Source of the DNA: Trinickia mobilis
GTDB taxonomy: Bacteria; Pseudomonadota; Gammaproteobacteria; Burkholderiales; Burkholderiaceae
Direction of reading: 5' to 3'
Assembly (NCBI RefSeq): GCF_017315705.1
Contig: NZ_JAFLRF010000009.1
Location: forward strand, 124,001-188,000
DNA length: 64,000 bases
Shown: positions 1 through 64,000 of the stretch, in pieces
Layout of the letters: each line of letters starts with the position of its first letter
Position numbering within the stretch: the stretch's first letter is position 1
Made by a program: the position numbers and the translations under genes
Notes under the pieces: model-generated
Databases searched by the model: none
Seen by the model: the letters and a program-made list of their open reading frames with translations, nothing else
Told to the model about the DNA's origin: nothing

Positions 1-162
1 GTCCGCACGCTGTGGCTCACCGCCGACGAGTTGCGCGCCTGCACCGAGCGCCACCGTACGCCGCTCGTCATGCATTGCGTCGACGATTACCTCGCAGGCC
101 GGCGCTTCCCGCTCGACTTCGTGCACACGCATTCGGTCGGGCCCAAGACAGAAAGTCAGTGA
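1..162 (+). CDS. NUDIX hydrolase, C-terminal fragment (cut by window edge)
   Basis: The frame is open from base 1 to the TGA at 160-162 and encodes the last 53 residues of a protein that begins outside the window. The readable part contains [10 protein letters not shown] and ends in [16 protein letters not shown] (MutT-like) protein immediately upstream of mnmA is common in Burkholderia-type genomes, and the LWLTADEL stretch fits the C-terminal half of that family. The NUDIX box itself lies outside the window, so the family call rests on context and the tail only. The stop is four bases before the mnmA start, so the two are probably co-transcribed. Confidence 0.55.
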
Positions 163-166
163 ATCC

Positions 167-1330
167 ATGAGCAAGCAACGAGTGGTGGTGGGCATGTCGG
201 GCGGCGTCGATTCGTCGGTGACCGCGTGGCTGCTCAAAGAACAGGGGTACGAAGTCGTCGGCCTCTTCATGAAGAACTGGGAAGACGACGACGACAGCGA
301 GTACTGTTCGACGCGGCAGGACTGGATCGACGTCGTCTCGGTCGCCGACTTGATCGGCATCGACGTCGAGGCGGTCAACTTTGCCGCCGAATATAAGGAC
401 CGCGTCTTCGCGGAGTTCCTGCGCGAGTACTCGGCCGGCCGCACGCCGAACCCCGACGTGCTCTGCAACGCCGAGATCAAGTTCAAGGCGTTTCTCGATC
501 ACGCGATGTCGCTTGGCGGCGAGACGATCGCGACCGGGCACTATGCGCGCGTGCGCGAATTCGACGGCCGCTTCGAGCTCTTGAAAGCGCTCGACCCAAC
601 GAAGGACCAGTCGTACTTCCTGCACCGCCTGAACCAGGCGCAGCTTTCGAAGACGCTCTTCCCGCTGGGCGAGATTCCGAAAACGAAAGTCCGCGAGATC
701 GCCGCGCAGATCGGCCTGCCGAACGCGAAGAAGAAGGATTCGACCGGGATCTGCTTCATCGGCGAACGGCCGTTCCGCGACTTTCTGAACCGCTACCTGC
801 CGACGCAACCGGGACCGATGAAGACGCCGGACGGCAAGACCGTCGGCGAGCATATCGGGCTCGCGTTCTACACGTTCGGGCAGCGCAAGGGGATTGGGCT
901 CGGCGGCAGCAAGACGGGCAGCGGCGAGCCGTGGTTCGTCGCGGGCAAGGACATTCCGTCCAATACGCTCTACGTCGCACAGGGGCACGACCATCCGTGG
1001 CTGCTGTCGGAAACGCTGATCGCGGGCAACCCGAGCTGGGTCGCGGGTGCGGCACCCGAGCCCGGCAAGCGCTGCGGCGCGAAGACCCGCTACCGGCAGG
1101 CCGACGCGGCCTGCACGTTCGCCACGGCCGACGCCTTTAGCGGCTCCAACGGATCCGAAGGCGAGCCTTTCGAATTGGGGTTCGCTACCGCGCAATGGGC
1201 CGTCACGCCCGGCCAGTCCGCCGTGCTCTACGACGGCGACATCTGCCTCGGCGGCGGCATCATCGAGCACGCCGCCACCGCTCAGCCGGCCACCCGCCGC
1301 CCCGAAGCGGCGCTCCTCGCAGCACGCTGA
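167..1330 (+). CDS. mnmA: tRNA-specific 2-thiouridylase MnmA
   Basis: Encodes 387 residues, the usual length for MnmA, which thiolates U34 of the Lys, Glu and Gln tRNAs in the cytoplasm using ATP and sulfur relayed from the TusE route. The PP-loop SGGVDSS is at residues 11-17. The two catalytic cysteines are visible as Cys100 in [12 protein letters not shown] and Cys196 in [12 protein letters not shown]. The C-terminal part carries the FYTFGQRKG element of the central domain. The ATG follows the NUDIX stop after four bases, which suggests translational coupling. No odd features. Confidence 0.97.
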
Positions 1331-1393
1331 AACTTATTGCGGGTAGACTTGGCGCTCGCCGTTGCGGCGGCCCGTGACCGCTTTGGAGCCCTT

Positions 1394-3007
1394 ATGTTCT
1401 CTCGACGCTATCTTGCAATGTGGTGCGCCGTGCTGCTCTTGGTGGCCGGCGCCATCCTCGCGGCGCGGCATTCGATCTCGTGGCCGTGGGTCCTGCTCCC
1501 GCTCGCGCTCGTCGCGTTCGGCCTCTTCGACCTGAGACAGGAACGCCACAGTATCCTGCGCAACTACCCGCTGTGGGGCCACCTGCGCTTCATGTTCGAG
1601 TTCATCCGGCCGGAGATCCGCCAGTACTTCGTCGAAGACGATACCGACGAAAAACCGTTTTCGCGCGCCCAGCGCAGCATCGTCTACCAGCGCTCGAAGA
1701 ACGAAGTCGACAGCCGCCCGTACGGCACCGAGCTCGACGTCAAAGCCGTCGCGCACGAGTGGATCAGCCATTCGCTCGCCCCGACCCAGCTCGCCGGACA
1801 CGATTTCCGCATCACCGTCGGCGCCGACCGCGCGCAGCCGTACTCGATGTCGATCTTCAACGTTTCGGCGATGAGCTTCGGCTCGCTGTCGGCGAACGCG
1901 ATCCGCGCGCTGAACCTAGGTGCCAAGAAAGGCAACTTCGCGCACGACACCGGCGAAGGCTCGATGTCGAAATATCACCGCGAGCACGGCGGCGACATCA
2001 TCTGGGAGGTCGCCTCGGGCTACTTCGGCTGCCGCAACGACGACGGCACGTTCAACGCCGACAAGTTCGCGAAGCAGGCACGCGAGCCGCAAGTGAAAAT
2101 GATCGAAGTGAAGCTGTCGCAAGGCGCGAAGCCCGGCCACGGCGGCGTGCTGCCGGCCGCGAAGATCACGCCGGAGATCGCGGAGACGCGCGGGGTGCCG
2201 ATGGGCCGCGACTGTATCTCGCCCGCGTCGCACTCGGAGTTCTCGACGCCGCGCGGCCTGCTCGAATTCGTCGACCGTCTGCGCAACCTGTCGGGCGGCA
2301 AGCCGACCGGCTTCAAGCTCTGCATCGGCCATCCATGGGAATTCTTCGGCATCGCGAAGGCCATGCTGGAGACGGGGATTGCGCCGGACTTCATCGTCGT
2401 CGACGGCGCCGAAGGGGGCACGGGCGCGGCGCCGCTCGAATTTACCGACCACGTGGGCGTGCCGCTGCAGGAGGGCTTGCTCCTCGTTCACAACACGCTC
2501 GTCGGCATCGGTTTGCGCGACAGGATCCGTATCGGCGCGAGCGGCAAGATGATCACCGCGTTCGATATCGCGAAGACGCTCGCGATCGGCGCAGACTGGG
2601 TGAACGCCGCGCGCGGCTTCATGTTCGCCGTGGGCTGCATCCAGGCGCAGACCTGCCACACCGGCCGCTGCCCGACCGGCGTCGCGACGCAGGACCCGGT
2701 GCGCCAGCGCGCGATCGTCGTGCCCGACAAGGCCGACCGCGTCTTCAACTTCCATCACAACACGCTGCACGCGCTGCAGGAGATCATCCAGGCGGCGGGC
2801 CTCGAACATCCGTCCGACCTGCGCGCCCATCACATCGTGCGGCGCGTGTCGTCTCATGAGGTGAAGCTGATGTCGCAGCTGTTGTGCTATCTCCAGCCGA
2901 ACGATCTCTTGACCGGCAACTATCGCTACTGGCTGTACGAGAATTGGTGGCCGCTCGCGCGCAGCGATTCGTTTGCGTTGAAGGACGACGGCGCGATGGC
3001 GGCCTGA
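1394..3007 (+). CDS. FMN-binding glutamate synthase family protein (membrane-anchored)
   Basis: A 537-residue protein related to the FMN/synthase domain of glutamate synthase large subunit (GltB), without the amidotransferase domain. Two hydrophobic segments at about residues 8-24 and 30-46 should anchor it in the inner membrane. The synthase domain follows, with MSFGSLS, GAKPGHGG and GAEGGTGAAP stretches. A Cys-x5-Cys-x4-Cys cluster (residues 415, 421, 426; in CIQAQTC and GRCPTGVATQ) matches the 3Fe-4S motif of GltB. I chose the ATG at 1394 because GGAG lies about seven bases upstream; an in-frame TTG at 1337 would add 19 unlikely residues. The physiological substrate of these short paralogues is not known. 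Confidence 0.85.
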   Translation: MFSRRYLAMWCAVLLLVAGAILAARHSISWPWVLLPLALVAFGLFDLRQERHSILRNYPLWGHLRFMFEFIRPEIRQYFVEDDTDEKPFSRAQRSIVYQRSKNEVDSRPYGTELDVKAVAHEWISHSLAPTQLAGHDFRITVGADRAQPYSMSIFNVSAMSFGSLSANAIRALNLGAKKGNFAHDTGEGSMSKYHREHGGDIIWEVASGYFGCRNDDGTFNADKFAKQAREPQVKMIEVKLSQGAKPGHGGVLPAAKITPEIAETRGVPMGRDCISPASHSEFSTPRGLLEFVDRLRNLSGGKPTGFKLCIGHPWEFFGIAKAMLETGIAPDFIVVDGAEGGTGAAPLEFTDHVGVPLQEGLLLVHNTLVGIGLRDRIRIGASGKMITAFDIAKTLAIGADWVNAARGFMFAVGCIQAQTCHTGRCPTGVATQDPVRQRAIVVPDKADRVFNFHHNTLHALQEIIQAAGLEHPSDLRAHHIVRRVSSHEVKLMSQLLCYLQPNDLLTGNYRYWLYENWWPLARSDSFALKDDGAMAA

Positions 3008-3020
3008 GCGAGGCAAGCGC

Positions 3021-3875
3021 TCAAGTTTGCGGCCGGCACATCAGCGACCAACGCTGAAGGGCTGCCAACAAGTAGTCGGCGATCAACGCCACCCCGCCCA
3101 ACGCGATCATCGCCGCCAACACGCCGCTCGCGTTGAACTCGCGCAGCGAACTCGCGATCACGCACCCGATTCCCTGCGTCGCGCCGAGAAACTCGCCGGC
3201 GAGCGTTCCGGCGAGCGCCAGCGCAAACGCCATGCGCAGGCTCGCGAGCGCCCCGCGCAGCGCTGCGGAAATCACCTCGGGGACGGTCGGGCGCCGCGCC
3301 GCAGACGTCGAACCGTCACCGCGAAGCGTGCTGTCGACCTCGGACGCGCGCTGGTACGCATTCCCGAACGCGATGAAGAACGCCATCACAACGGCGAGCG
3401 CGATCTTCGACGTCATCCCCGAACCCAGCGCGATCACGAAGATCGCGCCGAGCACGATCAGCGGCAACGCGTTGGCGATCCTGATGTAAAAGCCGAACAC
3501 CTCGGCAAGCAGCGTATTGCGAACGAGAACGATCGCGCCCCCCGCCCCCGCGATCGATCCCACGACGAGTCCCAGCAAGGCCTCCTCGAACGTGACCTGC
3601 AGTTGCACGAGAAGCGGCCCTTGAGCGGTGCCTTCGCGAAACCAATAAAAGAGCTGCAGCGCGATCGCCGACGGCATCGAATAGAAGAACGGATCGAGCC
3701 AATTGCGCCGCGCGGCGAATTCCCATCCGATCGCCACCAGCAGCACCAGCGCGACGCGCAGGCCGATCACGAGCTTGCGCCGCGAGCGTGGTGGCTTGCG
3801 TCCGGTGAGTTCGGCTTGCCCGGGTCCCGCATCTGCGATGCGAGACGGCACGCCATGAGACATGGGTTGATTCAT
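3021..3875 (-). CDS. ABC transporter permease, orphan (NitT/TauT-like inner-membrane subunit)
   Basis: A 284-residue integral membrane protein with about six hydrophobic segments and a binding-protein-dependent permease domain of the sulfonate/nitrate/taurine (SsuC/TauC) type. Typical stretches include RIANALPLIVLGAIF and GTLAGEFLGATQGIG. The EAA loop (VDSTLRGDGSTSAARRP...) is divergent and lacks the usual G-A-S core, which may mean relaxed selection. Neither an ATPase nor a solute-binding protein gene lies next to it, so it cannot form a transporter alone. The ATG at 3875 is preferred over an upstream in-frame start at 3950. Substrate unknown. Confidence 0.75.
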   Translation of the reverse strand: MNQPMSHGVPSRIADAGPGQAELTGRKPPRSRRKLVIGLRVALVLLVAIGWEFAARRNWLDPFFYSMPSAIALQLFYWFREGTAQGPLLVQLQVTFEEALLGLVVGSIAGAGGAIVLVRNTLLAEVFGFYIRIANALPLIVLGAIFVIALGSGMTSKIALAVVMAFFIAFGNAYQRASEVDSTLRGDGSTSAARRPTVPEVISAALRGALASLRMAFALALAGTLAGEFLGATQGIGCVIASSLREFNASGVLAAMIALGGVALIADYLLAALQRWSLMCRPQT

Positions 3876-4039
3876 CGCCGTCCGCCTTGACTGAGCTCTT
3901 GAGAACACCGTACACGTCGGCCCGCACGGGGTCCGTGCGGACACGAACAATGGCTTGCCGGCGCGGCGAATGATGATCGGAATGTCGGACTATCGGCGGC
4001 TGCGCGGCAATATTTTCCTTTACCGCGCAGCGCTTCGGC

Positions 4040-4651
4040 TCAAGCCGGAACGGTATCGATAAACGACTGCCGCTGGGACAGCTTCGCGAAATGCTTGTCG
4101 AGATTCGGGTGCTTGTCGCGCCAGCTCGATTCCGGAAAGCGGAAGTCGAGATAGCCGAGCACGCAACCCAGCGCGATGTCGGCGAGCGAATAGTGGTTGC
4201 CGGTGCACCAAGCATTGCCGCCGAGCCCCTGCGACATGGCGACGAGCCCTTCGTCGACCTTGCGCTGCTGGCGCTCGACCCACGATTCGACGCGATGCGC
4301 CTCCGGACGCTGCGTGCTCTCCACGCGAATCAGCACGGCCGCGTCGAGAATGCCATCGGCAAGCGCTTCCCAGCAGCGCACTTCGATGCGCTCGCGCCCC
4401 GACTGCGGAATCAGCTTGCCGACCGGCGACAACGTATCGACGTATTCACAGATCACACGCGAATCGAACACCGCTTCCCCGTCTTCCATCACCAGGCACG
4501 GCACCTTCCCGAGCGGATTGAACTGGTGAATACCCGTGTTCGGCGCCCAGACATCCTCGAGCACCAATTGGTAGTCGATTTTCTTTTCGGCGAGCACGAC
4601 CCGCGCCTTGCGGGTAAACGGGCTGCTGAGCGAACCGATTAATTTCATCAT
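4040..4651 (-). CDS. Glutathione S-transferase, YibF-like
   Basis: A 203-residue cytosolic GST. The N-terminal thioredoxin fold (about residues 1-80) has SSPFTRKARVVLAEK, the GST active-site helix region, and NPLGKVPCLV with the cis-proline that binds glutathione. The alpha-helical C-terminal domain has the conserved YSLADIALGCVLGYLDFR stretch. Sequence layout resembles E. coli YibF rather than a detoxifying class with known substrate. The start is the first of two adjacent ATG codons. A TATACT hexamer at 4678-4683 (minus strand) could be its -10 box, but I see no matching -35. Confidence 0.9.
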   Translation of the reverse strand: MMKLIGSLSSPFTRKARVVLAEKKIDYQLVLEDVWAPNTGIHQFNPLGKVPCLVMEDGEAVFDSRVICEYVDTLSPVGKLIPQSGRERIEVRCWEALADGILDAAVLIRVESTQRPEAHRVESWVERQQRKVDEGLVAMSQGLGGNAWCTGNHYSLADIALGCVLGYLDFRFPESSWRDKHPNLDKHFAKLSQRQSFIDTVPA

Positions 4652-4894
4652 CTGCTTTTCTCAATTTTGAGAGGAAGAGTATACGTTGCCGACGATCATA
4701 CCGGCGGTCGCCAGACGCCATCATATCGGCCGTTTCAGGCATGTGGATGGAATGCAACAGCGCGGCCGGCGGGGCCCCCCTCTAACGACAACGCGGCACG
4801 GTGCCCGCCGGATGACCGGCGCGCGCTCGACTTAAAAGTGTTGATGAATGGAGCGCCCCCAACTTGGGGCGGCCCGGCGTTTTCTTGAGAGCGC

Positions 4895-4900
4895 TACAAT
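4895..4900 (+). promoter_or_regulatory. Candidate -10 box of pepP (possible leaderless start)
   Basis: TACAAT ends six bases before the pepP ATG at 4907. With normal spacing the transcript would begin at the A of the ATG itself. No Shine-Dalgarno sequence precedes the start, which agrees with a leaderless message. No convincing -35 hexamer is present, so the call is tentative. Confidence 0.35.
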
Positions 4901-4906
4901 CGCACG

Positions 4907-6391
4907 ATGAATCAGCCGACCGAACTCTCCCTTGCCGCCGGCGCCCCGAAGGAAGTCCCCTTGGGGGACGCCCGGAAGGAAGTCCCTCGCCTCGCAGGAA
5001 GCCCCCTTCGGGGAGTGGAGGACATCTACCGCGGCCGCCGCGAACGCGTGCTCACCGCGCTGCGCGCCGCGGGCGGCGGACTCGCCATCGTCCCGACCGC
5101 GCGCGAAGCGCTGCGCAACCGCGACGCCGACTACCCCTACCGGCACGACAGCTACTTCTATTACCTGACCGGCTTTGCCGAGCCGCAAGCCGTGCTCGTG
5201 CTCGATGCCGGCGCAGCGCCGGGCGAGCCGGCGTCGATCCTCTTCTGCCGCGAGAAGGACCCGGCGCGCGAGACCTGGGAGGGCTTCCGTTTCGGCCCGG
5301 AAGGCGCGCGCGAAACGTTTGGCGTCGACGCCGCGTTCCCGATCGACGCACTCGACACCAAGATGCCGCGCCTGATCGCCGATGCCCCTGCGCTGCACTA
5401 CGGATTCGGTGCGTCGGCGGAACTGGACGACCAGGTGCGCCGCTGGCTCGACGCGGTGCGCGCGCAAAGCCGCAGCGGCGTGGTGGCGCCCGCCGCGCTG
5501 CGCGACCTGCTGCCGGTGCTCGACGAGATGCGGCTCATCAAGGACGACCACGAGCTCGCGATCATGCGCCGCGCCGCCAGAATATCGGCCGAGGCGCACC
5601 GCCGCGCGATGCAGGCGTGCCGCCCGGGAGTCCGCGAGTACGAACTCGAAGCGGAACTGCTGTACACGTTCCGCCGCCGCGGCGCCCAGGCTCCGGCCTA
5701 CGGTTCGATCGTCGCCGCCGGCGCCAACGCGTGCGTGCTGCACTACCCAGCCGGCAACGCGGTCGCCAAGGACGGCGACCTGATCCTGATCGACGCCGCC
5801 TGCGAACTCGACGGCTACGCGTCCGACATCACCCGCACCTTCCCGGCGAACGGCCGTTTCTCCCCGGCCCAGCGCGAGCTGTACGACATCGTGCTCGCCG
5901 CCCAGCAAGCCGCCATCGACGCGACCCGCGCCGGCGCGCACTTCGACACCCCGCACCAGGCCGCCGTGCGCGTGCTGTCGCAAGGGCTCCTCGACACGGG
6001 CATCGTCGACCGCCAGCGCTTCGCGTCGGTCGACGACGTGATCGCCGAGCGCGCCTACGCGCCGTTCTACATGCACCGCACGGGCCACTGGATCGGCATG
6101 GACGTGCACGACTGCGGCGACTACCGCGAACGGCATGCCGCGCCGGACGAAACGGGCACGCCGTCGTCGCGCTTGCTGAAACCGTCGATGACGCTCACGA
6201 TCGAACCCGGCCTTTACGTGCGCGCGAGCGAAAACGTGCCGGAGCGTTATTGGAACATCGGCATTCGCATCGAAGACGACGCGATCGTCACCCCCGGCGG
6301 CTGCGAGCTGATGACGCGCGACGTGCCGGTCAAGGCCGACGAGATCGAAGCGCTGATGCGTGAAGCACAGGCCGGCACGCCGGGCGAATGA
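4907..6391 (+). CDS. pepP: Xaa-Pro aminopeptidase PepP
   Basis: A 494-residue M24 metallopeptidase that removes an N-terminal residue preceding proline. The N-terminal creatinase-like domain is followed by the pita-bread catalytic domain. The metal ligands are readable as Asp296, Asp307 (DLILIDAACE, SDITR), His394 (HRTGHWIGMD), Glu433 (TIEPGLYV) and Glu456 (GIRIEDD), with PepP-like spacing between paired residues. Homology to E. coli PepP begins only near residue 38; the first 37 residues are an extension encoded largely by a hairpin repeat (see the repeat at 4948-5015). Followed after 16 bases by the UbiH-family gene, a pairing also seen in E. coli. Confidence 0.95.
   Translation: MNQPTELSLAAGAPKEVPLGDARKEVPRLAGSPLRGVEDIYRGRRERVLTALRAAGGGLAIVPTAREALRNRDADYPYRHDSYFYYLTGFAEPQAVLVLDAGAAPGEPASILFCREKDPARETWEGFRFGPEGARETFGVDAAFPIDALDTKMPRLIADAPALHYGFGASAELDDQVRRWLDAVRAQSRSGVVAPAALRDLLPVLDEMRLIKDDHELAIMRRAARISAEAHRRAMQACRPGVREYELEAELLYTFRRRGAQAPAYGSIVAAGANACVLHYPAGNAVAKDGDLILIDAACELDGYASDITRTFPANGRFSPAQRELYDIVLAAQQAAIDATRAGAHFDTPHQAAVRVLSQGLLDTGIVDRQRFASVDDVIAERAYAPFYMHRTGHWIGMDVHDCGDYRERHAAPDETGTPSSRLLKPSMTLTIEPGLYVRASENVPERYWNIGIRIEDDAIVTPGGCELMTRDVPVKADEIEALMREAQAGTPGE
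4948..5015. repeat. Short hairpin repeats inside the pepP 5' coding region
   Basis: Three related units, GGAAGTCCCCTTGGGGGA, GGAAGTCCCTC and GGAAGCCCCCTTCGGGGA, lie in tandem; the outer two fold on themselves (TCCCC/GGGGA and CCCC/GGGG). They keep the pepP frame open and encode residues of the form KEVPLGDARKEVPRLAGSP. This composition differs from the rest of pepP and looks like an intergenic type repeat captured by the reading frame. Confidence 0.7.
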
Positions 6392-6407
6392 ACAGCGAAT
6401 CCGTACG

Positions 6408-7661
6408 ATGAAAGACGCACCCGCGGCCGGCGCGCACCCGGCAACCACCGCCGCTGCCGAGCAGCCATTCGATTTCGACGTGACGATCGTCGGCGCCGGG
6501 CCAGTGGGCCTCGGGCTCGCCGCCTGGCTCGCGCGGCGCAGCGCGACGCGGGCGCTGTCGATTGCGCTCGTCGACGCGCGCGAACCCGAAAGCGCGTCCG
6601 GCGACCCGCGCGCGATCGCCGTCTCGCAAGGCAGCCGCATGCTGCTCGAACCGCTCGCAGCATGGCCCGCGGACGCGACCGCCATCGAACGCATTCACGT
6701 GTCGCAGCGCGGCCACTTCGGACGCACGCTGATCGAACACGACGAGCATGAACTGCCCGCGCTCGGCTACGTCGCGCGCTATGGGTCGATCGTGAATACG
6801 CTTGCGCGCGCCGTGCGTGGCACGCACGTCCGCTGGTTCACATCGACGTCGGCCCTGCCGCCGCTGCGCGGACACGACAGCGTCACGCTGCCGATCGAGA
6901 ACGCACAGGGCGCACGCAGCCTGCGCACGCGCGTTCTCGTGAACGCGGAAGGCGGCGTGTATCACGACCAGCGCCGCACCGGCTCGAGCCTCGAGCGCGC
7001 GGACGGCGGCCAGGCCGGCAGCACGCGCGACTACAAGCAGACCGCGCTTGTCGGCACCGTCACCGTGTCGGCGCCGCAGCCGCATGTCGCGTGGGAGCGC
7101 TTCACGTCCGAAGGGCCGATCGCGCTCTTGCCGATGGGCGGCCCGCGCAACGCGGACTACTCGCTCGTCTGGTGCTCGGATCCCGACGAGGCCGCGCGCC
7201 GGGCACAGCTTCCGGACGCCGAGTTCCTCGCCGAGCTCGGCACGGCGTTCGGCTCGCGCATGGGGCGCTTCGAAGCGATCACCGGCCGGGCGTCGTTCCC
7301 GCTCGGACTGAATGCCGTCGACATGCTCGTCAAAGGGCGCATCGTCGCCATCGGCAATGCCGCGCAAACGCTGCATCCGGTCGCAGGCCAAGGGCTGAAC
7401 CTCGGTTTGCGCGATGCGCATGCGCTCGCCGATGCGCTTTCCGAATTCGGCGCGACGCCGCTTGCGCTGGCGTCGTTCGCCGAACGCCGCGCGCTCGACC
7501 GGCGCCTGACGATCGGCGCCACCGACACGCTCGCCCGCCTCTTCACGATCGACTTCGCGCCGCTCGCGACGCTGCGCGGGCTGGCGCTGGCGGCGCTCGA
7601 ACTGATGCCCGCGGCCAAGACGGCGCTCGCGCGACAAATGATGTTCGGGCAACGTCGCTGA
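6408..7661 (+). CDS. ubiH: UbiH/UbiF/VisC/COQ6-family FAD-dependent hydroxylase
   Basis: A 417-residue flavoprotein monooxygenase of the ubiquinone-ring hydroxylase family. The dinucleotide-binding motif GAGPVG is at residues 29-34. The family signature GNAAQTLHPVAGQGLNLGLRD, which contacts FAD, is at about residues 312-332. Which ring position it hydroxylates cannot be told from sequence, since UbiH, UbiI and UbiF paralogues are close; the symbol rests on position after pepP. The ATG at 6408 is preferred to an upstream GTG at 6360 inside the pepP 3' end. In related genomes as remembered the next gene on this strand is dusB; here the DUF6402 cassette intervenes. Confidence 0.85.
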   Translation: MKDAPAAGAHPATTAAAEQPFDFDVTIVGAGPVGLGLAAWLARRSATRALSIALVDAREPESASGDPRAIAVSQGSRMLLEPLAAWPADATAIERIHVSQRGHFGRTLIEHDEHELPALGYVARYGSIVNTLARAVRGTHVRWFTSTSALPPLRGHDSVTLPIENAQGARSLRTRVLVNAEGGVYHDQRRTGSSLERADGGQAGSTRDYKQTALVGTVTVSAPQPHVAWERFTSEGPIALLPMGGPRNADYSLVWCSDPDEAARRAQLPDAEFLAELGTAFGSRMGRFEAITGRASFPLGLNAVDMLVKGRIVAIGNAAQTLHPVAGQGLNLGLRDAHALADALSEFGATPLALASFAERRALDRRLTIGATDTLARLFTIDFAPLATLRGLALAALELMPAAKTALARQMMFGQRR

Positions 7662-7756
7662 CGTTCCGCTCCCCCGCTCATCCGAGCTTACGAGTCGTAG
7701 AGGTAGGGGCAGTTCATCAGAAAAAAGCGACACTGGTGGAAGCACCGCTACTTGGG

Positions 7757-8122
7757 TTACGGCAGTTTGGCCCGCAGCTTGTCTAACCATGTTGGGGGCA
7801 GCGTTACGAATCCTTCCCCGTCCTTGGCGTTGAAGTCGTATTGCACATCGTTGCCTATCCAAAGCAAGCGTGGAACCTCGGGGTCGACATAGCTTCGCTC
7901 CGCCAGCAGTTCGCCACTACGCGCGTCATAGAGCCGGAACACTACACCCCACTCGTTCGGCAAATAGCACGTTTCCCCGATGTAGTTTTCGACGGTTTCG
8001 CGCCGGCACTCACGCGCCCCGGACCGGTTCAGCGCATCATAGCAATATGGCATGCTCGCAATTACCACTGCCAACACAGCTAGTCTGAAAAGTCGCACTC
8101 GCCTTGGCTTGGGATCCCTCAT
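7757..8122 (-). CDS. Small membrane-anchored hypothetical protein, partner of the DUF6402 gene
   Basis: A 121-residue protein I do not recognise. It starts with a basic stretch (MRDPKPRRVRLFR) and a hydrophobic segment at about residues 11-26 (LFRLAVLAVVIASMPY), so it is probably an inner-membrane protein with the rest in the periplasm, or a secreted one. Cys27, Cys39 and Cys52 (in YCYDAL, RECRRE and GETCYLP) lie after the anchor and could form disulfides. The ATG overlaps the TGA of the DUF6402 gene (ATGA), so the two are translationally coupled. The arrangement fits an immunity protein behind an effector, but that is inference from size, anchor and coupling only. Confidence 0.65.
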   Translation of the reverse strand: MRDPKPRRVRLFRLAVLAVVIASMPYCYDALNRSGARECRRETVENYIGETCYLPNEWGVVFRLYDARSGELLAERSYVDPEVPRLLWIGNDVQYDFNAKDGEGFVTLPPTWLDKLRAKLP

Positions 8123-9351
8123 AGGTCAAACTCGACAATTAGTGGCACTTTCAACCTGAGCAGCCTTTTATCCGAGTACAAAACCAGATCGCCACCTTGC
8201 CCGTGCTTGAGTTGCCATTGCCGATAATCCTTATTGCGGACGGGGTAATAGATGTTGCCGTCTGAAATCATGCCGTCCCTGGCAACGGGAAACATAGGCC
8301 AATCCCACGTTGTCATCTCTCCGGCGAGAGTGGCCCCAGGCACGATGATAAATCCCTTTTTATTCCAATGCCCCAAGTATTGCGAACCGCTCTTGATAGC
8401 GCCGTGCAGGTATGAATTATTGCGATCATGGAATGTAAAAACATCTCGCATGTAGATTGCGATGTCGTGCACCTCGACGCGCATGCGCCCGCCTTGCCTC
8501 CCATAAAAATAGTGGCCACCAATTGCAGCATTAAGAGTAAAAGCACCAAGTGATCCATATAGATCATCCATGAACAGGCCATTTGGCGCAGCAGCACCTC
8601 TCAAGAACATGAATAATTTATCCGAAAAACCGGAATCCACCTTCGTTAACTGAAATTGAAATTCCTTATGGTACTGATGCATATTTCTTTCGCTTAATTT
8701 CCATCCGTCGCGATAGTAGGGTGACGGATTGTGGCGCCCAAACATTCTAATGATCTCTCGCCTTGCCGCGTTCGAGTGGATCTCCACATCTATTAGCTCA
8801 TCATACTTCTCTTTTGCACGCGGAAAACCCAATATCCAATCCAGCTTGAACATGTTTGTATCAATCATGCTTGGCGGAAACGGCTTCCCATTCTGATTGA
8901 TGCCAAACCTGGCTCCGTCGTCGGTATTGGCGTAGTTCAATTCCCCGGCAAACCACTTGCGCATGACTTTGGCCGACATCGGCCAGCCGATTCGTTCCAT
9001 TGCGTCCGGAATGTCTTGCAAATCGAACGGCTTGACGCGCGGCTTCTTGACGGCTGGTGCTGCGGCGGCAGGCGGGGGCTTGGGCGGCGACGGTGTATTC
9101 AGCCAATCGCGAAAATCCAGCCCGAGTTCAATCAGATTCACCCATGGATCCTTGGGCGAGCGCTTGGGTTCGGGCGGCCTCTCCGGCACCGGGGTCGGCG
9201 GCGGTTGGTCGCGCAAGGGCAGCGCGAGTTTGTCGCTGGCGAGTGCAAACTCTTCAATGTTCAAAGGCGTGCAACTCTCATTGCGTTTCCACTTCCACGG
9301 CAAGAGCAAGCCCGGCGTGTAGTAGGGAAGTTGTTCGTTGTTGCCAGCCAC
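8119..9351 (-). CDS. DUF6402-like protein, candidate secreted effector
   Basis: A 410-residue protein. Residues 1-45 are polar; residues 49-105 hold two proline-rich linkers (PPPTPVPERPPEP and PSPPKPPPAAAAP); the C-terminal 300 residues form one globular domain with GWPMSAKVMRKWF, GGHYFYGRQGGRMRVEVHDI and WDWPMFPVARDG. I recall this domain as DUF6402, uncharacterised and often found near type VI secretion genes in Burkholderia and relatives; that needs a profile search. I place the start at GTG 9351 because GGAGG sits eight bases upstream; a TTG at 9420 would add 23 residues but has its AGGAG only one base away. Codons are clearly AT-richer than in neighbouring genes, which suggests transfer. 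Confidence 0.65.
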   Translation of the reverse strand: MAGNNEQLPYYTPGLLLPWKWKRNESCTPLNIEEFALASDKLALPLRDQPPPTPVPERPPEPKRSPKDPWVNLIELGLDFRDWLNTPSPPKPPPAAAAPAVKKPRVKPFDLQDIPDAMERIGWPMSAKVMRKWFAGELNYANTDDGARFGINQNGKPFPPSMIDTNMFKLDWILGFPRAKEKYDELIDVEIHSNAARREIIRMFGRHNPSPYYRDGWKLSERNMHQYHKEFQFQLTKVDSGFSDKLFMFLRGAAAPNGLFMDDLYGSLGAFTLNAAIGGHYFYGRQGGRMRVEVHDIAIYMRDVFTFHDRNNSYLHGAIKSGSQYLGHWNKKGFIIVPGATLAGEMTTWDWPMFPVARDGMISDGNIYYPVRNKDYRQWQLKHGQGGDLVLYSDKRLLRLKVPLIVEFDL

Positions 9352-9654
9352 AGTGTCAGCCTCCGTTTCAGTTGATAGCCCTCCATCAGCGCCCAAAGGG
9401 GCTTGGAAATAAATCAGCAAACTCCTAAATCAGAGCGGGATGTCCCTGTCGTCGCAGCGCGCCGACCCGGGCCAGTTCTGTGGGTCGGGCGCATAACGCG
9501 CCAGTACGTCCGCATCCGAGGCAACATAGAAGGATCACGTAGACAGGCACGCCACGCCGAGAGACGTGGGCGAAGGCCGGCCCGTTAACGCTAAAATATG
9601 CGTTTCCCGTAGCACCTCGCTTAACCGCCCTCAGGCGCGCCCGCCCGTCCAGCC
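9352..9654. other. Intergenic region between the DUF6402 gene and dusB
   Basis: This 303-base gap separates two divergent genes. It holds the GGAGG ribosome site of the DUF6402 gene at its left end and a TAAAAT hexamer at 9592-9597 that could be a -10 box for dusB. I see no repeat ends, integrase, transposase or tRNA that would explain how the cassette arrived. Confidence 0.5.
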
Positions 9655-10710
9655 ATGCCTACGCTCGGTTCCCACAATCTGCGCAACAACCTGTTCGTCG
9701 CCCCGATGGCCGGTGTGACGGACCGGCCGTTCCGCCAGCTATGCAAGCGGCTTGGCGCGGGCTACGCGGTGTCCGAGATGGTCGCGTCGAACGCGCAGCT
9801 CTGGAAGAGCGAGAAGACGATGCGCCGCGCGAACCACGCAGGCGAAGTCGAGCCGATCGCGGTCCAGATCGCGGGGGCCGACCCGGCGATGATGGCCGAA
9901 GCCGCGCGCTACAACGTGGCAAACGGCGCGCAGATCATCGACATCAACATGGGCTGCCCAGCCAAGAAGGTCTGCAACGTCGCGGCCGGCTCGGCGCTTT
10001 TGCAAAACGAGCCGCTCGTCGTGCGGATCGTCGAGGCCGTCGTCGCGGCGGTCGGCATCGGGCCGGACGCCGTCCCCGTCACGCTGAAGATCCGCACCGG
10101 CTGGAACCGCGAGAACAAGAACGCCGTCAAGGTGGCGCGGCTTGCCGAAAACGCCGGCATTTCGATGCTGACCGTGCACGGCCGCACCCGCGCCGATCTC
10201 TATCACGGCGAAGCCGAGTACGAGACGATCGCCGCGGTGAAGGCCGCGGTGCGCATACCGGTCGTCGCGAACGGCGACATTACGTCGCCGCAAAAAGCCA
10301 AGGCCGTGCTGGCGGCCACCGGCGCCGACGCGATCATGATCGGCCGCGCGGCGCAGGGACGGCCGTGGCTGTTCCGTGAAATCGAGCATTTCCTGCAAAA
10401 CGGCGAGTTGCTGCCGCCTCCGCGCATCGACGAAATCCAGCAGGTCATGAACGAGCATCTGGAAGACCACTACGCGTTCTATGGCGAATTTACCGGCGTG
10501 CGTACTGCGCGCAAGCACATCGGCTGGTACACTCGCGGCCTTTCGGGCGCCAATGCATTCCGTCACCGGATGAACACGCTCGATACGACACGCGAACAAC
10601 TGCTCGCCGTCAATGCGTTCTTCGACGAGCAGAAAACGCTCTCCGATCGTCTCGTCTACGTCGACGACGAAACCGGCGAGCCGGACAAAACCGACCGATT
10701 AGCAGCATGA
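9655..10710 (+). CDS. dusB: tRNA-dihydrouridine synthase DusB
   Basis: A 351-residue FMN enzyme that reduces uridine to dihydrouridine at position 17 of tRNA in E. coli. The TIM-barrel domain opens with VAPMAGVTDRPFR. Cys101 in NMGCPAKKVCN is the catalytic acid position. HGRTRADLY and ANGDITSPQKA are the other family motifs. The C-terminal helical domain binds tRNA. Its stop overlaps the fis start (ATGA), the same dusB-fis arrangement as in E. coli. Confidence 0.96.
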   Translation: MPTLGSHNLRNNLFVAPMAGVTDRPFRQLCKRLGAGYAVSEMVASNAQLWKSEKTMRRANHAGEVEPIAVQIAGADPAMMAEAARYNVANGAQIIDINMGCPAKKVCNVAAGSALLQNEPLVVRIVEAVVAAVGIGPDAVPVTLKIRTGWNRENKNAVKVARLAENAGISMLTVHGRTRADLYHGEAEYETIAAVKAAVRIPVVANGDITSPQKAKAVLAATGADAIMIGRAAQGRPWLFREIEHFLQNGELLPPPRIDEIQQVMNEHLEDHYAFYGEFTGVRTARKHIGWYTRGLSGANAFRHRMNTLDTTREQLLAVNAFFDEQKTLSDRLVYVDDETGEPDKTDRLAA

Positions 10711-10940
10711 GCAAGCACAACATCGAACAATGCGTCCGCGACAGCCTGGGCATGTACTTCCAGGATCTCGACGGCTCGAATCCGCACGACGTCTATGAAA
10801 TGGTGATGTCGTGCGTCGAAAAACCGATGCTCGAGGTGGTGCTCGAGCAAGCGGGCGGCAACCAATCGCTCGCCGCCGAATATCTCGGCATCAACCGCAA
10901 CACGTTGCGCAAAAAGCTGCAGCAGCACGGCCTGTTGTAA
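10707..10940 (+). CDS. fis: Fis-family DNA-binding protein
   Basis: A 77-residue nucleoid protein with the C-terminal Fis helix-turn-helix: [32 protein letters not shown]. It is shorter at the N-terminus than the 98-residue E. coli Fis, as is usual in betaproteobacteria. It overlaps dusB by four bases, so its level should follow dusB translation. purH follows after 37 bases. Expected role: a dimer bending DNA at promoters and recombination sites. Confidence 0.92.
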
Positions 10941-10977
10941 ATTCGCGAAGCCCCCGTCCCTCCTCGGCCTTTTCATC

Positions 10978-12543
10978 ATGATCAAGCAAGCGCTCATCTC
11001 CGTTTCCGACAAGTCCGGCATCGTCGAATTCGCCAAATCGCTGTCGGAGCTCGGCGTCAAGATCCTGTCGACCGGCGGCACCGCGAAACTGCTCGCGGAC
11101 GCGGGGCTTTCCGTCACCGAAGTCGCCGACTACACCGGCTTTCCGGAGATGCTGGACGGGCGCGTGAAGACGCTGCATCCGAAGGTGCACGGCGGCATCC
11201 TCGCGCGCCGCGACCTGCCCGAGCACATGGCGGCGCTCAAAAAGCACAACATCCCGACGATCGACCTGCTCGTCGTGAACCTCTATCCGTTCGTCGCGAC
11301 GGTGTCGAAGGACGAGTGCACGCTCGAGGACGCGATCGAAAACATCGACATCGGCGGCCCGACGATGCTGCGCTCCGCCGCGAAGAACCATCGCGACGTG
11401 ACGGTGGTGGTCGACCCGGCCGACTACGCGACGGTGCTCGACGAAATGCGCGCGCACGGCAACAAGGTCAGCTACGAGACGAACTTCCGTCTGGCGACGA
11501 AGGTTTTCGCGCACACCGCGCAATACGACGGCGCGATCACGAACTACCTGACCAGCCTGACCGAAGAGCTGCAGCACGCGCAGCGCAACACGTATCCGGC
11601 CACGTTCAACTTCGCATTCGAGAAAGTGCAGGATCTGCGCTACGGCGAGAACCCGCATCAGAGCGCGGCGTTCTACCGCGACATCGCCGTGCCGGCCGGA
11701 GCGCTCGCGAACTATCGCCAGTTGCAGGGCAAGGAGCTGTCGTACAACAACATCGCCGACTCCGACGCGGCCTGGGAATGCGTGAAGACCTTCGACGCGC
11801 CGGCTTGCGTGATCATCAAGCACGCGAACCCGTGCGGCGTGGCGATCGGCGCGAACGCGAGCGAAGCGTATGCGAAGGCGTTCCAGACGGATCCGACCTC
11901 TGCATTCGGCGGCATCATCGCGTTCAATTGCGAAGTCGACGAGGTCACGGCTCAGGCCGTCGCGAAGCAGTTCGTCGAGGTGCTGATCGCACCGTCGTTC
12001 TCCGATGCTGCGAAGCAGGTGTTCGCCGCGAAGCAGAACGTGCGCCTGCTCGAAATCGCGCTGGGCGCAGGCCACAACACGTTCGATTTGAAGCGCGTCG
12101 GCGGCGGTCTGCTTGTGCAGTCGCTCGATGCGAAGAACGTGCAGCCGCACGAGCTGCGCGTCGTCACAAAGCGTCATCCGACGCCCCAGGAAATGGACGA
12201 TCTGCTGTTTGCATGGCGCATCGCGAAGTTCGTGAAGTCGAACGCGATCGTGTTCTGCGGCAAGGGCATGACGCTCGGCGTCGGCGCAGGCCAGATGAGC
12301 CGCGTCGATTCGGCGCGCATTGCAAGCATCAAGGCGCAAAACGCGGGCCTCTCGCTGAACAGCTCGGCGGTGGCGTCAGATGCGTTCTTCCCGTTCCGCG
12401 ACGGCCTCGACGTCGTGGTGGCAGCAGGCGCGACCTGTGTGATCCAGCCGGGCGGCTCGATGCGCGACGACGAAGTGATCGCCGCCGCCGACGAGCACAA
12501 CATCGCGATGGTGGTGACGGGCGTGCGGCACTTCCGTCACTGA
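10978..12543 (+). CDS. purH: Bifunctional AICAR transformylase / IMP cyclohydrolase PurH
   Basis: A 521-residue enzyme for the last two steps of IMP synthesis. The N-terminal MGS-like cyclohydrolase domain contains [13 protein letters not shown] and STGGTAKLL. The AICAR transformylase domain follows with [27 protein letters not shown] and the C-terminal [13 protein letters not shown]. Length matches the family. It is probably the last gene of the dusB-fis-purH unit, closed by the hairpin at 12571-12605. Confidence 0.97.
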
Positions 12544-12570
12544 GTCCGGCGCGCTTGCGGCGTCTGCCGA

Positions 12571-12605
12571 GAAACCCGGCGGCTTTGCGGCAGCCGGGTT
12601 TTTTG
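12571..12605 (+). terminator. Rho-independent terminator after purH
   Basis: An AACCCGGC/GCCGGGTT stem closes over a 12-base GC-rich loop and is followed by a T run. A 43-bp palindromic repeat begins immediately after the T tract. Confidence 0.85.
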
Positions 12606-12647
12606 TCGACCCGAGTTGGCGCTTTAGCGGTTACTCGGGTCTCATGC
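12605..12647 (-). repeat. 43-bp palindromic repeat, copy 1
   Basis: Read on the minus strand it starts GCATGAGACCCGAGT and ends CAACTCGGGTCGAC, with a CGCTAAAGCG centre. It matches copies at 47857-47899, 51947-51991, 55597-55639 and 55646-55688. The GTCGAC end abuts the purH terminator. Confidence 0.8.
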
Positions 12648-12700
12648 ACCGCTGTTGGTGCGACATATCGCACGGCTTTCTTTTGCAGGACGCTCGCGTT

Positions 12701-12735
12701 CGTCGCCCGTCGCCCGTCGCCGATCGCCGATCGCC
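12701..12735 (+). repeat. Tandem 7-bp repeats upstream of ruvC
   Basis: Three copies of CGTCGCC are followed by two copies of GATCGCC, ending 43 bases before the ruvC ATG. Such simple repeats can vary in number. Confidence 0.7.
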
Positions 12736-12778
12736 CTATTCGTTGTAGTATCGCAAGCACTCTTTTCCCCCGTTTCCC

Positions 12779-13321
12779 ATGAGAATTCTCGGCATCGACC
12801 CCGGCTTGCGTGTGACCGGTTTCGGCGTGATCGAGCAGACCGGCCACCAGCTCACGTACGTGACGAGCGGCGTGATCAAGACCGCCGATGCCTCGCTGCC
12901 CGAGCGCTTGGGCACGATCTTCGAGGGAATCTCGACGCTGATCCGCGAGCACCGGCCCGATCAGTCGGCCATCGAAAAAGTATTCGTCAACGTCAATCCG
13001 CAGTCGACACTCCTGCTCGGCCAGGCGCGGGGCGCGGCGATTTGCGGGCTTGTCGCGGGCGGCGTGCCGGTGGCCGAATACACGGCGCTGCAGTTGAAGC
13101 AGGCGGTGGTCGGCTATGGCCGCGCGACGAAGGAGCAGGTGCAGCAGATGGTCGTACGCCTGTTGAACCTCTCCGGCGTGCCCAGCACCGACGCAGCCGA
13201 CGCCCTCGGCATGGCGATCTGTCACGCGCACGGCGGCGATACGCTCAGCACGCTGGGCGGCATTGCGCCCGCGCTCGCGAAAAAAGGGTTGCGGGTGCGG
13301 CGCGGGCGGCTTATCGGCTGA
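12779..13321 (+). CDS. ruvC: Holliday junction resolvase RuvC
   Basis: A 180-residue endonuclease that cuts Holliday junctions with RuvAB. It opens with [16 protein letters not shown], where Asp7 is the first catalytic acid; further acidic residues are in SAIEKVFVN and [12 protein letters not shown]. It is the first gene of a ruvC-ruvA-ruvB run in the order expected for betaproteobacteria. No clear Shine-Dalgarno site stands before the ATG. Confidence 0.97.
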
Positions 13322-13384
13322 GTGCGTGAGCGTTGCGCTACACTCGCGCTTTCTTTCACCGCTTCCTTCACGATTGAATCCGCC

Positions 13385-13966
13385 ATGATCGGTCGCATCG
13401 CCGGCGTCCTGCTGGAAAAAAATCCGCCTCATCTGCTCGTCGATTGCAGCGGCGTGGGCTACGAAGTCGACGTGCCGATGAGCACGTTCTACAACCTGCC
13501 CTCGACCGGCGAAAAAGTGGTGCTGCTCACGCAGTTGATCGTGCGCGAGGACGCCCACCTTCTGTACGGGTTCGGCACCGCGCAAGAACGCTCGACGTTC
13601 CGCGAGCTGTTGAAAATCACCGGCATCGGCGCACGGATGGCGCTTGCAGTGCTGTCGGGCATGAGCGTGCATGAGCTGTCCCAGGCGGTCACGCTGCAGG
13701 ATGCGGCTCGCTTGACGCGCGTGCCCGGCATCGGCAAGAAAACGGCGGAACGGCTGCTCCTCGAGCTGAAGGGCAAATTGGGCGCCGACCTCGGCACGAT
13801 GGCCGCTGCCGCGTCGGCATCCGGCCATGCGACCGATATCCTGAACGCATTGCTCGCATTGGGTTACTCCGAAAAAGAGGCGCTGGCCGCTATCAAGAAC
13901 GTGCCGGCAGGCACGGGGGTCTCCGAGGGCATCAAGCTGTCGCTGAAGGCCCTGTCGAAGGCTTGA
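13385..13966 (+). CDS. ruvA: Holliday junction DNA helicase subunit RuvA
   Basis: A 193-residue junction-binding subunit that tetramerises and loads RuvB. It starts [12 protein letters not shown]; the OB-fold domain is followed by two helix-hairpin-helix units ([17 protein letters not shown] and [20 protein letters not shown]), and the C-terminal UBA-like domain has [17 protein letters not shown], which contacts RuvB. The ATG at 13385 is used rather than a GTG right after ruvC. The gap to ruvC is 63 bases. Confidence 0.97.
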
Positions 13967-14074
13967 CGCGCATCGAACGCGCGGCGGCCCTCGCCTGAGC
14001 CGCACTGCGCGGCAACCGCACCAACGAACCGACTTTCGCACGCGGCGACCTGCGGCGCGATTCGGCCATTCGGC

Positions 14075-14105
14075 CTAGGGCGTATTCACGCCAATCGCCT
14101 TAGGC
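14075..14105. repeat. Imperfect palindrome upstream of ruvB
   Basis: CCTAGGGCG and CGCCTTAGG form a nine-base stem with one mismatch, and GGCG/CGCC can form an alternative inner hairpin. No T tract follows, so it is not a typical terminator. It may be a protein-binding site or chance. Confidence 0.3.
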
Positions 14106-14118
14106 CAGTCGGCCAGCT

Positions 14119-14145
14119 TTGTCAGGGCGCCCTGCGCGGTACAAT
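14119..14145 (+). promoter_or_regulatory. Candidate ruvB promoter with leaderless start
   Basis: TTGTCA at 14119-14124 and TACAAT at 14140-14145 form a -35/-10 pair with a short 15-base spacer. The -10 ends six bases before the ruvB ATG, so the transcript would start at or next to the A of ATG. There is no Shine-Dalgarno sequence. Confidence 0.4.
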
Positions 14146-14151
14146 GCCTGC

Positions 14152-15216
14152 ATGATCGAAACCGACAAACTCGCCGCCGAACGCATCATTGCCGCCACGC
14201 CCGCGTCGTCGCACGAAGAGGCGTTCGAGCGCGCGTTGCGCCCCCGTCAGCTCGACGAGTACGTCGGCCAGGAAAAAGTGCGCGGTCAACTGGCGATCTT
14301 CATCGAGGCGGCCAAACGCCGTTCCGAAGCGCTCGACCACGTGCTGCTGTTCGGCCCGCCAGGGCTCGGCAAGACCACGCTCGCGCACATCATCGCGCGT
14401 GAAATGGGTGTGAATTTGCGGCAAACGTCAGGGCCGGTGCTGGAGCGCGCCGGCGACCTCGCGGCGCTGCTGACGAACCTCGAAGCGAACGACGTCCTCT
14501 TCATCGATGAGATCCACCGGCTGTCGCCGGTCGTCGAGGAAATTCTGTATCCGGCGCTCGAGGATTATCAGATCGACATCATGATCGGCGAAGGGCCGGC
14601 GGCGCGCAGCGTCAAGCTCGACCTGCAGCCGTTCACGCTGGTCGGCGCAACGACGCGCGCCGGCATGCTGACCAATCCGCTGCGCGACCGTTTCGGCATC
14701 GTCGCGCGTCTCGAGTTCTACGATGCCGAGCAGTTATCGCGCATCGTGCGCCGCTCGGCAACGCTCCTGGGCGCACAGATCCATCCCGACGGCGCGCTCG
14801 AAATCGCAAAGCGCTCGCGCGGCACGCCGCGGATCGCGAATCGCCTGCTGCGCCGGGTGCGCGACTACGCGGAGGTCAAGGCGGACGGCAACATCACCGC
14901 GCAAGTCGCCGACGCCGCGCTCGCGATGCTCGATGTCGACCCGGTCGGCTTCGACCTGATGGACCGCAAACTGCTCGAGGCCATCGTCCACAAGTTTGAC
15001 GGCGGCCCCGTCGGCGTCGACAACCTGGCTGCGGCCATCGGCGAAGAGCGCGACACGATCGAAGACGTGCTGGAGCCGTACCTGATTCAACAAGGCTTCC
15101 TGCAACGCACGCCGCGCGGCCGTGTGGCGACACTCCTGACCTACCGGCACTTCGGCCTCGCGGCTCCGGATTCGTCGAGCCCGGTACGCGATCTCTGGGG
15201 CGCGGGCAACACCTGA
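14152..15216 (+). CDS. ruvB: Holliday junction branch migration ATPase RuvB
   Basis: A 354-residue AAA+ motor. Walker [10 protein letters not shown] is at residues 68-76 and Walker [10 protein letters not shown] near residue 120. [16 protein letters not shown] holds sensor 1 and the arginine-finger region. The C-terminal winged helix ([17 protein letters not shown]) binds DNA. The 185-base gap from ruvA and the TACAAT just before the ATG suggest its own promoter as well as possible read-through. In-frame starts further upstream overlap the promoter and were not used. Confidence 0.97.
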
Positions 15217-15246
15217 TCGGCCGTCCGCGCACGGAGACGCTCAACG

Positions 15247-16182
15247 ATGTCCGATCACGCAAGCAGCCCCCACGAAGAGCGCGCGAGTCCCGGCCATCGG
15301 GTCCTCCAGCGGCTGCGTTCGAAACTCGCGCAAAGCGTCACGCACCTGACCACCGGCAGCGGCCCGAAGCTCGACTATTCCTCTCCGCCTGGAGACCCTG
15401 GCCTCTTCGGGCCAGACGCCGTCTGCTGGAAAGTCCATGCCGATTTCACGTCGATGATGGTCGGCGGCATCAGCGCGTTGATGCTGCAGGCGCTGCATCC
15501 GCTGGCGCTCGCGGGCGTCTGGGATCATTCGTCGTTTCGCACCGATATCCTCGGGCGTCTGCGCCGCACCGCAACGTTCATCGCCGGCACCACCTACGGC
15601 AGCCGCAGCGATGCGCTGGCGCTGATCGAGCGAGTCAAGCAGATCCATCTCGGCATCAGCGGCACCGCGCCGGACGGCAGGCCGTACCGGGCAAGCGACC
15701 CGGAGCTGTTGACCTGGGTGCATGTCGCCGAAGTGTCGAGTTTTCTCACCGCCCATCTGCGCTACGTGAGTCCGTCGCTGCCGGTCGCGGCGCAGGATCA
15801 GTACTATGCGGAAACCGCCCGCATCGCGCGGATGCTCGGCGCGACGCACGTGCCGAGCTCAAAGGCCGAAATCGACGCGTACCTGATGTCGATGCGGCCC
15901 GAACTCGAAGCCGGGCCGCGCACCCATGAAATCGTGAAGATTCTGATGAACGCGCCACCGCCCGGCTCGCGAATGCGGCCCGCCGGCACGCTGATGCTGA
16001 ACGCCGGCGTCGACCTTCTGCCGGACTGGGCGCAGCAAATGCTCGGCTTCGAGCGCTTTGCCGGCGCGCGCCGTGTACTGGTGCGGCCTGGTGTGCACAT
16101 CATTGCCCCGGTGATTCGCTGGGCGCTCGTGAACGGCGTCTCGAAACGCGCACGGCGGCGCGTGGCAGCTCGCCAGTCTTGA
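15247..16182 (+). CDS. MpaB/DUF2236-family oxygenase-like protein
   Basis: A 311-residue protein of the DUF2236 family, which includes latex-clearing oxygenase Lcp and MpaB; members bind haem b and act on diverse substrates. Family-like stretches are ALMLQALHPLALAGV, with a histidine in the likely haem-proximal region, and WVHVAEVSSFL. No signal peptide is seen, so it is probably cytoplasmic. It starts 30 bases after ruvB and may be co-transcribed, although no functional link is known. The substrate cannot be inferred. Confidence 0.8.
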   Translation: MSDHASSPHEERASPGHRVLQRLRSKLAQSVTHLTTGSGPKLDYSSPPGDPGLFGPDAVCWKVHADFTSMMVGGISALMLQALHPLALAGVWDHSSFRTDILGRLRRTATFIAGTTYGSRSDALALIERVKQIHLGISGTAPDGRPYRASDPELLTWVHVAEVSSFLTAHLRYVSPSLPVAAQDQYYAETARIARMLGATHVPSSKAEIDAYLMSMRPELEAGPRTHEIVKILMNAPPPGSRMRPAGTLMLNAGVDLLPDWAQQMLGFERFAGARRVLVRPGVHIIAPVIRWALVNGVSKRARRRVAARQS

Positions 16183-16241
16183 CAATCGAGCCTGCGCCAG
16201 CGGGACGCGCGACCGGCAGCCTGAAGAGCAGCAACGGTCGA

Positions 16242-16913
16242 TCAGCGGAACAACGCCGGATCCTTGACGTACCCGTCGTCATCGCTATTGCCGGCGAGGT
16301 GGTCGATATCAGCCCAAGCCAGCACCCGCGCGCGGCCGCCGTTGAATTCCACTGTGTTGATGCTCGTGTTGAGCAACGCGTAGTTGCGCGGCGCGTCGAG
16401 CAGAAGGCCGTTGGCGAAGCGATACACGCAGTCGAGCACGCCACCGTGCGCAACGCACGCAATACGTCCTTCCGGATTTTCGGTGACGATCGACTCCACC
16501 GCGTGCACCACGCGATGGTAGAACGCGCGGGACGATTCGCCGCCCTCCGGAGCGAAGCCCGGATCGCGCGTCTGCCAGACCGCGTATTCGTCGGGGAAGC
16601 GCGCCTCGATCTCTGTGCTGTCGTGACCTTGAAAGACGCCGTACGCACGCTCGCGCAGGCCGGGCTTCAATCGCAGCGGCAGGCCAAGCGCGGACGCAGC
16701 AGGTTGCGCGGTTTGCTGCGCGCGCTGCAGATCGCTCGAATAGATTGCATCGAGCCTGGCGCCCGACTGCGCCTCGCGCGCCAGACGTGCGGCAAGCTGC
16801 TGGGCTTGCGCGACGCCGCTCTGCGCAAGCGGAATGTCGATATGGCCTTGGATACGCCTGATGCGATTCCAGTCGGTCTCGCCGTGTCGGATGAAAAGGA
16901 CTTGGGTGGGCAT
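16242..16913 (-). CDS. Histidine phosphatase family protein (GpmB/CobC-like)
   Basis: A 223-residue member of the phosphoglycerate-mutase-like clan. The RHG motif is in VLFIRHGETDWNRIRRIQGH near the N-terminus; the second catalytic histidine is in RIACVAHGGVLDCVYRF, and RERAYGVFQGHD completes the pattern. Such proteins are usually phosphatases rather than mutases, and the substrate is unknown. The ATG at 16913 is directly before the motif; longer in-frame starts were rejected. It is convergent with the DUF2236 gene, with 59 bases between them. Confidence 0.88.
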   Translation of the reverse strand: MPTQVLFIRHGETDWNRIRRIQGHIDIPLAQSGVAQAQQLAARLAREAQSGARLDAIYSSDLQRAQQTAQPAASALGLPLRLKPGLRERAYGVFQGHDSTEIEARFPDEYAVWQTRDPGFAPEGGESSRAFYHRVVHAVESIVTENPEGRIACVAHGGVLDCVYRFANGLLLDAPRNYALLNTSINTVEFNGGRARVLAWADIDHLAGNSDDDGYVKDPALFR

Positions 16914-17055
16914 GGGGTGCCAGGGGCGAAGAGCAGAACCGTCATTGTCGCAAAAACGATCCCCAGACGAGTTAGAGGATCGCGCCGGCAGGGCCTGCAG
17001 CGCCATCGCAGGATCTAAGCCCGACGTCCCCCGTTCGCACCGCTAGTAACAGACC

Positions 17056-17514
17056 CTAGCCGCGCGTCTGCAACCAGAACGTAACAGGGCCGTCATTGAC
17101 GAGCGAAACCTGCATCTCCGCGCCGAATTCGCCAGTCTCGACGACTGGATGTTTCGCCCTCGCTGCCGCGACGAAATAGTCGAACAAGCGCTTGCCCTCG
17201 TCGGGCGGAGCGGCGGGCGTAAAGCTGGGCCGCAAGCCGCTGTTGGTGTCAGCGGCGAGCGTGAACTGCGATACGAGCAGCAGGCCGCCGGCGCGGCCCT
17301 CGCCGTCGATGTTCGTGACGGGCAAGTTCATCTTGCCCGCTGCGTCGCTGAAGACGCGATAGCCGAGGACTTTAGCGAGGAGCTTGTCGGCGCTCGCATC
17401 GGTGTCGCCGCGCTCGGCGCAGACGAGCGCGAGCAGGCCAGCGTCGATCGCGCCCGTCACGCGCTCACCGACGCGCACTTCAGCGCACTTCACGCGCTGA
17501 ATCAGCGCGATCAT
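17056..17514 (-). CDS. dtd: D-aminoacyl-tRNA deacylase Dtd
   Basis: A 152-residue enzyme that removes D-amino acids from mischarged tRNA, especially D-Tyr-tRNA. It starts [35 protein letters not shown] holds the SQFTL motif, and the C-terminal [13 protein letters not shown] holds the NxGPVT-type motif; together they form the active site. The ATG at 17514 is used because homology starts there; a GTG 24 bases upstream is in frame. It lies 70 bases downstream of tyrS, a sensible functional partner. Confidence 0.95.
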
Positions 17515-17584
17515 GCGCAGCACCCGCCGCGAGGACACAACGGCGCGGAAAGCGGCGCCGCCAACCAGATCGCCGCGACCATCC

Positions 17585-18835
17585 TCACGCCGACACCGTC
17601 ACGCGCGCAAAGCGGCGCTTGCCGACCTGCACGACGTACTCGCCGGCTTCGAGCTTCAACCCCTTGTCGGAGACGATCGCGCCGTCGATCTTCACGCCGC
17701 CCTGCTCGATGTTGCGCAGCGCTTCGCTCGTCGAAGGCACGAGACCCGCTTGCTTGAGCAGCTGCCCGATCGCGACCGGCGCGCCCGCGAGCGTCACCGA
17801 CGGAATGTCGTCCGGCACGCCGCCCTTCGCGCGGTGGTTGAAGTCTTCGAGCGCGCGCTCGGCATCGGCCTGCGAATGGAAACGCGCGACGATCTCCTGC
17901 GCGAGCAGCACCTTGAAGTCACGCGGGTTGCGCCCTTCTTCGATTTCGCGCTTGAATTGCGCGATCTCGTCGAGCGGACGGAACGACAGCAGCTCGAAGT
18001 AGCGCCACATCAGCACATCCGAGATGCTCATCAGCTTGCCGAACATGTCGGTGGGCCTCTCGCTGATGCCGACGTAGTTGTTCTTCGACTTCGACATCTT
18101 CTCGACGCCGTCGAGCCCTTCGAGCAGCGGCATCGTCAAGATGCACTGCTGTTCCTGCCCATACTGCTTCTGGAGTTCGCGGCCAACGAGCAGGTTGAAT
18201 TTCTGGTCGGTGCCGCCGAGCTCGAGGTCGGCATTGAGCGCGACCGAGTCGTAGCCCTGCATCAGCGGGTAGAGGAATTCGTGAATCGAGATCGGCACGC
18301 CGCCTTGGAAACGCTTCGTGAAGTCTTCGCGCTCGAGAATCCGCGCCACCGTGTAGCGCGACGCAAGCTTGATCATGCCATCGGCGCCGAGCGGCATCGA
18401 CCATTCGCTGTTGTAGCGGATCTCGGTCTTCTCACGGTCGAGCACGAGTGCGGCCTGCTCGAAATACGTCTTCGCATTCGATTCGATCTGCTCGCGCGTG
18501 AGCGGCGGACGCGTCGCGTTGCGGCCCGACGGATCGCCGATCAGCGACGTGAAATCGCCGATCAGGAAGATCACCGTGTGCCCTAGGTCCTGCAGTTGGC
18601 GCATCTTGTTCAGCACGACGGTGTGGCCGATATGGATGTCGGGCGCCGTCGGATCGAGCCCGAGCTTGATGCGCAACGGCGTGCCGGTCGCCGCGCTCTT
18701 CGCGAGCTTCTGCGCAAACTCCTCTTCGATCAGCAGCTCATCGACGCCGCGCTTGGTGACGGCCAGTGCGTGACGGACCTCGTCGGTGATCGGGAATGGC
18801 GAGGCGGGCATGGCGGAGGTGGACTCGGTGCTCAT
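17585..18835 (-). CDS. tyrS: Tyrosyl-tRNA synthetase
   Basis: A 416-residue class I aminoacyl-tRNA synthetase. HIGH is at residues 68-71 (PDIHIGHTV) and KMSKS at 247-251. The C-terminal S4-like RNA-binding domain contains [17 protein letters not shown]. The start at 18835 ([10 protein letters not shown]) is preferred; the frame stays open far upstream across the divergent anmK gene, but that is a GC artefact. anmK begins 192 bases away on the other strand. Confidence 0.96.
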
Positions 18836-19027
18836 CTTTGAACGGGTAATCGGGACGTTGCAAAAAGTAAGATTGTCCCATATCTCGCGGCTGGCCCCTT
18901 TGTTCGCGCTTAACGATTGCCGCGCTAACAAGGATAATCTGACGCAAGCCAACGGCGACCAGCGGCAACGGACGGCTACGAGCCGTCTGCCCCCGCCCTC
19001 GCCGACAACGACAGACAGGAGCCAAAC

Positions 19028-20188
19028 GTGGCGCACAGCACGGTCAAGAACCCGGCGGACGGCGTGTATTTCGGGCTGATGTCCGGCACCAGCATGGATG
19101 GCGTGGACGGCGTCGCGGTCCAATTCGCAGCAGGCAAGCCTCCCGTTGTGCTGGCGGAAGCGTTCGTCGGTTTCGCCGAAGGGCTGCGCGAAGCGCTCTT
19201 CGGCCTCCAGCAGCCGGGCGAGAACGAAATCGAACGCGAGGCGCTGGCCGCAACGGCGCTCGCCGCGCGTTATGCGGTCTGCTGCCATGAATTGCAGCGT
19301 GCGGCGAATCTGTCGCCGTCGCAGGTGCGGGCGATCGGCGCACACGGACAGACCGTGCGGCATCGGCCGGAAAAAGGCTACACGCGCCAGATCAACAACC
19401 CGGCGCTGCTCGCGGAGATGACCCATATCGACGTCATCGCCGATTTCCGCAGCCGCGATGTCGCCGCGGGCGGCCAGGGCGCGCCGCTCGTGCCCGCGTT
19501 CCATGCGACGGTCTTCGGCGCGGCGGATGAGACGCGGGTCGTCTGCAATCTCGGCGGTATCAGCAACATCACGATCCTTCCCGCCGGCAGCGGCCAGGGC
19601 AGCGCAGTCAACGTGCGCGGCTTCGATTGCGGCCCGGCCAACGTGCTGCTCGACGAATGGGCGCACCGGCATTTGGGCACGCCCTTCGACGAAGGCGGGC
19701 GGCTTGCGGCAAGCGGCCACGTGAATCAGCCGCTCTTGAACGCGCTTCTGGACGAACCTTTCTTTGAAGCCGCACCGCCGAAAAGCACCGGCCGCGACCT
19801 GTTCAACGCGCTGTGGCTCGACGCCAAACTCAGCGGATTTTCCACCGTGAGCCCTGCCAATGTGCAGGCCACACTCGCAGCACTCACGGCGACGACCGTT
19901 GCACGCGAAATCGAACGTCACGCATCGGACTGCCGAGCGGTCTACGTTTGTGGAGGCGGCGCGCGCAATCCCGAGCTGATGAAGGCGCTCGAGACGTCGC
20001 TTGCGCAAAGCGGCGTCTGCGGCGTGCCGGTGAAGACGACCGATGCGCTCGGCGTGCCGCCGCATCATGTGGAAGCGCTGGCGTTCGCGTGGCTGGCGAT
20101 GCGCTGCGTGGACCGCGCGCCTGGCAATCTACCGGCGGTCACGGGCGCGTCGGGCGACCGCGTGCTGGGCGCGATCTATCCGCGCTGA
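19028..20188 (+). CDS. anmK: Anhydro-N-acetylmuramic acid kinase AnmK
   Basis: A 386-residue sugar kinase of murein recycling that hydrolyses and phosphorylates 1,6-anhydroMurNAc to MurNAc-6-phosphate. The N-terminal [10 protein letters not shown] motif begins at residue 18. [26 protein letters not shown] and [12 protein letters not shown] are the other family motifs. The start is GTG at 19028 with AGGAG about eight bases upstream. It ends at a hairpin shared with the convergent erpA gene. Confidence 0.94.
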
Positions 20189-20201
20189 AGGTACCAACGA
20201 G

Positions 20202-20226
20202 AAACGGGGCTTGAAGCCCCGTTTTC
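20202..20226. terminator. Terminator between convergent anmK and erpA
   Basis: An ACGGGGC/GCCCCGT stem with a TTGAA loop, flanked by A residues on the left and TTTT on the right, could work in both directions. Confidence 0.75.
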
Positions 20227-20272
20227 TTGCATCGATTTCCGGCAAAAGCCGGCAAACAGACGTCCCGGCCTA

Positions 20273-20638
20273 TCAGACCGAGAACGACGAACCGCAACCG
20301 CAAGTGGTCGTCGCGTTCGGATTCTTGATGACGAACTGCGCGCCGTTGATGTCATCCTTGTAGTCGATCTCAGCGCCAACCAGATACTGGTAGCTCATCG
20401 AATCGATCAGCAACTGGACGCCGCCCTTGTTCATCACGGTGTCGTCTTCGTTGATGGCCTCGTCGAACGTGAAGCCATACTGAAAGCCGGAGCAGCCGCC
20501 ACCCTGCACGAACACGCGCAGTTTCAGGTCGGGATTGCCTTCCTCGTCGATCAGTTGCTTGACCTTTTCGGCCGCTGCGTCGGTGAAGACGAAGGGACTC
20601 GGCATCTCGGTCACGGGGGTGTCGGTGACAGCGTTCAT
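20273..20638 (-). CDS. erpA: Iron-sulfur cluster insertion protein ErpA
   Basis: A 121-residue A-type carrier that delivers Fe-S clusters to apoproteins. The three conserved cysteines are Cys49 ([11 protein letters not shown]), Cys113 and Cys115 ([11 protein letters not shown]). The N-terminal 15 residues are variable. It follows rpsI on the same strand after 203 bases, with a terminator in between, so it probably has its own promoter. Confidence 0.95.
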
Positions 20639-20762
20639 TCGAACTCTCCAAAAAAGCTTCTAGACGCTATTGTAGGGCTGATCTCGATATCGTGCCGAAG
20701 TCCATGAAATCAATAGGTTCTTCGCAGTAGACCGCGCGTTGAGCCACGAGTGGCAAGAAACG

Positions 20763-20799
20763 AAAAAGCCGCCAGCGCATATGCGCGTGGCGGCTTTTC
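20763..20799 (-). terminator. Terminator after rpsI
   Basis: On the minus strand AAGCCGCCA and TGGCGGCTT form a long stem over a loop with CGCATATGCG, followed by a T run. It closes the rplM-rpsI operon 43 bases after rpsI. Confidence 0.85.
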
Positions 20800-20841
20800 G
20801 TACAGCGGTTGCGCCGTAAAGCGGGCGCAACGCCAAAGCGA

Positions 20842-21234
20842 TTAACGCTTCGAGAACTGCTTCCTGCGGCGTGCCTTGTGGAAGCCGACCTTCTTACGTT
20901 CGACTTCACGTGCATCGCGCGTCACGAAGCCGGCGTTCGACAGTGCCGGCTTGAGCGTCGCGTCGTAGTCCATCAGCGCGCGGGTGATGCCGTGGCGAAC
21001 TGCACCTGCCTGGCCCGTTTCGCCACCGCCCGTCACGTTGACCTTGATGTCGAACGTCGTGGCGTGGTTCGTGAGTTCCAGCGGCTGGCGCACGATCATC
21101 AGCGACGTTTCGCGCGAGAAGTAGTCGGCGATGGGCTTGCCGTTGACGACGATGTCGCCCTTGCCTGCCTTGATGAAGACACGAGCGACTGCGCTCTTGC
21201 GACGGCCCGTACCGTAGTTCCAATTACCGATCAT
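20842..21234 (-). CDS. rpsI: 30S ribosomal protein uS9
   Basis: A 130-residue protein matching S9. It has [15 protein letters not shown] near the N-terminus and the basic C-terminal tail [17 protein letters not shown] that reaches the ribosomal P site. It lies 11 bases after rplM in the conserved two-gene operon. Confidence 0.98.
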
Positions 21235-21245
21235 GTGGGCTCCCC

Positions 21246-21674
21246 TTAGATCTCGAGCGCTTTCGGCTGTTGTGCCGAATGCGGGTGCGTGGCTTCGGCG
21301 TAGACCTTCAGCTTCTTGATCATCGCGTAGCCGAGCGGGCCCTTCGGCAGCATGCCTTTGACCGCTTTCTCGAGCGCACGGCCCGGGAAGCGTTCCTGCA
21401 TCTTGCCGAACGTCGTTTCATAGATGCCGCCCGGGTAGCCCGAGTGACGGTAGTACTTCTTGTCGGTGGTCTTGTTGCCCGTGACCTTCAGCTTGCCGGC
21501 GTTGATGACGATGATGAAATCACCGGTGTCGACGTGCGGGGTGAACTCAGGCTTATGCTTGCCGCGAAGACGGCGTGCCACTTCGCTGGCGACACGGCCG
21601 AGAACCTTATCCGTCGCGTCAATCACGTACCATTCGCGCGTCACCTCATGGGCTTTTGCGGAAAATGTCTTCAT
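21246..21674 (-). CDS. rplM: 50S ribosomal protein uL13
   Basis: A 142-residue protein with the L13 core ([21 protein letters not shown] and [18 protein letters not shown]). First gene of the rplM-rpsI operon; in E. coli this operon is autoregulated by L13. A strong promoter lies at 21794-21823, giving a leader of about 110 bases that has room for a regulatory structure, though I did not identify one. Confidence 0.98.
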
Positions 21675-21793
21675 GATCGATCCAATAAAATTGCTGTGCC
21701 CTGTGTTTTTTCCTGCTTGAGTTGGCGCATCGAGGCGTCGGTGCAGGCTCTCCCTGTTCTTCTTCCGCGGGCATTGATGCGGAAAAGCCCTGA

Positions 21794-21823
21794 ATTATAA
21801 AGGGAATTCCGCGCGCAAGTCAA
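21794..21823 (-). promoter_or_regulatory. rplM-rpsI promoter
   Basis: On the minus strand TTGACT is followed after an 18-base spacer by TATAAT, near consensus for the housekeeping sigma factor. Transcription would start near 21787. Confidence 0.75.
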
Positions 21824-21885
21824 AAACTCCCCGCAACGCGCCGGACGACCCGCGCATCGGTAGATCCGACCGTATTGAACAGACG

Positions 21886-21915
21886 AAAAAAAGCCCGAAC
21901 GCTCGGTTCGGGCTT
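21886..21915 (-). terminator. Terminator of the candidate small RNA
   Basis: A perfect ten-base stem AAGCCCGAAC/GTTCGGGCTT with a five-base loop is followed on the minus strand by seven T residues. No protein gene on this strand ends before it, so it implies a non-coding transcript. Confidence 0.85.
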
Positions 21916-21977
21916 AATCCACCTAAGGAGGAGGGTGGAGGAGACATGCGAAGGTTGCCGAACAACGACAACCAATG
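21886..21977 (-). ncRNA. Candidate ~92-nt small RNA with anti-Shine-Dalgarno motifs
   Basis: A good promoter (21984-22012) and a perfect Rho-independent terminator bracket about 92 bases with no sensible open frame on this strand. The body contains CTCCTCCACCCTCCTCC followed by TTAGGTGG. These C-rich motifs are complementary to GGAGG ribosome-binding sites and should be single-stranded between the 5' part and the terminator stem. The layout resembles CCUCCUCC-type sRNAs such as the CcsR/Cuckoo RNAs of alphaproteobacteria; homology to any named family is not shown here. The terminator (21886-21915) has a ten-base AAGCCCGAAC/GTTCGGGCTT stem and seven T. Confidence 0.7.
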
Positions 21978-21983
21978 CGTCGC

Positions 21984-22012
21984 ATTATACGAACGCCCCT
22001 TGCACGACGCAA
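21984..22012 (-). promoter_or_regulatory. Promoter of the candidate small RNA
   Basis: On the minus strand TTGCGT is separated by exactly 17 bases from a perfect TATAAT. The expected start is near 21977. Confidence 0.7.
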
Positions 22013-22310
22013 GAGGATTTATATTGCGAAATATGACTTCATATTGTGAAATTAAAAACGCAACCTCAAATAGGCAAAATATGATTAAAGATCAACGATG
22101 TAGGCAAATCAGGCGCACGCAGGATGCCGCAAAAACTAGAGTAAAACCCCTAATGGGAGCGGGGAATCCCTAAAGAATCCCGAGAAGACGCAAAACGACA
22201 TCGGCCCGCTCCGTCAAGACTACGGCTCTCGCCTTCGATCGCGTCCGGCGTAGCTCATGTCAGCGGGCTACAATGCCCGTCTCGAATTACCGATTTGCTG
22301 GAGTGCAAGC
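22013..22310. other. Intergenic region upstream of the OsmC gene
   Basis: The first part is AT-rich for this genome (around 22015-22100). TACAAT at 22271-22276 may be a -10 box for the OsmC gene. I see no gene here. Confidence 0.4.
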
Positions 22311-22733
22311 ATGGAATGCAAAGTGAGCTGGATGGGACAGGACGGCATGTCGTTCGCTGCCGAAACCGGCAGCGGCCACCTGGTCGTGATGGACGGCGCG
22401 CCCGAGGGCGGCGGCCGCAATCTCGCGCCGCGTCCGATGGAAATGGTCCTGCTCGGCACCGGCGGCTGCACCGCTTACGACGTCGTGATGATCCTCAAGA
22501 AGAGCCGCCAGGAAATCTCCGGTTGCTCGGTGACACTCAAAGCGGAGCGCGCGAGCGAAGACCCGAAGGTCTTTACGAAGATCCACTTCCACTTCACGGT
22601 CACCGGCAAGAACCTGAACCCGTCGACTGTCGAGCGCGCGATCAATCTTTCGCACGACAAGTACTGCTCGGCGTCGATCATGATGGCGAAGACGGCCGAG
22701 CTCACGCATTCGTTCGATATCGTCGCGGACTGA
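22311..22733 (+). CDS. OsmC family protein (YhfA-like)
   Basis: A 140-residue OsmC/Ohr-fold protein. The two conserved cysteines are Cys53 (LLGTGGCTAYDV) and Cys119 (DKYCSASIMM), the pattern of YhfA/OsmC proteins that may reduce peroxides. The ATG at 22311 has GGAG eleven bases upstream. A bidirectional terminator follows 17 bases after the stop. Specific substrate is unknown. Confidence 0.88.
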   Translation: MECKVSWMGQDGMSFAAETGSGHLVVMDGAPEGGGRNLAPRPMEMVLLGTGGCTAYDVVMILKKSRQEISGCSVTLKAERASEDPKVFTKIHFHFTVTGKNLNPSTVERAINLSHDKYCSASIMMAKTAELTHSFDIVAD

Positions 22734-22750
22734 ATCCAGCCAAGCGCAAC

Positions 22751-22789
22751 AAAAAAAAGCCGGCGTCGATCAAGACGCCGGCTTTTTTG
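22751..22789. terminator. Bidirectional terminator between OsmC gene and rnpB
   Basis: An AAGCCGGCGTC/GACGCCGGCTT stem is flanked by eight A on the left and six T on the right, so it can end both the plus-strand OsmC transcript and the minus-strand RNase P RNA. Confidence 0.9.
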
Positions 22790-22799
22790 ATTGCGCGGC

Positions 22800-23210
<411 letters not shown>

Positions 23211-23278
23211 GCAAGCGGTGATTCTATCATGCGGGATTTGAGCACCCATGGGCCATAGACCGGCGCCGTTGCCGCCCT

Positions 23279-24193
23279 TCAGCGCGCGCGACGCCCTAAG
23301 CGGAACACCTGCTTATCGTCGTAGAACGCGGGATCGTCGTTCGCGGGCCACCAGCCGGGAATACCGAGCACAGGCAGCGGCGCGAACATTCGGCTCGCAA
23401 GCGGTTCGCGCGCTATGAATGCGCTGACGGTCTCGTCGAGCAGCGCCCGTTGCTGCGCATCGGGCCGCGAGAAGTACTCGCCTGACACCTCGACGATCCA
23501 GGCGTGTCCGGTGCACGCCTTGTACGGCGCGATCAGCTTTTCCAGGAGCGCGTGGCCGAACGAGCGAACCTCGCAACGCTCGCCCCAGGCTGCGCGATTT
23601 GCCACCAGCAAGGTCTGCCAGTCGAAGTTGCGCAATGCGGCGGCGAGCGCCGGATCGGCCGTCGCGAACAGCAGCGCATTTTCGTCGAACAAGGTAAGGG
23701 TATCGCGCACGCCGCCGCGGGTCGGTCCGACGCCGAGCTGATCGATGGCCTCCGACTGCCGCGCATTCAGCGCCGCCTTGATGCGCGGAAACGCGAACCA
23801 CATCAGCGCGTTGAAAAAGTCGTGCAGGTTGTGCCGCGTCGGCACGCAGCCGGTGGCGCCGATATGCGCCTCGTACGCGGCGCCGGGCGGGAGGTCGTCC
23901 TGCTCGATGAACGCAAGCGATTTGCCGCGGCCCGTCGTTTGACCGCTTGCGCGGGCGTCGCGATTGAGTTCGGCGAGATAGGCGGCTTCGCTCTCGAGCG
24001 CCGCTCGCTGCCAGCGCGCGCCGCGCTCGGCGAGCGGCGCAAACCACGGCTTGGACCAATCGATGTGTTCGAAGGCCGATGCGTCGGCTGCGGAAATGCG
24101 AGCGCTCGAAGGCGCTCGGACTTCGTCCGGCGACATGCCGTCGCCTGAAAGAGACGCGCTCGCCGCGTCGAGGCTTGATGTGTGCACCGCCAC
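23279..24193 (-). CDS. DUF3025 family protein
   Basis: A 304-residue protein of an uncharacterised proteobacterial family. Conserved-looking stretches are RHNLHDFFNALMWFAFPR, DTLTLFDENALLF, FGHALLEKLIAPYKACTGHAW and LGIPGWWPANDDPAFYDD. No signal peptide or membrane segment. The GTG at 24193 is used; AGGAAG lies six bases upstream. It follows pyrC with a 22-base gap, so the two are probably one transcript, but a role in pyrimidine synthesis is not established. Confidence 0.85.
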   Translation of the reverse strand: MAVHTSSLDAASASLSGDGMSPDEVRAPSSARISAADASAFEHIDWSKPWFAPLAERGARWQRAALESEAAYLAELNRDARASGQTTGRGKSLAFIEQDDLPPGAAYEAHIGATGCVPTRHNLHDFFNALMWFAFPRIKAALNARQSEAIDQLGVGPTRGGVRDTLTLFDENALLFATADPALAAALRNFDWQTLLVANRAAWGERCEVRSFGHALLEKLIAPYKACTGHAWIVEVSGEYFSRPDAQQRALLDETVSAFIAREPLASRMFAPLPVLGIPGWWPANDDPAFYDDKQVFRLGRRAR

Positions 24194-24215
24194 CGTCAGC
24201 TTCCTGCCGAAACGC

Positions 24216-25304
24216 TCAAACCAGCCGCCAGCCGATTTCCTCGCCGCCGCGCAACGGCACCACCGGTGCGCCGCCGGCTTCGATCTCGGCGGGCAGCGTC
24301 CACGTCTCGCGCCGCAGCGTCACACGCTCCTCGCTGCGCGGCAGCCCGTAAAAGTCCGCGCCGAAGAAGCTCGCGAAGCCTTCGAGTTTGTCGAGTGCGC
24401 CCGCCTCGTCGAACGCCTGCGCGTAAAGTTCGAGCGCGTGCAGCGCGGTGTAGCACCCCGCACAGCCGCACGCGTGCTCTTTGAGACCCTTCGGATGCGG
24501 CGCGCTGTCGGTGCCGAGGAAGAAGCGCGGATTGGCCGACGTCGCCGCCTCGACGAGCGCCACGCGATGCGTCTCGCGCTTCAGCACCGGCAGGCAGTAG
24601 TAATGCGGGCGAATGCCGCCCTGGAAGATCGCGTTTCGGTTGAAAAGCAGGTGGTGCGCGGTGATCGTCGCCCCCAGCAGCCCCGGCGCGACGCCCGCAT
24701 CACGTACGTAGTCGGCGGCGTCCTTCGTCGTGATGTGCTCGAACACGACTTTGAGCGCCGGGAAGTCGCGGCGCAGCGGCGTCATCACGCGATCGATGAA
24801 GACCTTCTCGCGATCGAACAAATCAATAGACGGGTCCGTCACCTCGCCGTGGATCAAGAGCGGCATGCCGGCTTCCTGCATCGCCTCGAGCGTCTTCGCG
24901 CATTTCAGGAGGTTCGTCACGCCGGCGTCCGAATTCGTGGTCGCGCCCGCCGGGTAGAGCTTCACTCCGTGCACGAAGCCGCTTTCGCGCGCGCGGCGAA
25001 TCTCGTCGGGCGGGGTGTTGTCGGTGAGATAGAGCGTCATCAGCGGCTCGAACTTCGTGCCTGCCGGCAGCGCGGCCAGGATGCGCCCGCGGTACGCCTG
25101 CGCCTGCGCCGTCGTCGTCACGGGCGGCTTCAGGTTCGGCATGATGATCGCGCGGCCGAACTGGCGTGCGGTATGCGGCAGCACCGCGGCGAGCATCGCG
25201 CCGTCGCGCACGTGCAGGTGCCAGTCGTCGGGACGGGCGAAGGTGAGCGTGTCTTGAGCCGCGCCAGCCGACGCGGCGATGGAAGAAGGAATGGAAGCGG
25301 TCAT
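24216..25304 (-). CDS. pyrC: Dihydroorotase PyrC
   Basis: A 362-residue zinc amidohydrolase that cyclises carbamoyl aspartate to dihydroorotate in pyrimidine synthesis (type II DHOase length). The metal-binding HLHVRDG motif is at residues 29-35. The likely carbamylated lysine is in [32 protein letters not shown] and [15 protein letters not shown] supply the other ligands and the catalytic Asp. The ATG at 25304 is chosen over upstream starts because homology begins shortly after it. Confidence 0.96.
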
Positions 25305-25498
25305 GGCGAGGGTGTAACGAGAGTGGCAAGCGCAGCGCCCCATGCGCAGCAAAGCTTCGGCGAATAACCCGGCTCGCGACGTGGAAAAACTGCAACGTGC
25401 GCGCCGCGACACCCGGAATTTCGCTTTTTGCCGCTTGGGGCTCGGTGATATGCTTCAAAAAACATATTGTAACGGGTTCGCCTAGCGACTCAGCGGCG

Positions 25499-25534
25499 GG
25501 TTCACCCGCTGGTTCGCCCGCTGGTCCGGCCGCC
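25499..25534. repeat. Three imperfect 12-bp repeats
   Basis: GGTTCACCCGCT, GGTTCGCCCGCT and GGTCCGGCCGCC are tandem, just upstream of the amidotransferase gene. Function unknown. Confidence 0.5.
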
Positions 25535-25559
25535 ACACACGCTCCGCTTTATCTGCACC

Positions 25560-26465
25560 ATGTGCCAACTTCTCGGAATGAACTGCGCCGCGCCGACGGA
25601 CGTCACGTTCTCTTTCACCGGCTTTGCGGCGCGTGGCGGCGTCACCGATCACCATGCCGACGGCTGGGGCATCGCGTTCTTCGAAGACAAAGCCTGCCGT
25701 CTCTTCATCGATCATCAATCGTCGGCCACGTCGCCGATCGCCGAGATGGTCAAGCGCTATCCGATCAAGTCGAAGAACACGATCGCGCACATCCGCAAGG
25801 CGACGCAAGGGCACATCCAGCTCGAAAACTGCCATCCGTTCATGCGCGAGTTGTGGGGGCGCCATTGGATCTTCGCGCACAACGGCGACTTGAAAGACTA
25901 TGGCCCGGCGATGAACGGCGTCTATCAGCCGGTCGGCACGACCGACAGCGAACTCGCGTTCTGTGCCTTGATGCAAGGCTTGCGCACGGCGTTTCCCGGC
26001 TCGCAGCCGCCGCTTGACGAGTTGTTCGACGCGCTCGGCACCCTTACGCGCGAAGTTACGAACTTCGGCGTGTTCAACTTCCTGATGTCGAACGGACAGG
26101 CGCTCTTTGCACACTGCTCGACGCATTTGCACTACCTCGTGCGAAGCTGGCCGTTCTCGACCGCGCATCTGATCGACGCGGACATGTCGATCGATTTCGC
26201 GAAATATACGACACCGGAAGATCGCGTCGCCGTGATCGCCACACAGCCGCTGACGGATAACGAAATCTGGAGCGCCTTCGTGCCTGGCGATCTGCTGATG
26301 TTCCAGCATGGCGACGTGGTCGCGCGGACCCATATCCCGGTGCCGCAGTTCGTACTCGATAAAGCGCGCAATCCGGAGTGCGACGAAACAGCATCGGCGT
26401 CGATGCTGCCGGCGACAGCGGAACTCGATATCGAATCGGACGATACCGCTGCGTGCGAGTCGTGA
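25560..26465 (+). CDS. Class II glutamine amidotransferase (YafJ-like)
   Basis: A 301-residue Ntn-type amidotransferase domain protein. After removal of Met1, Cys2 in MCQLLGMNC is the nucleophile. HHADGWGIAFFE, IAHIRKATQG and FAHNGDLKDY are the glutamine-binding motifs. It has no synthetase domain, so the acceptor of the ammonia is unknown. The last 30 residues are acidic and variable. Transcribed away from pyrC across a 255-base gap. Confidence 0.88.
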   Translation: MCQLLGMNCAAPTDVTFSFTGFAARGGVTDHHADGWGIAFFEDKACRLFIDHQSSATSPIAEMVKRYPIKSKNTIAHIRKATQGHIQLENCHPFMRELWGRHWIFAHNGDLKDYGPAMNGVYQPVGTTDSELAFCALMQGLRTAFPGSQPPLDELFDALGTLTREVTNFGVFNFLMSNGQALFAHCSTHLHYLVRSWPFSTAHLIDADMSIDFAKYTTPEDRVAVIATQPLTDNEIWSAFVPGDLLMFQHGDVVARTHIPVPQFVLDKARNPECDETASASMLPATAELDIESDDTAACES

Positions 26466-26573
26466 CGGCGCATCGACGCGCTAGCAGAACGCCTCATGCA
26501 AAAAGGCCGCCTCGGTGTCCCATACAGGGCAGTCGGCCATCGGGTCGCCGCCCCAACGGACGGCGCGCCACGC

Positions 26574-27299
26574 TCAATGCAGGATCTTCGCCAGAAAATC
26601 CTTCGCCCGGTCCGACTTCGGATTCGCGAAGAAATCCTCCTTGCGATCGTCTTCGACGATGATCCCCTTGTCCATGAAGATCACGCGATGGGCGACCTTC
26701 TTCGCAAAGCCCATCTCGTGCGTCACGCACATCATGGTCATGCCTTCCTGCGCGAGTTCGACCATCACGTCGAGCACTTCGTTGATCATCTCGGGGTCGA
26801 GCGCCGAGGTCGGTTCGTCGAACAGCATCGCGATCGGGTCCATCGACAGCGCGCGCGCAATCGCCACCCGCTGCTGCTGGCCGCCCGAGAGCTGCCCCGG
26901 GAACTTCTCCGCATGCGCCTTGAGCCCGACTCGATCAAGCAGCTTGAACCCCTTCTCGGTGGCTTCGTCCTTCGAGCGGCCGAGCACCTTGATCTGCGCG
27001 AGCGTCAGGTTCTCGACGATCGACAGATGCGGAAACAGCTCGAAGTGCTGAAACACCATGCCGACCTTCGAGCGCAGCTTCGACAGATTCGTCTTCTTGT
27101 CGCCGACCGACTGGCCGTCGATCAAAATTTCGCCCTGCTGGAACGGCTCGAGGCCGTTCACGGTCTTGATGAGCGTCGACTTGCCGGAGCCCGACGGCCC
27201 GCACACCACGACCACCTCACCTTTTCTCACCGCCGTCGTGCAGTCGGACAGCACCTGAAAGTGACCGTACCACTTCGACACGTTCTTAATGGAAATCAT
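26574..27299 (-). CDS. gltL: Amino acid ABC transporter ATPase GltL (glutamate/aspartate)
   Basis: A 241-residue polar amino acid ABC ATPase. Walker [10 protein letters not shown] is at residues 34-42, the Q-loop in [11 protein letters not shown], signature LSGGQQQR at 137-144 and Walker B in [13 protein letters not shown]. In Burkholderia-type genomes gdhA is followed by gltI-gltJ-gltK-gltL. Here only the end of gltK is left in front, so the cognate permeases and binding protein are missing and the ATPase is orphaned unless it serves another system. Its ATG overlaps the gltK stop (ATGA). Confidence 0.9.
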
Positions 27300-27430
27300 C
27301 TTGCGACCTTTTTCTGAAGACCTTTGACGAGGCCCGATGCGATCATGCAACTCACGAAATAACACGCACCGGCGAACAGTATCATTTCGACGATCGAGCC
27401 GTCCCGGTCGCCAATATTCGTTGCCGTGGG
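27296..27430 (-). pseudogene. gltK: gltK remnant (C-terminal ~43 codons of the permease)
   Basis: The frame ending at 27296 encodes [18 protein letters not shown]..., ending [11 protein letters not shown]. This matches the last transmembrane segment of the glutamate/aspartate permease GltK (E. coli has ...[23 protein letters not shown]...). The homology begins directly next to a 19-bp fragment of the 43-bp repeat at 27435-27453. Upstream codons are unrelated. The ATGA overlap with gltL shows that this is the authentic 3' end of gltK. The rest of gltK, gltJ and gltI have been lost. Confidence 0.85.
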
Positions 27431-27434
27431 CTCT

Positions 27435-27453
27435 GCATGGGGCCGGAGTAAGT
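27435..27453 (+). repeat. Truncated copy of the 43-bp palindromic repeat at the gltK break
   Basis: GCATGGGGCCGGAGTAAGT is identical to the first 19 bases (minus-strand reading) of the copy at 47857-47899; the other half is missing. It sits exactly at the junction between gltK homology and unrelated sequence. The following 100 bases up to the gdhA hairpin match nothing I recognise. Confidence 0.7.
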
Positions 27454-27550
27454 GGAATCGCGTAAGTGCAGCACAACTATTGTGAAAGAAGTGAAATGGC
27501 AAATCGAAAGCAAGGCGGCTTCGTCGAGAACGCGCCCGTTCCACAAACGC

Positions 27551-27582
27551 AAACGGGCGGCATCTTATCGATGCCGCCCGTC
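27551..27582 (-). terminator. Hairpin after gdhA, probable terminator
   Basis: ACGGGCGGCAT and ATGCCGCCCGT form an eleven-base stem with a short loop 66 bases after the gdhA stop. The tract after it on the minus strand (TTGCGTTTG) is only moderately T-rich. Confidence 0.6.
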
Positions 27583-27647
27583 TCTCAGATGCTAGCGCGG
27601 TCTTGTGGACCGCGCCGGTAGGATCTGATCTTTCGATCAGCAGGGGA

Positions 27648-28952
27648 TCAGGGGTACAGGCCGCGCATTTCGCGCGCCATCAGAATCCGCTTGCACGCGA
27701 CGATGAACGCCGCCGTCCGCACGGACACGTTGTTCTCGCTCGCCACTTGCCACACCGCGGCAAACGCTTCGCGCATCACGCGTTCGAGACGATGGTTGAT
27801 CTCGTCTTCGGTCCAGAAGAAGCTCGAGAAGTCCTGAACCCATTCGAAGTACGACACCGTCACGCCGCCGGCGTTCGCGACCACGTCGGGGATCACGAGC
27901 ACGCCCTTGTCGCGCAGGATGTCGTCGGCGGCCGTCGTGGTCGGGCCGTTCGCGCCTTCCACGATGATCTTCGTCTTGATCTTCGATGCATTCTTTTCGG
28001 TGATCTGGTTTTCGAGCGCGGCCGGAATCAGGATGTCGGTCTCGATGGTCCAGAACTCGTCGTTCGCGAGCGGCTCAGCGCCTGCGAAGCCGCCCACGCC
28101 CCCCGTCTTGGCGACGTGCTCGAGCAGCGCCGCGGTGTCGATGCCCGACGACTTGCAGAGCGAACCGGTGTGGTCCTGCACGGCGATGACTTTCGCCCCC
28201 GCCTCCTGGAACAGGCGTGCTGCGATGCCGCCCACGTTGCCGAAGCCCTGCACCGCGACGCGTGCGCCTTCGATCTCGACGCCGACGCGGCGCGCCGCTT
28301 CCGTACCGACGGTGAACACGCCGCGGCCGGTCGCTTCCTTGCGGCCGAGCGAGCCACCGAGCGAGATCGGCTTGCCGGTCACGACGCCCGTGGCCGTCTG
28401 GCCTTGGTTCATCGAGTAGGTGTCCATCATCCACGCCATGATCTGCTCGTTCGTGTTCACGTCCGGCGCGGGGATGTCGGTGTTCGGTCCGATGATGATG
28501 CCGATTTCGCTCGTGTAGCGGCGCGTCACGCGCTCGAGCTCGCCGCGCGACAGCTTGCGCGGATCGACGCGGATACCGCCCTTCGCGCCGCCGTACGGCA
28601 CGTTCACTGCAGCGTTCTTGACCGACATCCAGGCGGAGAGCGCCATCACTTCTGAGAGCGTCACGTCCTGGTGGTAGCGCACGCCGCCCTTGCCCGGGCC
28701 GCGCGACACGTTGTGCTGCACGCGGTAGCCCTCGAAGTGCGCGACCGTGCCGTTGTCGAGTTCAATCGGCACGTCGACGATGAGAATGCGCTTCGGACGC
28801 TTCAGCGTTTCAAGCCAGCGCGACAGCGAGCCGAGGTAAGGCGCGACGCGATCGACTTGTTGCAGGTAGTTGCCCCAGGGGCCGAGATCGTCGCTGTGCA
28901 GATACGAGGGAATGGATTGCGCAGCGGGCGAGGACTGCAATTGCGAGGACAT
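27648..28952 (-). CDS. gdhA: Glutamate dehydrogenase, NAD(P)-dependent
   Basis: A 434-residue ELFV dehydrogenase that interconverts glutamate and 2-oxoglutarate plus ammonia. The catalytic lysine is Lys124 in [13 protein letters not shown]; the dinucleotide-binding site is [17 protein letters not shown]. The hexameric type of about 430 residues fits. The ATG at 28952 has GGAG about six bases upstream. Next to the glt transport remnant, it belonged to a glutamate-use cluster. Cofactor preference (NAD or NADP) cannot be set by eye. Confidence 0.93.
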
Positions 28953-29167
28953 GAAATCTCCGACGGTCAACAGGTGACTGCAATTGTCGGGAAGGCCATT
29001 TCCGAAATCCAATGCCGATTCATTATCCCATTATGCATATCGTGCATAACGCCGTTTTGGGGCGTTGGGCGTGGTACGCGCCCGCGCCAAACGGCAATGG
29101 TGCGGGTTCGGCTCGCGAGCCGCACGTCCGGAGCGGCGCGCGGTTCGGGATCGAGCGGGCCGGAAGT

Positions 29168-31659
<2,492 letters not shown>

Positions 31660-31701
31660 CGGCTTAAGAGGCTGGTCCAGCACGCGCCAGACCGCTCACA
31701 G

Positions 31702-31731
31702 ACAAAAGGCGCCCCTCAGAGCGCCTTTTGT
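31702..31731. terminator. Terminator between convergent purB and gntK
   Basis: An ACAAAAGGCGC/GCGCCTTTTGT stem with an eight-base loop; the A/T pairs at its base can serve as the U tract in both directions. Confidence 0.8.
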
Positions 31732-31769
31732 CATTCTCAACCGCGCAGGCCGTTGTCATCCGCCATCGC

Positions 31770-32264
31770 TCAACACCGCTGGATTTGCACCAGCACGCTC
31801 TCGACAATTTGCTCGGGCGTCAGCTCGATACTGACCTCGATCGCCTCGTCCGGCCCCGGCACTTCGAGCGTATCAAGCTGGCTTTGCAACAACGACGCGT
31901 CGAAGAAATGCCCGCTGCGCGCACCGAGCCGCGCCTTGAGAACATCGAACGTGCCCTTCAAGTAGACGAAGCGCACATTGTCATCGCCGCCGCGCAAGAT
32001 GTCGCGATACGAGCGCTTGAGCGACGAGCACGTCAACACCGCCGTCGCCCCCGCGCGCTCCTTCTCCTCGATCGCGGCGCGGATCGTCCTGAGCCACGGC
32101 CAGCGGTCGTCATCGGTCAACGGAATGCCCCGGTGCATCTTCTCCTTGTTGGCTTCGCTGTGGAAGGCGTCGCCATCGGTAAAGCTGCACGACAGGCGCT
32201 CCGCGAGCATCTCGCCAATCCGCGTCTTGCCCGCGCCCGACACGCCCATCACGATCAAAATCAT
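31770..32264 (-). CDS. gntK: Gluconokinase
   Basis: A 164-residue P-loop kinase that makes 6-phosphogluconate from gluconate and ATP. Walker A GVSGAGKT is at residues 7-14. DGDAFHSEANKEKMHRGIPLTDDDRWPWL is spread over the substrate-binding lid region, and TCSSLKRSYRDILR is typical of GntK. It lies 25 bases after the gluconate permease and feeds edd-eda just upstream. Confidence 0.94.
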   Translation of the reverse strand: MILIVMGVSGAGKTRIGEMLAERLSCSFTDGDAFHSEANKEKMHRGIPLTDDDRWPWLRTIRAAIEEKERAGATAVLTCSSLKRSYRDILRGGDDNVRFVYLKGTFDVLKARLGARSGHFFDASLLQSQLDTLEVPGPDEAIEVSIELTPEQIVESVLVQIQRC

Positions 32265-32289
32265 CTCCCACTCCTAAAGCTAAAACGCG

Positions 32290-33651
32290 TTACAGCACCG
32301 TCGCGAGCGCGAAAGTCAGACCCAAACCCAACAGCGAGATGATGGTTTCGCAAAGCGACCAGGTCTTGAAGGTCTGCCCCACCGTCATCCCGAAGTACTC
32401 CTTGATCAGCCAGAAGCCGCCGTCGTTCACGTGCGAGAAGATCAGCGAGCCGGAGCCGGTCGCAAGCACGAGCAGCTCTGGCTTCACGACGATGCCGCTC
32501 GCGGACGCGATCGGTGCGACCACGCCGCAAGCGGTCGTCATCGCGACGGTGGCCGAGCCTGTCGCAAGCCGGATCAGCGCGGCCACGAGCCAGCCGAGCA
32601 GCAGCGGCGACAGATGCGCGTGCTTCGCCGTCTCGACGATCTGGGTCGAGATGCCGCTGTCGCGCAGCACGCCGCCGAAGCCGCCGCCCGCACCGACGAT
32701 GAGCGTGATGCCCGCGATCGGCGCGAGACATTCGCCGCAGAGCTTTTGGATCTGGTCGCGATTGAAGCCGCGTTGCGTGCCGAACGTCCAGAAGCTGACG
32801 AGCACCGCGATCAAGAGCGCGACGTCGGAATTGCCGATGAAATGCAGCAGATTGTTCGGCAGCGTCTTGGGCGTGAAGACGAGATCGGCCCAACTGCCGA
32901 TCAGCATCAGAATCACCGGCAAGAGAATCGTGAACAGCGTGACGCCGAAGCCCGGCAGCTCGCGCTGGCTCCCTTGTGCGTGCGTTTCCACGAACTGCGC
33001 GGCAAGCGGATTGTTCTCGGGCAGCTTCACCTGCCGGTGTACGAGCAAGGCAAAGAGCGGACCGGCAACGATCGCCGTCGGCACGCCGACGATGAGCCCG
33101 TACGCGATCGTCTTGCCGATATCGGCGCCGTACGCCTGCACCGCCAGCAGCGCGGCCGGGTGCGGCGGAATCAGCCCGTGGACGACCGAGAGCCCCGCCA
33201 CCATCGGCAAGCCCACCAGCAGCAGCGACTTGCCGGTGCGCTTCGCGACGTTGAACGCGATCGGAATCAAGAGCACGAAGCCGACCTCGAAAAACACCGG
33301 CAGGCCGACGATGATCGCGACGAACATCATCGCCCAGTGGATGTTCTTTTCGCCGAACCAGCTAATCAGCGTGGTTGCGATGCGCTCCGCGCCACCCGAC
33401 TCCGCCATCATCTTGCCGAGCATCGTGCCCAGGCCGACCACGATCGCGATGTGGCCGAGCGTGCCGCCCGTGCCGGCTTCGAACGACTTCACGATCTTGT
33501 CCATCGGCATGCCGACCGCCAAACCGAGCAGCAGCGACACGATGATCAGGACCAGGAATGGGTAGACCTTGTAGCGGGCGATCAAGAGAATCAGCGCCGC
33601 GATGGCGATCACCGTATAGACCAGCAGCATGCTGCCTTGGACAGCTCCCAT
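32290..33651 (-). CDS. gntP: Gluconate:H+ symporter, GntP family
   Basis: A 453-residue inner-membrane carrier with about twelve to fourteen hydrophobic segments. Family-like stretches are GLIPPHPAALLAVQAYGADIGKT and ATGSATVAMTTACGVVAP. The ATG at 33651 has AAGGAGG seven bases upstream, which sets the start; longer in-frame extensions were dismissed. Next to gntK and the ED genes, gluconate is the likely substrate, though other sugar acids are possible in this family. Confidence 0.9.
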   Translation of the reverse strand: MGAVQGSMLLVYTVIAIAALILLIARYKVYPFLVLIIVSLLLGLAVGMPMDKIVKSFEAGTGGTLGHIAIVVGLGTMLGKMMAESGGAERIATTLISWFGEKNIHWAMMFVAIIVGLPVFFEVGFVLLIPIAFNVAKRTGKSLLLVGLPMVAGLSVVHGLIPPHPAALLAVQAYGADIGKTIAYGLIVGVPTAIVAGPLFALLVHRQVKLPENNPLAAQFVETHAQGSQRELPGFGVTLFTILLPVILMLIGSWADLVFTPKTLPNNLLHFIGNSDVALLIAVLVSFWTFGTQRGFNRDQIQKLCGECLAPIAGITLIVGAGGGFGGVLRDSGISTQIVETAKHAHLSPLLLGWLVAALIRLATGSATVAMTTACGVVAPIASASGIVVKPELLVLATGSGSLIFSHVNDGGFWLIKEYFGMTVGQTFKTWSLCETIISLLGLGLTFALATVL

Positions 33652-33801
33652 GAAGCTCCTCCTTGTGATTATTCGACCAGGGCACGAAACGGCGGGTGCA
33701 TCGATCCCCAGCGTACAACGTGCCGCGCCTCCCGACGACTCGGCAAAGCCGTCTGCAGTGCGTACGCAAAGACGCTGAATTTTACTTTTGTTTATTCTTT
33801 C

Positions 33802-33884
33802 GAGATAGAACCGGTTCCATAAGCACAAACCCTCACCGAACGGGGCAAAAAGTGTGTTTGGCGAGGGTTATGAGATAGAACCCG
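33802..33884. promoter_or_regulatory. Candidate LacI/GntR-type operator region of gntP
   Basis: GAACCGGTTC at 33808-33817 is a perfect ten-base palindrome inside TAGAACCGGTTCCATA, the symmetric CG-centred type bound by LacI-family regulators such as GntR. The flank GAGATAGAACCGG recurs as GAGATAGAACCCGG at 33872-33884, 70 bases away, so there may be two sites. No regulator of that family lies in the window. Confidence 0.4.
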
Positions 33885-33905
33885 GCTGGCGGTAGCGCCG
33901 CGGGG

Positions 33906-34541
33906 TCAATTGCGATGCGCAGCCAGTTCGGTCGCGGCATGCGCGAGGCGGGTCACTTCGTCCCAGTTTTGAGCGGCGAGCGCCGCCTTCGGCGTGAGCC
34001 ATGATCCGCCGACGCAGACGACGTTCGGCTGGGCGAGGAACGTCGGCGCCGACTCGGCGGTGATGCCGCCCGTCGGGCAGAACTTCAGCGTTGGGAACGG
34101 CCCGTGGAACGCTTGCAGCATCGGCACGCCGCCCGCCTGCTGCGCCGGGAAGAACTTGACGATTTCGTAGCCGAGCTCGAGCGCGACGATGATGTCGGTC
34201 GGGGTCATCACGCCGGGCAGGAGCGGCAGTCCTGCATCCTGCGCGGCCCGGTGCATTTCCTTGGTGAGCCCTGGCGACACGCCGAACTGCGCACCGGCCT
34301 TCTTCGCGAGCGCGCATTGCTCAGGCTTCGTGATCGTGCCGACGCCGACCACGATATCGGACGCCAGTTGGCTTGCCCGCTCGATCGCCTGCAGCCCGGC
34401 CTCGGTCCTCAGCGTGATTTCGAGCACCTTCACGCCGCCCGCGTGGAGCGCGCGCGACACGTGCTCGCCCTGCTCGACCGAGTCGAATGCCAGCACCGGA
34501 ATCACGGGACCCAGTCGTACGATTTCGCTGACCGTCTTCAT
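33906..34541 (-). CDS. eda: KDPG/KHG aldolase (Entner-Doudoroff)
   Basis: A 211-residue class I aldolase that splits 2-keto-3-deoxy-6-phosphogluconate to pyruvate and glyceraldehyde-3-phosphate. The Schiff-base lysine is Lys129 in YEIVKFFPAQ, and Glu41 in LEITLRTE is the catalytic acid/base. The ATG at 34541 has AGGAG eight bases upstream; a TTG two codons earlier is less likely. It follows edd after 25 bases. Confidence 0.95.
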   Translation of the reverse strand: MKTVSEIVRLGPVIPVLAFDSVEQGEHVSRALHAGGVKVLEITLRTEAGLQAIERASQLASDIVVGVGTITKPEQCALAKKAGAQFGVSPGLTKEMHRAAQDAGLPLLPGVMTPTDIIVALELGYEIVKFFPAQQAGGVPMLQAFHGPFPTLKFCPTGGITAESAPTFLAQPNVVCVGGSWLTPKAALAAQNWDEVTRLAHAATELAAHRN

Positions 34542-34566
34542 TTGCAAGACTCCTTATTGGTGTGCC

Positions 34567-36432
34567 TCATTGGCGTACATCTGCAAGTCGTTCGGCCGTC
34601 TCGCCGACGAGCGGACCGAACACCGAAGCGCCCATTTCCGCCGGCGCCGCGGCCGAACGGAAGACGCCGAACAATTCGCGGCCGAAGCCGACTTCGTTTT
34701 CCGCCTGGTGCGTGGGGGCGGCCACCTCGCGCGCGGCCCATTCGCCCGGTTCGATATCGATGTCGAGCACGCCGGCTTCGGCATCGATCACGATCGTGTC
34801 GCCGGTGCGGACCTTGCCGAGCGGCCCGGCGAGCAGCGCCTCGGGCGAGACGTGGATCACTGCCGGGACCTTCCCCGACGCGCCGGACATGCGCCCGTCG
34901 GTGACGAGCGCGACATGAAAACCTTGATCTTGCAGCACGCCGAGAAGCGGCGTCAGACGGTGCAGCTCGGGCATGCCGTTCGCGCGCGCGCCCTGGAAGC
35001 GGACCACGGCGACGAAATCGCGCTTCAGTTCGCCGTTGTCGAACGCTTCCTGCACGGCCTCTTGCGAATCGAAGACGACCGCGGGCGCCGTCACTTTGCG
35101 ATGATCGGGCGAGACTGCCGATATCTTGATCACGCCGCGCCCCAGCTTGCCTTGCATCAGGCGCAGGCCGCCGTCCGGCTGGAACGGCTCGCCGATCGGG
35201 CGCAGCACATTGGCGTCACCGCTCTCGGCGACGCCCGGCACCCACGTCAATCGGCCGTCGATCAGCTTCGGCTCTTCGGTGTAGTGCGCAAGGCCCTTGC
35301 CGGCGACCGTCGTGACGTCGTCGTGCAGCAGGCCGCCTTCCAGCAGATTGCGGACCAGGAACGCCATGCCGCCCGCCGCGTGATAGTGGTTCACGTCGGC
35401 CTTGCCGTTCGGATAGATCTTCGCGAGGAGCGGCACCGCTTGCGAGAGGGTGTCGAAGTCGTCCCAGTCGATCAGGATGCCGGCCGCGCGCGCAATCGCG
35501 ACGAGGTGCAGCGTGTGATTGGTCGAGCCGCCCGTCGCGAGCAGCGCAACGATGCCGTTGACGACCGCCTTCTCGTCGATCACGTGGCCGATCGGCGTGT
35601 AGTGGCCGCGCTCGGCGGTGAGATCGAGCACGCGGCGCGCGGCCGCGGCGGTGAGCGCGTCGCGCAGCGGCGTGTGCGGGTGGACGAAGGCCGAGCCCGG
35701 CAAATGCAGGCCCATCACCTCCATCAGCATTTGATTGCTGTTCGCGGTGCCGTAGAACGTGCAGGTGCCGTGACCGTGGTAAGCCGCCGATTCCGCCTCG
35801 AGGAGCGCATCGCGCCCTACTTGGCCCGTCGCGTATTGCTGGCGGATCTTGGCTTTGTCGTCGTTCGACAGGCCGCTCGTCATCGGACCGGCGGGCACGA
35901 AGATCGTCGGCAGATGGCCGAACTGCAACGCGCCGATCAAGAGGCCCGGCACGATCTTGTCGCAGATGCCGAGGCACAGCGCCGCGTCGAACATGTTGTG
36001 CGTGAGCGCGACCGCCGTGCTCATCGCGATCACTTCGCGCGAAAAGAGCGACAGCTCCATGCCCGCGTTGCCCTGTGTGACGCCGTCGCACATCGCGGGC
36101 ACGCCGCCCGCGAATTGCGCGACGCCGCCGTTTTCGCGCGCGGCCTGCTTGATGATGTCCGGGTACGTGATGTACGGCGCGTGGGCCGACAGCATTTCGT
36201 TGTACGCGGACACGATGCCGATATTCGGCTGGCGGATCTGCTTGATGACGAGCTTGTCGTTGCCTTCGAGGCCCGCGAAACCGTGCGCGAGATTCGCGCA
36301 CGAGAGCGCGCCGCGCGCCGGGAACCGGCCTTGCGCGGCGTCGATGCGCGCGAGATAGGCCGAGCGCGTCGGCTTGCTGCGTTCGACGATGCGCTTGGTG
36401 ACGGTGGTCAGCGTGGAATGCAGCGAGGCCAT
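34567..36432 (-). CDS. edd: Phosphogluconate dehydratase
   Basis: A 621-residue IlvD/Edd-family Fe-S dehydratase making KDPG from 6-phosphogluconate. Cluster and active-site regions are [32 protein letters not shown] and [13 protein letters not shown]. The C-terminal [16 protein letters not shown] is the family signature. The ATG at 36432 ([19 protein letters not shown]) has AGGAG upstream; a frame extension to 36546 crosses the operator region and was not used. First gene of edd-eda, with HexR-type palindromes in the upstream gap. Confidence 0.96.
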
Positions 36433-36526
36433 GGACAGACGCTCCTGAAGAACCGCGCGGCAGCGAGGCGCGCGAGTAGATGGGATCGTGGGGACGGCCG
36501 CAAGTTCGACCGGACGACGCGAGTTT

Positions 36527-36541
36527 AGTAGAAAAACTACA
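36527..36541 (-). promoter_or_regulatory. Candidate HexR operator 1
   Basis: On the minus strand the site reads TGTAGTTTTTCTACT: TGTA, a T-rich seven-base centre, then TACT, one base off the TGTA-N7-TACA form. It lies 95 bases upstream of the edd ATG. Confidence 0.6.
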
Positions 36542-36693
36542 GACAATCAATCAGGAGGAGTGTGAATTGCGGAAAGGAACGGAACCGGCATCCATACTGC
36601 ATATGGGCTTACACAACGCCTGGTCAAATTGCTGCGGCGCACTGTTCGGCACCCAGCCCCGCACAGTTTTGCGACGGTGGCGACACACGAAAA

Positions 36694-36708
36694 TGTAGAT
36701 TTTCTACA
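36694..36708 (+). promoter_or_regulatory. Candidate HexR operator 2
   Basis: TGTAGATTTTCTACA, with perfect TGTAGA/TCTACA arms around TTT, fits the TGTA-N7-TACA pattern known for HexR. It lies 35 bases upstream of the hexR ATG and so could give autorepression. Confidence 0.65.
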
Positions 36709-36742
36709 CGCAAACGGCGATACTCTATCGAACGATTTCGCC

Positions 36743-37612
36743 ATGCCGCGCGCCGCGGCCACGCCCATCATGCTCTCTCGAATCGAATCGATGCGCGCGC
36801 AATTGCGCCCATCCGAACGCAAACTGGCCGACTATGTGATCGACGCGCCGCGCGAAGTGCTGGATCTCGCGATGACCGAGCTTGCGCAACGCGCGGGCGT
36901 GAGTCAGCCCACCATTGCCCGTTTTTGTCATGCGCTCGGCTGCAGCGGATTTCGCGAGTTCAAGATTCGGCTCGCGCAGAGCATCGCGCACGGCGTGCCG
37001 TCGGTGTATCGCGACGTGCGTCCCGACGAGCCGGCACCGGGCGTCGTCGCCAAGGTGTTCGACCGGACAATCGGGGCCTTGATCGAAGTGCGCAACAGCC
37101 TGTCAACCGACAGCATCGCGGCAGCGATTGACTTGCTCGCGCACGCGTCGCGCATCGAGTTCTACGGCGCAGGCGGCTCCGGGATAGCCGCGCAGGATAT
37201 CCAGCACAAGTTCTTCCGGCTGGGCATCCCGAGCGTGGCCTACGCCGATCCGCACACCTATTCGATGTCCGCAGCGCTGCTGGGCGCCGGAGACGTCGTG
37301 GTGACGATCTCGAACACCGGCCGCACGCGCGACATCGTCGACGCCGCCCGCTCCGCGCTCGCCTGCGGCGCAAAAGTCATTGCGATTACGCACAGCAACT
37401 CGCCGCTTGCGCAGATCGCGACAGTCAGCCTTTCAGCAAACATCGCCGAGGAAGCGGATGTGTTTTCGCCGATGACGTCGCGCATGTCGCATCTCGCGAT
37501 CGGGGACATCCTGGCAGTGGGCGTCGCGTTGCAGCGCGGCCCCGATCTCGTCGACAAGCTGGGCAAGGCGAAGGAAACGATTACGCGCCGGCGGATTGGA
37601 ACGGGAACCTAG
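36743..37612 (+). CDS. hexR: RpiR/HexR-family transcriptional regulator
   Basis: A 289-residue regulator. The N-terminal HTH_6 domain is at about residues 12-85 (ERKLADYVIDAPREVLDLAMTELAQRAGVSQPTIARF is spread across it), followed by a SIS sugar-phosphate domain (YGAGGSGIAAQDIQHKF, TISNTGRTRDIVDAARSA). HexR proteins sense KDPG and repress edd-eda and other central carbon genes. Divergent position next to edd and two TGTA-type palindromes support the name. A second ATG at 36770 is also possible; neither has a strong ribosome site. Confidence 0.9.
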   Translation: MPRAAATPIMLSRIESMRAQLRPSERKLADYVIDAPREVLDLAMTELAQRAGVSQPTIARFCHALGCSGFREFKIRLAQSIAHGVPSVYRDVRPDEPAPGVVAKVFDRTIGALIEVRNSLSTDSIAAAIDLLAHASRIEFYGAGGSGIAAQDIQHKFFRLGIPSVAYADPHTYSMSAALLGAGDVVVTISNTGRTRDIVDAARSALACGAKVIAITHSNSPLAQIATVSLSANIAEEADVFSPMTSRMSHLAIGDILAVGVALQRGPDLVDKLGKAKETITRRRIGTGT

Positions 37613-37660
37613 GCGGCTGCGCCTCGTTTCTAAAATGGCCCTGCCAGGACCGACTTCAAT

Positions 37661-37698
37661 GCAAAACGGGCTGCTCCGAAATCGGCAGCCCGTTTTGT
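37661..37698. terminator. Terminator between convergent hexR and hemJ
   Basis: A CAAAACGGGCTGC/GCAGCCCGTTTTG stem of 13 pairs with a ten-base loop is nearly symmetric and can act both ways. Confidence 0.85.
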
Positions 37699-37745
37699 TT
37701 CTGCTCATCAACTGTCAGCCGTCAATCAGAGCGCGCGGCAACACG

Positions 37746-38162
37746 TCAAAACGGCTTGAGCACCACCAGCGCAACCGCTGCGAGCAAGCCCAGCACCGGC
37801 AACTCATTGAAGAAGCGATACCACTTGTCCGAGCGTCGGTTTTCGCCGCGCTCGAATACCGCCAGCAAGTGTCCGCAATAGGCGTGATAGATAACCAGCA
37901 GCACGACCACGCCGAGCTTCGCGTGCATCCAGCCCTGTCCGCGGCCGATCCCGACCGCGAGCCACAGCCACAGGCCGCACGCGAGCGCCGGCACGGCGAT
38001 GAACGTCATGAAGCGATACAGCTTGCGCGCCATCGTGAGAAGGCGCCGCTGCGCGGCTGGCTCGGTCTCCATGGCCAGATTCACGAAGATGCGCGGCAGA
38101 TAAAACAAACCGGCAAACCAAGAGGCGATAAGAACAATGTGAAAAGTCTTGATCCAGAGCAT
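37746..38162 (-). CDS. hemJ: HemJ/CopD family membrane protein (protoporphyrinogen oxidase HemJ-like)
   Basis: A 138-residue inner-membrane protein with four hydrophobic segments. It begins MLWIKTFHIVLIASWFAGLFYLPRIF, with the histidine in helix one, and has GWMHAKLGVVVLLVIYHAY, where the lysine is typical of HemJ. HemJ oxidises protoporphyrinogen IX in bacteria lacking HemG and HemY. Annotators often call it CopD family instead. It follows proA after 24 bases. Confidence 0.85.
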   Translation of the reverse strand: MLWIKTFHIVLIASWFAGLFYLPRIFVNLAMETEPAAQRRLLTMARKLYRFMTFIAVPALACGLWLWLAVGIGRGQGWMHAKLGVVVLLVIYHAYCGHLLAVFERGENRRSDKWYRFFNELPVLGLLAAVALVVLKPF

Positions 38163-38186
38163 CAGGCGGCCTAGGTTTGTTTTTCC

Positions 38187-39467
38187 TTATTGACGTGCTT
38201 CGCCATGTCCAAGCACGACGTACTTCAGCGAGGTGAGCCCGTCGAGCCCGACGGGCCCGCGCGCATGCAGCTTGTCATTCGAAATGCCGATTTCCGCGCC
38301 GAGGCCGTATTCGAAGCCGTCCGCGAAACGCGTCGATGCGTTCACCATCACGCTCGCAGAATCGACTTCGCGCAAAAATCGCATCGCGCGGTCGTGGTCT
38401 TCGGTCACGATTGCATCCGTGTGCGCGGAGCCGTATGTGTTGATATGGCCGATCGCGTCATCGAGGCCGTCGACGACCTTGATCGCGAGCACGGGCGCGA
38501 GATATTCGGTGCGCCAGTCCTCTTCGGTCGCATCGACCAGCGATCCCGGCGAAATCCCCGCAGCAGTGCTCAGCACTTTGCGCGCCGCCGGATCGACACG
38601 CAGCTCGACGCCCTTTTGCGCATACATCGCGCCGAGCGGCGGCAGCGCCTTATCCGCGATATCGCGCGCGACGAGAAGCGTCTCCATCGTGTTGCAGGTG
38701 CCATAGCGATGCGTCTTCGCGTTGTCGCAGACTTTCAGCGCCTTCGCGAGGTCCGCGCGATCGTCGACGTAGACATGGCAAATCCCGTCGAGGTGCTTGA
38801 TCATCGGCACGCGCCCTTCCTCGATGAGCCGTGCGATCAGGCTCTTGCCGCCGCGCGGCACGATCACGTCGACGTACTCGGTCATCGTGATCAGCTTGCC
38901 GACCGCCGCGCGATCCGCCGTCTCGACCACCTGCACCGCGTCCTGCGGCAGGCCGGCTGCCGCGAGCCCCTCGCCGATCAGCCTCGCGAGCGCCGTGTTG
39001 GATTCGAGCGCCTCTGAACCGCCGCGCAAAATCGTCGCGTTGCCCGACTTCAAGCACAGCGCGGCCGCATCGATCGTCACGTTCGGGCGCGACTCGTAGA
39101 TGATCCCGATCACGCCGAGCGGCACGCGCATCTGGCCGACCTGGATGCCGCTCGGGCGGTATTTCAGATTGCTGATCTCGCCGATCGGATCGGGCAGCGC
39201 CGCAACCTGGCGCAGACCTTCGATCATCGTCTTCAGCGCCTTGTCGGAAAGCGTCAGGCGATCGATGAAAGCGGCATCGTGGCCGTTGTCGCGCGCACGC
39301 GCAACGTCGCGGGCGTTGGCGTCCGTCAGTGCTTGAGCATCACGCTCGATGCCTTGCGCGACCGCCTCGAGAGCGGCGTTCTTCGCAGCGGTGCTGGCCC
39401 GCGCCATCGCACGCGACGCCTGGCGCGCTCTGCGGCCGAGGCCGGTCATGTATTCGTCGATATCCAT
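38187..39467 (-). CDS. proA: Gamma-glutamyl phosphate reductase ProA
   Basis: A 426-residue aldehyde-dehydrogenase-fold enzyme, second step of proline synthesis. The catalytic cysteine is Cys258 in [42 protein letters not shown] and [16 protein letters not shown] are the expected motifs. The ATG at 39467 is used; an internal ATG six codons later is also possible. Last gene but one of the leuS-lptE-holA-proA-hemJ run. Confidence 0.96.
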
Positions 39468-39663
39468 GGTGATTCTCGTCGTGCCGCGCGAATGCATAAA
39501 GGCACGTGCATACAAAATGGCGGAAATGCCGGAACACGCGAACGGCCAAGCGATGCTGCGCAAACCTGCTGCATACATCGGCACTTCCGCATTTGAACCC
39601 GAACAGCAGTCGATTGTAGCGTGGCGTGACGCGCTCCGCTTAGCGTCGCCGGCCGGTGCTCGA

Positions 39664-40776
39664 TCAGGCTGCGCGACGCGCCGGCTGTTGCGACGGCGTG
39701 CCCGGTGGGGGGCGCGGCGCCGATCTGCCTGGCGCCGCGACCGTCATCGCCAGTTCGAACAGCCCGTCCCATGGGTTTGGCGGCGGACCGTTGCGGCGGT
39801 CGGCGGCCGAGCCGGACAAGCCCTTGACCTGGCGATCGAGGCGCGCGGCAAGCGATAGCGCTTGCTCCAGCGCCGGTTCGGTCACGCGCGACAGCGCCGG
39901 CCCGACGAGCCGCTCGCGCGGCCCCCAGACACGGTTTTCGCGCAGCAGCATCGCGAGCGGCTTGCCCGCCTCGACGCCGCGCTTGATGCGAAGCAGCGTG
40001 CGCAGCTCTTCGACGATCGCCCACAGCACCAGGACCGTCGCCTCGCCTTCGCCCTTCAACCCGTCGAGCATCCGCGCAAGCCGGCCGACGTCGCCCGCAA
40101 GCATCGCTTCGTTGAGCTTGAAGACGTCGTAGCGCGCGACGTTGAGCACGGCGTCCTGCACCTGTTCGAAGCTCAACACGCCTTGCGGATAGAGCAAGCC
40201 GAGCTTCTGAATTTCCTGGTGTGCGGCGAGCAGATTGCCTTCGACGCGCTCCGCAATGAATTGCAGCGCGCGCCGCCCTTCTTCGCCCGCGGCGACGCGC
40301 TGGCCCTGCTGCGCGAGGCGCTGCCCCACCCAGTTCGGCAGTTGCGCGCGCTCGACAGGATCGATCTTGAACGCCACGCCCGCGTCGGCGAGCGCGGTGA
40401 ACCAGGCGGCTTTCTGCGTCGCGGCGTCGAGACGCGGCAGCGTGACGAGCGTCAGCACGTCGGGATTGCCGGCCGACGCGAGCGTCTTCAATGCGTCGGC
40501 GCCTTCCTTGCCGGGCTTGCCCGACGGGATGCGCAGCTCGACGAGCTGTCGCTCGCCGAACAACGACATCGACTGGCTGGCGCCGAGCAGCGAACTCCAG
40601 TCGAATCCGCGCTCGACGGTGAACACCGAGCGATCGGTAAACCCTGCGGCGCGAGCCGCCGCACGAATGCGGTCGCACGCCTCCTGGGCGAGCAGGTGCT
40701 CGTCGCCATACACGACGTACAGGCCCGCCAGTCCCTTCGCGAGATGCGGTTCGAGAGCGTCAAGTCGCAGTTGCAT
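39664..40776 (-). CDS. holA: DNA polymerase III delta subunit HolA
   Basis: A 370-residue clamp-loader subunit that opens the beta sliding clamp. It starts [35 protein letters not shown], which carries the degenerate P-loop region. Middle parts match HolA ([36 protein letters not shown]). The last 40 residues are a Pro/Arg-rich tail beyond the usual ~340-residue length. It lies 39 bases after lptE, the expected neighbour. Confidence 0.92.
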
Positions 40777-40815
40777 GAGGGCGTGCGATTACCGAAAGCG
40801 GGAGGGACGAAGCGA

Positions 40816-41367
40816 TCAAAGCGGCGGCGACGGCAACGGGATGCGCGGCGCGACACCCGGCACTTGCTGTCCTGGAGCCGGATGCAGCGAACGCACGAGG
40901 GAAAGTCGCCGCGTAAGCTGATCGACCGCGTCGTTCTGCATGTCGGCGAACAACAGATCGGCCTCCTGCACCTTCGCCGTCGCGTACTGGTTGCTATAGG
41001 TCATCGCCCGATTCAACGAAATCACGCTCGGCGGAATCAACAAGGTTCCGTCCTTACCGACGAGCTGGTAGCTGAGCGAATAGCTGATCTGATACTCCTC
41101 GACGAGACCCTGCGAGTTCATCGTCAACGTGCTGATCCCGCGCCCTTCGGACATCGTCAAAATCGCGTCCGCGTTGGCCGTCGAATCGACGACGACCGTA
41201 TCGCTGCCGCCCTGCACCATGCGCGTCAGGCGCGCCGCGACCGGTGCCGGGGCGCCGGAGATGGCGAGCCGCTTGAACGCGTAGTCCTGCTGACCGCGCA
41301 ACTGGAAGCCGCATGCGGACAGCATCATCACGCTGCACGCAAGCGTCAAAAACGATCTGCGAGTCAC
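40816..41367 (-). CDS. lptE: LPS assembly lipoprotein LptE
   Basis: A 183-residue outer-membrane lipoprotein that plugs the LptD barrel for LPS export. The signal peptide MTRRSFLTLACSVMMLSAC ends in an LSAC lipobox with Cys19 as the lipidated residue; GFQLRGQ follows, typical of LptE. The start is GTG at 41367 with AAGGAGG just upstream; no ATG fits. A Pro-rich tail closes the protein. It sits between leuS and holA as expected. Confidence 0.92.
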   Translation of the reverse strand: MTRRSFLTLACSVMMLSACGFQLRGQQDYAFKRLAISGAPAPVAARLTRMVQGGSDTVVVDSTANADAILTMSEGRGISTLTMNSQGLVEEYQISYSLSYQLVGKDGTLLIPPSVISLNRAMTYSNQYATAKVQEADLLFADMQNDAVDQLTRRLSLVRSLHPAPGQQVPGVAPRIPLPSPPL

Positions 41368-41435
41368 ATGACCTCCTTGGTTCGCAGTGACGAGGCGCGC
41401 GCGGTGAAGCCGGCCGCGCGGCGCCCGGCTCATTC

Positions 41436-44198
<2,763 letters not shown>

Positions 44199-44218
44199 TT
44201 ACCCGTAGCGCTCTGCCG

Positions 44219-44662
44219 CTATGGAGTTGCGGCGGCCGGCGCGCTCGCGCCCGGCGGTTCGGTGACGAAGCCGATACGCTCGAGCCCCGCCTGCTGTGCC
44301 GCGCCCATCACTTGCGCGATCACCTCATAGCGGGTCGCACGCGCCGCGCGCAGATGAATCTCCGGTGCCTCGGCGAGCTTGCCCGCCTCGGCGAACTTCG
44401 CGCGCATCGCGTCGAGCGAAATCGGCTGGCCGTTCCAGTAGATCTTGCCGGCGGCGTCGATCGATAGGGAGATGGTCGTCGGCGTCTGGCGTGCCGGGGC
44501 GGAAGCGACCTTCGGCAAATCGAGCCGGATCGCGTGTGTGAAGAGCGGCGCGGTGATGATGAAGATGACGAGCAGCACCAGCATCACGTCGATCAGCGGC
44601 GTCATGTTGATGTCCGCCATCGGCGCGGCAGTCTGCTTCTTGTCGAGTCCGCCGAATGCCAT
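44219..44662 (-). CDS. exbD: ExbD/TolR family biopolymer transport protein
   Basis: A 147-residue protein with one membrane segment at about residues 22-42 and a periplasmic domain. Asp25 in NMTPLIDVMLVLLVIF is the proton-carrying residue of ExbD/TolR. The periplasmic part has the family strand ISLSIDAAGKIYWNG. It lies 29 bases after exbB. No tonB is adjacent, so it may energise a TonB encoded elsewhere. Confidence 0.9.
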   Translation of the reverse strand: MAFGGLDKKQTAAPMADINMTPLIDVMLVLLVIFIITAPLFTHAIRLDLPKVASAPARQTPTTISLSIDAAGKIYWNGQPISLDAMRAKFAEAGKLAEAPEIHLRAARATRYEVIAQVMGAAQQAGLERIGFVTEPPGASAPAAATP

Positions 44663-44691
44663 GGTTGCGCTCCGCGTTGCTCAGTTAGCGC

Positions 44692-45402
44692 TCAGGACGC
44701 CTCGACGCGGCGCGACGAGGCCGCCTCGTGGGGCGCGGCGTCCTGCGGCGCGCAGACGTAGGCGTGCAGGTCGTGCGCGAAACCGTCCAGCTCCTCCGAC
44801 AATTGCCGCGCCATGCGCCCGAGCACGTTGTACGCGAGCACGGCGGGAATCGCGACGACCAGACCGAACGCCGTCATGATGAGCGCCTCGCCGACGGGCC
44901 CCGCAACGTTCTCGATCATCGCCTGACCGCTCGCGGCAATGCTGCCGAGCGCGTGATAGATCCCCCAGACCGTGCCGAGCAAGCCGACGAACGGCGCCGT
45001 GCTGCCGACCGACGCGAGCAGCACCTGCCCGAATTCGAGCCGCCGCTGCGACGCGGCGAGCGCCTGACGCAGCGCGCGCAGCACCCGCTCGCTGCGCTCG
45101 ACGCGCGCGAGCAGCGCGCCCGGCATGTGCGCCTCGGCCGATTCGAGCGCGGCTTCGGCGAGCGGCGCGAACACGCGCTCCTTATCGGCGAAGCGCAGCG
45201 CGAGCACGCCGTCGGAGAGCGTCGGCGCCTGCCAGAACAGCGTCAGCGCACGCGGTGCTTGGCGCTTCGCACGCGCGAGCATCCAGCTTTTCACGATCAA
45301 AAAGCACCAGCTCGCCACCGACATCGCCAGCAACAGATACGCGACGCCGTGCGTGACGGCGTCGCTCGTTTGCAGGTAGTGAAGAATGCCTGTGTTTGCC
45401 AT
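44692..45402 (-). CDS. exbB: ExbB/TolQ family proton channel protein
   Basis: A 236-residue inner-membrane protein with three membrane segments (about residues 14-35, 125-150 and 165-190). LLASVGSTAPFVGLLGTVWGIYHAL and GPVGEALIMTAFGLVVAIPAVLAYN are the ExbB/TolQ core. It pairs with exbD to form a proton-driven motor. The ATG at 45402 follows dapB by 49 bases; longer frame extensions run into dapB. Confidence 0.92.
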   Translation of the reverse strand: MANTGILHYLQTSDAVTHGVAYLLLAMSVASWCFLIVKSWMLARAKRQAPRALTLFWQAPTLSDGVLALRFADKERVFAPLAEAALESAEAHMPGALLARVERSERVLRALRQALAASQRRLEFGQVLLASVGSTAPFVGLLGTVWGIYHALGSIAASGQAMIENVAGPVGEALIMTAFGLVVAIPAVLAYNVLGRMARQLSEELDGFAHDLHAYVCAPQDAAPHEAASSRRVEAS

Positions 45403-45451
45403 CGGGGCCGAAGCGCTGTCGGGCGCGGTCAGGAATAAACGCGGGACACGC

Positions 45452-46249
45452 TCAACGCAGGCCGAGCACGTCCTGCATGTCGAAGAGGCCGGTCTCGCGG
45501 CCCGCGAGGAAGCGCACCGCGCGCAGCGCGCCTTGCGCGTACGACACGCGGCTCGCCGATTTGTGCGTGATCTCGATGCGCTCGCCGATGCCGGCAAAGA
45601 GCACCGTGTGATCGCCGACGATATCGCCGCCGCGAATCGCCGAGAAGCCGATAGTCGACGGATCGCGCTCGCCCGTCACGCCCTCGCGGCCGTACACGGC
45701 GCAATCCTTGAGATCGCGGCCGAGCGCGCCCGCGACCACCTCGCCCATCATCAGCGCGGTGCCCGACGGAGCGTCGACCTTGTGGCGATGGTGCGCTTCG
45801 ATGATCTCGATGTCGTAGCCGGTGGCGAACGCGCGCGCGGCGAATTCGAGCAGCTTCAGCGTGACGTTCACGCCGACGCTCATATTCGCCGCAAACACGA
45901 TGCCGATTTTCTCGGCGGCGGAGTAGAGCCGCGCTTTTTGCGCGTCGTCGAAACCGGTGGTGCCGATCACGAGCTTCACGTTGTGGCGCAGCGCCGCCTC
46001 GACGTGCGCCATCGTGCCCTCAGGCCGCGTGAAATCGATCAGACAGTCGGCAGCGGCGAAGACGCGGTCGATATCGCCGGTCAGCCGGACGCCCGTCTCT
46101 TTACCGAGAAACGCGCCCGCATCCTGGCCGAGCTGCGGAGAGCCCGCGCGATCGAGCGCGCCGGCGAGCGTGAGGTCCGGGTCGTTCAGGACCGCTTCGA
46201 TCAGCATCCGGCCCATCCGGCCCGATGCGCCAGCAATGGCAATTTTCAT
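45452..46249 (-). CDS. dapB: 4-hydroxy-tetrahydrodipicolinate reductase DapB
   Basis: A 265-residue enzyme of lysine and meso-DAP synthesis. The nucleotide-binding GASGRMG is at residues 7-13. The catalytic [15 protein letters not shown] has His153/His154 and Lys157. The ATG at 46249 is used instead of a TTG two codons upstream. It lies 116 bases after bamE. Confidence 0.96.
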
Positions 46250-46365
46250 GAGCAATACGCGTAATAAAACGACGAGTTACGACGAATGTCGGGAATCACG
46301 GCACCGCACAAAGAACGAAGGCGGGCGGCACGTGATGTGCGCCCGCCTGTCGCTTCGCCGCGCGC

Positions 46366-47244
46366 TCAGCCACCCGTTCCCGGCGCGCCTTGCGGCGACG
46401 ACGTCAGCGGCGGGTTATGCACGGCGGAGCCGTCGCTGCTTTGCGAGCCCGCCGGACCGACCGGGTTGCTGTTATCCGGCTCGTTTGCCGGCGGCCGGTG
46501 GAACTGGAACTGGGGCCGGCCCTGCAGCGGCGCGGCGCCCGGCGGCAAACCCGCGGTGGACGGCGGCACGGTCACGGACGGCCTATTGGTCGGCGTCGAG
46601 GTGACCTGGCCCGTTGCGCGATTCGCCGCCTGCGCAGCCTGGGCGTTCGCGGCCGACGGGGGCAGCGCGCCTGCCTGAGCGGCCTCGTCGGTCGGCGAAG
46701 CAACCGTCGCGACCGGCGCCGGCGACGCCGCCGCGCTCGTGCCGCTTGCCGTGGCGGCCGCACTGGCCGCGAGCGCCGCTTCCGCGGCCTTTTCCTGCGC
46801 GGCCTTCTTCTTGCCGAGCTTGTCGCCGTCGATGTCGGCGAGCAATTCAAGGTTGGACGGCAGGTTGTCGCCGCCCGACCAGCTCGCGACGCGGTCGTTC
46901 TGGAAGTTCACGACGAAGTCGCGCTGCTGGACGATCGACGTCGAGCCGCGCTTGAAATAGAACAGGTAGTCCCAGCGATCCGCATGGAACAGGTCTGATA
47001 GCAGCGGCGTGCCGAGCAGCGCCTTCACCTGGTCCCGCGACATGCCGACCTGCATCTTCGCGGCCATTTCCGCCGAGACGAAGTTGCCCTGGACGATGGT
47101 TATCCGGTAGGGCGTGATGGTTTGCGCGATGCGCTGCGTGACGCTGTTATAACTCGAACATCCCGCAAGGGCCGCCGCCGCAGCGGCAACGATCAAGGTA
47201 CTCCGCACGCGGCTCCCCCGGTTCAAAAGAAAATTTGGAATCAT
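46366..47244 (-). CDS. bamE: Outer-membrane assembly lipoprotein BamE with long Ala/Pro-rich tail
   Basis: A 292-residue lipoprotein of the BAM complex. The signal peptide ends in an LAGC lipobox (Cys29). The SmpA/OmlA domain is at about residues 42-135 with YRITIVQGNFVSAEMAAKMQVGMSRDQV spread across its start and DRWDYLFYFKRG later. The remaining ~155 residues are low-complexity, rich in Ala, Pro, Ser and Gln (for example ALAASAAATASGTSAAAS), far beyond the ~110-170 residues usual for BamE. An in-frame GTG at 47253 is an alternative start. It is divergent from fur, the common arrangement in this group. Confidence 0.9.
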   Translation of the reverse strand: MIPNFLLNRGSRVRSTLIVAAAAAALAGCSSYNSVTQRIAQTITPYRITIVQGNFVSAEMAAKMQVGMSRDQVKALLGTPLLSDLFHADRWDYLFYFKRGSTSIVQQRDFVVNFQNDRVASWSGGDNLPSNLELLADIDGDKLGKKKAAQEKAAEAALAASAAATASGTSAAASPAPVATVASPTDEAAQAGALPPSAANAQAAQAANRATGQVTSTPTNRPSVTVPPSTAGLPPGAAPLQGRPQFQFHRPPANEPDNSNPVGPAGSQSSDGSAVHNPPLTSSPQGAPGTGG

Positions 47245-47368
47245 TTCACTCACCGTGCGGGCCCGCCTGGATTGGCTCCGAGGCCGCGCGAGTTACACCG
47301 AAGATGACCGGAACAGCAAAAACACATTACTATTAGAACCCAGCATTGTACTCTAGGGATGCCTACCG

Positions 47369-47797
47369 ATGACCAATCCGACCGATCTCAAGAATATCGG
47401 GCTCAAGGCGACCCTACCGCGCCTCAAGATTCTCGAGATTTTCCAGCACAGTCCTGTGCGCCACCTCACCGCTGAAGATGTCTACCGGAGCCTGCTGCAT
47501 GAAGAGCTCGATATCGGGCTCGCCACGGTCTATCGCGTGCTGACACAGTTCGAGCAGGCGGGACTTTTGTCGCGCAGCAACTTCGAGTCCGGCAAGGCGG
47601 TGTTCGAACTCAACGAAGGCACGCACCACGATCACCTCGTGTGCCTCGACTGCGGGCTCGTCGAGGAGTTTTTCGACCCCGAAATCGAAAGCCGCCAGCA
47701 CTCGATCGCGAAGGAGCGCGGCTTCAAGCTGCAAGAGCATGCCTTGGCGTTGTACGGCGCGTGCATCAAGGAAAACTGCCCGCACCGCAAGCATTGA
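47369..47797 (+). CDS. fur: Ferric uptake regulator Fur
   Basis: A 142-residue Fe(II)-dependent repressor. The winged helix contains [17 protein letters not shown]. Metal ligands are the HHDH motif at residues 86-89 and structural-zinc cysteine pairs Cys92/Cys95 and Cys132/Cys137. It is divergent from bamE across a 124-base gap that has AT-rich stretches suitable for promoters but no unambiguous Fur box. A terminator follows. Confidence 0.97.
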
Positions 47798-47821
47798 GCC
47801 CGCGCAGCCTAGGCTGAATGT

Positions 47822-47856
47822 GAGAAAGCCGCCCAACCGGGCGGCTTTCTTTTTGT
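47822..47856 (+). terminator. Terminator after fur
   Basis: A GAAAGCCGCCC/GGGCGGCTTTC stem with a short AACC loop is followed by TTTTT. The 43-bp repeat starts at the next base. Confidence 0.9.
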
Positions 47857-47899
47857 GTCGGCCGGAATTAGTGCTTCAGCACTTACTCCGGCCCCATGC
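47857..47899 (-). repeat. 43-bp palindromic repeat, copy 2
   Basis: On the minus strand it starts GCATGGGGCCGGAGTAAGT and ends CTAATTCCGGCCGAC, with arms around GTGCTGAAGCAC. The GGCCGAC end touches the fur terminator. Confidence 0.85.
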
Positions 47900-47905
47900 A
47901 AGGCG

Positions 47906-47934
47906 GTCGACCCGAGTCAGCGCTTTAGCGGTCG
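47906..47934 (-). repeat. Partial copy of the 43-bp repeat next to copy 2
   Basis: GTCGACCCGAGTCAGCGCTTTAGCGG spans the GGCCGAC-type end and centre of the element; the GCATGGG end is missing. It follows copy 2 after six bases, at the 3' side of allA. Confidence 0.65.
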
Positions 47935-47955
47935 GCGGCGGCAACCTCTGATCGC

Positions 47956-48462
47956 TCAAGCTACCAGCGCTTCGCCGAACGCCAGCCGATACGGCTCTGC
48001 CAACTTCACCTCGTCGCAATTCGGCTGATTCCCGCCGCGATCGACGACGATGAAGTCCCCTTCCCGGTCGAGCACGATCAGCGGATGGTGCCAGACCCCG
48101 CGCGCGTAGTTCACGCCCTGGAAGCCCTCGCCCGCAAACGCGCGCAGCCGCGACGGATCGAACTCGCCCGCAGGCGCCACGACGACGAGGTACTTCACGT
48201 CGCCAAGCGGAATGAACGCCTGGCTGCCGAGCGGGTGACGCTCCATCAGCGCGACGTCGAGCGGCAGACTGCGCGGCTGTCCGCGAAACACGTTGATGAG
48301 CGGACGGCCGCCGGCTTCCGTCACGTCGACCGCCGCCAGATCGTGGTAGCGCTCGGTCGTGCCGCCGTTGATCGGGAAGTGCCGCGCGCCCGCGAGCTCG
48401 ATCACGTCGCCGAACGGCGCGAACGCTTCGCGCGTAAGCCGTTCCACATGGAGGGTATTCAT
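47956..48462 (-). CDS. allA: Ureidoglycolate lyase AllA
   Basis: A 168-residue enzyme that splits ureidoglycolate to glyoxylate and urea, the last step of allantoin/allantoate use here. Cupin-like stretches are [36 protein letters not shown] and [12 protein letters not shown]. It lies 28 bases after alc, whose product ureidoglycolate it uses. Confidence 0.93.
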
Positions 48463-48490
48463 CGCTGCCTCGTTACTCGATTGACTCGAC

Positions 48491-49501
48491 TTACTCGATT
48501 TCGCCCCACAGACGCAGGCGCGACACGCCGCCGTCCGGGAAGATGTTGAAGCGCACGTGCGTCACCGGTCCGAGCGCGGCCAGCTCGGCCTCGAAGGTGT
48601 GCACGTTGTCCATTTTGAGCGGCTGCTCGGGCAGCAGCGCCGGCCAGAACATGGCCTGCGTGATGAGCGACTCGTCGGTGCCGCCCGTCACCCGCGCCGC
48701 CTGCAGCGAGCAGCGGTCAGGGAAGTTGCCCTTGAAGTGCGCGGTATCCACTTCGACGCGCCGGATCACGCCGGGATGCGCCAGCGCGACGATCGCCCAG
48801 TCGTTGCCGGGCTCGCGCCGGCGACGCGTCTCCCAGCCGTCGCCCATGTTCACGCCGCGGCCCGGCATCAGGATGGTCGAGGCCAGACCGAAGTGCTGGT
48901 TGTTCGCCGCGACCAGATACGCGCCGTTCTCGGCCGCAGCCAGATCGACCGAGACGCCGCGCTCCGCGCGACTCCAGTCGACCGTCGGCTGGCCGTAGAC
49001 GCGCAGCCGCGCAATGCCGCCGTCCGGGTAGATGTTCACGCGCAGGTGCGTGTACGGGCGCCCATCTGTCACGTCGAGATAGTGGTGCTGATTGCCTTGC
49101 AGCGTCGTCGCGGGCACGATCGCGCGCCATTGCGCGTTGTCCGGCGGTGTCTCGGTATCGGCGTAGCAGGCGTCGATCGAGGCGGCCGGCGGGAAGTTGC
49201 CCGTGAAGTGGCTCGTATCGACATCGATGCCGTAGACCGTGCCCGGCCGGGCAAGCTTCACGATGCAGTAGTCGTAGCCGGTCGTGCGCTTGCGGCGCGT
49301 CTCCCAGCCGTCCATCCATTTGCCGTGATCGTCGTACTTGCCCGGGATGAAGACCGCCGGCTGCGGGTCGAGCATGCGCTCTTTCGGCGCGAAGAATTCG
49401 TCGCTCGCGAAGATCGGCTTCGCGCCAAGGCGCGGGTCGGCCAGGTTCAGGTAGCGGCGCGTGAATGACGGGGCGTTGGGGTCGAGAGTCGGGATAGCCA
49501 T
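48491..49501 (-). CDS. alc: Allantoicase
   Basis: A 336-residue hydrolase turning allantoate into ureidoglycolate and urea. The protein is an internal duplication: each half has a GWETRRKR or GWETRRRR motif, a [11 protein letters not shown] or [11 protein letters not shown] motif, and a [13 protein letters not shown] or [13 protein letters not shown] motif. This two-repeat build is diagnostic for allantoicase. The ATG at 49501 precedes the first conserved residues. It lies 100 bases after dctA on the same strand. Confidence 0.95.
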
Positions 49502-49601
49502 GATGCAGTTGAATCTCCGGTGAATTTCGGCGGACAGGCTCCACAGCCTGTCCGTCGGGACAAATAGGAAGCGGTTAAGCCGGCACCGGCGCCGCGCAGG
49601 C

Positions 49602-50936
49602 TCAGACGGCCGAAGCGGCCGGCGCAACGTGCACGCCTTCGGTCGCGCCGCCTTCGTCGACGCCGGGAATGAAGCGCACGTCCGGCTCCTGGTTCAGCAC
49701 GCGGCGGGCACGCACGCGGTCGATATCGTTTTCCCACACGGCGACCACCACCGTCGCGACGCAGTTGCCGATCAGGTTCGTGAGCGCCCGGGCAATCCCG
49801 ACGAACCAGTCGACCGGCAGGATCAGCACGAGACCGAGCACCGGAATCGCGGGAATCGCAGAGAGCGTGGCGGCCAAAATCACGATCGCCGAGCCGGGGA
49901 TGCCGTGCGCGCCCTTCGACGTCACGAGCGACACGAGCACCACGACGACGAGGTCATGCATCGACAGCGGCGTATTGGTGGCCTGCGCGATGAAGATGAC
50001 GGCGAGCGTGAGGTAGATCGAAAAGCCGTCGAGGTTGAACGAGTAGCCGGTCGGAATCACGAGGCCTACGGTCGAATCCTTGACGCCCATCCATTCGAGC
50101 TTGCGCATGATTTGCGGCAGCACGGCGTCCGACGAAGCGGTGCCGAGCACGATCGACAGCTCTTCGCGCAGGTAGCGGATCAGCTTGAAGATGTTGAAGC
50201 CCGCGAGCTTCATCACGACGCCGAGCACGACGAACACGAACACGAAACAGCTCGCATAGAAGACGAGCACCAGCACGCCGAGCTGCTTGAGCGAACCGAC
50301 GCCATAGGCGCCCGTCGTGAACGCGATCGCGCCGAGCACGCCGAGCGGCGCGAGCTTGATGATGAAGCCCATGATGCGGAAGAACACGTGCGAGAGCTCT
50401 TCGATCAGGGTGTTGACCTTCTGCGCCTTCTCGCCGAGCAGCGACAGCGCCGAGCCGAACAGCACCGAGAACACGAGCACTTGCAGGATGTCGCCCTTCG
50501 CGAACGCGTCGACGGCGGTGTCCGGGACGATCTTCAGCAGAAAGCCGGCCACGTCCTTCAGGCTCTTCGCGTGCTCCGTGTAAGTGGTGAGCGCGGCCGC
50601 GTCGAGCGAGTGCAGGTCGATGTTCATGCCCACGCCAGGCTTCAGGAAGTACGCGAGCGCCGCACCGATCACGAGCGCGATCGAGGTCATGAACTCGAAA
50701 TAGACGACCGCCTTCGTGCCGACCCGGCCGACCTTCTTCAGATTGCCCGCGCTAGCCATGCCGCTCACGACGACGCAGAACACGATCGGTCCGATGACCA
50801 TCTTGATCAGCTTGAGAAAGCCGTCGCCGAGGGGCCGTAGCGATTGGGCGAAGTGCGGAAATAACGCGCCGATCACGATGCCCGCGACCAGCGCGATCAT
50901 CACCCGGCCAAACAACGAATTGAGGAACTTCAACAC
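49602..50936 (-). CDS. dctA: Dicarboxylate:cation symporter DctA (DAACS family)
   Basis: A 444-residue inner-membrane carrier. The serine-rich re-entrant loop ([15 protein letters not shown]) and the [21 protein letters not shown] helix are the DAACS signature; [17 protein letters not shown] matches DctA. The start is GTG at 50936 with AGGAG about seven bases upstream. Known substrates of close relatives are succinate, fumarate and malate; position before alc-allA could point to uptake of a ureide-related or C4 acid. A TGGTCGGACCA site lies 48 bases upstream. Confidence 0.9.
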
Positions 50937-50983
50937 GGCTTTCTCCTGATGAGAAGAGAAGGAATCGGCTTAACTGTTCATAC

Positions 50984-50994
50984 TGGTCGGACCA
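50984..50994. promoter_or_regulatory. Candidate GntR/FadR-type operator upstream of dctA
   Basis: TGGTCGGACCA is a perfect 5+1+5 palindrome (CTGGTCGGACCAG with flanks). Two similar sites lie next to the divergent regulator. It is well placed to control dctA-alc-allA. Confidence 0.6.
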
Positions 50995-51096
50995 GAGCAG
51001 TTATGGTGAATAGTAGGAAGCCGATATAGTGGCGTCAAGCCGCGCCGCGACGGTGTTTACCCGCGCCGAATCAGGCATTCCCGTTGCAGTCCAGGC

Positions 51097-51107
51097 CGGT
51101 TAGACCA
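51097..51107. promoter_or_regulatory. Candidate GntR-type operator, weaker middle site
   Basis: CGGTTAGACCA shares GGT...GACCA with the other two sites but has mismatches in its left arm. It lies 66 bases upstream of the regulator ATG. Confidence 0.45.
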
Positions 51108-51144
51108 GTTCGAGTTGCATGCTGCCGGCGGACGACTACAATGG

Positions 51145-51155
51145 TGGTCAGACCA
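51145..51155. promoter_or_regulatory. Candidate GntR-type operator at the regulator gene
   Basis: TGGTCAGACCA, a perfect 5+1+5 palindrome, ends 17 bases before the regulator ATG, suggesting autorepression. Confidence 0.6.
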
Positions 51156-51172
51156 GTTGGAGTTTTTGCCAG

Positions 51173-51913
51173 ATGAAGAACGTCATGCATACCGTCACCG
51201 ACGCCGCCACCGCGACGATCCGCGAGCGCATCGAGTCCGGGATCTATCCGGTCGGCAGCCTGCTGCCGGCGCAGCGGCAATTGTCGGAAGAGCTGGAGAT
51301 CAGCCGCGCATCGCTGCGCGAAGCGCTATCGACGCTCGAAGCGCTCGGCATGCTGACGATCCGCGCCGGCAAGGGTGTCTATGTGGAAAGCGCGAAGGCG
51401 ATGAACGGCCATGCTTGGCGTTTCGCCGATCAGTCGTCGCTGCCCGACACGTACCAGATGCGCTACGCGCTCGAAGGCTTTGCCGCGCGCATGGCCGCGC
51501 TCGCGATCAGCGATGCCGACATCGCCTGGTTCGATGAAAACATGGATGCGCTGCACGCCGCGCTCACGAACGGCGACTTAGACGAAGCCTCGCAGCTCGA
51601 CTTCGAGTTCCATATGCGCATCATCGGGATCGCGGGCAATTCGGCGATCGATACGGTGCTGCGCGGCAGCGCCGAGATCATGAAGGAAAGCCAGCGCCTG
51701 CCGTTCTATCAGCGCGAGCTGCTGCTGTCGACGTACCACGAGCATCGCGCGATTCTCGACGCGCTGAAAGCGCGCGATAGCGAGGGCGCCGGGCGCGCGA
51801 TCGAAGCGCATATCGCAGCGGCGGCGCAGCGCGCGGGTGTGCATTTTCCGACGCCGCCGCGATCGGCCGAGACGAACGGCGAATCGCTGATATCGGCTTC
51901 GGCTTCGCGCTGA
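51173..51913 (+). CDS. GntR family regulator, FadR subfamily
   Basis: A 246-residue regulator. The N-terminal winged HTH has IYPVGSLLPAQRQLSEELEISRASLREALSTLE spread over about residues 20-65; the all-helical FCD ligand domain follows from about residue 85, with the DFEFHMRIIG and STYHEHRAILDAL histidine regions that usually bind a metal. Divergent from dctA-alc-allA, so a repressor of ureide or dicarboxylate use is likely. The ATG at 51173 leaves the operator at 51145 outside the gene; an ATG at 51185 is an alternative. Confidence 0.88.
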   Translation: MKNVMHTVTDAATATIRERIESGIYPVGSLLPAQRQLSEELEISRASLREALSTLEALGMLTIRAGKGVYVESAKAMNGHAWRFADQSSLPDTYQMRYALEGFAARMAALAISDADIAWFDENMDALHAALTNGDLDEASQLDFEFHMRIIGIAGNSAIDTVLRGSAEIMKESQRLPFYQRELLLSTYHEHRAILDALKARDSEGAGRAIEAHIAAAAQRAGVHFPTPPRSAETNGESLISASASR

Positions 51914-51946
51914 TCGACTTTGGAAAAAAACGCCGCGCGCAGCGTT

Positions 51947-51991
51947 GCATGGGACCCGCAAGTCAGTGCTGAAGCGCTAGCTCGGGCCGAC
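51947..51991 (+). repeat. Palindromic repeat of the 43-bp family, copy 3 (45 bp)
   Basis: It begins GCATGGGACCCG and ends GCTCGGGCCGAC, with GTGCTGAAGCGC in the centre. The GGCCGAC end stops two bases before the terminator at 51994. Confidence 0.8.
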
Positions 51992-51993
51992 AT

Positions 51994-52023
51994 AAAAAAA
52001 CCGCTCCGAGGAGCGGTTTTTTT
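51994..52023. terminator. Terminator between convergent GntR regulator and gapA
   Basis: A CCGCTCC/GGAGCGG stem with a tiny loop is flanked by seven A and seven T, so it should be strong in both directions. Confidence 0.9.
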
Positions 52024-52080
52024 GCGCCGGCGCAGCGCGACGTGCCGAGAGCCGACGCCGGAACTAAGGGCGATCGCCGC

Positions 52081-53091
52081 TTACTGCGCGTTCGCGAGCG
52101 CGACGGCCGTATCGAGCATGCGGTTCGAGAAGCCCCACTCGTTGTCGTACCAGCTCGACACTTTCACGAGACGGCCCGACACCTTCGTCAGCGTCGCATC
52201 GAACGTCGACGAAGCCGGGTTGTGGTTGAAGTCGATCGACACGAGCGGCGCCGAGTTGTAGCCGAGGATGCCCTTGAGCGCGCCTTCCGACGCTTCCTTC
52301 ATGATCGCGTTGACTTCGTCGACGGTCGTATCGCGCTTGGCGATGAACGACAGGTCGACGATCGACACGTTGATCGTCGGGACGCGGATCGCGTAGCCGT
52401 CGAGCTTGCCGTTCAGCTCCGGCAGCACGAGGCCGACCGCCGATGCGGCTCCCGTCTTCGTCGGGATCTGGCTGTGCGTCGCCGAGCGAGCGCGGCGCAG
52501 GTCTTCGTGATAGACGTCGGTCAGCACCTGGTCGTTCGTGTACGCGTGGATCGTCGTCATCAGGCCGGTTTCGAGGCCGATCTTGTCGTTCAGCGGCTTG
52601 ACGAGCGGCGCCAGGCAGTTCGTCGTGCACGAGGCGTTCGAGATCACCGTGTGGTCTTTCTTCAGCGTGTGGTGGTTCACGCCGTAGACGATGGTCGCGT
52701 CGACATCCTTGCCGCCCGGCGCCGAGATGATGACCTTCTTCGCGCCGCCCTTGATGTGCGCGCTCGCCTTTTCTTTCGTCGTGAAGAAGCCCGTGCACTC
52801 CATCACCACGTCGACGCCCAGGTCGCCCCACGGCAGTTCGGCCGGATTGCGGTTCGCCAGCACGCGGATCTTGTCGCCGTTCACGACGAGGTAGTCGCCG
52901 TCGACCGCGACCTTGCCCGGGAACTTGCCGTGCGCGGTGTCGTATTGCGTCAGGTGGGCGTTGGTCTTCGCATCGCCGAGGTCGTTGATCGCAACGAACT
53001 CGATGTCGTGCTTCTTGCCGTTTTCATAGAAAGCGCGCAGCGTGTTGCGGCCGATCCGGCCATAGCCGTTGATTGCAACGCGAATCGTCAT
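52081..53091 (-). CDS. gapA: Glyceraldehyde-3-phosphate dehydrogenase
   Basis: A 336-residue type I GAPDH of glycolysis and gluconeogenesis. The NAD-binding start is [16 protein letters not shown]; the nucleophile is Cys155 in [12 protein letters not shown] and the partner is His182. [15 protein letters not shown] is at the C-terminus. The ATG at 53091 is the conserved start; a long frame extension upstream overlaps tkt and is not real. It follows tkt after 104 bases. Confidence 0.97.
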
Positions 53092-53195
53092 GTTTATCTC
53101 CTGATACCTGGCTGAAAAAACTTGTCGCTTGCCTGCTGGGCGTTCGTTCGAGGCGCGGGGCATGCAGCTCTCGAGCGAACGCCATTCGTGCTTCG

Positions 53196-55226
53196 TCAGG
53201 CGAGCGTGGCCTTCGCCGTCGCGACCACGTGTTCGACGGTAAAGCCGAAATGTTTGAACAACACACCGGCCGGGGCCGATTCGCCGAACGTGTCGATGCC
53301 GACCACGCCGCCTTCCAGGCCCACGTACTTGCGCCAGAAGTCCGTCACGCCCGCTTCGATCGCGACACGGCGCACGCCCGTGGGCAGCACGCGCTCGCGG
53401 TACTCGGCGTCTTGCTTGTCGAAGACGTTGGTCGACGGCATCGACACGACGCGCGCCGCAATGCCTTCGCGCGCAAGCGGCTCGATCGCGTTCAGCGCGA
53501 GTTCGACTTCGGAGCCGGTCGCGATCAGGATGAGCTTGCGGGCCGGGACATCGTCGTTCCAGTCGCGCAGCACGTAGCCGCCCTTCGCGATGTTGGCGAT
53601 CTGCGTGTCGGTGCGCGGTGCGAACGCGAGGTTCTGGCGGCTGAAGATCAGGCACGACGGGCCGTGGTGCTCGACCGCCTGGGTCCAGGCCACCGCCGTT
53701 TCGACAGTATCAGACGGACGCCACACTTGCAGGTGCGGAATCAGACGCAGGCTGGCGACGTGCTCGATCGACTGGTGCGTCGGGCCGTCTTCGCCGAGGC
53801 CAATCGAATCGTGCGTGAACACGAAGATCGACGGCGACTTCATCAACGCGGCGACGCGCAGCGCGTTGCGGCTGTAGTCGGAGAACGTCAGGAACGTGCC
53901 GCCGAACACCTTGTAGCCGCCATGCACCGCGATGCCGTTGATGGCTGCGCTCATGCCGAATTCGCGCACGCCGTAGTTGATGTGGTTGCCCCACTGGATG
54001 CCGGTCTCGCCAGGCTTCGCCGCGCGTACCGGCTTCGAGACCTTCCAGTTGGTGAGATTCGAGCCGGTCAGGTCGGCCGAGCCGCCGAGCAGTTCGGGCA
54101 GCACTGCCGCGAGACCTTCGATCGCCTGCTGCGAGGCCTTGCGCGTGGCGACGGTCTCGCCGCGCTCGTTCGCGCCGTCGATGATCGCTTGCGCCTTTTG
54201 TGCCCAATCAGCGGGCAGCTTCTTCGAGGCGCGGCGCTCGAACTCGGCCGCTTCGGCCGGATACTTCGCGCGGTATTGCGCGAACGCCGTATTCCACTCC
54301 CCTTCGCGCTTCGCGCCCGCTTCCTTCGCGTCCCACGCTGCGTAGACTTCCTGCGGGATGACGAACGGCCCCCACTTCCAGCCGAGCGCCTCGCGCGTCG
54401 CGGCGACTTCTGCAGCGCCAAGCGCCGCGCCGTGCACGTCGTGGCCGCCGGCCTTGTTCGGCGAGCCCTTGCCGATCACCGTCTTGCAGCAGATCAGCGT
54501 CGGTTTGTCGGCGAGCTTCGCTTGGGCGATGGCCGCGTCGACCGCATCGACGTTGTGGCCGTCGACATCTCGAATCACGTTCCAGCCGTAGGCTTCGAAG
54601 CGCTTCGGCGTGTCGTCGTGGAACCAGTTGACGACGTCGCCGTCGATCGAGATGCCGTTGTCGTCGTAGAGGGCGATCAGCTTGTTCAGCTTCAGCGTGC
54701 CCGCGAACGAGCAGGCTTCATGCGAGATGCCTTCCATCAGACAGCCGTCGCCGACGAACACGTAGGTGTGGTGATCGACGATCTTCGCATCGGCCTTGTT
54801 GAACTCGGCGGCGAGCAGCGCCTCGGCGAGCGCCATGCCGACGGCGTTCGCGAGACCTTGGCCCAGCGGGCCCGTGGTCGTCTCGACGCCCGGCGTGATG
54901 CCGTATTCGGGATGGCCCGGCGTCTTCGAGTGGAGCTGGCGGAAATTCTTCAGCTCGACGAGGGGCAGATCGTAGCCGGTCAGATGGAGCAGCGAGTACA
55001 GCAGCATCGAGCCGTGGCCGTTCGACAGCACGAAGCGGTCGCGTTCGGCCCATTGCGGGTTGGCCGGGTTATGGCGCAGATGGCGCGACCACAGCGCAAC
55101 CCCGATTTCAGCCATGCCCATCGGCATGCCGGGGTGGCCGGAGTTCGCTTGTTGAACGGCATCCATGGCGAGCGCGCGGATCGCGTTGGCCATCAGGAAG
55201 ATCGGGGCGGGAGACGGGGTCGTCAT
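53196..55226 (-). CDS. tkt: Transketolase
   Basis: A 676-residue thiamine-diphosphate enzyme of the pentose phosphate pathway. [33 protein letters not shown] and the ThDP motif [20 protein letters not shown] are present, and [11 protein letters not shown] lies in the pyrimidine-binding half. The ATG at 55226 is used; a frame extension of 45 residues is unsupported. TGCTAGAAT at 55386-55394 on the minus strand may be an extended -10 promoter. Confidence 0.97.
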
Positions 55227-55596
55227 GTCGAGTCCGGAGAACGAGTCCAAAAAGCGGGGCGGGCGGCGGACCGGTTGCTCGTTTTTCAGCGGCTTTCGCC
55301 AATTCGGGCGCGCCCTCTTTGGCAGCGAACGGCGGCGGAACGTGCCCAAGCGGCAGAGCAAACGGACAAGGCTGCAAAGCCTGTCATTCTAGCAGATGGC
55401 GGGCTTCGCCCCCCGCCGCGCGATCCCGCCATGGGCCTTGCGCAAAGGCGCGGCCCGCGCTTTTATAATCGGGCGATCGGGACCGATTTTTCAGCGCCGC
55501 CGTGGCATCACCGCCGGCATTGCCCGCATTGCCGGCAACGAGAATCGAACGCTTCGCGCCGGCTCCAATCCAACTTCACCCCATTGCCCGTGTGCT
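55227..55596. other. Intergenic region between tkt and the repeat pair
   Basis: This gap has no supported gene. It holds a candidate extended -10 for tkt (TGCTAGAAT, minus strand, 55386-55394) and a TATAAT at 55464-55469 on the plus strand whose nearest -35-like hexamer is 20 bases away. The region downstream of that TATAAT may carry the leader of the VOC-rsmE unit. Confidence 0.4.
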
Positions 55597-55639
55597 GCAT
55601 GGGCCCAGAGTAAGCGCTAAAGCGCTAACTCTGGCCGAC
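55597..55639 (+). repeat. 43-bp palindromic repeat, copy 4
   Basis: It begins GCATGGGCCCAGAGT and ends CTAACTCTGGCCGAC, with AGCGCTAAAGCGCT at the centre, and folds into a hairpin of about 15 pairs with one A-A mismatch. The next copy is identical and 49 bases further on. Confidence 0.9.
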
Positions 55640-55645
55640 CGCGTT

Positions 55646-55688
55646 GCATGGGCCCAGAGTAAGCGCTAAAGCGCTAACTCTGGCCGAC
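55646..55688 (+). repeat. 43-bp palindromic repeat, copy 5 (tandem with copy 4)
   Basis: It is identical to copy 4 over 43 bases and separated from it by CGCGTT. Its end is 13 bases before the VOC ATG, so the hairpin lies in the 5' leader of that gene, right next to its ribosome site (AGGAG). Confidence 0.9.
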
Positions 55689-55701
55689 ACAGGAGAAACG
55701 C

Positions 55702-56118
55702 ATGACCGCCCCGCGACCAGCCAACGTTTCATGGTTGACGCCCTACCTGACGGTGAACAATGCGCGCACTTCCATCTCGTTCTTCGAAGCGGCGTTCGGC
55801 TTCGAGCTGCGCGACAGCGTGCAGGACGACGGCGTCATCATGCACGCCGAGATGACCTACCAAGGACAGTTGATCGTGATGTTCGCGCCCGAGGGCGCGT
55901 TCGGCTCGACGGCGAAGACGCCGAAGAACGCCGGCGCGATCGCGCCCCAGTCGTTTTATCTGTACGTTCACGACGTCGACGAAGTGCACGCGCGCGCGGT
56001 AGCCGCGGGGGCGAAGTCGCTCTCGGCGCCGCAGGACCAGTTCTGGGGCGACCGCTTCGCGCAGGTCGAAGACCTCGACGGATACCGTTGGGCGCTCGCC
56101 CGCCACCTGTCGACCTGA
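55702..56118 (+). CDS. VOC family protein (glyoxalase/bleomycin-resistance fold)
   Basis: A 138-residue protein with the vicinal-oxygen-chelate beta-alpha-beta-beta-beta repeats. Recognisable stretches are VSWLTPYLTVNNARTSISFFEAAFGFELRD and QFWGDRFAQVEDLDGYRWALA (parts shown separately in the protein halves), typical of PhnB/Glo_EDI_BRP proteins. The metal ligands are only partly evident, so enzyme activity is uncertain. AGGAG lies seven bases before the ATG. rsmE follows after 21 bases. Confidence 0.82.
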   Translation: MTAPRPANVSWLTPYLTVNNARTSISFFEAAFGFELRDSVQDDGVIMHAEMTYQGQLIVMFAPEGAFGSTAKTPKNAGAIAPQSFYLYVHDVDEVHARAVAAGAKSLSAPQDQFWGDRFAQVEDLDGYRWALARHLST

Positions 56119-56139
56119 ACCGCCGAACCTACTATCGTC

Positions 56140-56880
56140 ATGCCCCGTTTCTTTATCGATTTGAACTATGCGCCCGGCGATGTCGTCACGCTGTCCGACG
56201 AGGTCGCGCGTCATGTGCAGGTACTGCGTTTGCAGGTCGGCGACGCGCTCGTGGTCTTCAACGGACGCGGCGGCCAGAACGCCGCACGGCTCGCCGATAT
56301 CGGCAAGCGTCACGCGCTCGTTGAAATCGGCGAGTTTGCCGAAGTCGAGGCCGAGCCGCCCTATCGCATCACGCTCGCCCAAGGCATCGCCGGCGGCGAC
56401 AAGATGGACTGGCTGATCGAAAAAGCCGTGGAGCTGGGAGCGTCAGGATTCGTGCCGCTGGCGGCGGCGCGCAGCGTCGTGCGTCTCACGGGCGATCGCG
56501 CGCAACGCCGCCACGCGCATTGGCAAGGGATCGTGCGTGCGTCGTGCGAGCAATGCGGGCGCAACCGGCTGCCGGAAGTGGCAGCGCCTATCGAACTCGA
56601 AGCGTGGCTCGCAAGCCTGCCCGAGCGGCCAGAGAACGGCGACTTGCGCCTGATGCTGTCGCCGCGCGCGAGCGTCCCGTTCGCCGCACTGCCCGACAAC
56701 GCGCCGCCAGGGAACGTGACTTTGCTGATCGGACCCGAAGGCGGCCTGACGCCCTCCGAAGAAGACGCGGCGGCCGCCCAGGGCTTCCTGCCGTTAGGGC
56801 TCGGCCCGCGCGTGCTGCGCACGGAAACGGCCGGCATCGCGGTATTGGCGGCACTGGCGGCGCGATGGGGCGGCTGGTAA
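56140..56880 (+). CDS. rsmE: 16S rRNA (uracil1498-N3)-methyltransferase RsmE
   Basis: A 246-residue SPOUT methyltransferase acting on U1498 of 16S rRNA in the 30S subunit. An N-terminal PUA-like domain (MPRFFIDLNYAPGDVVTLSDE start) is followed by the knotted SAM-binding domain with LLIGPEGGLTPSEEDAA and LGPRVLRTETAGIAVL. KMDWLIEKAVELG is also characteristic. A terminator follows 39 bases after the stop. Confidence 0.95.
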   Translation: MPRFFIDLNYAPGDVVTLSDEVARHVQVLRLQVGDALVVFNGRGGQNAARLADIGKRHALVEIGEFAEVEAEPPYRITLAQGIAGGDKMDWLIEKAVELGASGFVPLAAARSVVRLTGDRAQRRHAHWQGIVRASCEQCGRNRLPEVAAPIELEAWLASLPERPENGDLRLMLSPRASVPFAALPDNAPPGNVTLLIGPEGGLTPSEEDAAAAQGFLPLGLGPRVLRTETAGIAVLAALAARWGGW

Positions 56881-56918
56881 GAACCAGAACAGTCCTTCTA
56901 AAAGAAGCGCATCAATGC

Positions 56919-56950
56919 AAAAGGCCCGCACAACCGGCGGGCCTTTCTTT
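56919..56950 (+). terminator. Terminator after rsmE
   Basis: An AAAGGCCCGC/GCGGGCCTTT stem with a seven-base loop is followed by CTTTGT. Its A-rich left side may also serve the convergent barstar transcript. Confidence 0.8.
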
Positions 56951-57002
56951 GTCTTCGATCGATGACAGCCGGGACAACGCGCAGCGCCCGGCTGGAAAAC
57001 GA

Positions 57003-57563
57003 TCACGCAAACGAATAGAAAACGCGGAACGCGACTTTGCGCTCAGCCCAGAACTCCGCCCCTTCCCGAAACACGTCGAGCAGCGTTTCGCGGCCTTCCT
57101 TGTCGAACTTCTGCGCGATCGGCAACGCCTCGAGCACGATCACGAAACCCGGCTGCGAACCCGCCTTCTGCACCAGATCGGTCAAGCAGTCGTACAGCGC
57201 GTCGTAGTTCTTGCCGAAATGCTTCGGAAACAGAAACGACGTTGCGATCGTTTCCAGCACTTCCTGCTTCGTCTGTGCACTACCGCAGTACGCATACAGA
57301 AAATGCTGCTGAAGCTGGAGCGCTTCGTCGTGCAGATCCTGCACGCGAAACGCGCGAATCGACTGCACGATATTCGGCCGCACCGTCTTGAAAAGACTCA
57401 TAGGCTCCTCTTTCGATGAAAGCCCGGGGCTGGCTTCGTGAGAGGCAGTCTGGCCGTGCTCGGCCATGCGCATCTGCATGACGCGCTGGAAAAGATTGCC
57501 GTCGCCGGCCGCGAAAAGATCCGTCGCGACCGCGGGGTCGTGCGCGTAGATGTTGTCGCTCAT
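57003..57563 (-). CDS. Barstar-family ribonuclease inhibitor
   Basis: A 186-residue protein whose C-terminal ~90 residues form a barstar domain (FLFPKHFGKNYDALYDCLTDLV, then VIVLEALP). Barstar binds and blocks barnase-type RNases in the cytoplasm. The N-terminal ~55 residues (MSDNIYAHDPAVATDLFAAGDGN...) are an extension; ATG codons at 57572 and 57401 are alternatives, the latter giving 132 residues. It starts 16 bases after the RNase gene stop, so toxin and inhibitor are coupled. Confidence 0.85.
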   Translation of the reverse strand: MSDNIYAHDPAVATDLFAAGDGNLFQRVMQMRMAEHGQTASHEASPGLSSKEEPMSLFKTVRPNIVQSIRAFRVQDLHDEALQLQQHFLYAYCGSAQTKQEVLETIATSFLFPKHFGKNYDALYDCLTDLVQKAGSQPGFVIVLEALPIAQKFDKEGRETLLDVFREGAEFWAERKVAFRVFYSFA

Positions 57564-57579
57564 GCCGTTCATCCCAATG

Positions 57580-58014
57580 TCATTCAACAATGCGTTTAAA
57601 ACTGTTGTAGTGGTCGTCAGTATAGAAACAATTGTCGACCTGCCTCGGCGGTCCCCCGCAGACAATGCGGCGGGCGCCGCGATTCTTCGCACGCGGCGTA
57701 GGAACAGTGTATTCGTGGTAATAGCCGCGCGGCTGCCGTGGCAGCAACCGCTCGAAGTTGCCGAATACGACGCCATCTTTCGGATACGGATAAGGTCCGC
57801 CGGCTGCGATCAAGTTCAACGTTCTGGCGGCTTCGGGCGGTAATTGCCCTGCCGCGATCGTGACCTCAACCTGCCCGGCCGGTGAACCGGACTTCGAATA
57901 GTCGCGTGCGAATGCGTCGGGGACGAAGCCCCCGGTGACAATGCCGATACTTCCAAGACTGCCGATCGCGAGGACGGCCGCGAGCGCGCCGTTGCGGAGC
58001 CACTTGCGTGCCAT
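57580..58014 (-). CDS. Secreted guanyl-specific ribonuclease (barnase/RNase Sa family)
   Basis: A 144-residue protein with a signal peptide (about residues 1-36, ending near PDAFA) and a microbial RNase domain. The catalytic set is readable: Glu101 in YYHEYTV, Arg116 in GARRIV and His135 in DDHYNSFKRI; Glu and Arg are spaced 15 apart as in RNase Sa. Cys119 and Cys129 could pair. Export through Sec would keep it away from host RNA, and the barstar gene behind it protects against any cytoplasmic enzyme. Confidence 0.88.
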   Translation of the reverse strand: MARKWLRNGALAAVLAIGSLGSIGIVTGGFVPDAFARDYSKSGSPAGQVEVTIAAGQLPPEAARTLNLIAAGGPYPYPKDGVVFGNFERLLPRQPRGYYHEYTVPTPRAKNRGARRIVCGGPPRQVDNCFYTDDHYNSFKRIVE

Positions 58015-58176
58015 GAACCAGAGTTCCCGCTGATTGGATGAAGTTGACGACCACGAAAGACGTAAGGTTATCGCTAATGGCACCCGGAAGCAACGTTTGT
58101 CATTGAAACGAAAGGTTTTGCGGCCATGGCGAGAGCCGCCGGTGCGACAGTTTTACGCACCCAACCGAGTGGTCGA

Positions 58177-58196
58177 TCAGGATTTTTTTATCCTGA
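58177..58196. repeat. Perfect inverted repeat upstream of the orphan terminator
   Basis: TCAGGAT and ATCCTGA flank six T. It lies just before a TAAAAT -10-like hexamer (58203-58208) and could be an operator or the end of another transcript. Confidence 0.5.
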
Positions 58197-58214
58197 CCGA
58201 GATAAAATGACGAT

Positions 58215-58354
58215 GACGGTGTTCGCTTGTGACGAGCAATTGCCTCCTCGTCTTTTTGCTTTTTGCAAAACGTACGCCGTTGGTATGACTCAATTAGGAG
58301 CAGCAGTCCCCAATATGCTCCACGGCGTGCCCATTGCGGGCACGCCGTTTTTTT
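58215..58354 (+). ncRNA. Candidate small RNA ending at an orphan terminator
   Basis: A strong plus-strand terminator at 58322-58354 has no plus-strand gene in front of it. Upstream, TAAAAT at 58203-58208 could serve as a -10 box, though the -35 is poor. The roughly 140-base body has a hairpin GACGAG...CTCGTC whose loop side carries GCCTCC, an anti-Shine-Dalgarno-like motif, then U-rich stretches. The start is a guess. Confidence 0.4.
58322..58354 (+). terminator. Strong plus-strand terminator without a gene
   Basis: A perfect ACGGCGTGCCC/GGGCACGCCGT stem with a four-base loop is followed by seven T. It is 16 bases from the end of maeB, which is on the other strand and would see no T tract. 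Confidence 0.85.
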
Positions 58355-58369
58355 AGCTTGGCTTTTTGT

Positions 58370-60667
58370 TTAGCGCGCGGCGCTCACGTCAGCCACGAGC
58401 AGCGCCGTCATGTTGACGATGCGGCGCACCGTCGCAGACTCGGTCAGCACGTGCACCGGCTTGGCGGCGCCAAGCAGGATCGGCCCGATCGCGATGTTGT
58501 TGCCGGCCGCCGTCTTCAGCAGGTTGTACGAAATGTTCGCTGCGTCGATGTTCGGCAGGATCAAGAGGTTCGCATCACCTTCGAGCGTCGACTCGGGCAG
58601 CACTTCCTTGCGCAGGTTCGCGTCGAGCGCAACGTCACCGTGCATTTCGCCGTCGATTTGCAAGTCGGGCGCACGCTCTCTCAGGAGTGCCAGCGTGTCG
58701 CGCATCTTCTGAGCGCAGGGCGCATTGCTCGTGCCGAAGTTCGAATGCGAGAGCAGCGCGATCTTCGGCTCGATGCCGAAGCGGCGCACTTCTTCGGCCG
58801 CCATCAGCGTGATTTCCGCGAGTTCTTCGGGTGTCGGGTCGACGTTGACGTGCGTATCGGCCAGGAAGATCTGGCGGCCCGGCAGCACGAGACCGTTCAT
58901 CGCTGCGAACACCTTGCAGCCTTCGCGCTTGCCGATCACCTGGTTGATGAAGTGCAGGTGCCGGTGCGGCGTGGAGACCGTGCCGCAAATCATGCCGTCG
59001 GCTTCGCCCTTCTCTACGAGCATCGCGCCGATCAGCGTCGTGCGGCGGCGCATTTCGACGCGCGCGAGGCGCTCGCTGATGCCCTTGCGCGCCATCATCT
59101 TCGCGTAGGTCTGCCAGAAATCCTTGTAGCGTTCGTCGTGCTCGGTGTTGACGACCGTGAAGTCGACCCCCGGCGTCAAACGCAGGCCATAGCGCTCGAT
59201 GCGGTGCTCGATCACCGCCGGGCGGCCGATCAGGATCGGCGTCGCGAGCTTTTCATCGACGGCGATCTGCACCGCGCGCAGCACGCGCTCTTCCTCGCCC
59301 TCGGCGAACACGACGCGCTTCTTCTCCGGCGCGACGTTGCGCGCCTGCTGGAAGATCGGCTTCATCGTCGTGCCGCTGTGATAGACGAACTGCTGGAGGT
59401 GGACCTTGTACGCCTCCATGTCTTCGATCGGGCGCGTCGCGACGCCCGAATCCATCGCCGCCTGGGCAACCGCCGGCGCGATCTTGACGATCAAGCGCGG
59501 GTCGAACGGCTTCGGAATCAGATACTCAGGGCCAAAAGACAGATCCTGAATGCCGTAAGCAGTCGCAACAATGTCGCTTTGCTCCTGCCGCGCGAGGTCG
59601 GCGATCGCGTTGACCGCCGCGATTTCCATTTCACGCGTGATCGTGGACGCGCCCGCATCGAGCGCGCCGCGGAAGATGAACGGAAAGCACAGGACGTTGT
59701 TGACCTGGTTCGGATAGTCGGTGCGGCCGGTCGCGAGCACGGCGTCCGGGCGCACTTCGAGCGCGACTTCCGGCAGGATTTCCGGCGTGGGGTTTGCGAG
59801 CGCGAGGATCAGCGGCTTGGCCGCCATTTCCTTGACCATCTCGGGTTTCAGCACGCCGCCCGCCGACAGCCCCAGGAAAACGTCCGCCCCCGGCATGGCT
59901 TCGGCCAGCGTGCGGGCGCCGGTTTCGCGAGCGAAGCGCTCCTTGTCCGGGTCCATCAGCTCGGTGCGGCCCTTGTAGACCACGCCCGCCAGGTCCGTCA
60001 CGGTGATGTTCTCGAGCGGCAGGCCGAGGCTTACGAGCAAGTCGAGACACGCGAGCGCGGCCGCACCTGCGCCCGATGCAACGAGCTTCACTTCGCGGAT
60101 GTCCTTGCCGACCACCTTCAGGCCGTTCGTCACCGCCGCCGCGACGACGATCGCCGTGCCGTGCTGGTCGTCGTGGAAGACCGGGATCTTCATCCGCTTG
60201 CGGCATTCACGCTCGACGATGAAGCAGTCCGGCGCCTTGATGTCTTCGAGGTTGATGCCGCCGAAGGTCGGTTCGAGCGCGGCAATCACGTCGACGAGCT
60301 TGTGCGGGTCGGACTCGTTGAGCTCGATGTCGAACACGTCGATGCCGGCGAACTTCTTGAACAGCACCGCCTTGCCTTCCATCACCGGCTTCGACGCGAG
60401 CGGCCCGATGTTGCCGAGACCGAGCACCGCGGTGCCGTTCGTCACCACGCCGACGAGATTGCTGCGCGCCGTGAAGCGCGCCGCGTTCAGGGGGTTCTCG
60501 ACGATCTCCTCGCAGGCAAACGCGACGCCCGGCGAATAAGCGAGCGCGAGATCGCGCTGGTTGATCATCTGCTTGGTCGGCGCGATCGCGATCTTCCCCG
60601 GGGTCGGGAACTCGTGATAATCGAGAGCGGCTTCGCGGAGTTTGGATTTGGCGGGATTGGTTGACAT
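58370..60667 (-). CDS. maeB: NADP-dependent malic enzyme with phosphotransacetylase-like domain
   Basis: A 765-residue two-domain protein. Residues 1-430 are malic enzyme: Tyr44 in ALAYSPGVAFACEE, Lys99 in SKPVMEGKAVLFKKF, metal-binding VFHDDQHGTAIV, and the NADP-binding VASGAGAAALACLDL. Residues from about 440 form a PTA_PTB domain, which in MaeB senses acetyl-CoA rather than acting as an enzyme. It converts malate to pyruvate and NADPH, linking the TCA cycle to gluconeogenesis. Divergent from thiL. Confidence 0.95.
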   Translation of the reverse strand: MSTNPAKSKLREAALDYHEFPTPGKIAIAPTKQMINQRDLALAYSPGVAFACEEIVENPLNAARFTARSNLVGVVTNGTAVLGLGNIGPLASKPVMEGKAVLFKKFAGIDVFDIELNESDPHKLVDVIAALEPTFGGINLEDIKAPDCFIVERECRKRMKIPVFHDDQHGTAIVVAAAVTNGLKVVGKDIREVKLVASGAGAAALACLDLLVSLGLPLENITVTDLAGVVYKGRTELMDPDKERFARETGARTLAEAMPGADVFLGLSAGGVLKPEMVKEMAAKPLILALANPTPEILPEVALEVRPDAVLATGRTDYPNQVNNVLCFPFIFRGALDAGASTITREMEIAAVNAIADLARQEQSDIVATAYGIQDLSFGPEYLIPKPFDPRLIVKIAPAVAQAAMDSGVATRPIEDMEAYKVHLQQFVYHSGTTMKPIFQQARNVAPEKKRVVFAEGEEERVLRAVQIAVDEKLATPILIGRPAVIEHRIERYGLRLTPGVDFTVVNTEHDERYKDFWQTYAKMMARKGISERLARVEMRRRTTLIGAMLVEKGEADGMICGTVSTPHRHLHFINQVIGKREGCKVFAAMNGLVLPGRQIFLADTHVNVDPTPEELAEITLMAAEEVRRFGIEPKIALLSHSNFGTSNAPCAQKMRDTLALLRERAPDLQIDGEMHGDVALDANLRKEVLPESTLEGDANLLILPNIDAANISYNLLKTAAGNNIAIGPILLGAAKPVHVLTESATVRRIVNMTALLVADVSAAR

Positions 60668-60885
60668 GAGGCGGTCGGTCTTGAGGGCGGATTAGAATAG
60701 CTATTCGGTCGCATTGTAGCGCCAATCCCCGGGCCAATTCCTTCAATTCGGGTACAACTGCTGCGACTGAAATATGGCCAAGGCCAGACTCGAGCGGTCG
60801 GTCTCAGCCATTGCCTCGGCGCGCCGTTCGCGGTCAGCGCCTTGTTTTTTCAACGCCCTTCAACGGTTGCCTTCGAACCACTCCC
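60668..60885. other. maeB/thiL divergent gap
   Basis: A 218-base promoter region for two divergent genes. I see no clear promoter pair or repeat and no open frame that I would call a gene. Confidence 0.4.
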
Positions 60886-61911
60886 GTGAGCCAGACTTCC
60901 CTTTCCGAGTTCTCGCTGATCGAGCGATTTTTCGAGCGCCGCGCGCGCAACCGTCCGGCGGGCGATGCCGAAGGCGCGGCCCTCGGCATCGGTGACGACT
61001 GTGCACTGATCGCGCCGCGCGCCGGCCAGATGCTGGCGATATCGACGGACATGCTCGTCGAAGGCCGGCATTTCTTTGCCGATATCGATCCGCATGCGCT
61101 CGGGCACAAGACGCTTGCCGTGAATTTGTCTGATCTCGCCGCAATGGGCGCGAAGCCGCGCGCCTTCACGCTCGCAATCGCGCTGCCGCACGCGCGCGAG
61201 GCATGGCTCGCCGCGTTCAGCGACGGCTTGTTCGAGCTGGCCGAGCGTTTCGATTGCGAGCTGGTCGGCGGCGATACGACCCGCGGGCCGCTCAATCTGT
61301 GCGTGACCGTGTTCGGCGACGTGCCGCCGGACGCCGCGCTGCGCAGAGACGCGGCGCGCGACGGCGACGACATCTGGGTCTCGGGCACGCTAGGCGATGC
61401 GCGCGCCGGGTTGGGCGTGGCGCGCGGCGAATGGTCCGTGGCGGGGGACGACGCAGCCCGCGATGCCGCCGCCTTTCGTCACGCGCTCGAACGCCCGGAG
61501 CCGCGCGTCGCGCTCGGCATCGGCCTGCGCGGCGTCGCGCGCGCGGCGCTCGATATCTCCGACGGCCTCGCAGGCGATTTGCTGCACATCCTCGAACGCT
61601 CGCGCGCGAGCGCCTCGGTCAACGCGGACGCCGTGCCCCGCTCCGCCGCGCTACGCCGGCTGCCCGCCGACGTGCAGCGCCGCTGCACGCTCACCGGCGG
61701 CGACGACTACGAACTCTGCTTCAGCGCCCCCGCCGCGAACCGAGATGCGATCGAAGCGATCAGCACCCAAGTGAACGTGCCGCTGACACGCATCGGTACA
61801 ATAAGCGCTTTGCAAGCTCCGGCGGACCGCCCTGCGATTGCCTGGCACGACTCGGCAGGCGCCCCGCTTTCCCTGACGTTGCAAGGCTTCGATCATTTCA
61901 ATGCAGACTGA
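60886..61911 (+). CDS. thiL: Thiamine-monophosphate kinase ThiL
   Basis: A 341-residue AIRS/PurM-fold kinase making thiamine diphosphate from thiamine monophosphate and ATP. It starts SEFSLIERFFERR; GIGDDCALI and STDMLVEGRHF are ATP/Mg sites, LVGGDTTRGP and DISDGLAGDL are further signatures, and LTGGDDYELCF is near the C-terminus. The start is GTG at 60886, aligned with where homology begins. It overlaps pgpA by eleven bases. Confidence 0.94.
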   Translation: MSQTSLSEFSLIERFFERRARNRPAGDAEGAALGIGDDCALIAPRAGQMLAISTDMLVEGRHFFADIDPHALGHKTLAVNLSDLAAMGAKPRAFTLAIALPHAREAWLAAFSDGLFELAERFDCELVGGDTTRGPLNLCVTVFGDVPPDAALRRDAARDGDDIWVSGTLGDARAGLGVARGEWSVAGDDAARDAAAFRHALERPEPRVALGIGLRGVARAALDISDGLAGDLLHILERSRASASVNADAVPRSAALRRLPADVQRRCTLTGGDDYELCFSAPAANRDAIEAISTQVNVPLTRIGTISALQAPADRPAIAWHDSAGAPLSLTLQGFDHFNAD

Positions 61912-62437
61912 CCCCACGCTCGGCGGCGCCGGCGAGGCACCGCGCGCGTCCCAACCTCGGCGCGCGACCTCGCGCTTCATGCTCACGCATCCGTTCCACA
62001 TCGTCTCGCTCGGCTTCGGCAGCGGCTTGTCGCCGATCATGCCGGGCACGGTCGGCACACTGCTCGCATGGGCGTCGTTCGCGGTGCTGAGCCGCCATCT
62101 GACCGTCGTCGACTGGGCCGTGCTGATCGTCGTCGGTTTCGTCGCGGGCTGCTGGATCACCGGCTTCACCGCGAAAAAGCTCGGCACCGACGATCCGTCG
62201 CCGGTGGTCTGGGACGAAATCGTCGCGTTCTGGCTCGTGCTCCTCTTCGTCACCCCCGAGACCTTCACGGGCCAGCTCTGGGCGTTCGTCGTCTTCCGCT
62301 TCTTCGACATGCTCAAACCGCCGCCCATCCGCTACTTCGACCGCCGATTGAAAGGTGGCTTTGGCATCATGTTCGACGATCTGGTGGCGGCGTTCTTTAC
62401 GTTGCTCGTCATCGCCCTGTGGCGCATGACCATCTGA
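61901..62437 (+). CDS. pgpA: Phosphatidylglycerophosphatase A
   Basis: A 178-residue inner-membrane phosphatase that makes phosphatidylglycerol from its phosphate. After a variable 26-residue N-terminus come GFGSGLSPIMPGTVGTL, VVWDEIVAFWLVL with its acidic Mg site, and RFFDMLKPPPIRYFDR, all PgpA motifs, with about four membrane segments. It overlaps thiL, the usual thiL-pgpA coupling. Confidence 0.94.
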   Translation: MQTDPTLGGAGEAPRASQPRRATSRFMLTHPFHIVSLGFGSGLSPIMPGTVGTLLAWASFAVLSRHLTVVDWAVLIVVGFVAGCWITGFTAKKLGTDDPSPVVWDEIVAFWLVLLFVTPETFTGQLWAFVVFRFFDMLKPPPIRYFDRRLKGGFGIMFDDLVAAFFTLLVIALWRMTI

Positions 62438-62462
62438 TCCCAACACGTTTTCGGGTTTTGCA

Positions 62463-62963
62463 ATGCCAACTGATTCCGTCGTCCATCAACTCGCCATTCG
62501 CGTGGGCAACAAGCTGCGCGACGAACGCCTGACGCTCGTTACCGCCGAATCGTGCACGGGCGGCATGGTGGCAACGGCGATCACCGATATTTCCGGCAGC
62601 AGCGGCTGGTTCGAGCGCGGCTTCGTCACGTATTCGAATCAGGCGAAGCACGAGACGATCGGCGTGCCCGCCGACATGCTCGACAAGCACGGCGCCGTCA
62701 GCGAGCCGGTCGCGCGGGCGATGGCCGAAGGCGCGCTGCGCAACAGCCGCGCGCAGGTGTCGCTGGCGATCACCGGCATCGCCGGGCCGGGCGGCGGGAC
62801 GAAGGAAAAGCCCGTGGGCATGGTCGTGTTCGCGTGGAGCAATCGCTTGCACACCGCCGTCGAGACGCTCGTGTTCAAAGGCGACCGCGAGCAGATTCGC
62901 GTGCAGGCCGCCGCGCATTCCTTGCGCGGCTTGCTGACGCTGCTCGACGAAAAAGAGCGCTGA
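62463..62963 (+). CDS. pncC: CinA-family nicotinamide-nucleotide amidohydrolase (PncC)
   Basis: A 166-residue CinA C-terminal domain protein that deamidates NMN to NaMN in the pyridine nucleotide salvage cycle. LVTAESCTGGMVATAITDISGSSGWF is divided over the active site containing the catalytic serine, with RGFVTYSNQAKHE and ITGIAGPGGGTKEKPVG as further motifs. It lacks the N-terminal MoCF-like domain, as is common for PncC. It lies 25 bases after pgpA. Confidence 0.92.
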   Translation: MPTDSVVHQLAIRVGNKLRDERLTLVTAESCTGGMVATAITDISGSSGWFERGFVTYSNQAKHETIGVPADMLDKHGAVSEPVARAMAEGALRNSRAQVSLAITGIAGPGGGTKEKPVGMVVFAWSNRLHTAVETLVFKGDREQIRVQAAAHSLRGLLTLLDEKER

Positions 62964-62969
62964 AACGCG

Positions 62970-63794
62970 TTACCGATACGCGTTGATCCTGTCGCGCGTC
63001 TCCTGCGCCGCGCGCGCGGCGGCGGCCGCGAAATCGTCGCCTTTGCCCGCGTAGAGAATCGCGCGCGACGAGTTGATCATCATCCCCGTGCCCGCCGCCG
63101 TACGGCCGGCGCGCACCGTCGCCTCGACGTCGCCGCCCTGCGCGCCGATGCCGGGAATCAGAAGCGGCATGTCGCCGACGATCTGCCGCACGATTTCGAT
63201 TTCCTTCGGAAAGGTTGCGCCGACGACGAGCCCAAGCTGTCCGTTCGCGTTCCATTTATCGGCCGCGAGCTGCGCGACGACCTGATAGAGCGGACGGCCG
63301 CCCGTCTCCAGGAACTGCAGGTCCGAGCCGCCGGGGTTCGACGTGCGGCACAGCACGATCACGCCTTTGCCGGCATGCGCGAGATAGGGCTCGACCGAAT
63401 CGAAACCCATGTACGGATTCACCGTCACCGCGTCGGCGCCGTAGCGCACGAACGCTTCGCGCGCGTACTGCTCGGCGGTGCTGCCGATATCGCCGCGCTT
63501 CGCATCGAGGATCACCGGCAGTCCGGGGTGCCGCTCATGAATGTGCGCGATCAGCGCTTCGAGCTGATCCTCGGCGCGATGCGCCGCGAAGTAGGCGATC
63601 TGTGGCTTGAACGCGCTCGCGTACTGCGCCGTTGCATCGACGATCGCGCGGCAGAAATCGAAGATCGCGTCCGGGCGGTTCGCCAGCGAGCCGGGAAACT
63701 TGGCCGGCTCCGGGTCGAGGCCGACGCACAGCAGCGAGTGGGTGCGCTGCCAGGCGCTCTTCAGCGAATCGATAAAAGAAGGGGTGGAAGACAT
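62970..63794 (-). CDS. pyrF: Orotidine 5'-phosphate decarboxylase PyrF (type 2)
   Basis: A 274-residue TIM-barrel enzyme forming UMP. The catalytic DAKRGDIG motif has Asp97, Lys99 and Asp102, and [14 protein letters not shown] near the N-terminus binds substrate. The length and [11 protein letters not shown] match the longer type 2 form found in betaproteobacteria and actinobacteria. It is convergent with cinA; only six bases separate the stops, so the two transcripts probably overlap. Confidence 0.95.
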
Positions 63795-64000
63795 GACGGT
63801 GCCGGTAACGGAAGAGGCCGTATTTTATCTGGCCCGCAGGCGGGCGGCGTGCAAGCCGTCGCCGATGCGGCCGCCGTGCTCGCAGTACGCGCTCTTGCAC
63901 AGCGTGTCAGCACGACTGCAACGCCGCGTCGCTGCGCAGCGGCCGGCACGCACGCCGGCCGCACGTCGGTTCAGCGCCGCGCGCCGCGCCCATCGGCGCT
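63795..64000. other. Region upstream of pyrF to the window edge
   Basis: This GC-rich stretch holds a TAAAAT on the minus strand that could be the pyrF -10 box. I see no gene I can support, although a coding end could continue outside the window. Confidence 0.35.

Follow-up and report, generated by a model that had tools for sequence, protein, structure and literature searches.

Cuckoo RNAs of Alphaproteobacteria carry a C-rich motif resembling an anti-Shine-Dalgarno (anti-SD) sequence, CCUCCUCCC, in stem-loops. Anti-SDs of the small RNA (sRNA) NmsR of Neisseria are reported to mediate repression of TCA-cycle genes, and S17 of Bordetella is described as a trimmed, Hfq-dependent sRNA that lowers many mRNAs. 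In the published description of S17, 70 of the 91 genes raised upon its deletion have sites matching single-stranded parts of the RNA, those raised include 32 transporter-related genes or operons, direct repression is demonstrated for one target, and S17S hardly slowed the growth of E. coli. Clones of the Rfam family RF02278 are reported to inhibit E. coli growth, hence the name of the family (PMC5688073, PMC4603805). The family includes NcS27 of Burkholderia cenocepacia, which is processed to a shorter form by trimming of its 5′ hairpin, slows growth when overexpressed and speeds it when silenced, and rises 9.7-fold in biofilm and 4.3-fold in glucose medium (PMC5688073).

The stretch of 64,000 nucleotides from Trinickia mobilis analysed here (the window) carries on its minus strand a predicted sRNA transcript (21885..21977), whose start was placed by the position of the −10 box and the length of the 92-nt homolog. 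The original prediction of a small non-coding RNA locus with a double anti-SD on this strand was borne out, in that its elements could be located: TTGCGT, a 17-base spacer and TATAAT are followed by about 93 bases up to the end of the U-run. Its description of the promoter as near-consensus holds for the −10 element TATAAT (21984..21989), but not for the −35 element TTGCGT (22007..22012), which shares only 3 of 6 bases with TTGACA, giving 9 of 12 consensus matches overall. The promoter scanner did not list the sRNA promoter, the sole one listed in the stretch being that of rplM, and simple pattern scans ran at chance level (1 promoter vs 0.9 expected; 3 terminators vs 2.6 expected). Scan and fold agree on the intrinsic terminator that had been proposed (21886..21915), with a stem of 10 pairs from 21915 to 21891 and a U-run reaching 21886.

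The predicted fold comprises a 5′ hairpin (21953..21973), which going by the report on NcS27 is probably trimmed off, Site 1 (UGUCUCCUCC, 21937..21946), recognised from sequence, fold and ortholog comparison as a mostly unpaired anti-SD, and an anti-SD hairpin (21918..21939) with a 10-nt loop, CUCCUCCUUA, at 21924-21933. The minus strand reads CTCCTCC at 21943-21937 and CCTCCTCC at 21934-21927; of these CU stretches the first is largely unpaired, and the second forms the hairpin loop. Folded alone, the hairpin region consists of UCCACC, the loop and GGUGGA. The supposed likeness to the anti-SD tail of 16S rRNA had to be given up, as GGTGG in TTAGGTGG forms the 3′ arm of this hairpin and the loop holds the second anti-SD. 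The sRNA has a minimum free energy of −36.4 kcal/mol (z −5.66), and none of 200 shuffles was equally stable. A protein-coding reading was rejected: an ATG (CAUGUCUCC) is present in the window and several relatives and absent in others (for example L071-L090: GTGTCTCC), and the frame that it opens, judged by eye, runs into the terminator.

The downstream neighbour is rplM, encoding ribosomal protein L13 (21246..21674, minus strand), for which the promoter scan found a promoter-like site with 11/12 matches downstream of the sRNA terminator (21794..21823, minus strand). Upstream, on the strand opposite to the sRNA, lies a gene (22311..22733, plus strand) that we take, after the original prediction, to be of the OsmC type, and beyond it the class A RNase P RNA (22796-23210, minus strand; 287.7 bits in Rfam). 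A block at about 22010-22055, upstream of the sRNA promoter, contains TTTCACAAT and TTTCGCAAT some 20 bases apart; it is conserved in close orthologs and may be where a regulator of the sRNA or of the OsmC-type gene binds. The rplM leader at about 21735-21805 (minus strand) shows 0.5-0.74 identity, above that of its surroundings, and may hold a control element of its own.

The search of Rfam that had been suggested gave a clear answer. The covariance model of RF02278 matched within the sRNA (21885-21946, minus strand) over model positions 1-64 of 64, with 72.8 bits against a cut-off of 50 and an E-value of 8.9e-13, and the fold has the two hairpins with unpaired CU-rich stretches typical of the family. 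The sRNA is a real member of an already recognised kind and, since Rfam already holds the family, not a new class. At curated thresholds the 64-kb window gave two matches, RNase P and RF02278; matches to anti-hemB (RF02837, 27.7 bits vs 49.5), NmsRb (RF02877, whole-length but weak, 25.5 bits vs 52), AgvB and SorY fell below their own cut-offs. In the genome itself four RF02278 copies score over the cut-off and a fifth falls short of it. All 3 genomes of the genus that were searched, this one included, have matches, as do 107 of the 120 genomes of the family sample (104 above the cut-off), 9 of the 13 without a match measuring at most 1.2 Mb, and there were none in 14 named control genomes. In a divergent fifth copy, seen in two genomes of the genus (L005, L013), Site 1 and a hairpin are kept and the loop is without an anti-SD.

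A pattern scan of named genomes yielded 45 loci, including that of B. cenocepacia NCTC13227, which we take to be strain J2315. This locus is 92 nt long when counted from CATTGG through the last base of the U-run, and two further copies in the same genome, on opposite strands, are 258,127 bases apart; the published length of NcS27 is 92 nt, and the tabulated spacing of ncS03 and ncS05 is 258,126 (PMC5688073). The ncS27 gene has been placed between BCAL3348a and BCAL3349, and the start of the latter reassigned to 3666965, which is 317 bases away from the 5′ end of the sRNA (PMC4603805). The distance from the sRNA 5′ end to the start of the OsmC-type gene is about 316 bases in NCTC13227 (L169), against those 317 in J2315. 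The identity with NcS27 follows because synteny, length and copy spacing agree, and these comparisons, together with the shared chromosomal place, show the window sRNA to be an ortholog of the published 92-nt RNA.

Conservation was followed in 92 loci, which had been collected either by their place upstream of rplM or by a pattern search and in which some genomes occur twice. A strict sRNA pattern fits 74 of them and fails in 18, including G001, in which a copy is present with rplM about 3.8 kb away; no integrase, as the idea of a mobile element would have it, was seen by eye among the open frames listed for this interval. The core was compared with the window in six 10-base blocks over 31 close ortholog loci, one genome being represented twice. 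Identity is 0.93-0.99 in five blocks and 0.78 in that of the terminator loop; in the flanks it falls to 0.19-0.74 past the U-run and to 0.25-0.67 in the part 121-250 bases upstream. The original prediction had stood to fall if the flanks were kept and the motif lost, and the opposite was observed. Close loci also keep the TATAAT box, a block upstream that resembles TTTCRCAAT and, for the most part, CTTG in the −35 region. A fold over 44 sequences has 21 pairs, 7 of them, by simple count, with changes on both sides, mostly in the 5′ hairpin and the terminator; two 5′-hairpin pairs are broken in 5 and 7 of the 44 sequences. The anti-SD hairpin hardly varies among these sequences, so that its covariation is uninformative. 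Site 1 is kept where the loop anti-SD is lost, in the divergent paralog (L005, L013) and in one ortholog (L108), and seems to be the steadiest part of the sRNA.

Beyond the family, 128 of 200 genomes of the order sample matched at E 1e-3, 75 of them above the RF02278 cut-off. Among the best-scoring 29 loci (L188-L216), rplM lies downstream on the same strand in 17, at no more than 430 nt in 16 and at 1,020 nt in one, and osmC and coq7 are both near in 13. In the class sample 83 of 274 genomes matched, only 3 above the cut-off, all three in the order. The sub-threshold class sequences inspected read CUCCUCCAUC-CUCCUUU-GGUGG or close forms with a terminator, and Rfam at cut-off on 15 of these loci returned tRNAs only. 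In 22 of the best-scoring 27 (L217-L243) a same-strand rplM follows at a distance of 95-417 nt, L226, L230, L231, L235 and L243 being without such linkage. The 89 hits listed, in 80 genomes, comprise at least 47 that are rplM-linked (46 genomes), 20 with rplM elsewhere and 22 undecided within the rplM rows listed. An alignment of 36 rows (A2) was made leaving out L216, L221 and L240, and a model (R1) was built from 36 beta- and gammaproteobacterial sequences, all but a few of them rplM-linked. Outside the order R1 found 118 hits in 101 genomes, at least 60 of which, in 59 of the genomes, lie a short way ahead of rplM and on its strand, the chance of a random hit being so linked amounting to roughly 0.00015; 40 of the 59 linked genomes are outside the training set. 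For 29 hits rplM is known to lie elsewhere, and 29 are undecided among the matches listed. The phylum sample gave matches in 21 of 249 genomes, two of them weak and from outside the class. G170 and G213, of one family, have the sRNA near osmC and coq7 with rplM elsewhere, which speaks against a simple linkage story.

The rplM-adjacent copy looks ancient, because matches below the cut-off in other gammaproteobacterial orders adjoin rplM on the same strand. These RNAs were stated to be found only in beta-proteobacteria as of 2020 (PMC7011215), and sRNA sequences are described as generally conserved only among close relatives (PMC4603805); a base-pairing sRNA that had stayed next to rplM in many orders would offer an uncommon fixed point from which to study regulator-target co-evolution. 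The text of the S17 preprint makes no mention of Gammaproteobacteria, osmC or synteny, and none of the titles and abstract openings consulted dealt with rplM linkage across Gammaproteobacteria, which is a statement about those titles and openings and not about all that is in print. The linkage in other gammaproteobacterial orders goes beyond the literature consulted and is the less expected part of the results. Some further observations were made in these searches. ARAGORN placed a tRNA gene in 16 of the 27 loci L217-L243, 14 being tRNA-Gln(ctg), beyond rplM where checked, and 2 tRNA-Asn. R1 also found weak tandem pairs about 150 nt apart in one family (G636:C1:824588-824863, G640:C1:4980902-4981184 and G719:C53:14087-14372). 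Of two scans of viral contigs with exact patterns, the first was empty and the second hit a single contig, with the anti-SD hairpin motif near the contig end (L244:54-80, minus strand); a phage origin was set aside, this single hit being nothing decisive.

We consider it probable, at about 0.8, that the window sRNA is a double-hairpin NcS27 ortholog of RF02278, with its own promoter and terminator, that represses the translation of uptake and catabolism genes. From the sequence and the homolog, transcription would start at its own promoter and end at its own terminator; the 5′ hairpin would probably be removed by trimming, which the literature describes for both NcS27 and S17; the loop of the anti-SD hairpin and Site 1 would pair with Shine-Dalgarno regions; and the translation of nutrient-uptake and catabolism genes would be lowered when growth slows. 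The both-side changes in the 5′ hairpin and terminator speak for this reading, and the 5′-hairpin pairs broken in 5-7 of 44 sequences speak against it. Expression, trimming, Hfq dependence and repression are here inferred from homologs, and the suggestion that such an RNA may pair with many ribosome sites as a broad regulator matches what has been found for NcS27, S17 and NmsR. Site 1 would best fit ribosome sites of the GGAGACA type. Among 586 genes called by a home-made gene caller on 864 kb of the genome, GGAGACA, the complement of UGUCUCC, precedes 18 genes, ranking second in count among GGAGNNN words and first in specificity for ribosome-binding sites (18 of 49 occurrences). GGAGACA, GGAGGAGAC or AGGAGGAG stands before the start of 21 genes, of which 20 were scanned, one crossing a piece boundary. 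Ten of the 20 had Pfam matches to transport proteins (four MFS, four solute-binding, LysE and GntP) and 3 had no Pfam match, the others including fatty-acid-oxidation-type, acyl-CoA-ligase-type and ADP-glucose-pyrophosphorylase-like enzymes and a catechol dioxygenase. The gntP-type permease gene (32293..33651, minus strand), with AAGGAGGAG before its start, is one candidate target. Random genes gave 3 of 20 uptake proteins, and the contrast is small, because the random set reaches 6 of 20 with export and lipid transport included; the samples are likewise small and no significance is claimed.

Since many genera and orders have the sRNA immediately ahead of rplM and on its strand, its hairpins and terminator could also serve in cis as a leader or attenuator of rplM-rpsI. 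We regard this as improbable, given that rplM has its own promoter-like site downstream of the terminator, that other copies of the family sit elsewhere in the genome, that an oppositely oriented gene separates the sRNA from rplM in J2315, and that rplM is about 3.8 kb off in G001 and far away in G170 and G213; a dual role is conceivable. Slightly less improbable, though still unlikely, is that the RNA brakes translation unspecifically, titrating ribosome sites at large instead of acting on a set of targets. The anti-SD sequence and the naming of the family for toxicity in E. coli would agree with such a brake; however, the targets in print are limited in number, with many transporters among them, and Site 1 extends past the universal anti-SD core to fit a particular type of ribosome-binding site. 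The epithet 'toxic' does not fit all members, because S17S was hardly toxic in E. coli. That the locus is merely a terminator and a spacer with a chance CU-rich sequence, as the poor −35 element and the chance rate of the simple promoter and terminator scans might suggest, is hardly credible in view of the covariance-model match, the contrast in conservation between core and flanks and the published expression of the ortholog NcS27.

The PhaR/PhbF regulator binds both DNA and polyhydroxybutyrate granules. The driver of accumulation of these sRNAs has been called unknown (PMC5688073), and a signal reminiscent of this regulator occurs upstream of other copies. In the 35 best-scoring other copies, from 30 genomes related to each other, TGCN3GCA lies within 75 nt upstream in 28, vs 0.5 expected from base shuffles; at −95 to −20 of rplM-linked loci it was present in 35 of 74, vs 0.9 expected. 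The best sites read TATTGCGTCGCACCA, the complement of which fits the PhbF site TG[N]TGC[N]3GCAA (PMC3206438). The genome has 8 phasin matches, with the core in 4 of the 5 upstream stretches inspected (L249 is without it), and one PhaR-type match, in whose upstream stretch (L253, 330 nt) no TGCN3GCA was found. A matrix made from five sites of three phasin upstream stretches scored 15.6 at the C13 copy, a value reached at 6 of 1,727,910 positions, 11.8 at C66, 15.6 at ncS05, 14.0 at ncS03, 10.1 at ncS27, and 14.2 and 12.3 at the sister rplM-linked copies; low scores were obtained for the weak C47 copy (5.7), C44 (4.7) and ncS62 (2.5). The window's own copy scored 7.1, reached at 1,479 positions, and the weak PhaR-like core TGCGACGCA between its −10 box and start (21976..21984, minus strand) is of doubtful significance. 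Such sites in the promoters of other copies hint at control by carbon storage, and PhaR control of some copies, not the window's, is possible; for the latter it is not claimed, because only weak sites occur there. It is a tentative and rather doubtful proposal that an ancient rplM-linked sRNA, spread across the beta and many other gamma orders, gave duplicates in Burkholderiaceae that came under PhaR/PhbF as a carbon-satiety switch, by which the family would turn off the uptake of nutrients at the ribosome site when stores fill up. A PhaR-like operator, if true, would give a testable signal for other copies. PhaR control of these RNAs did not figure in the titles and abstract openings consulted, which again bears on those and not on print in general.

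Compared with the described systems, the window sRNA shares with NmsRA and NmsRB of Neisseria (RF02877) an anti-SD located between stems and another in a loop, whereas those RNAs form a tandem pair. With NcS27 of J2315 (RF02278) it has in common the adjoining OsmC-type gene, three stems and two CU-rich stretches, the loop being CUCCUCCUAA in NcS27 and CUCCUCCUUA in the window; the loci differ by an extra small gene between sRNA and rplM in B. cenocepacia. S17 of Bordetella pertussis has Site 1, the loop site and the terminator as well, but is described as a 190-nt precursor trimmed to 67 nt and raised in the Bvg+ mode. Because S17 adjoins coq7, as do related loci of the window sRNA, it is probably the same gene as the rplM-linked sRNA, and such a lineage would unite NcS27, probably S17, and unnamed gammaproteobacterial RNAs.
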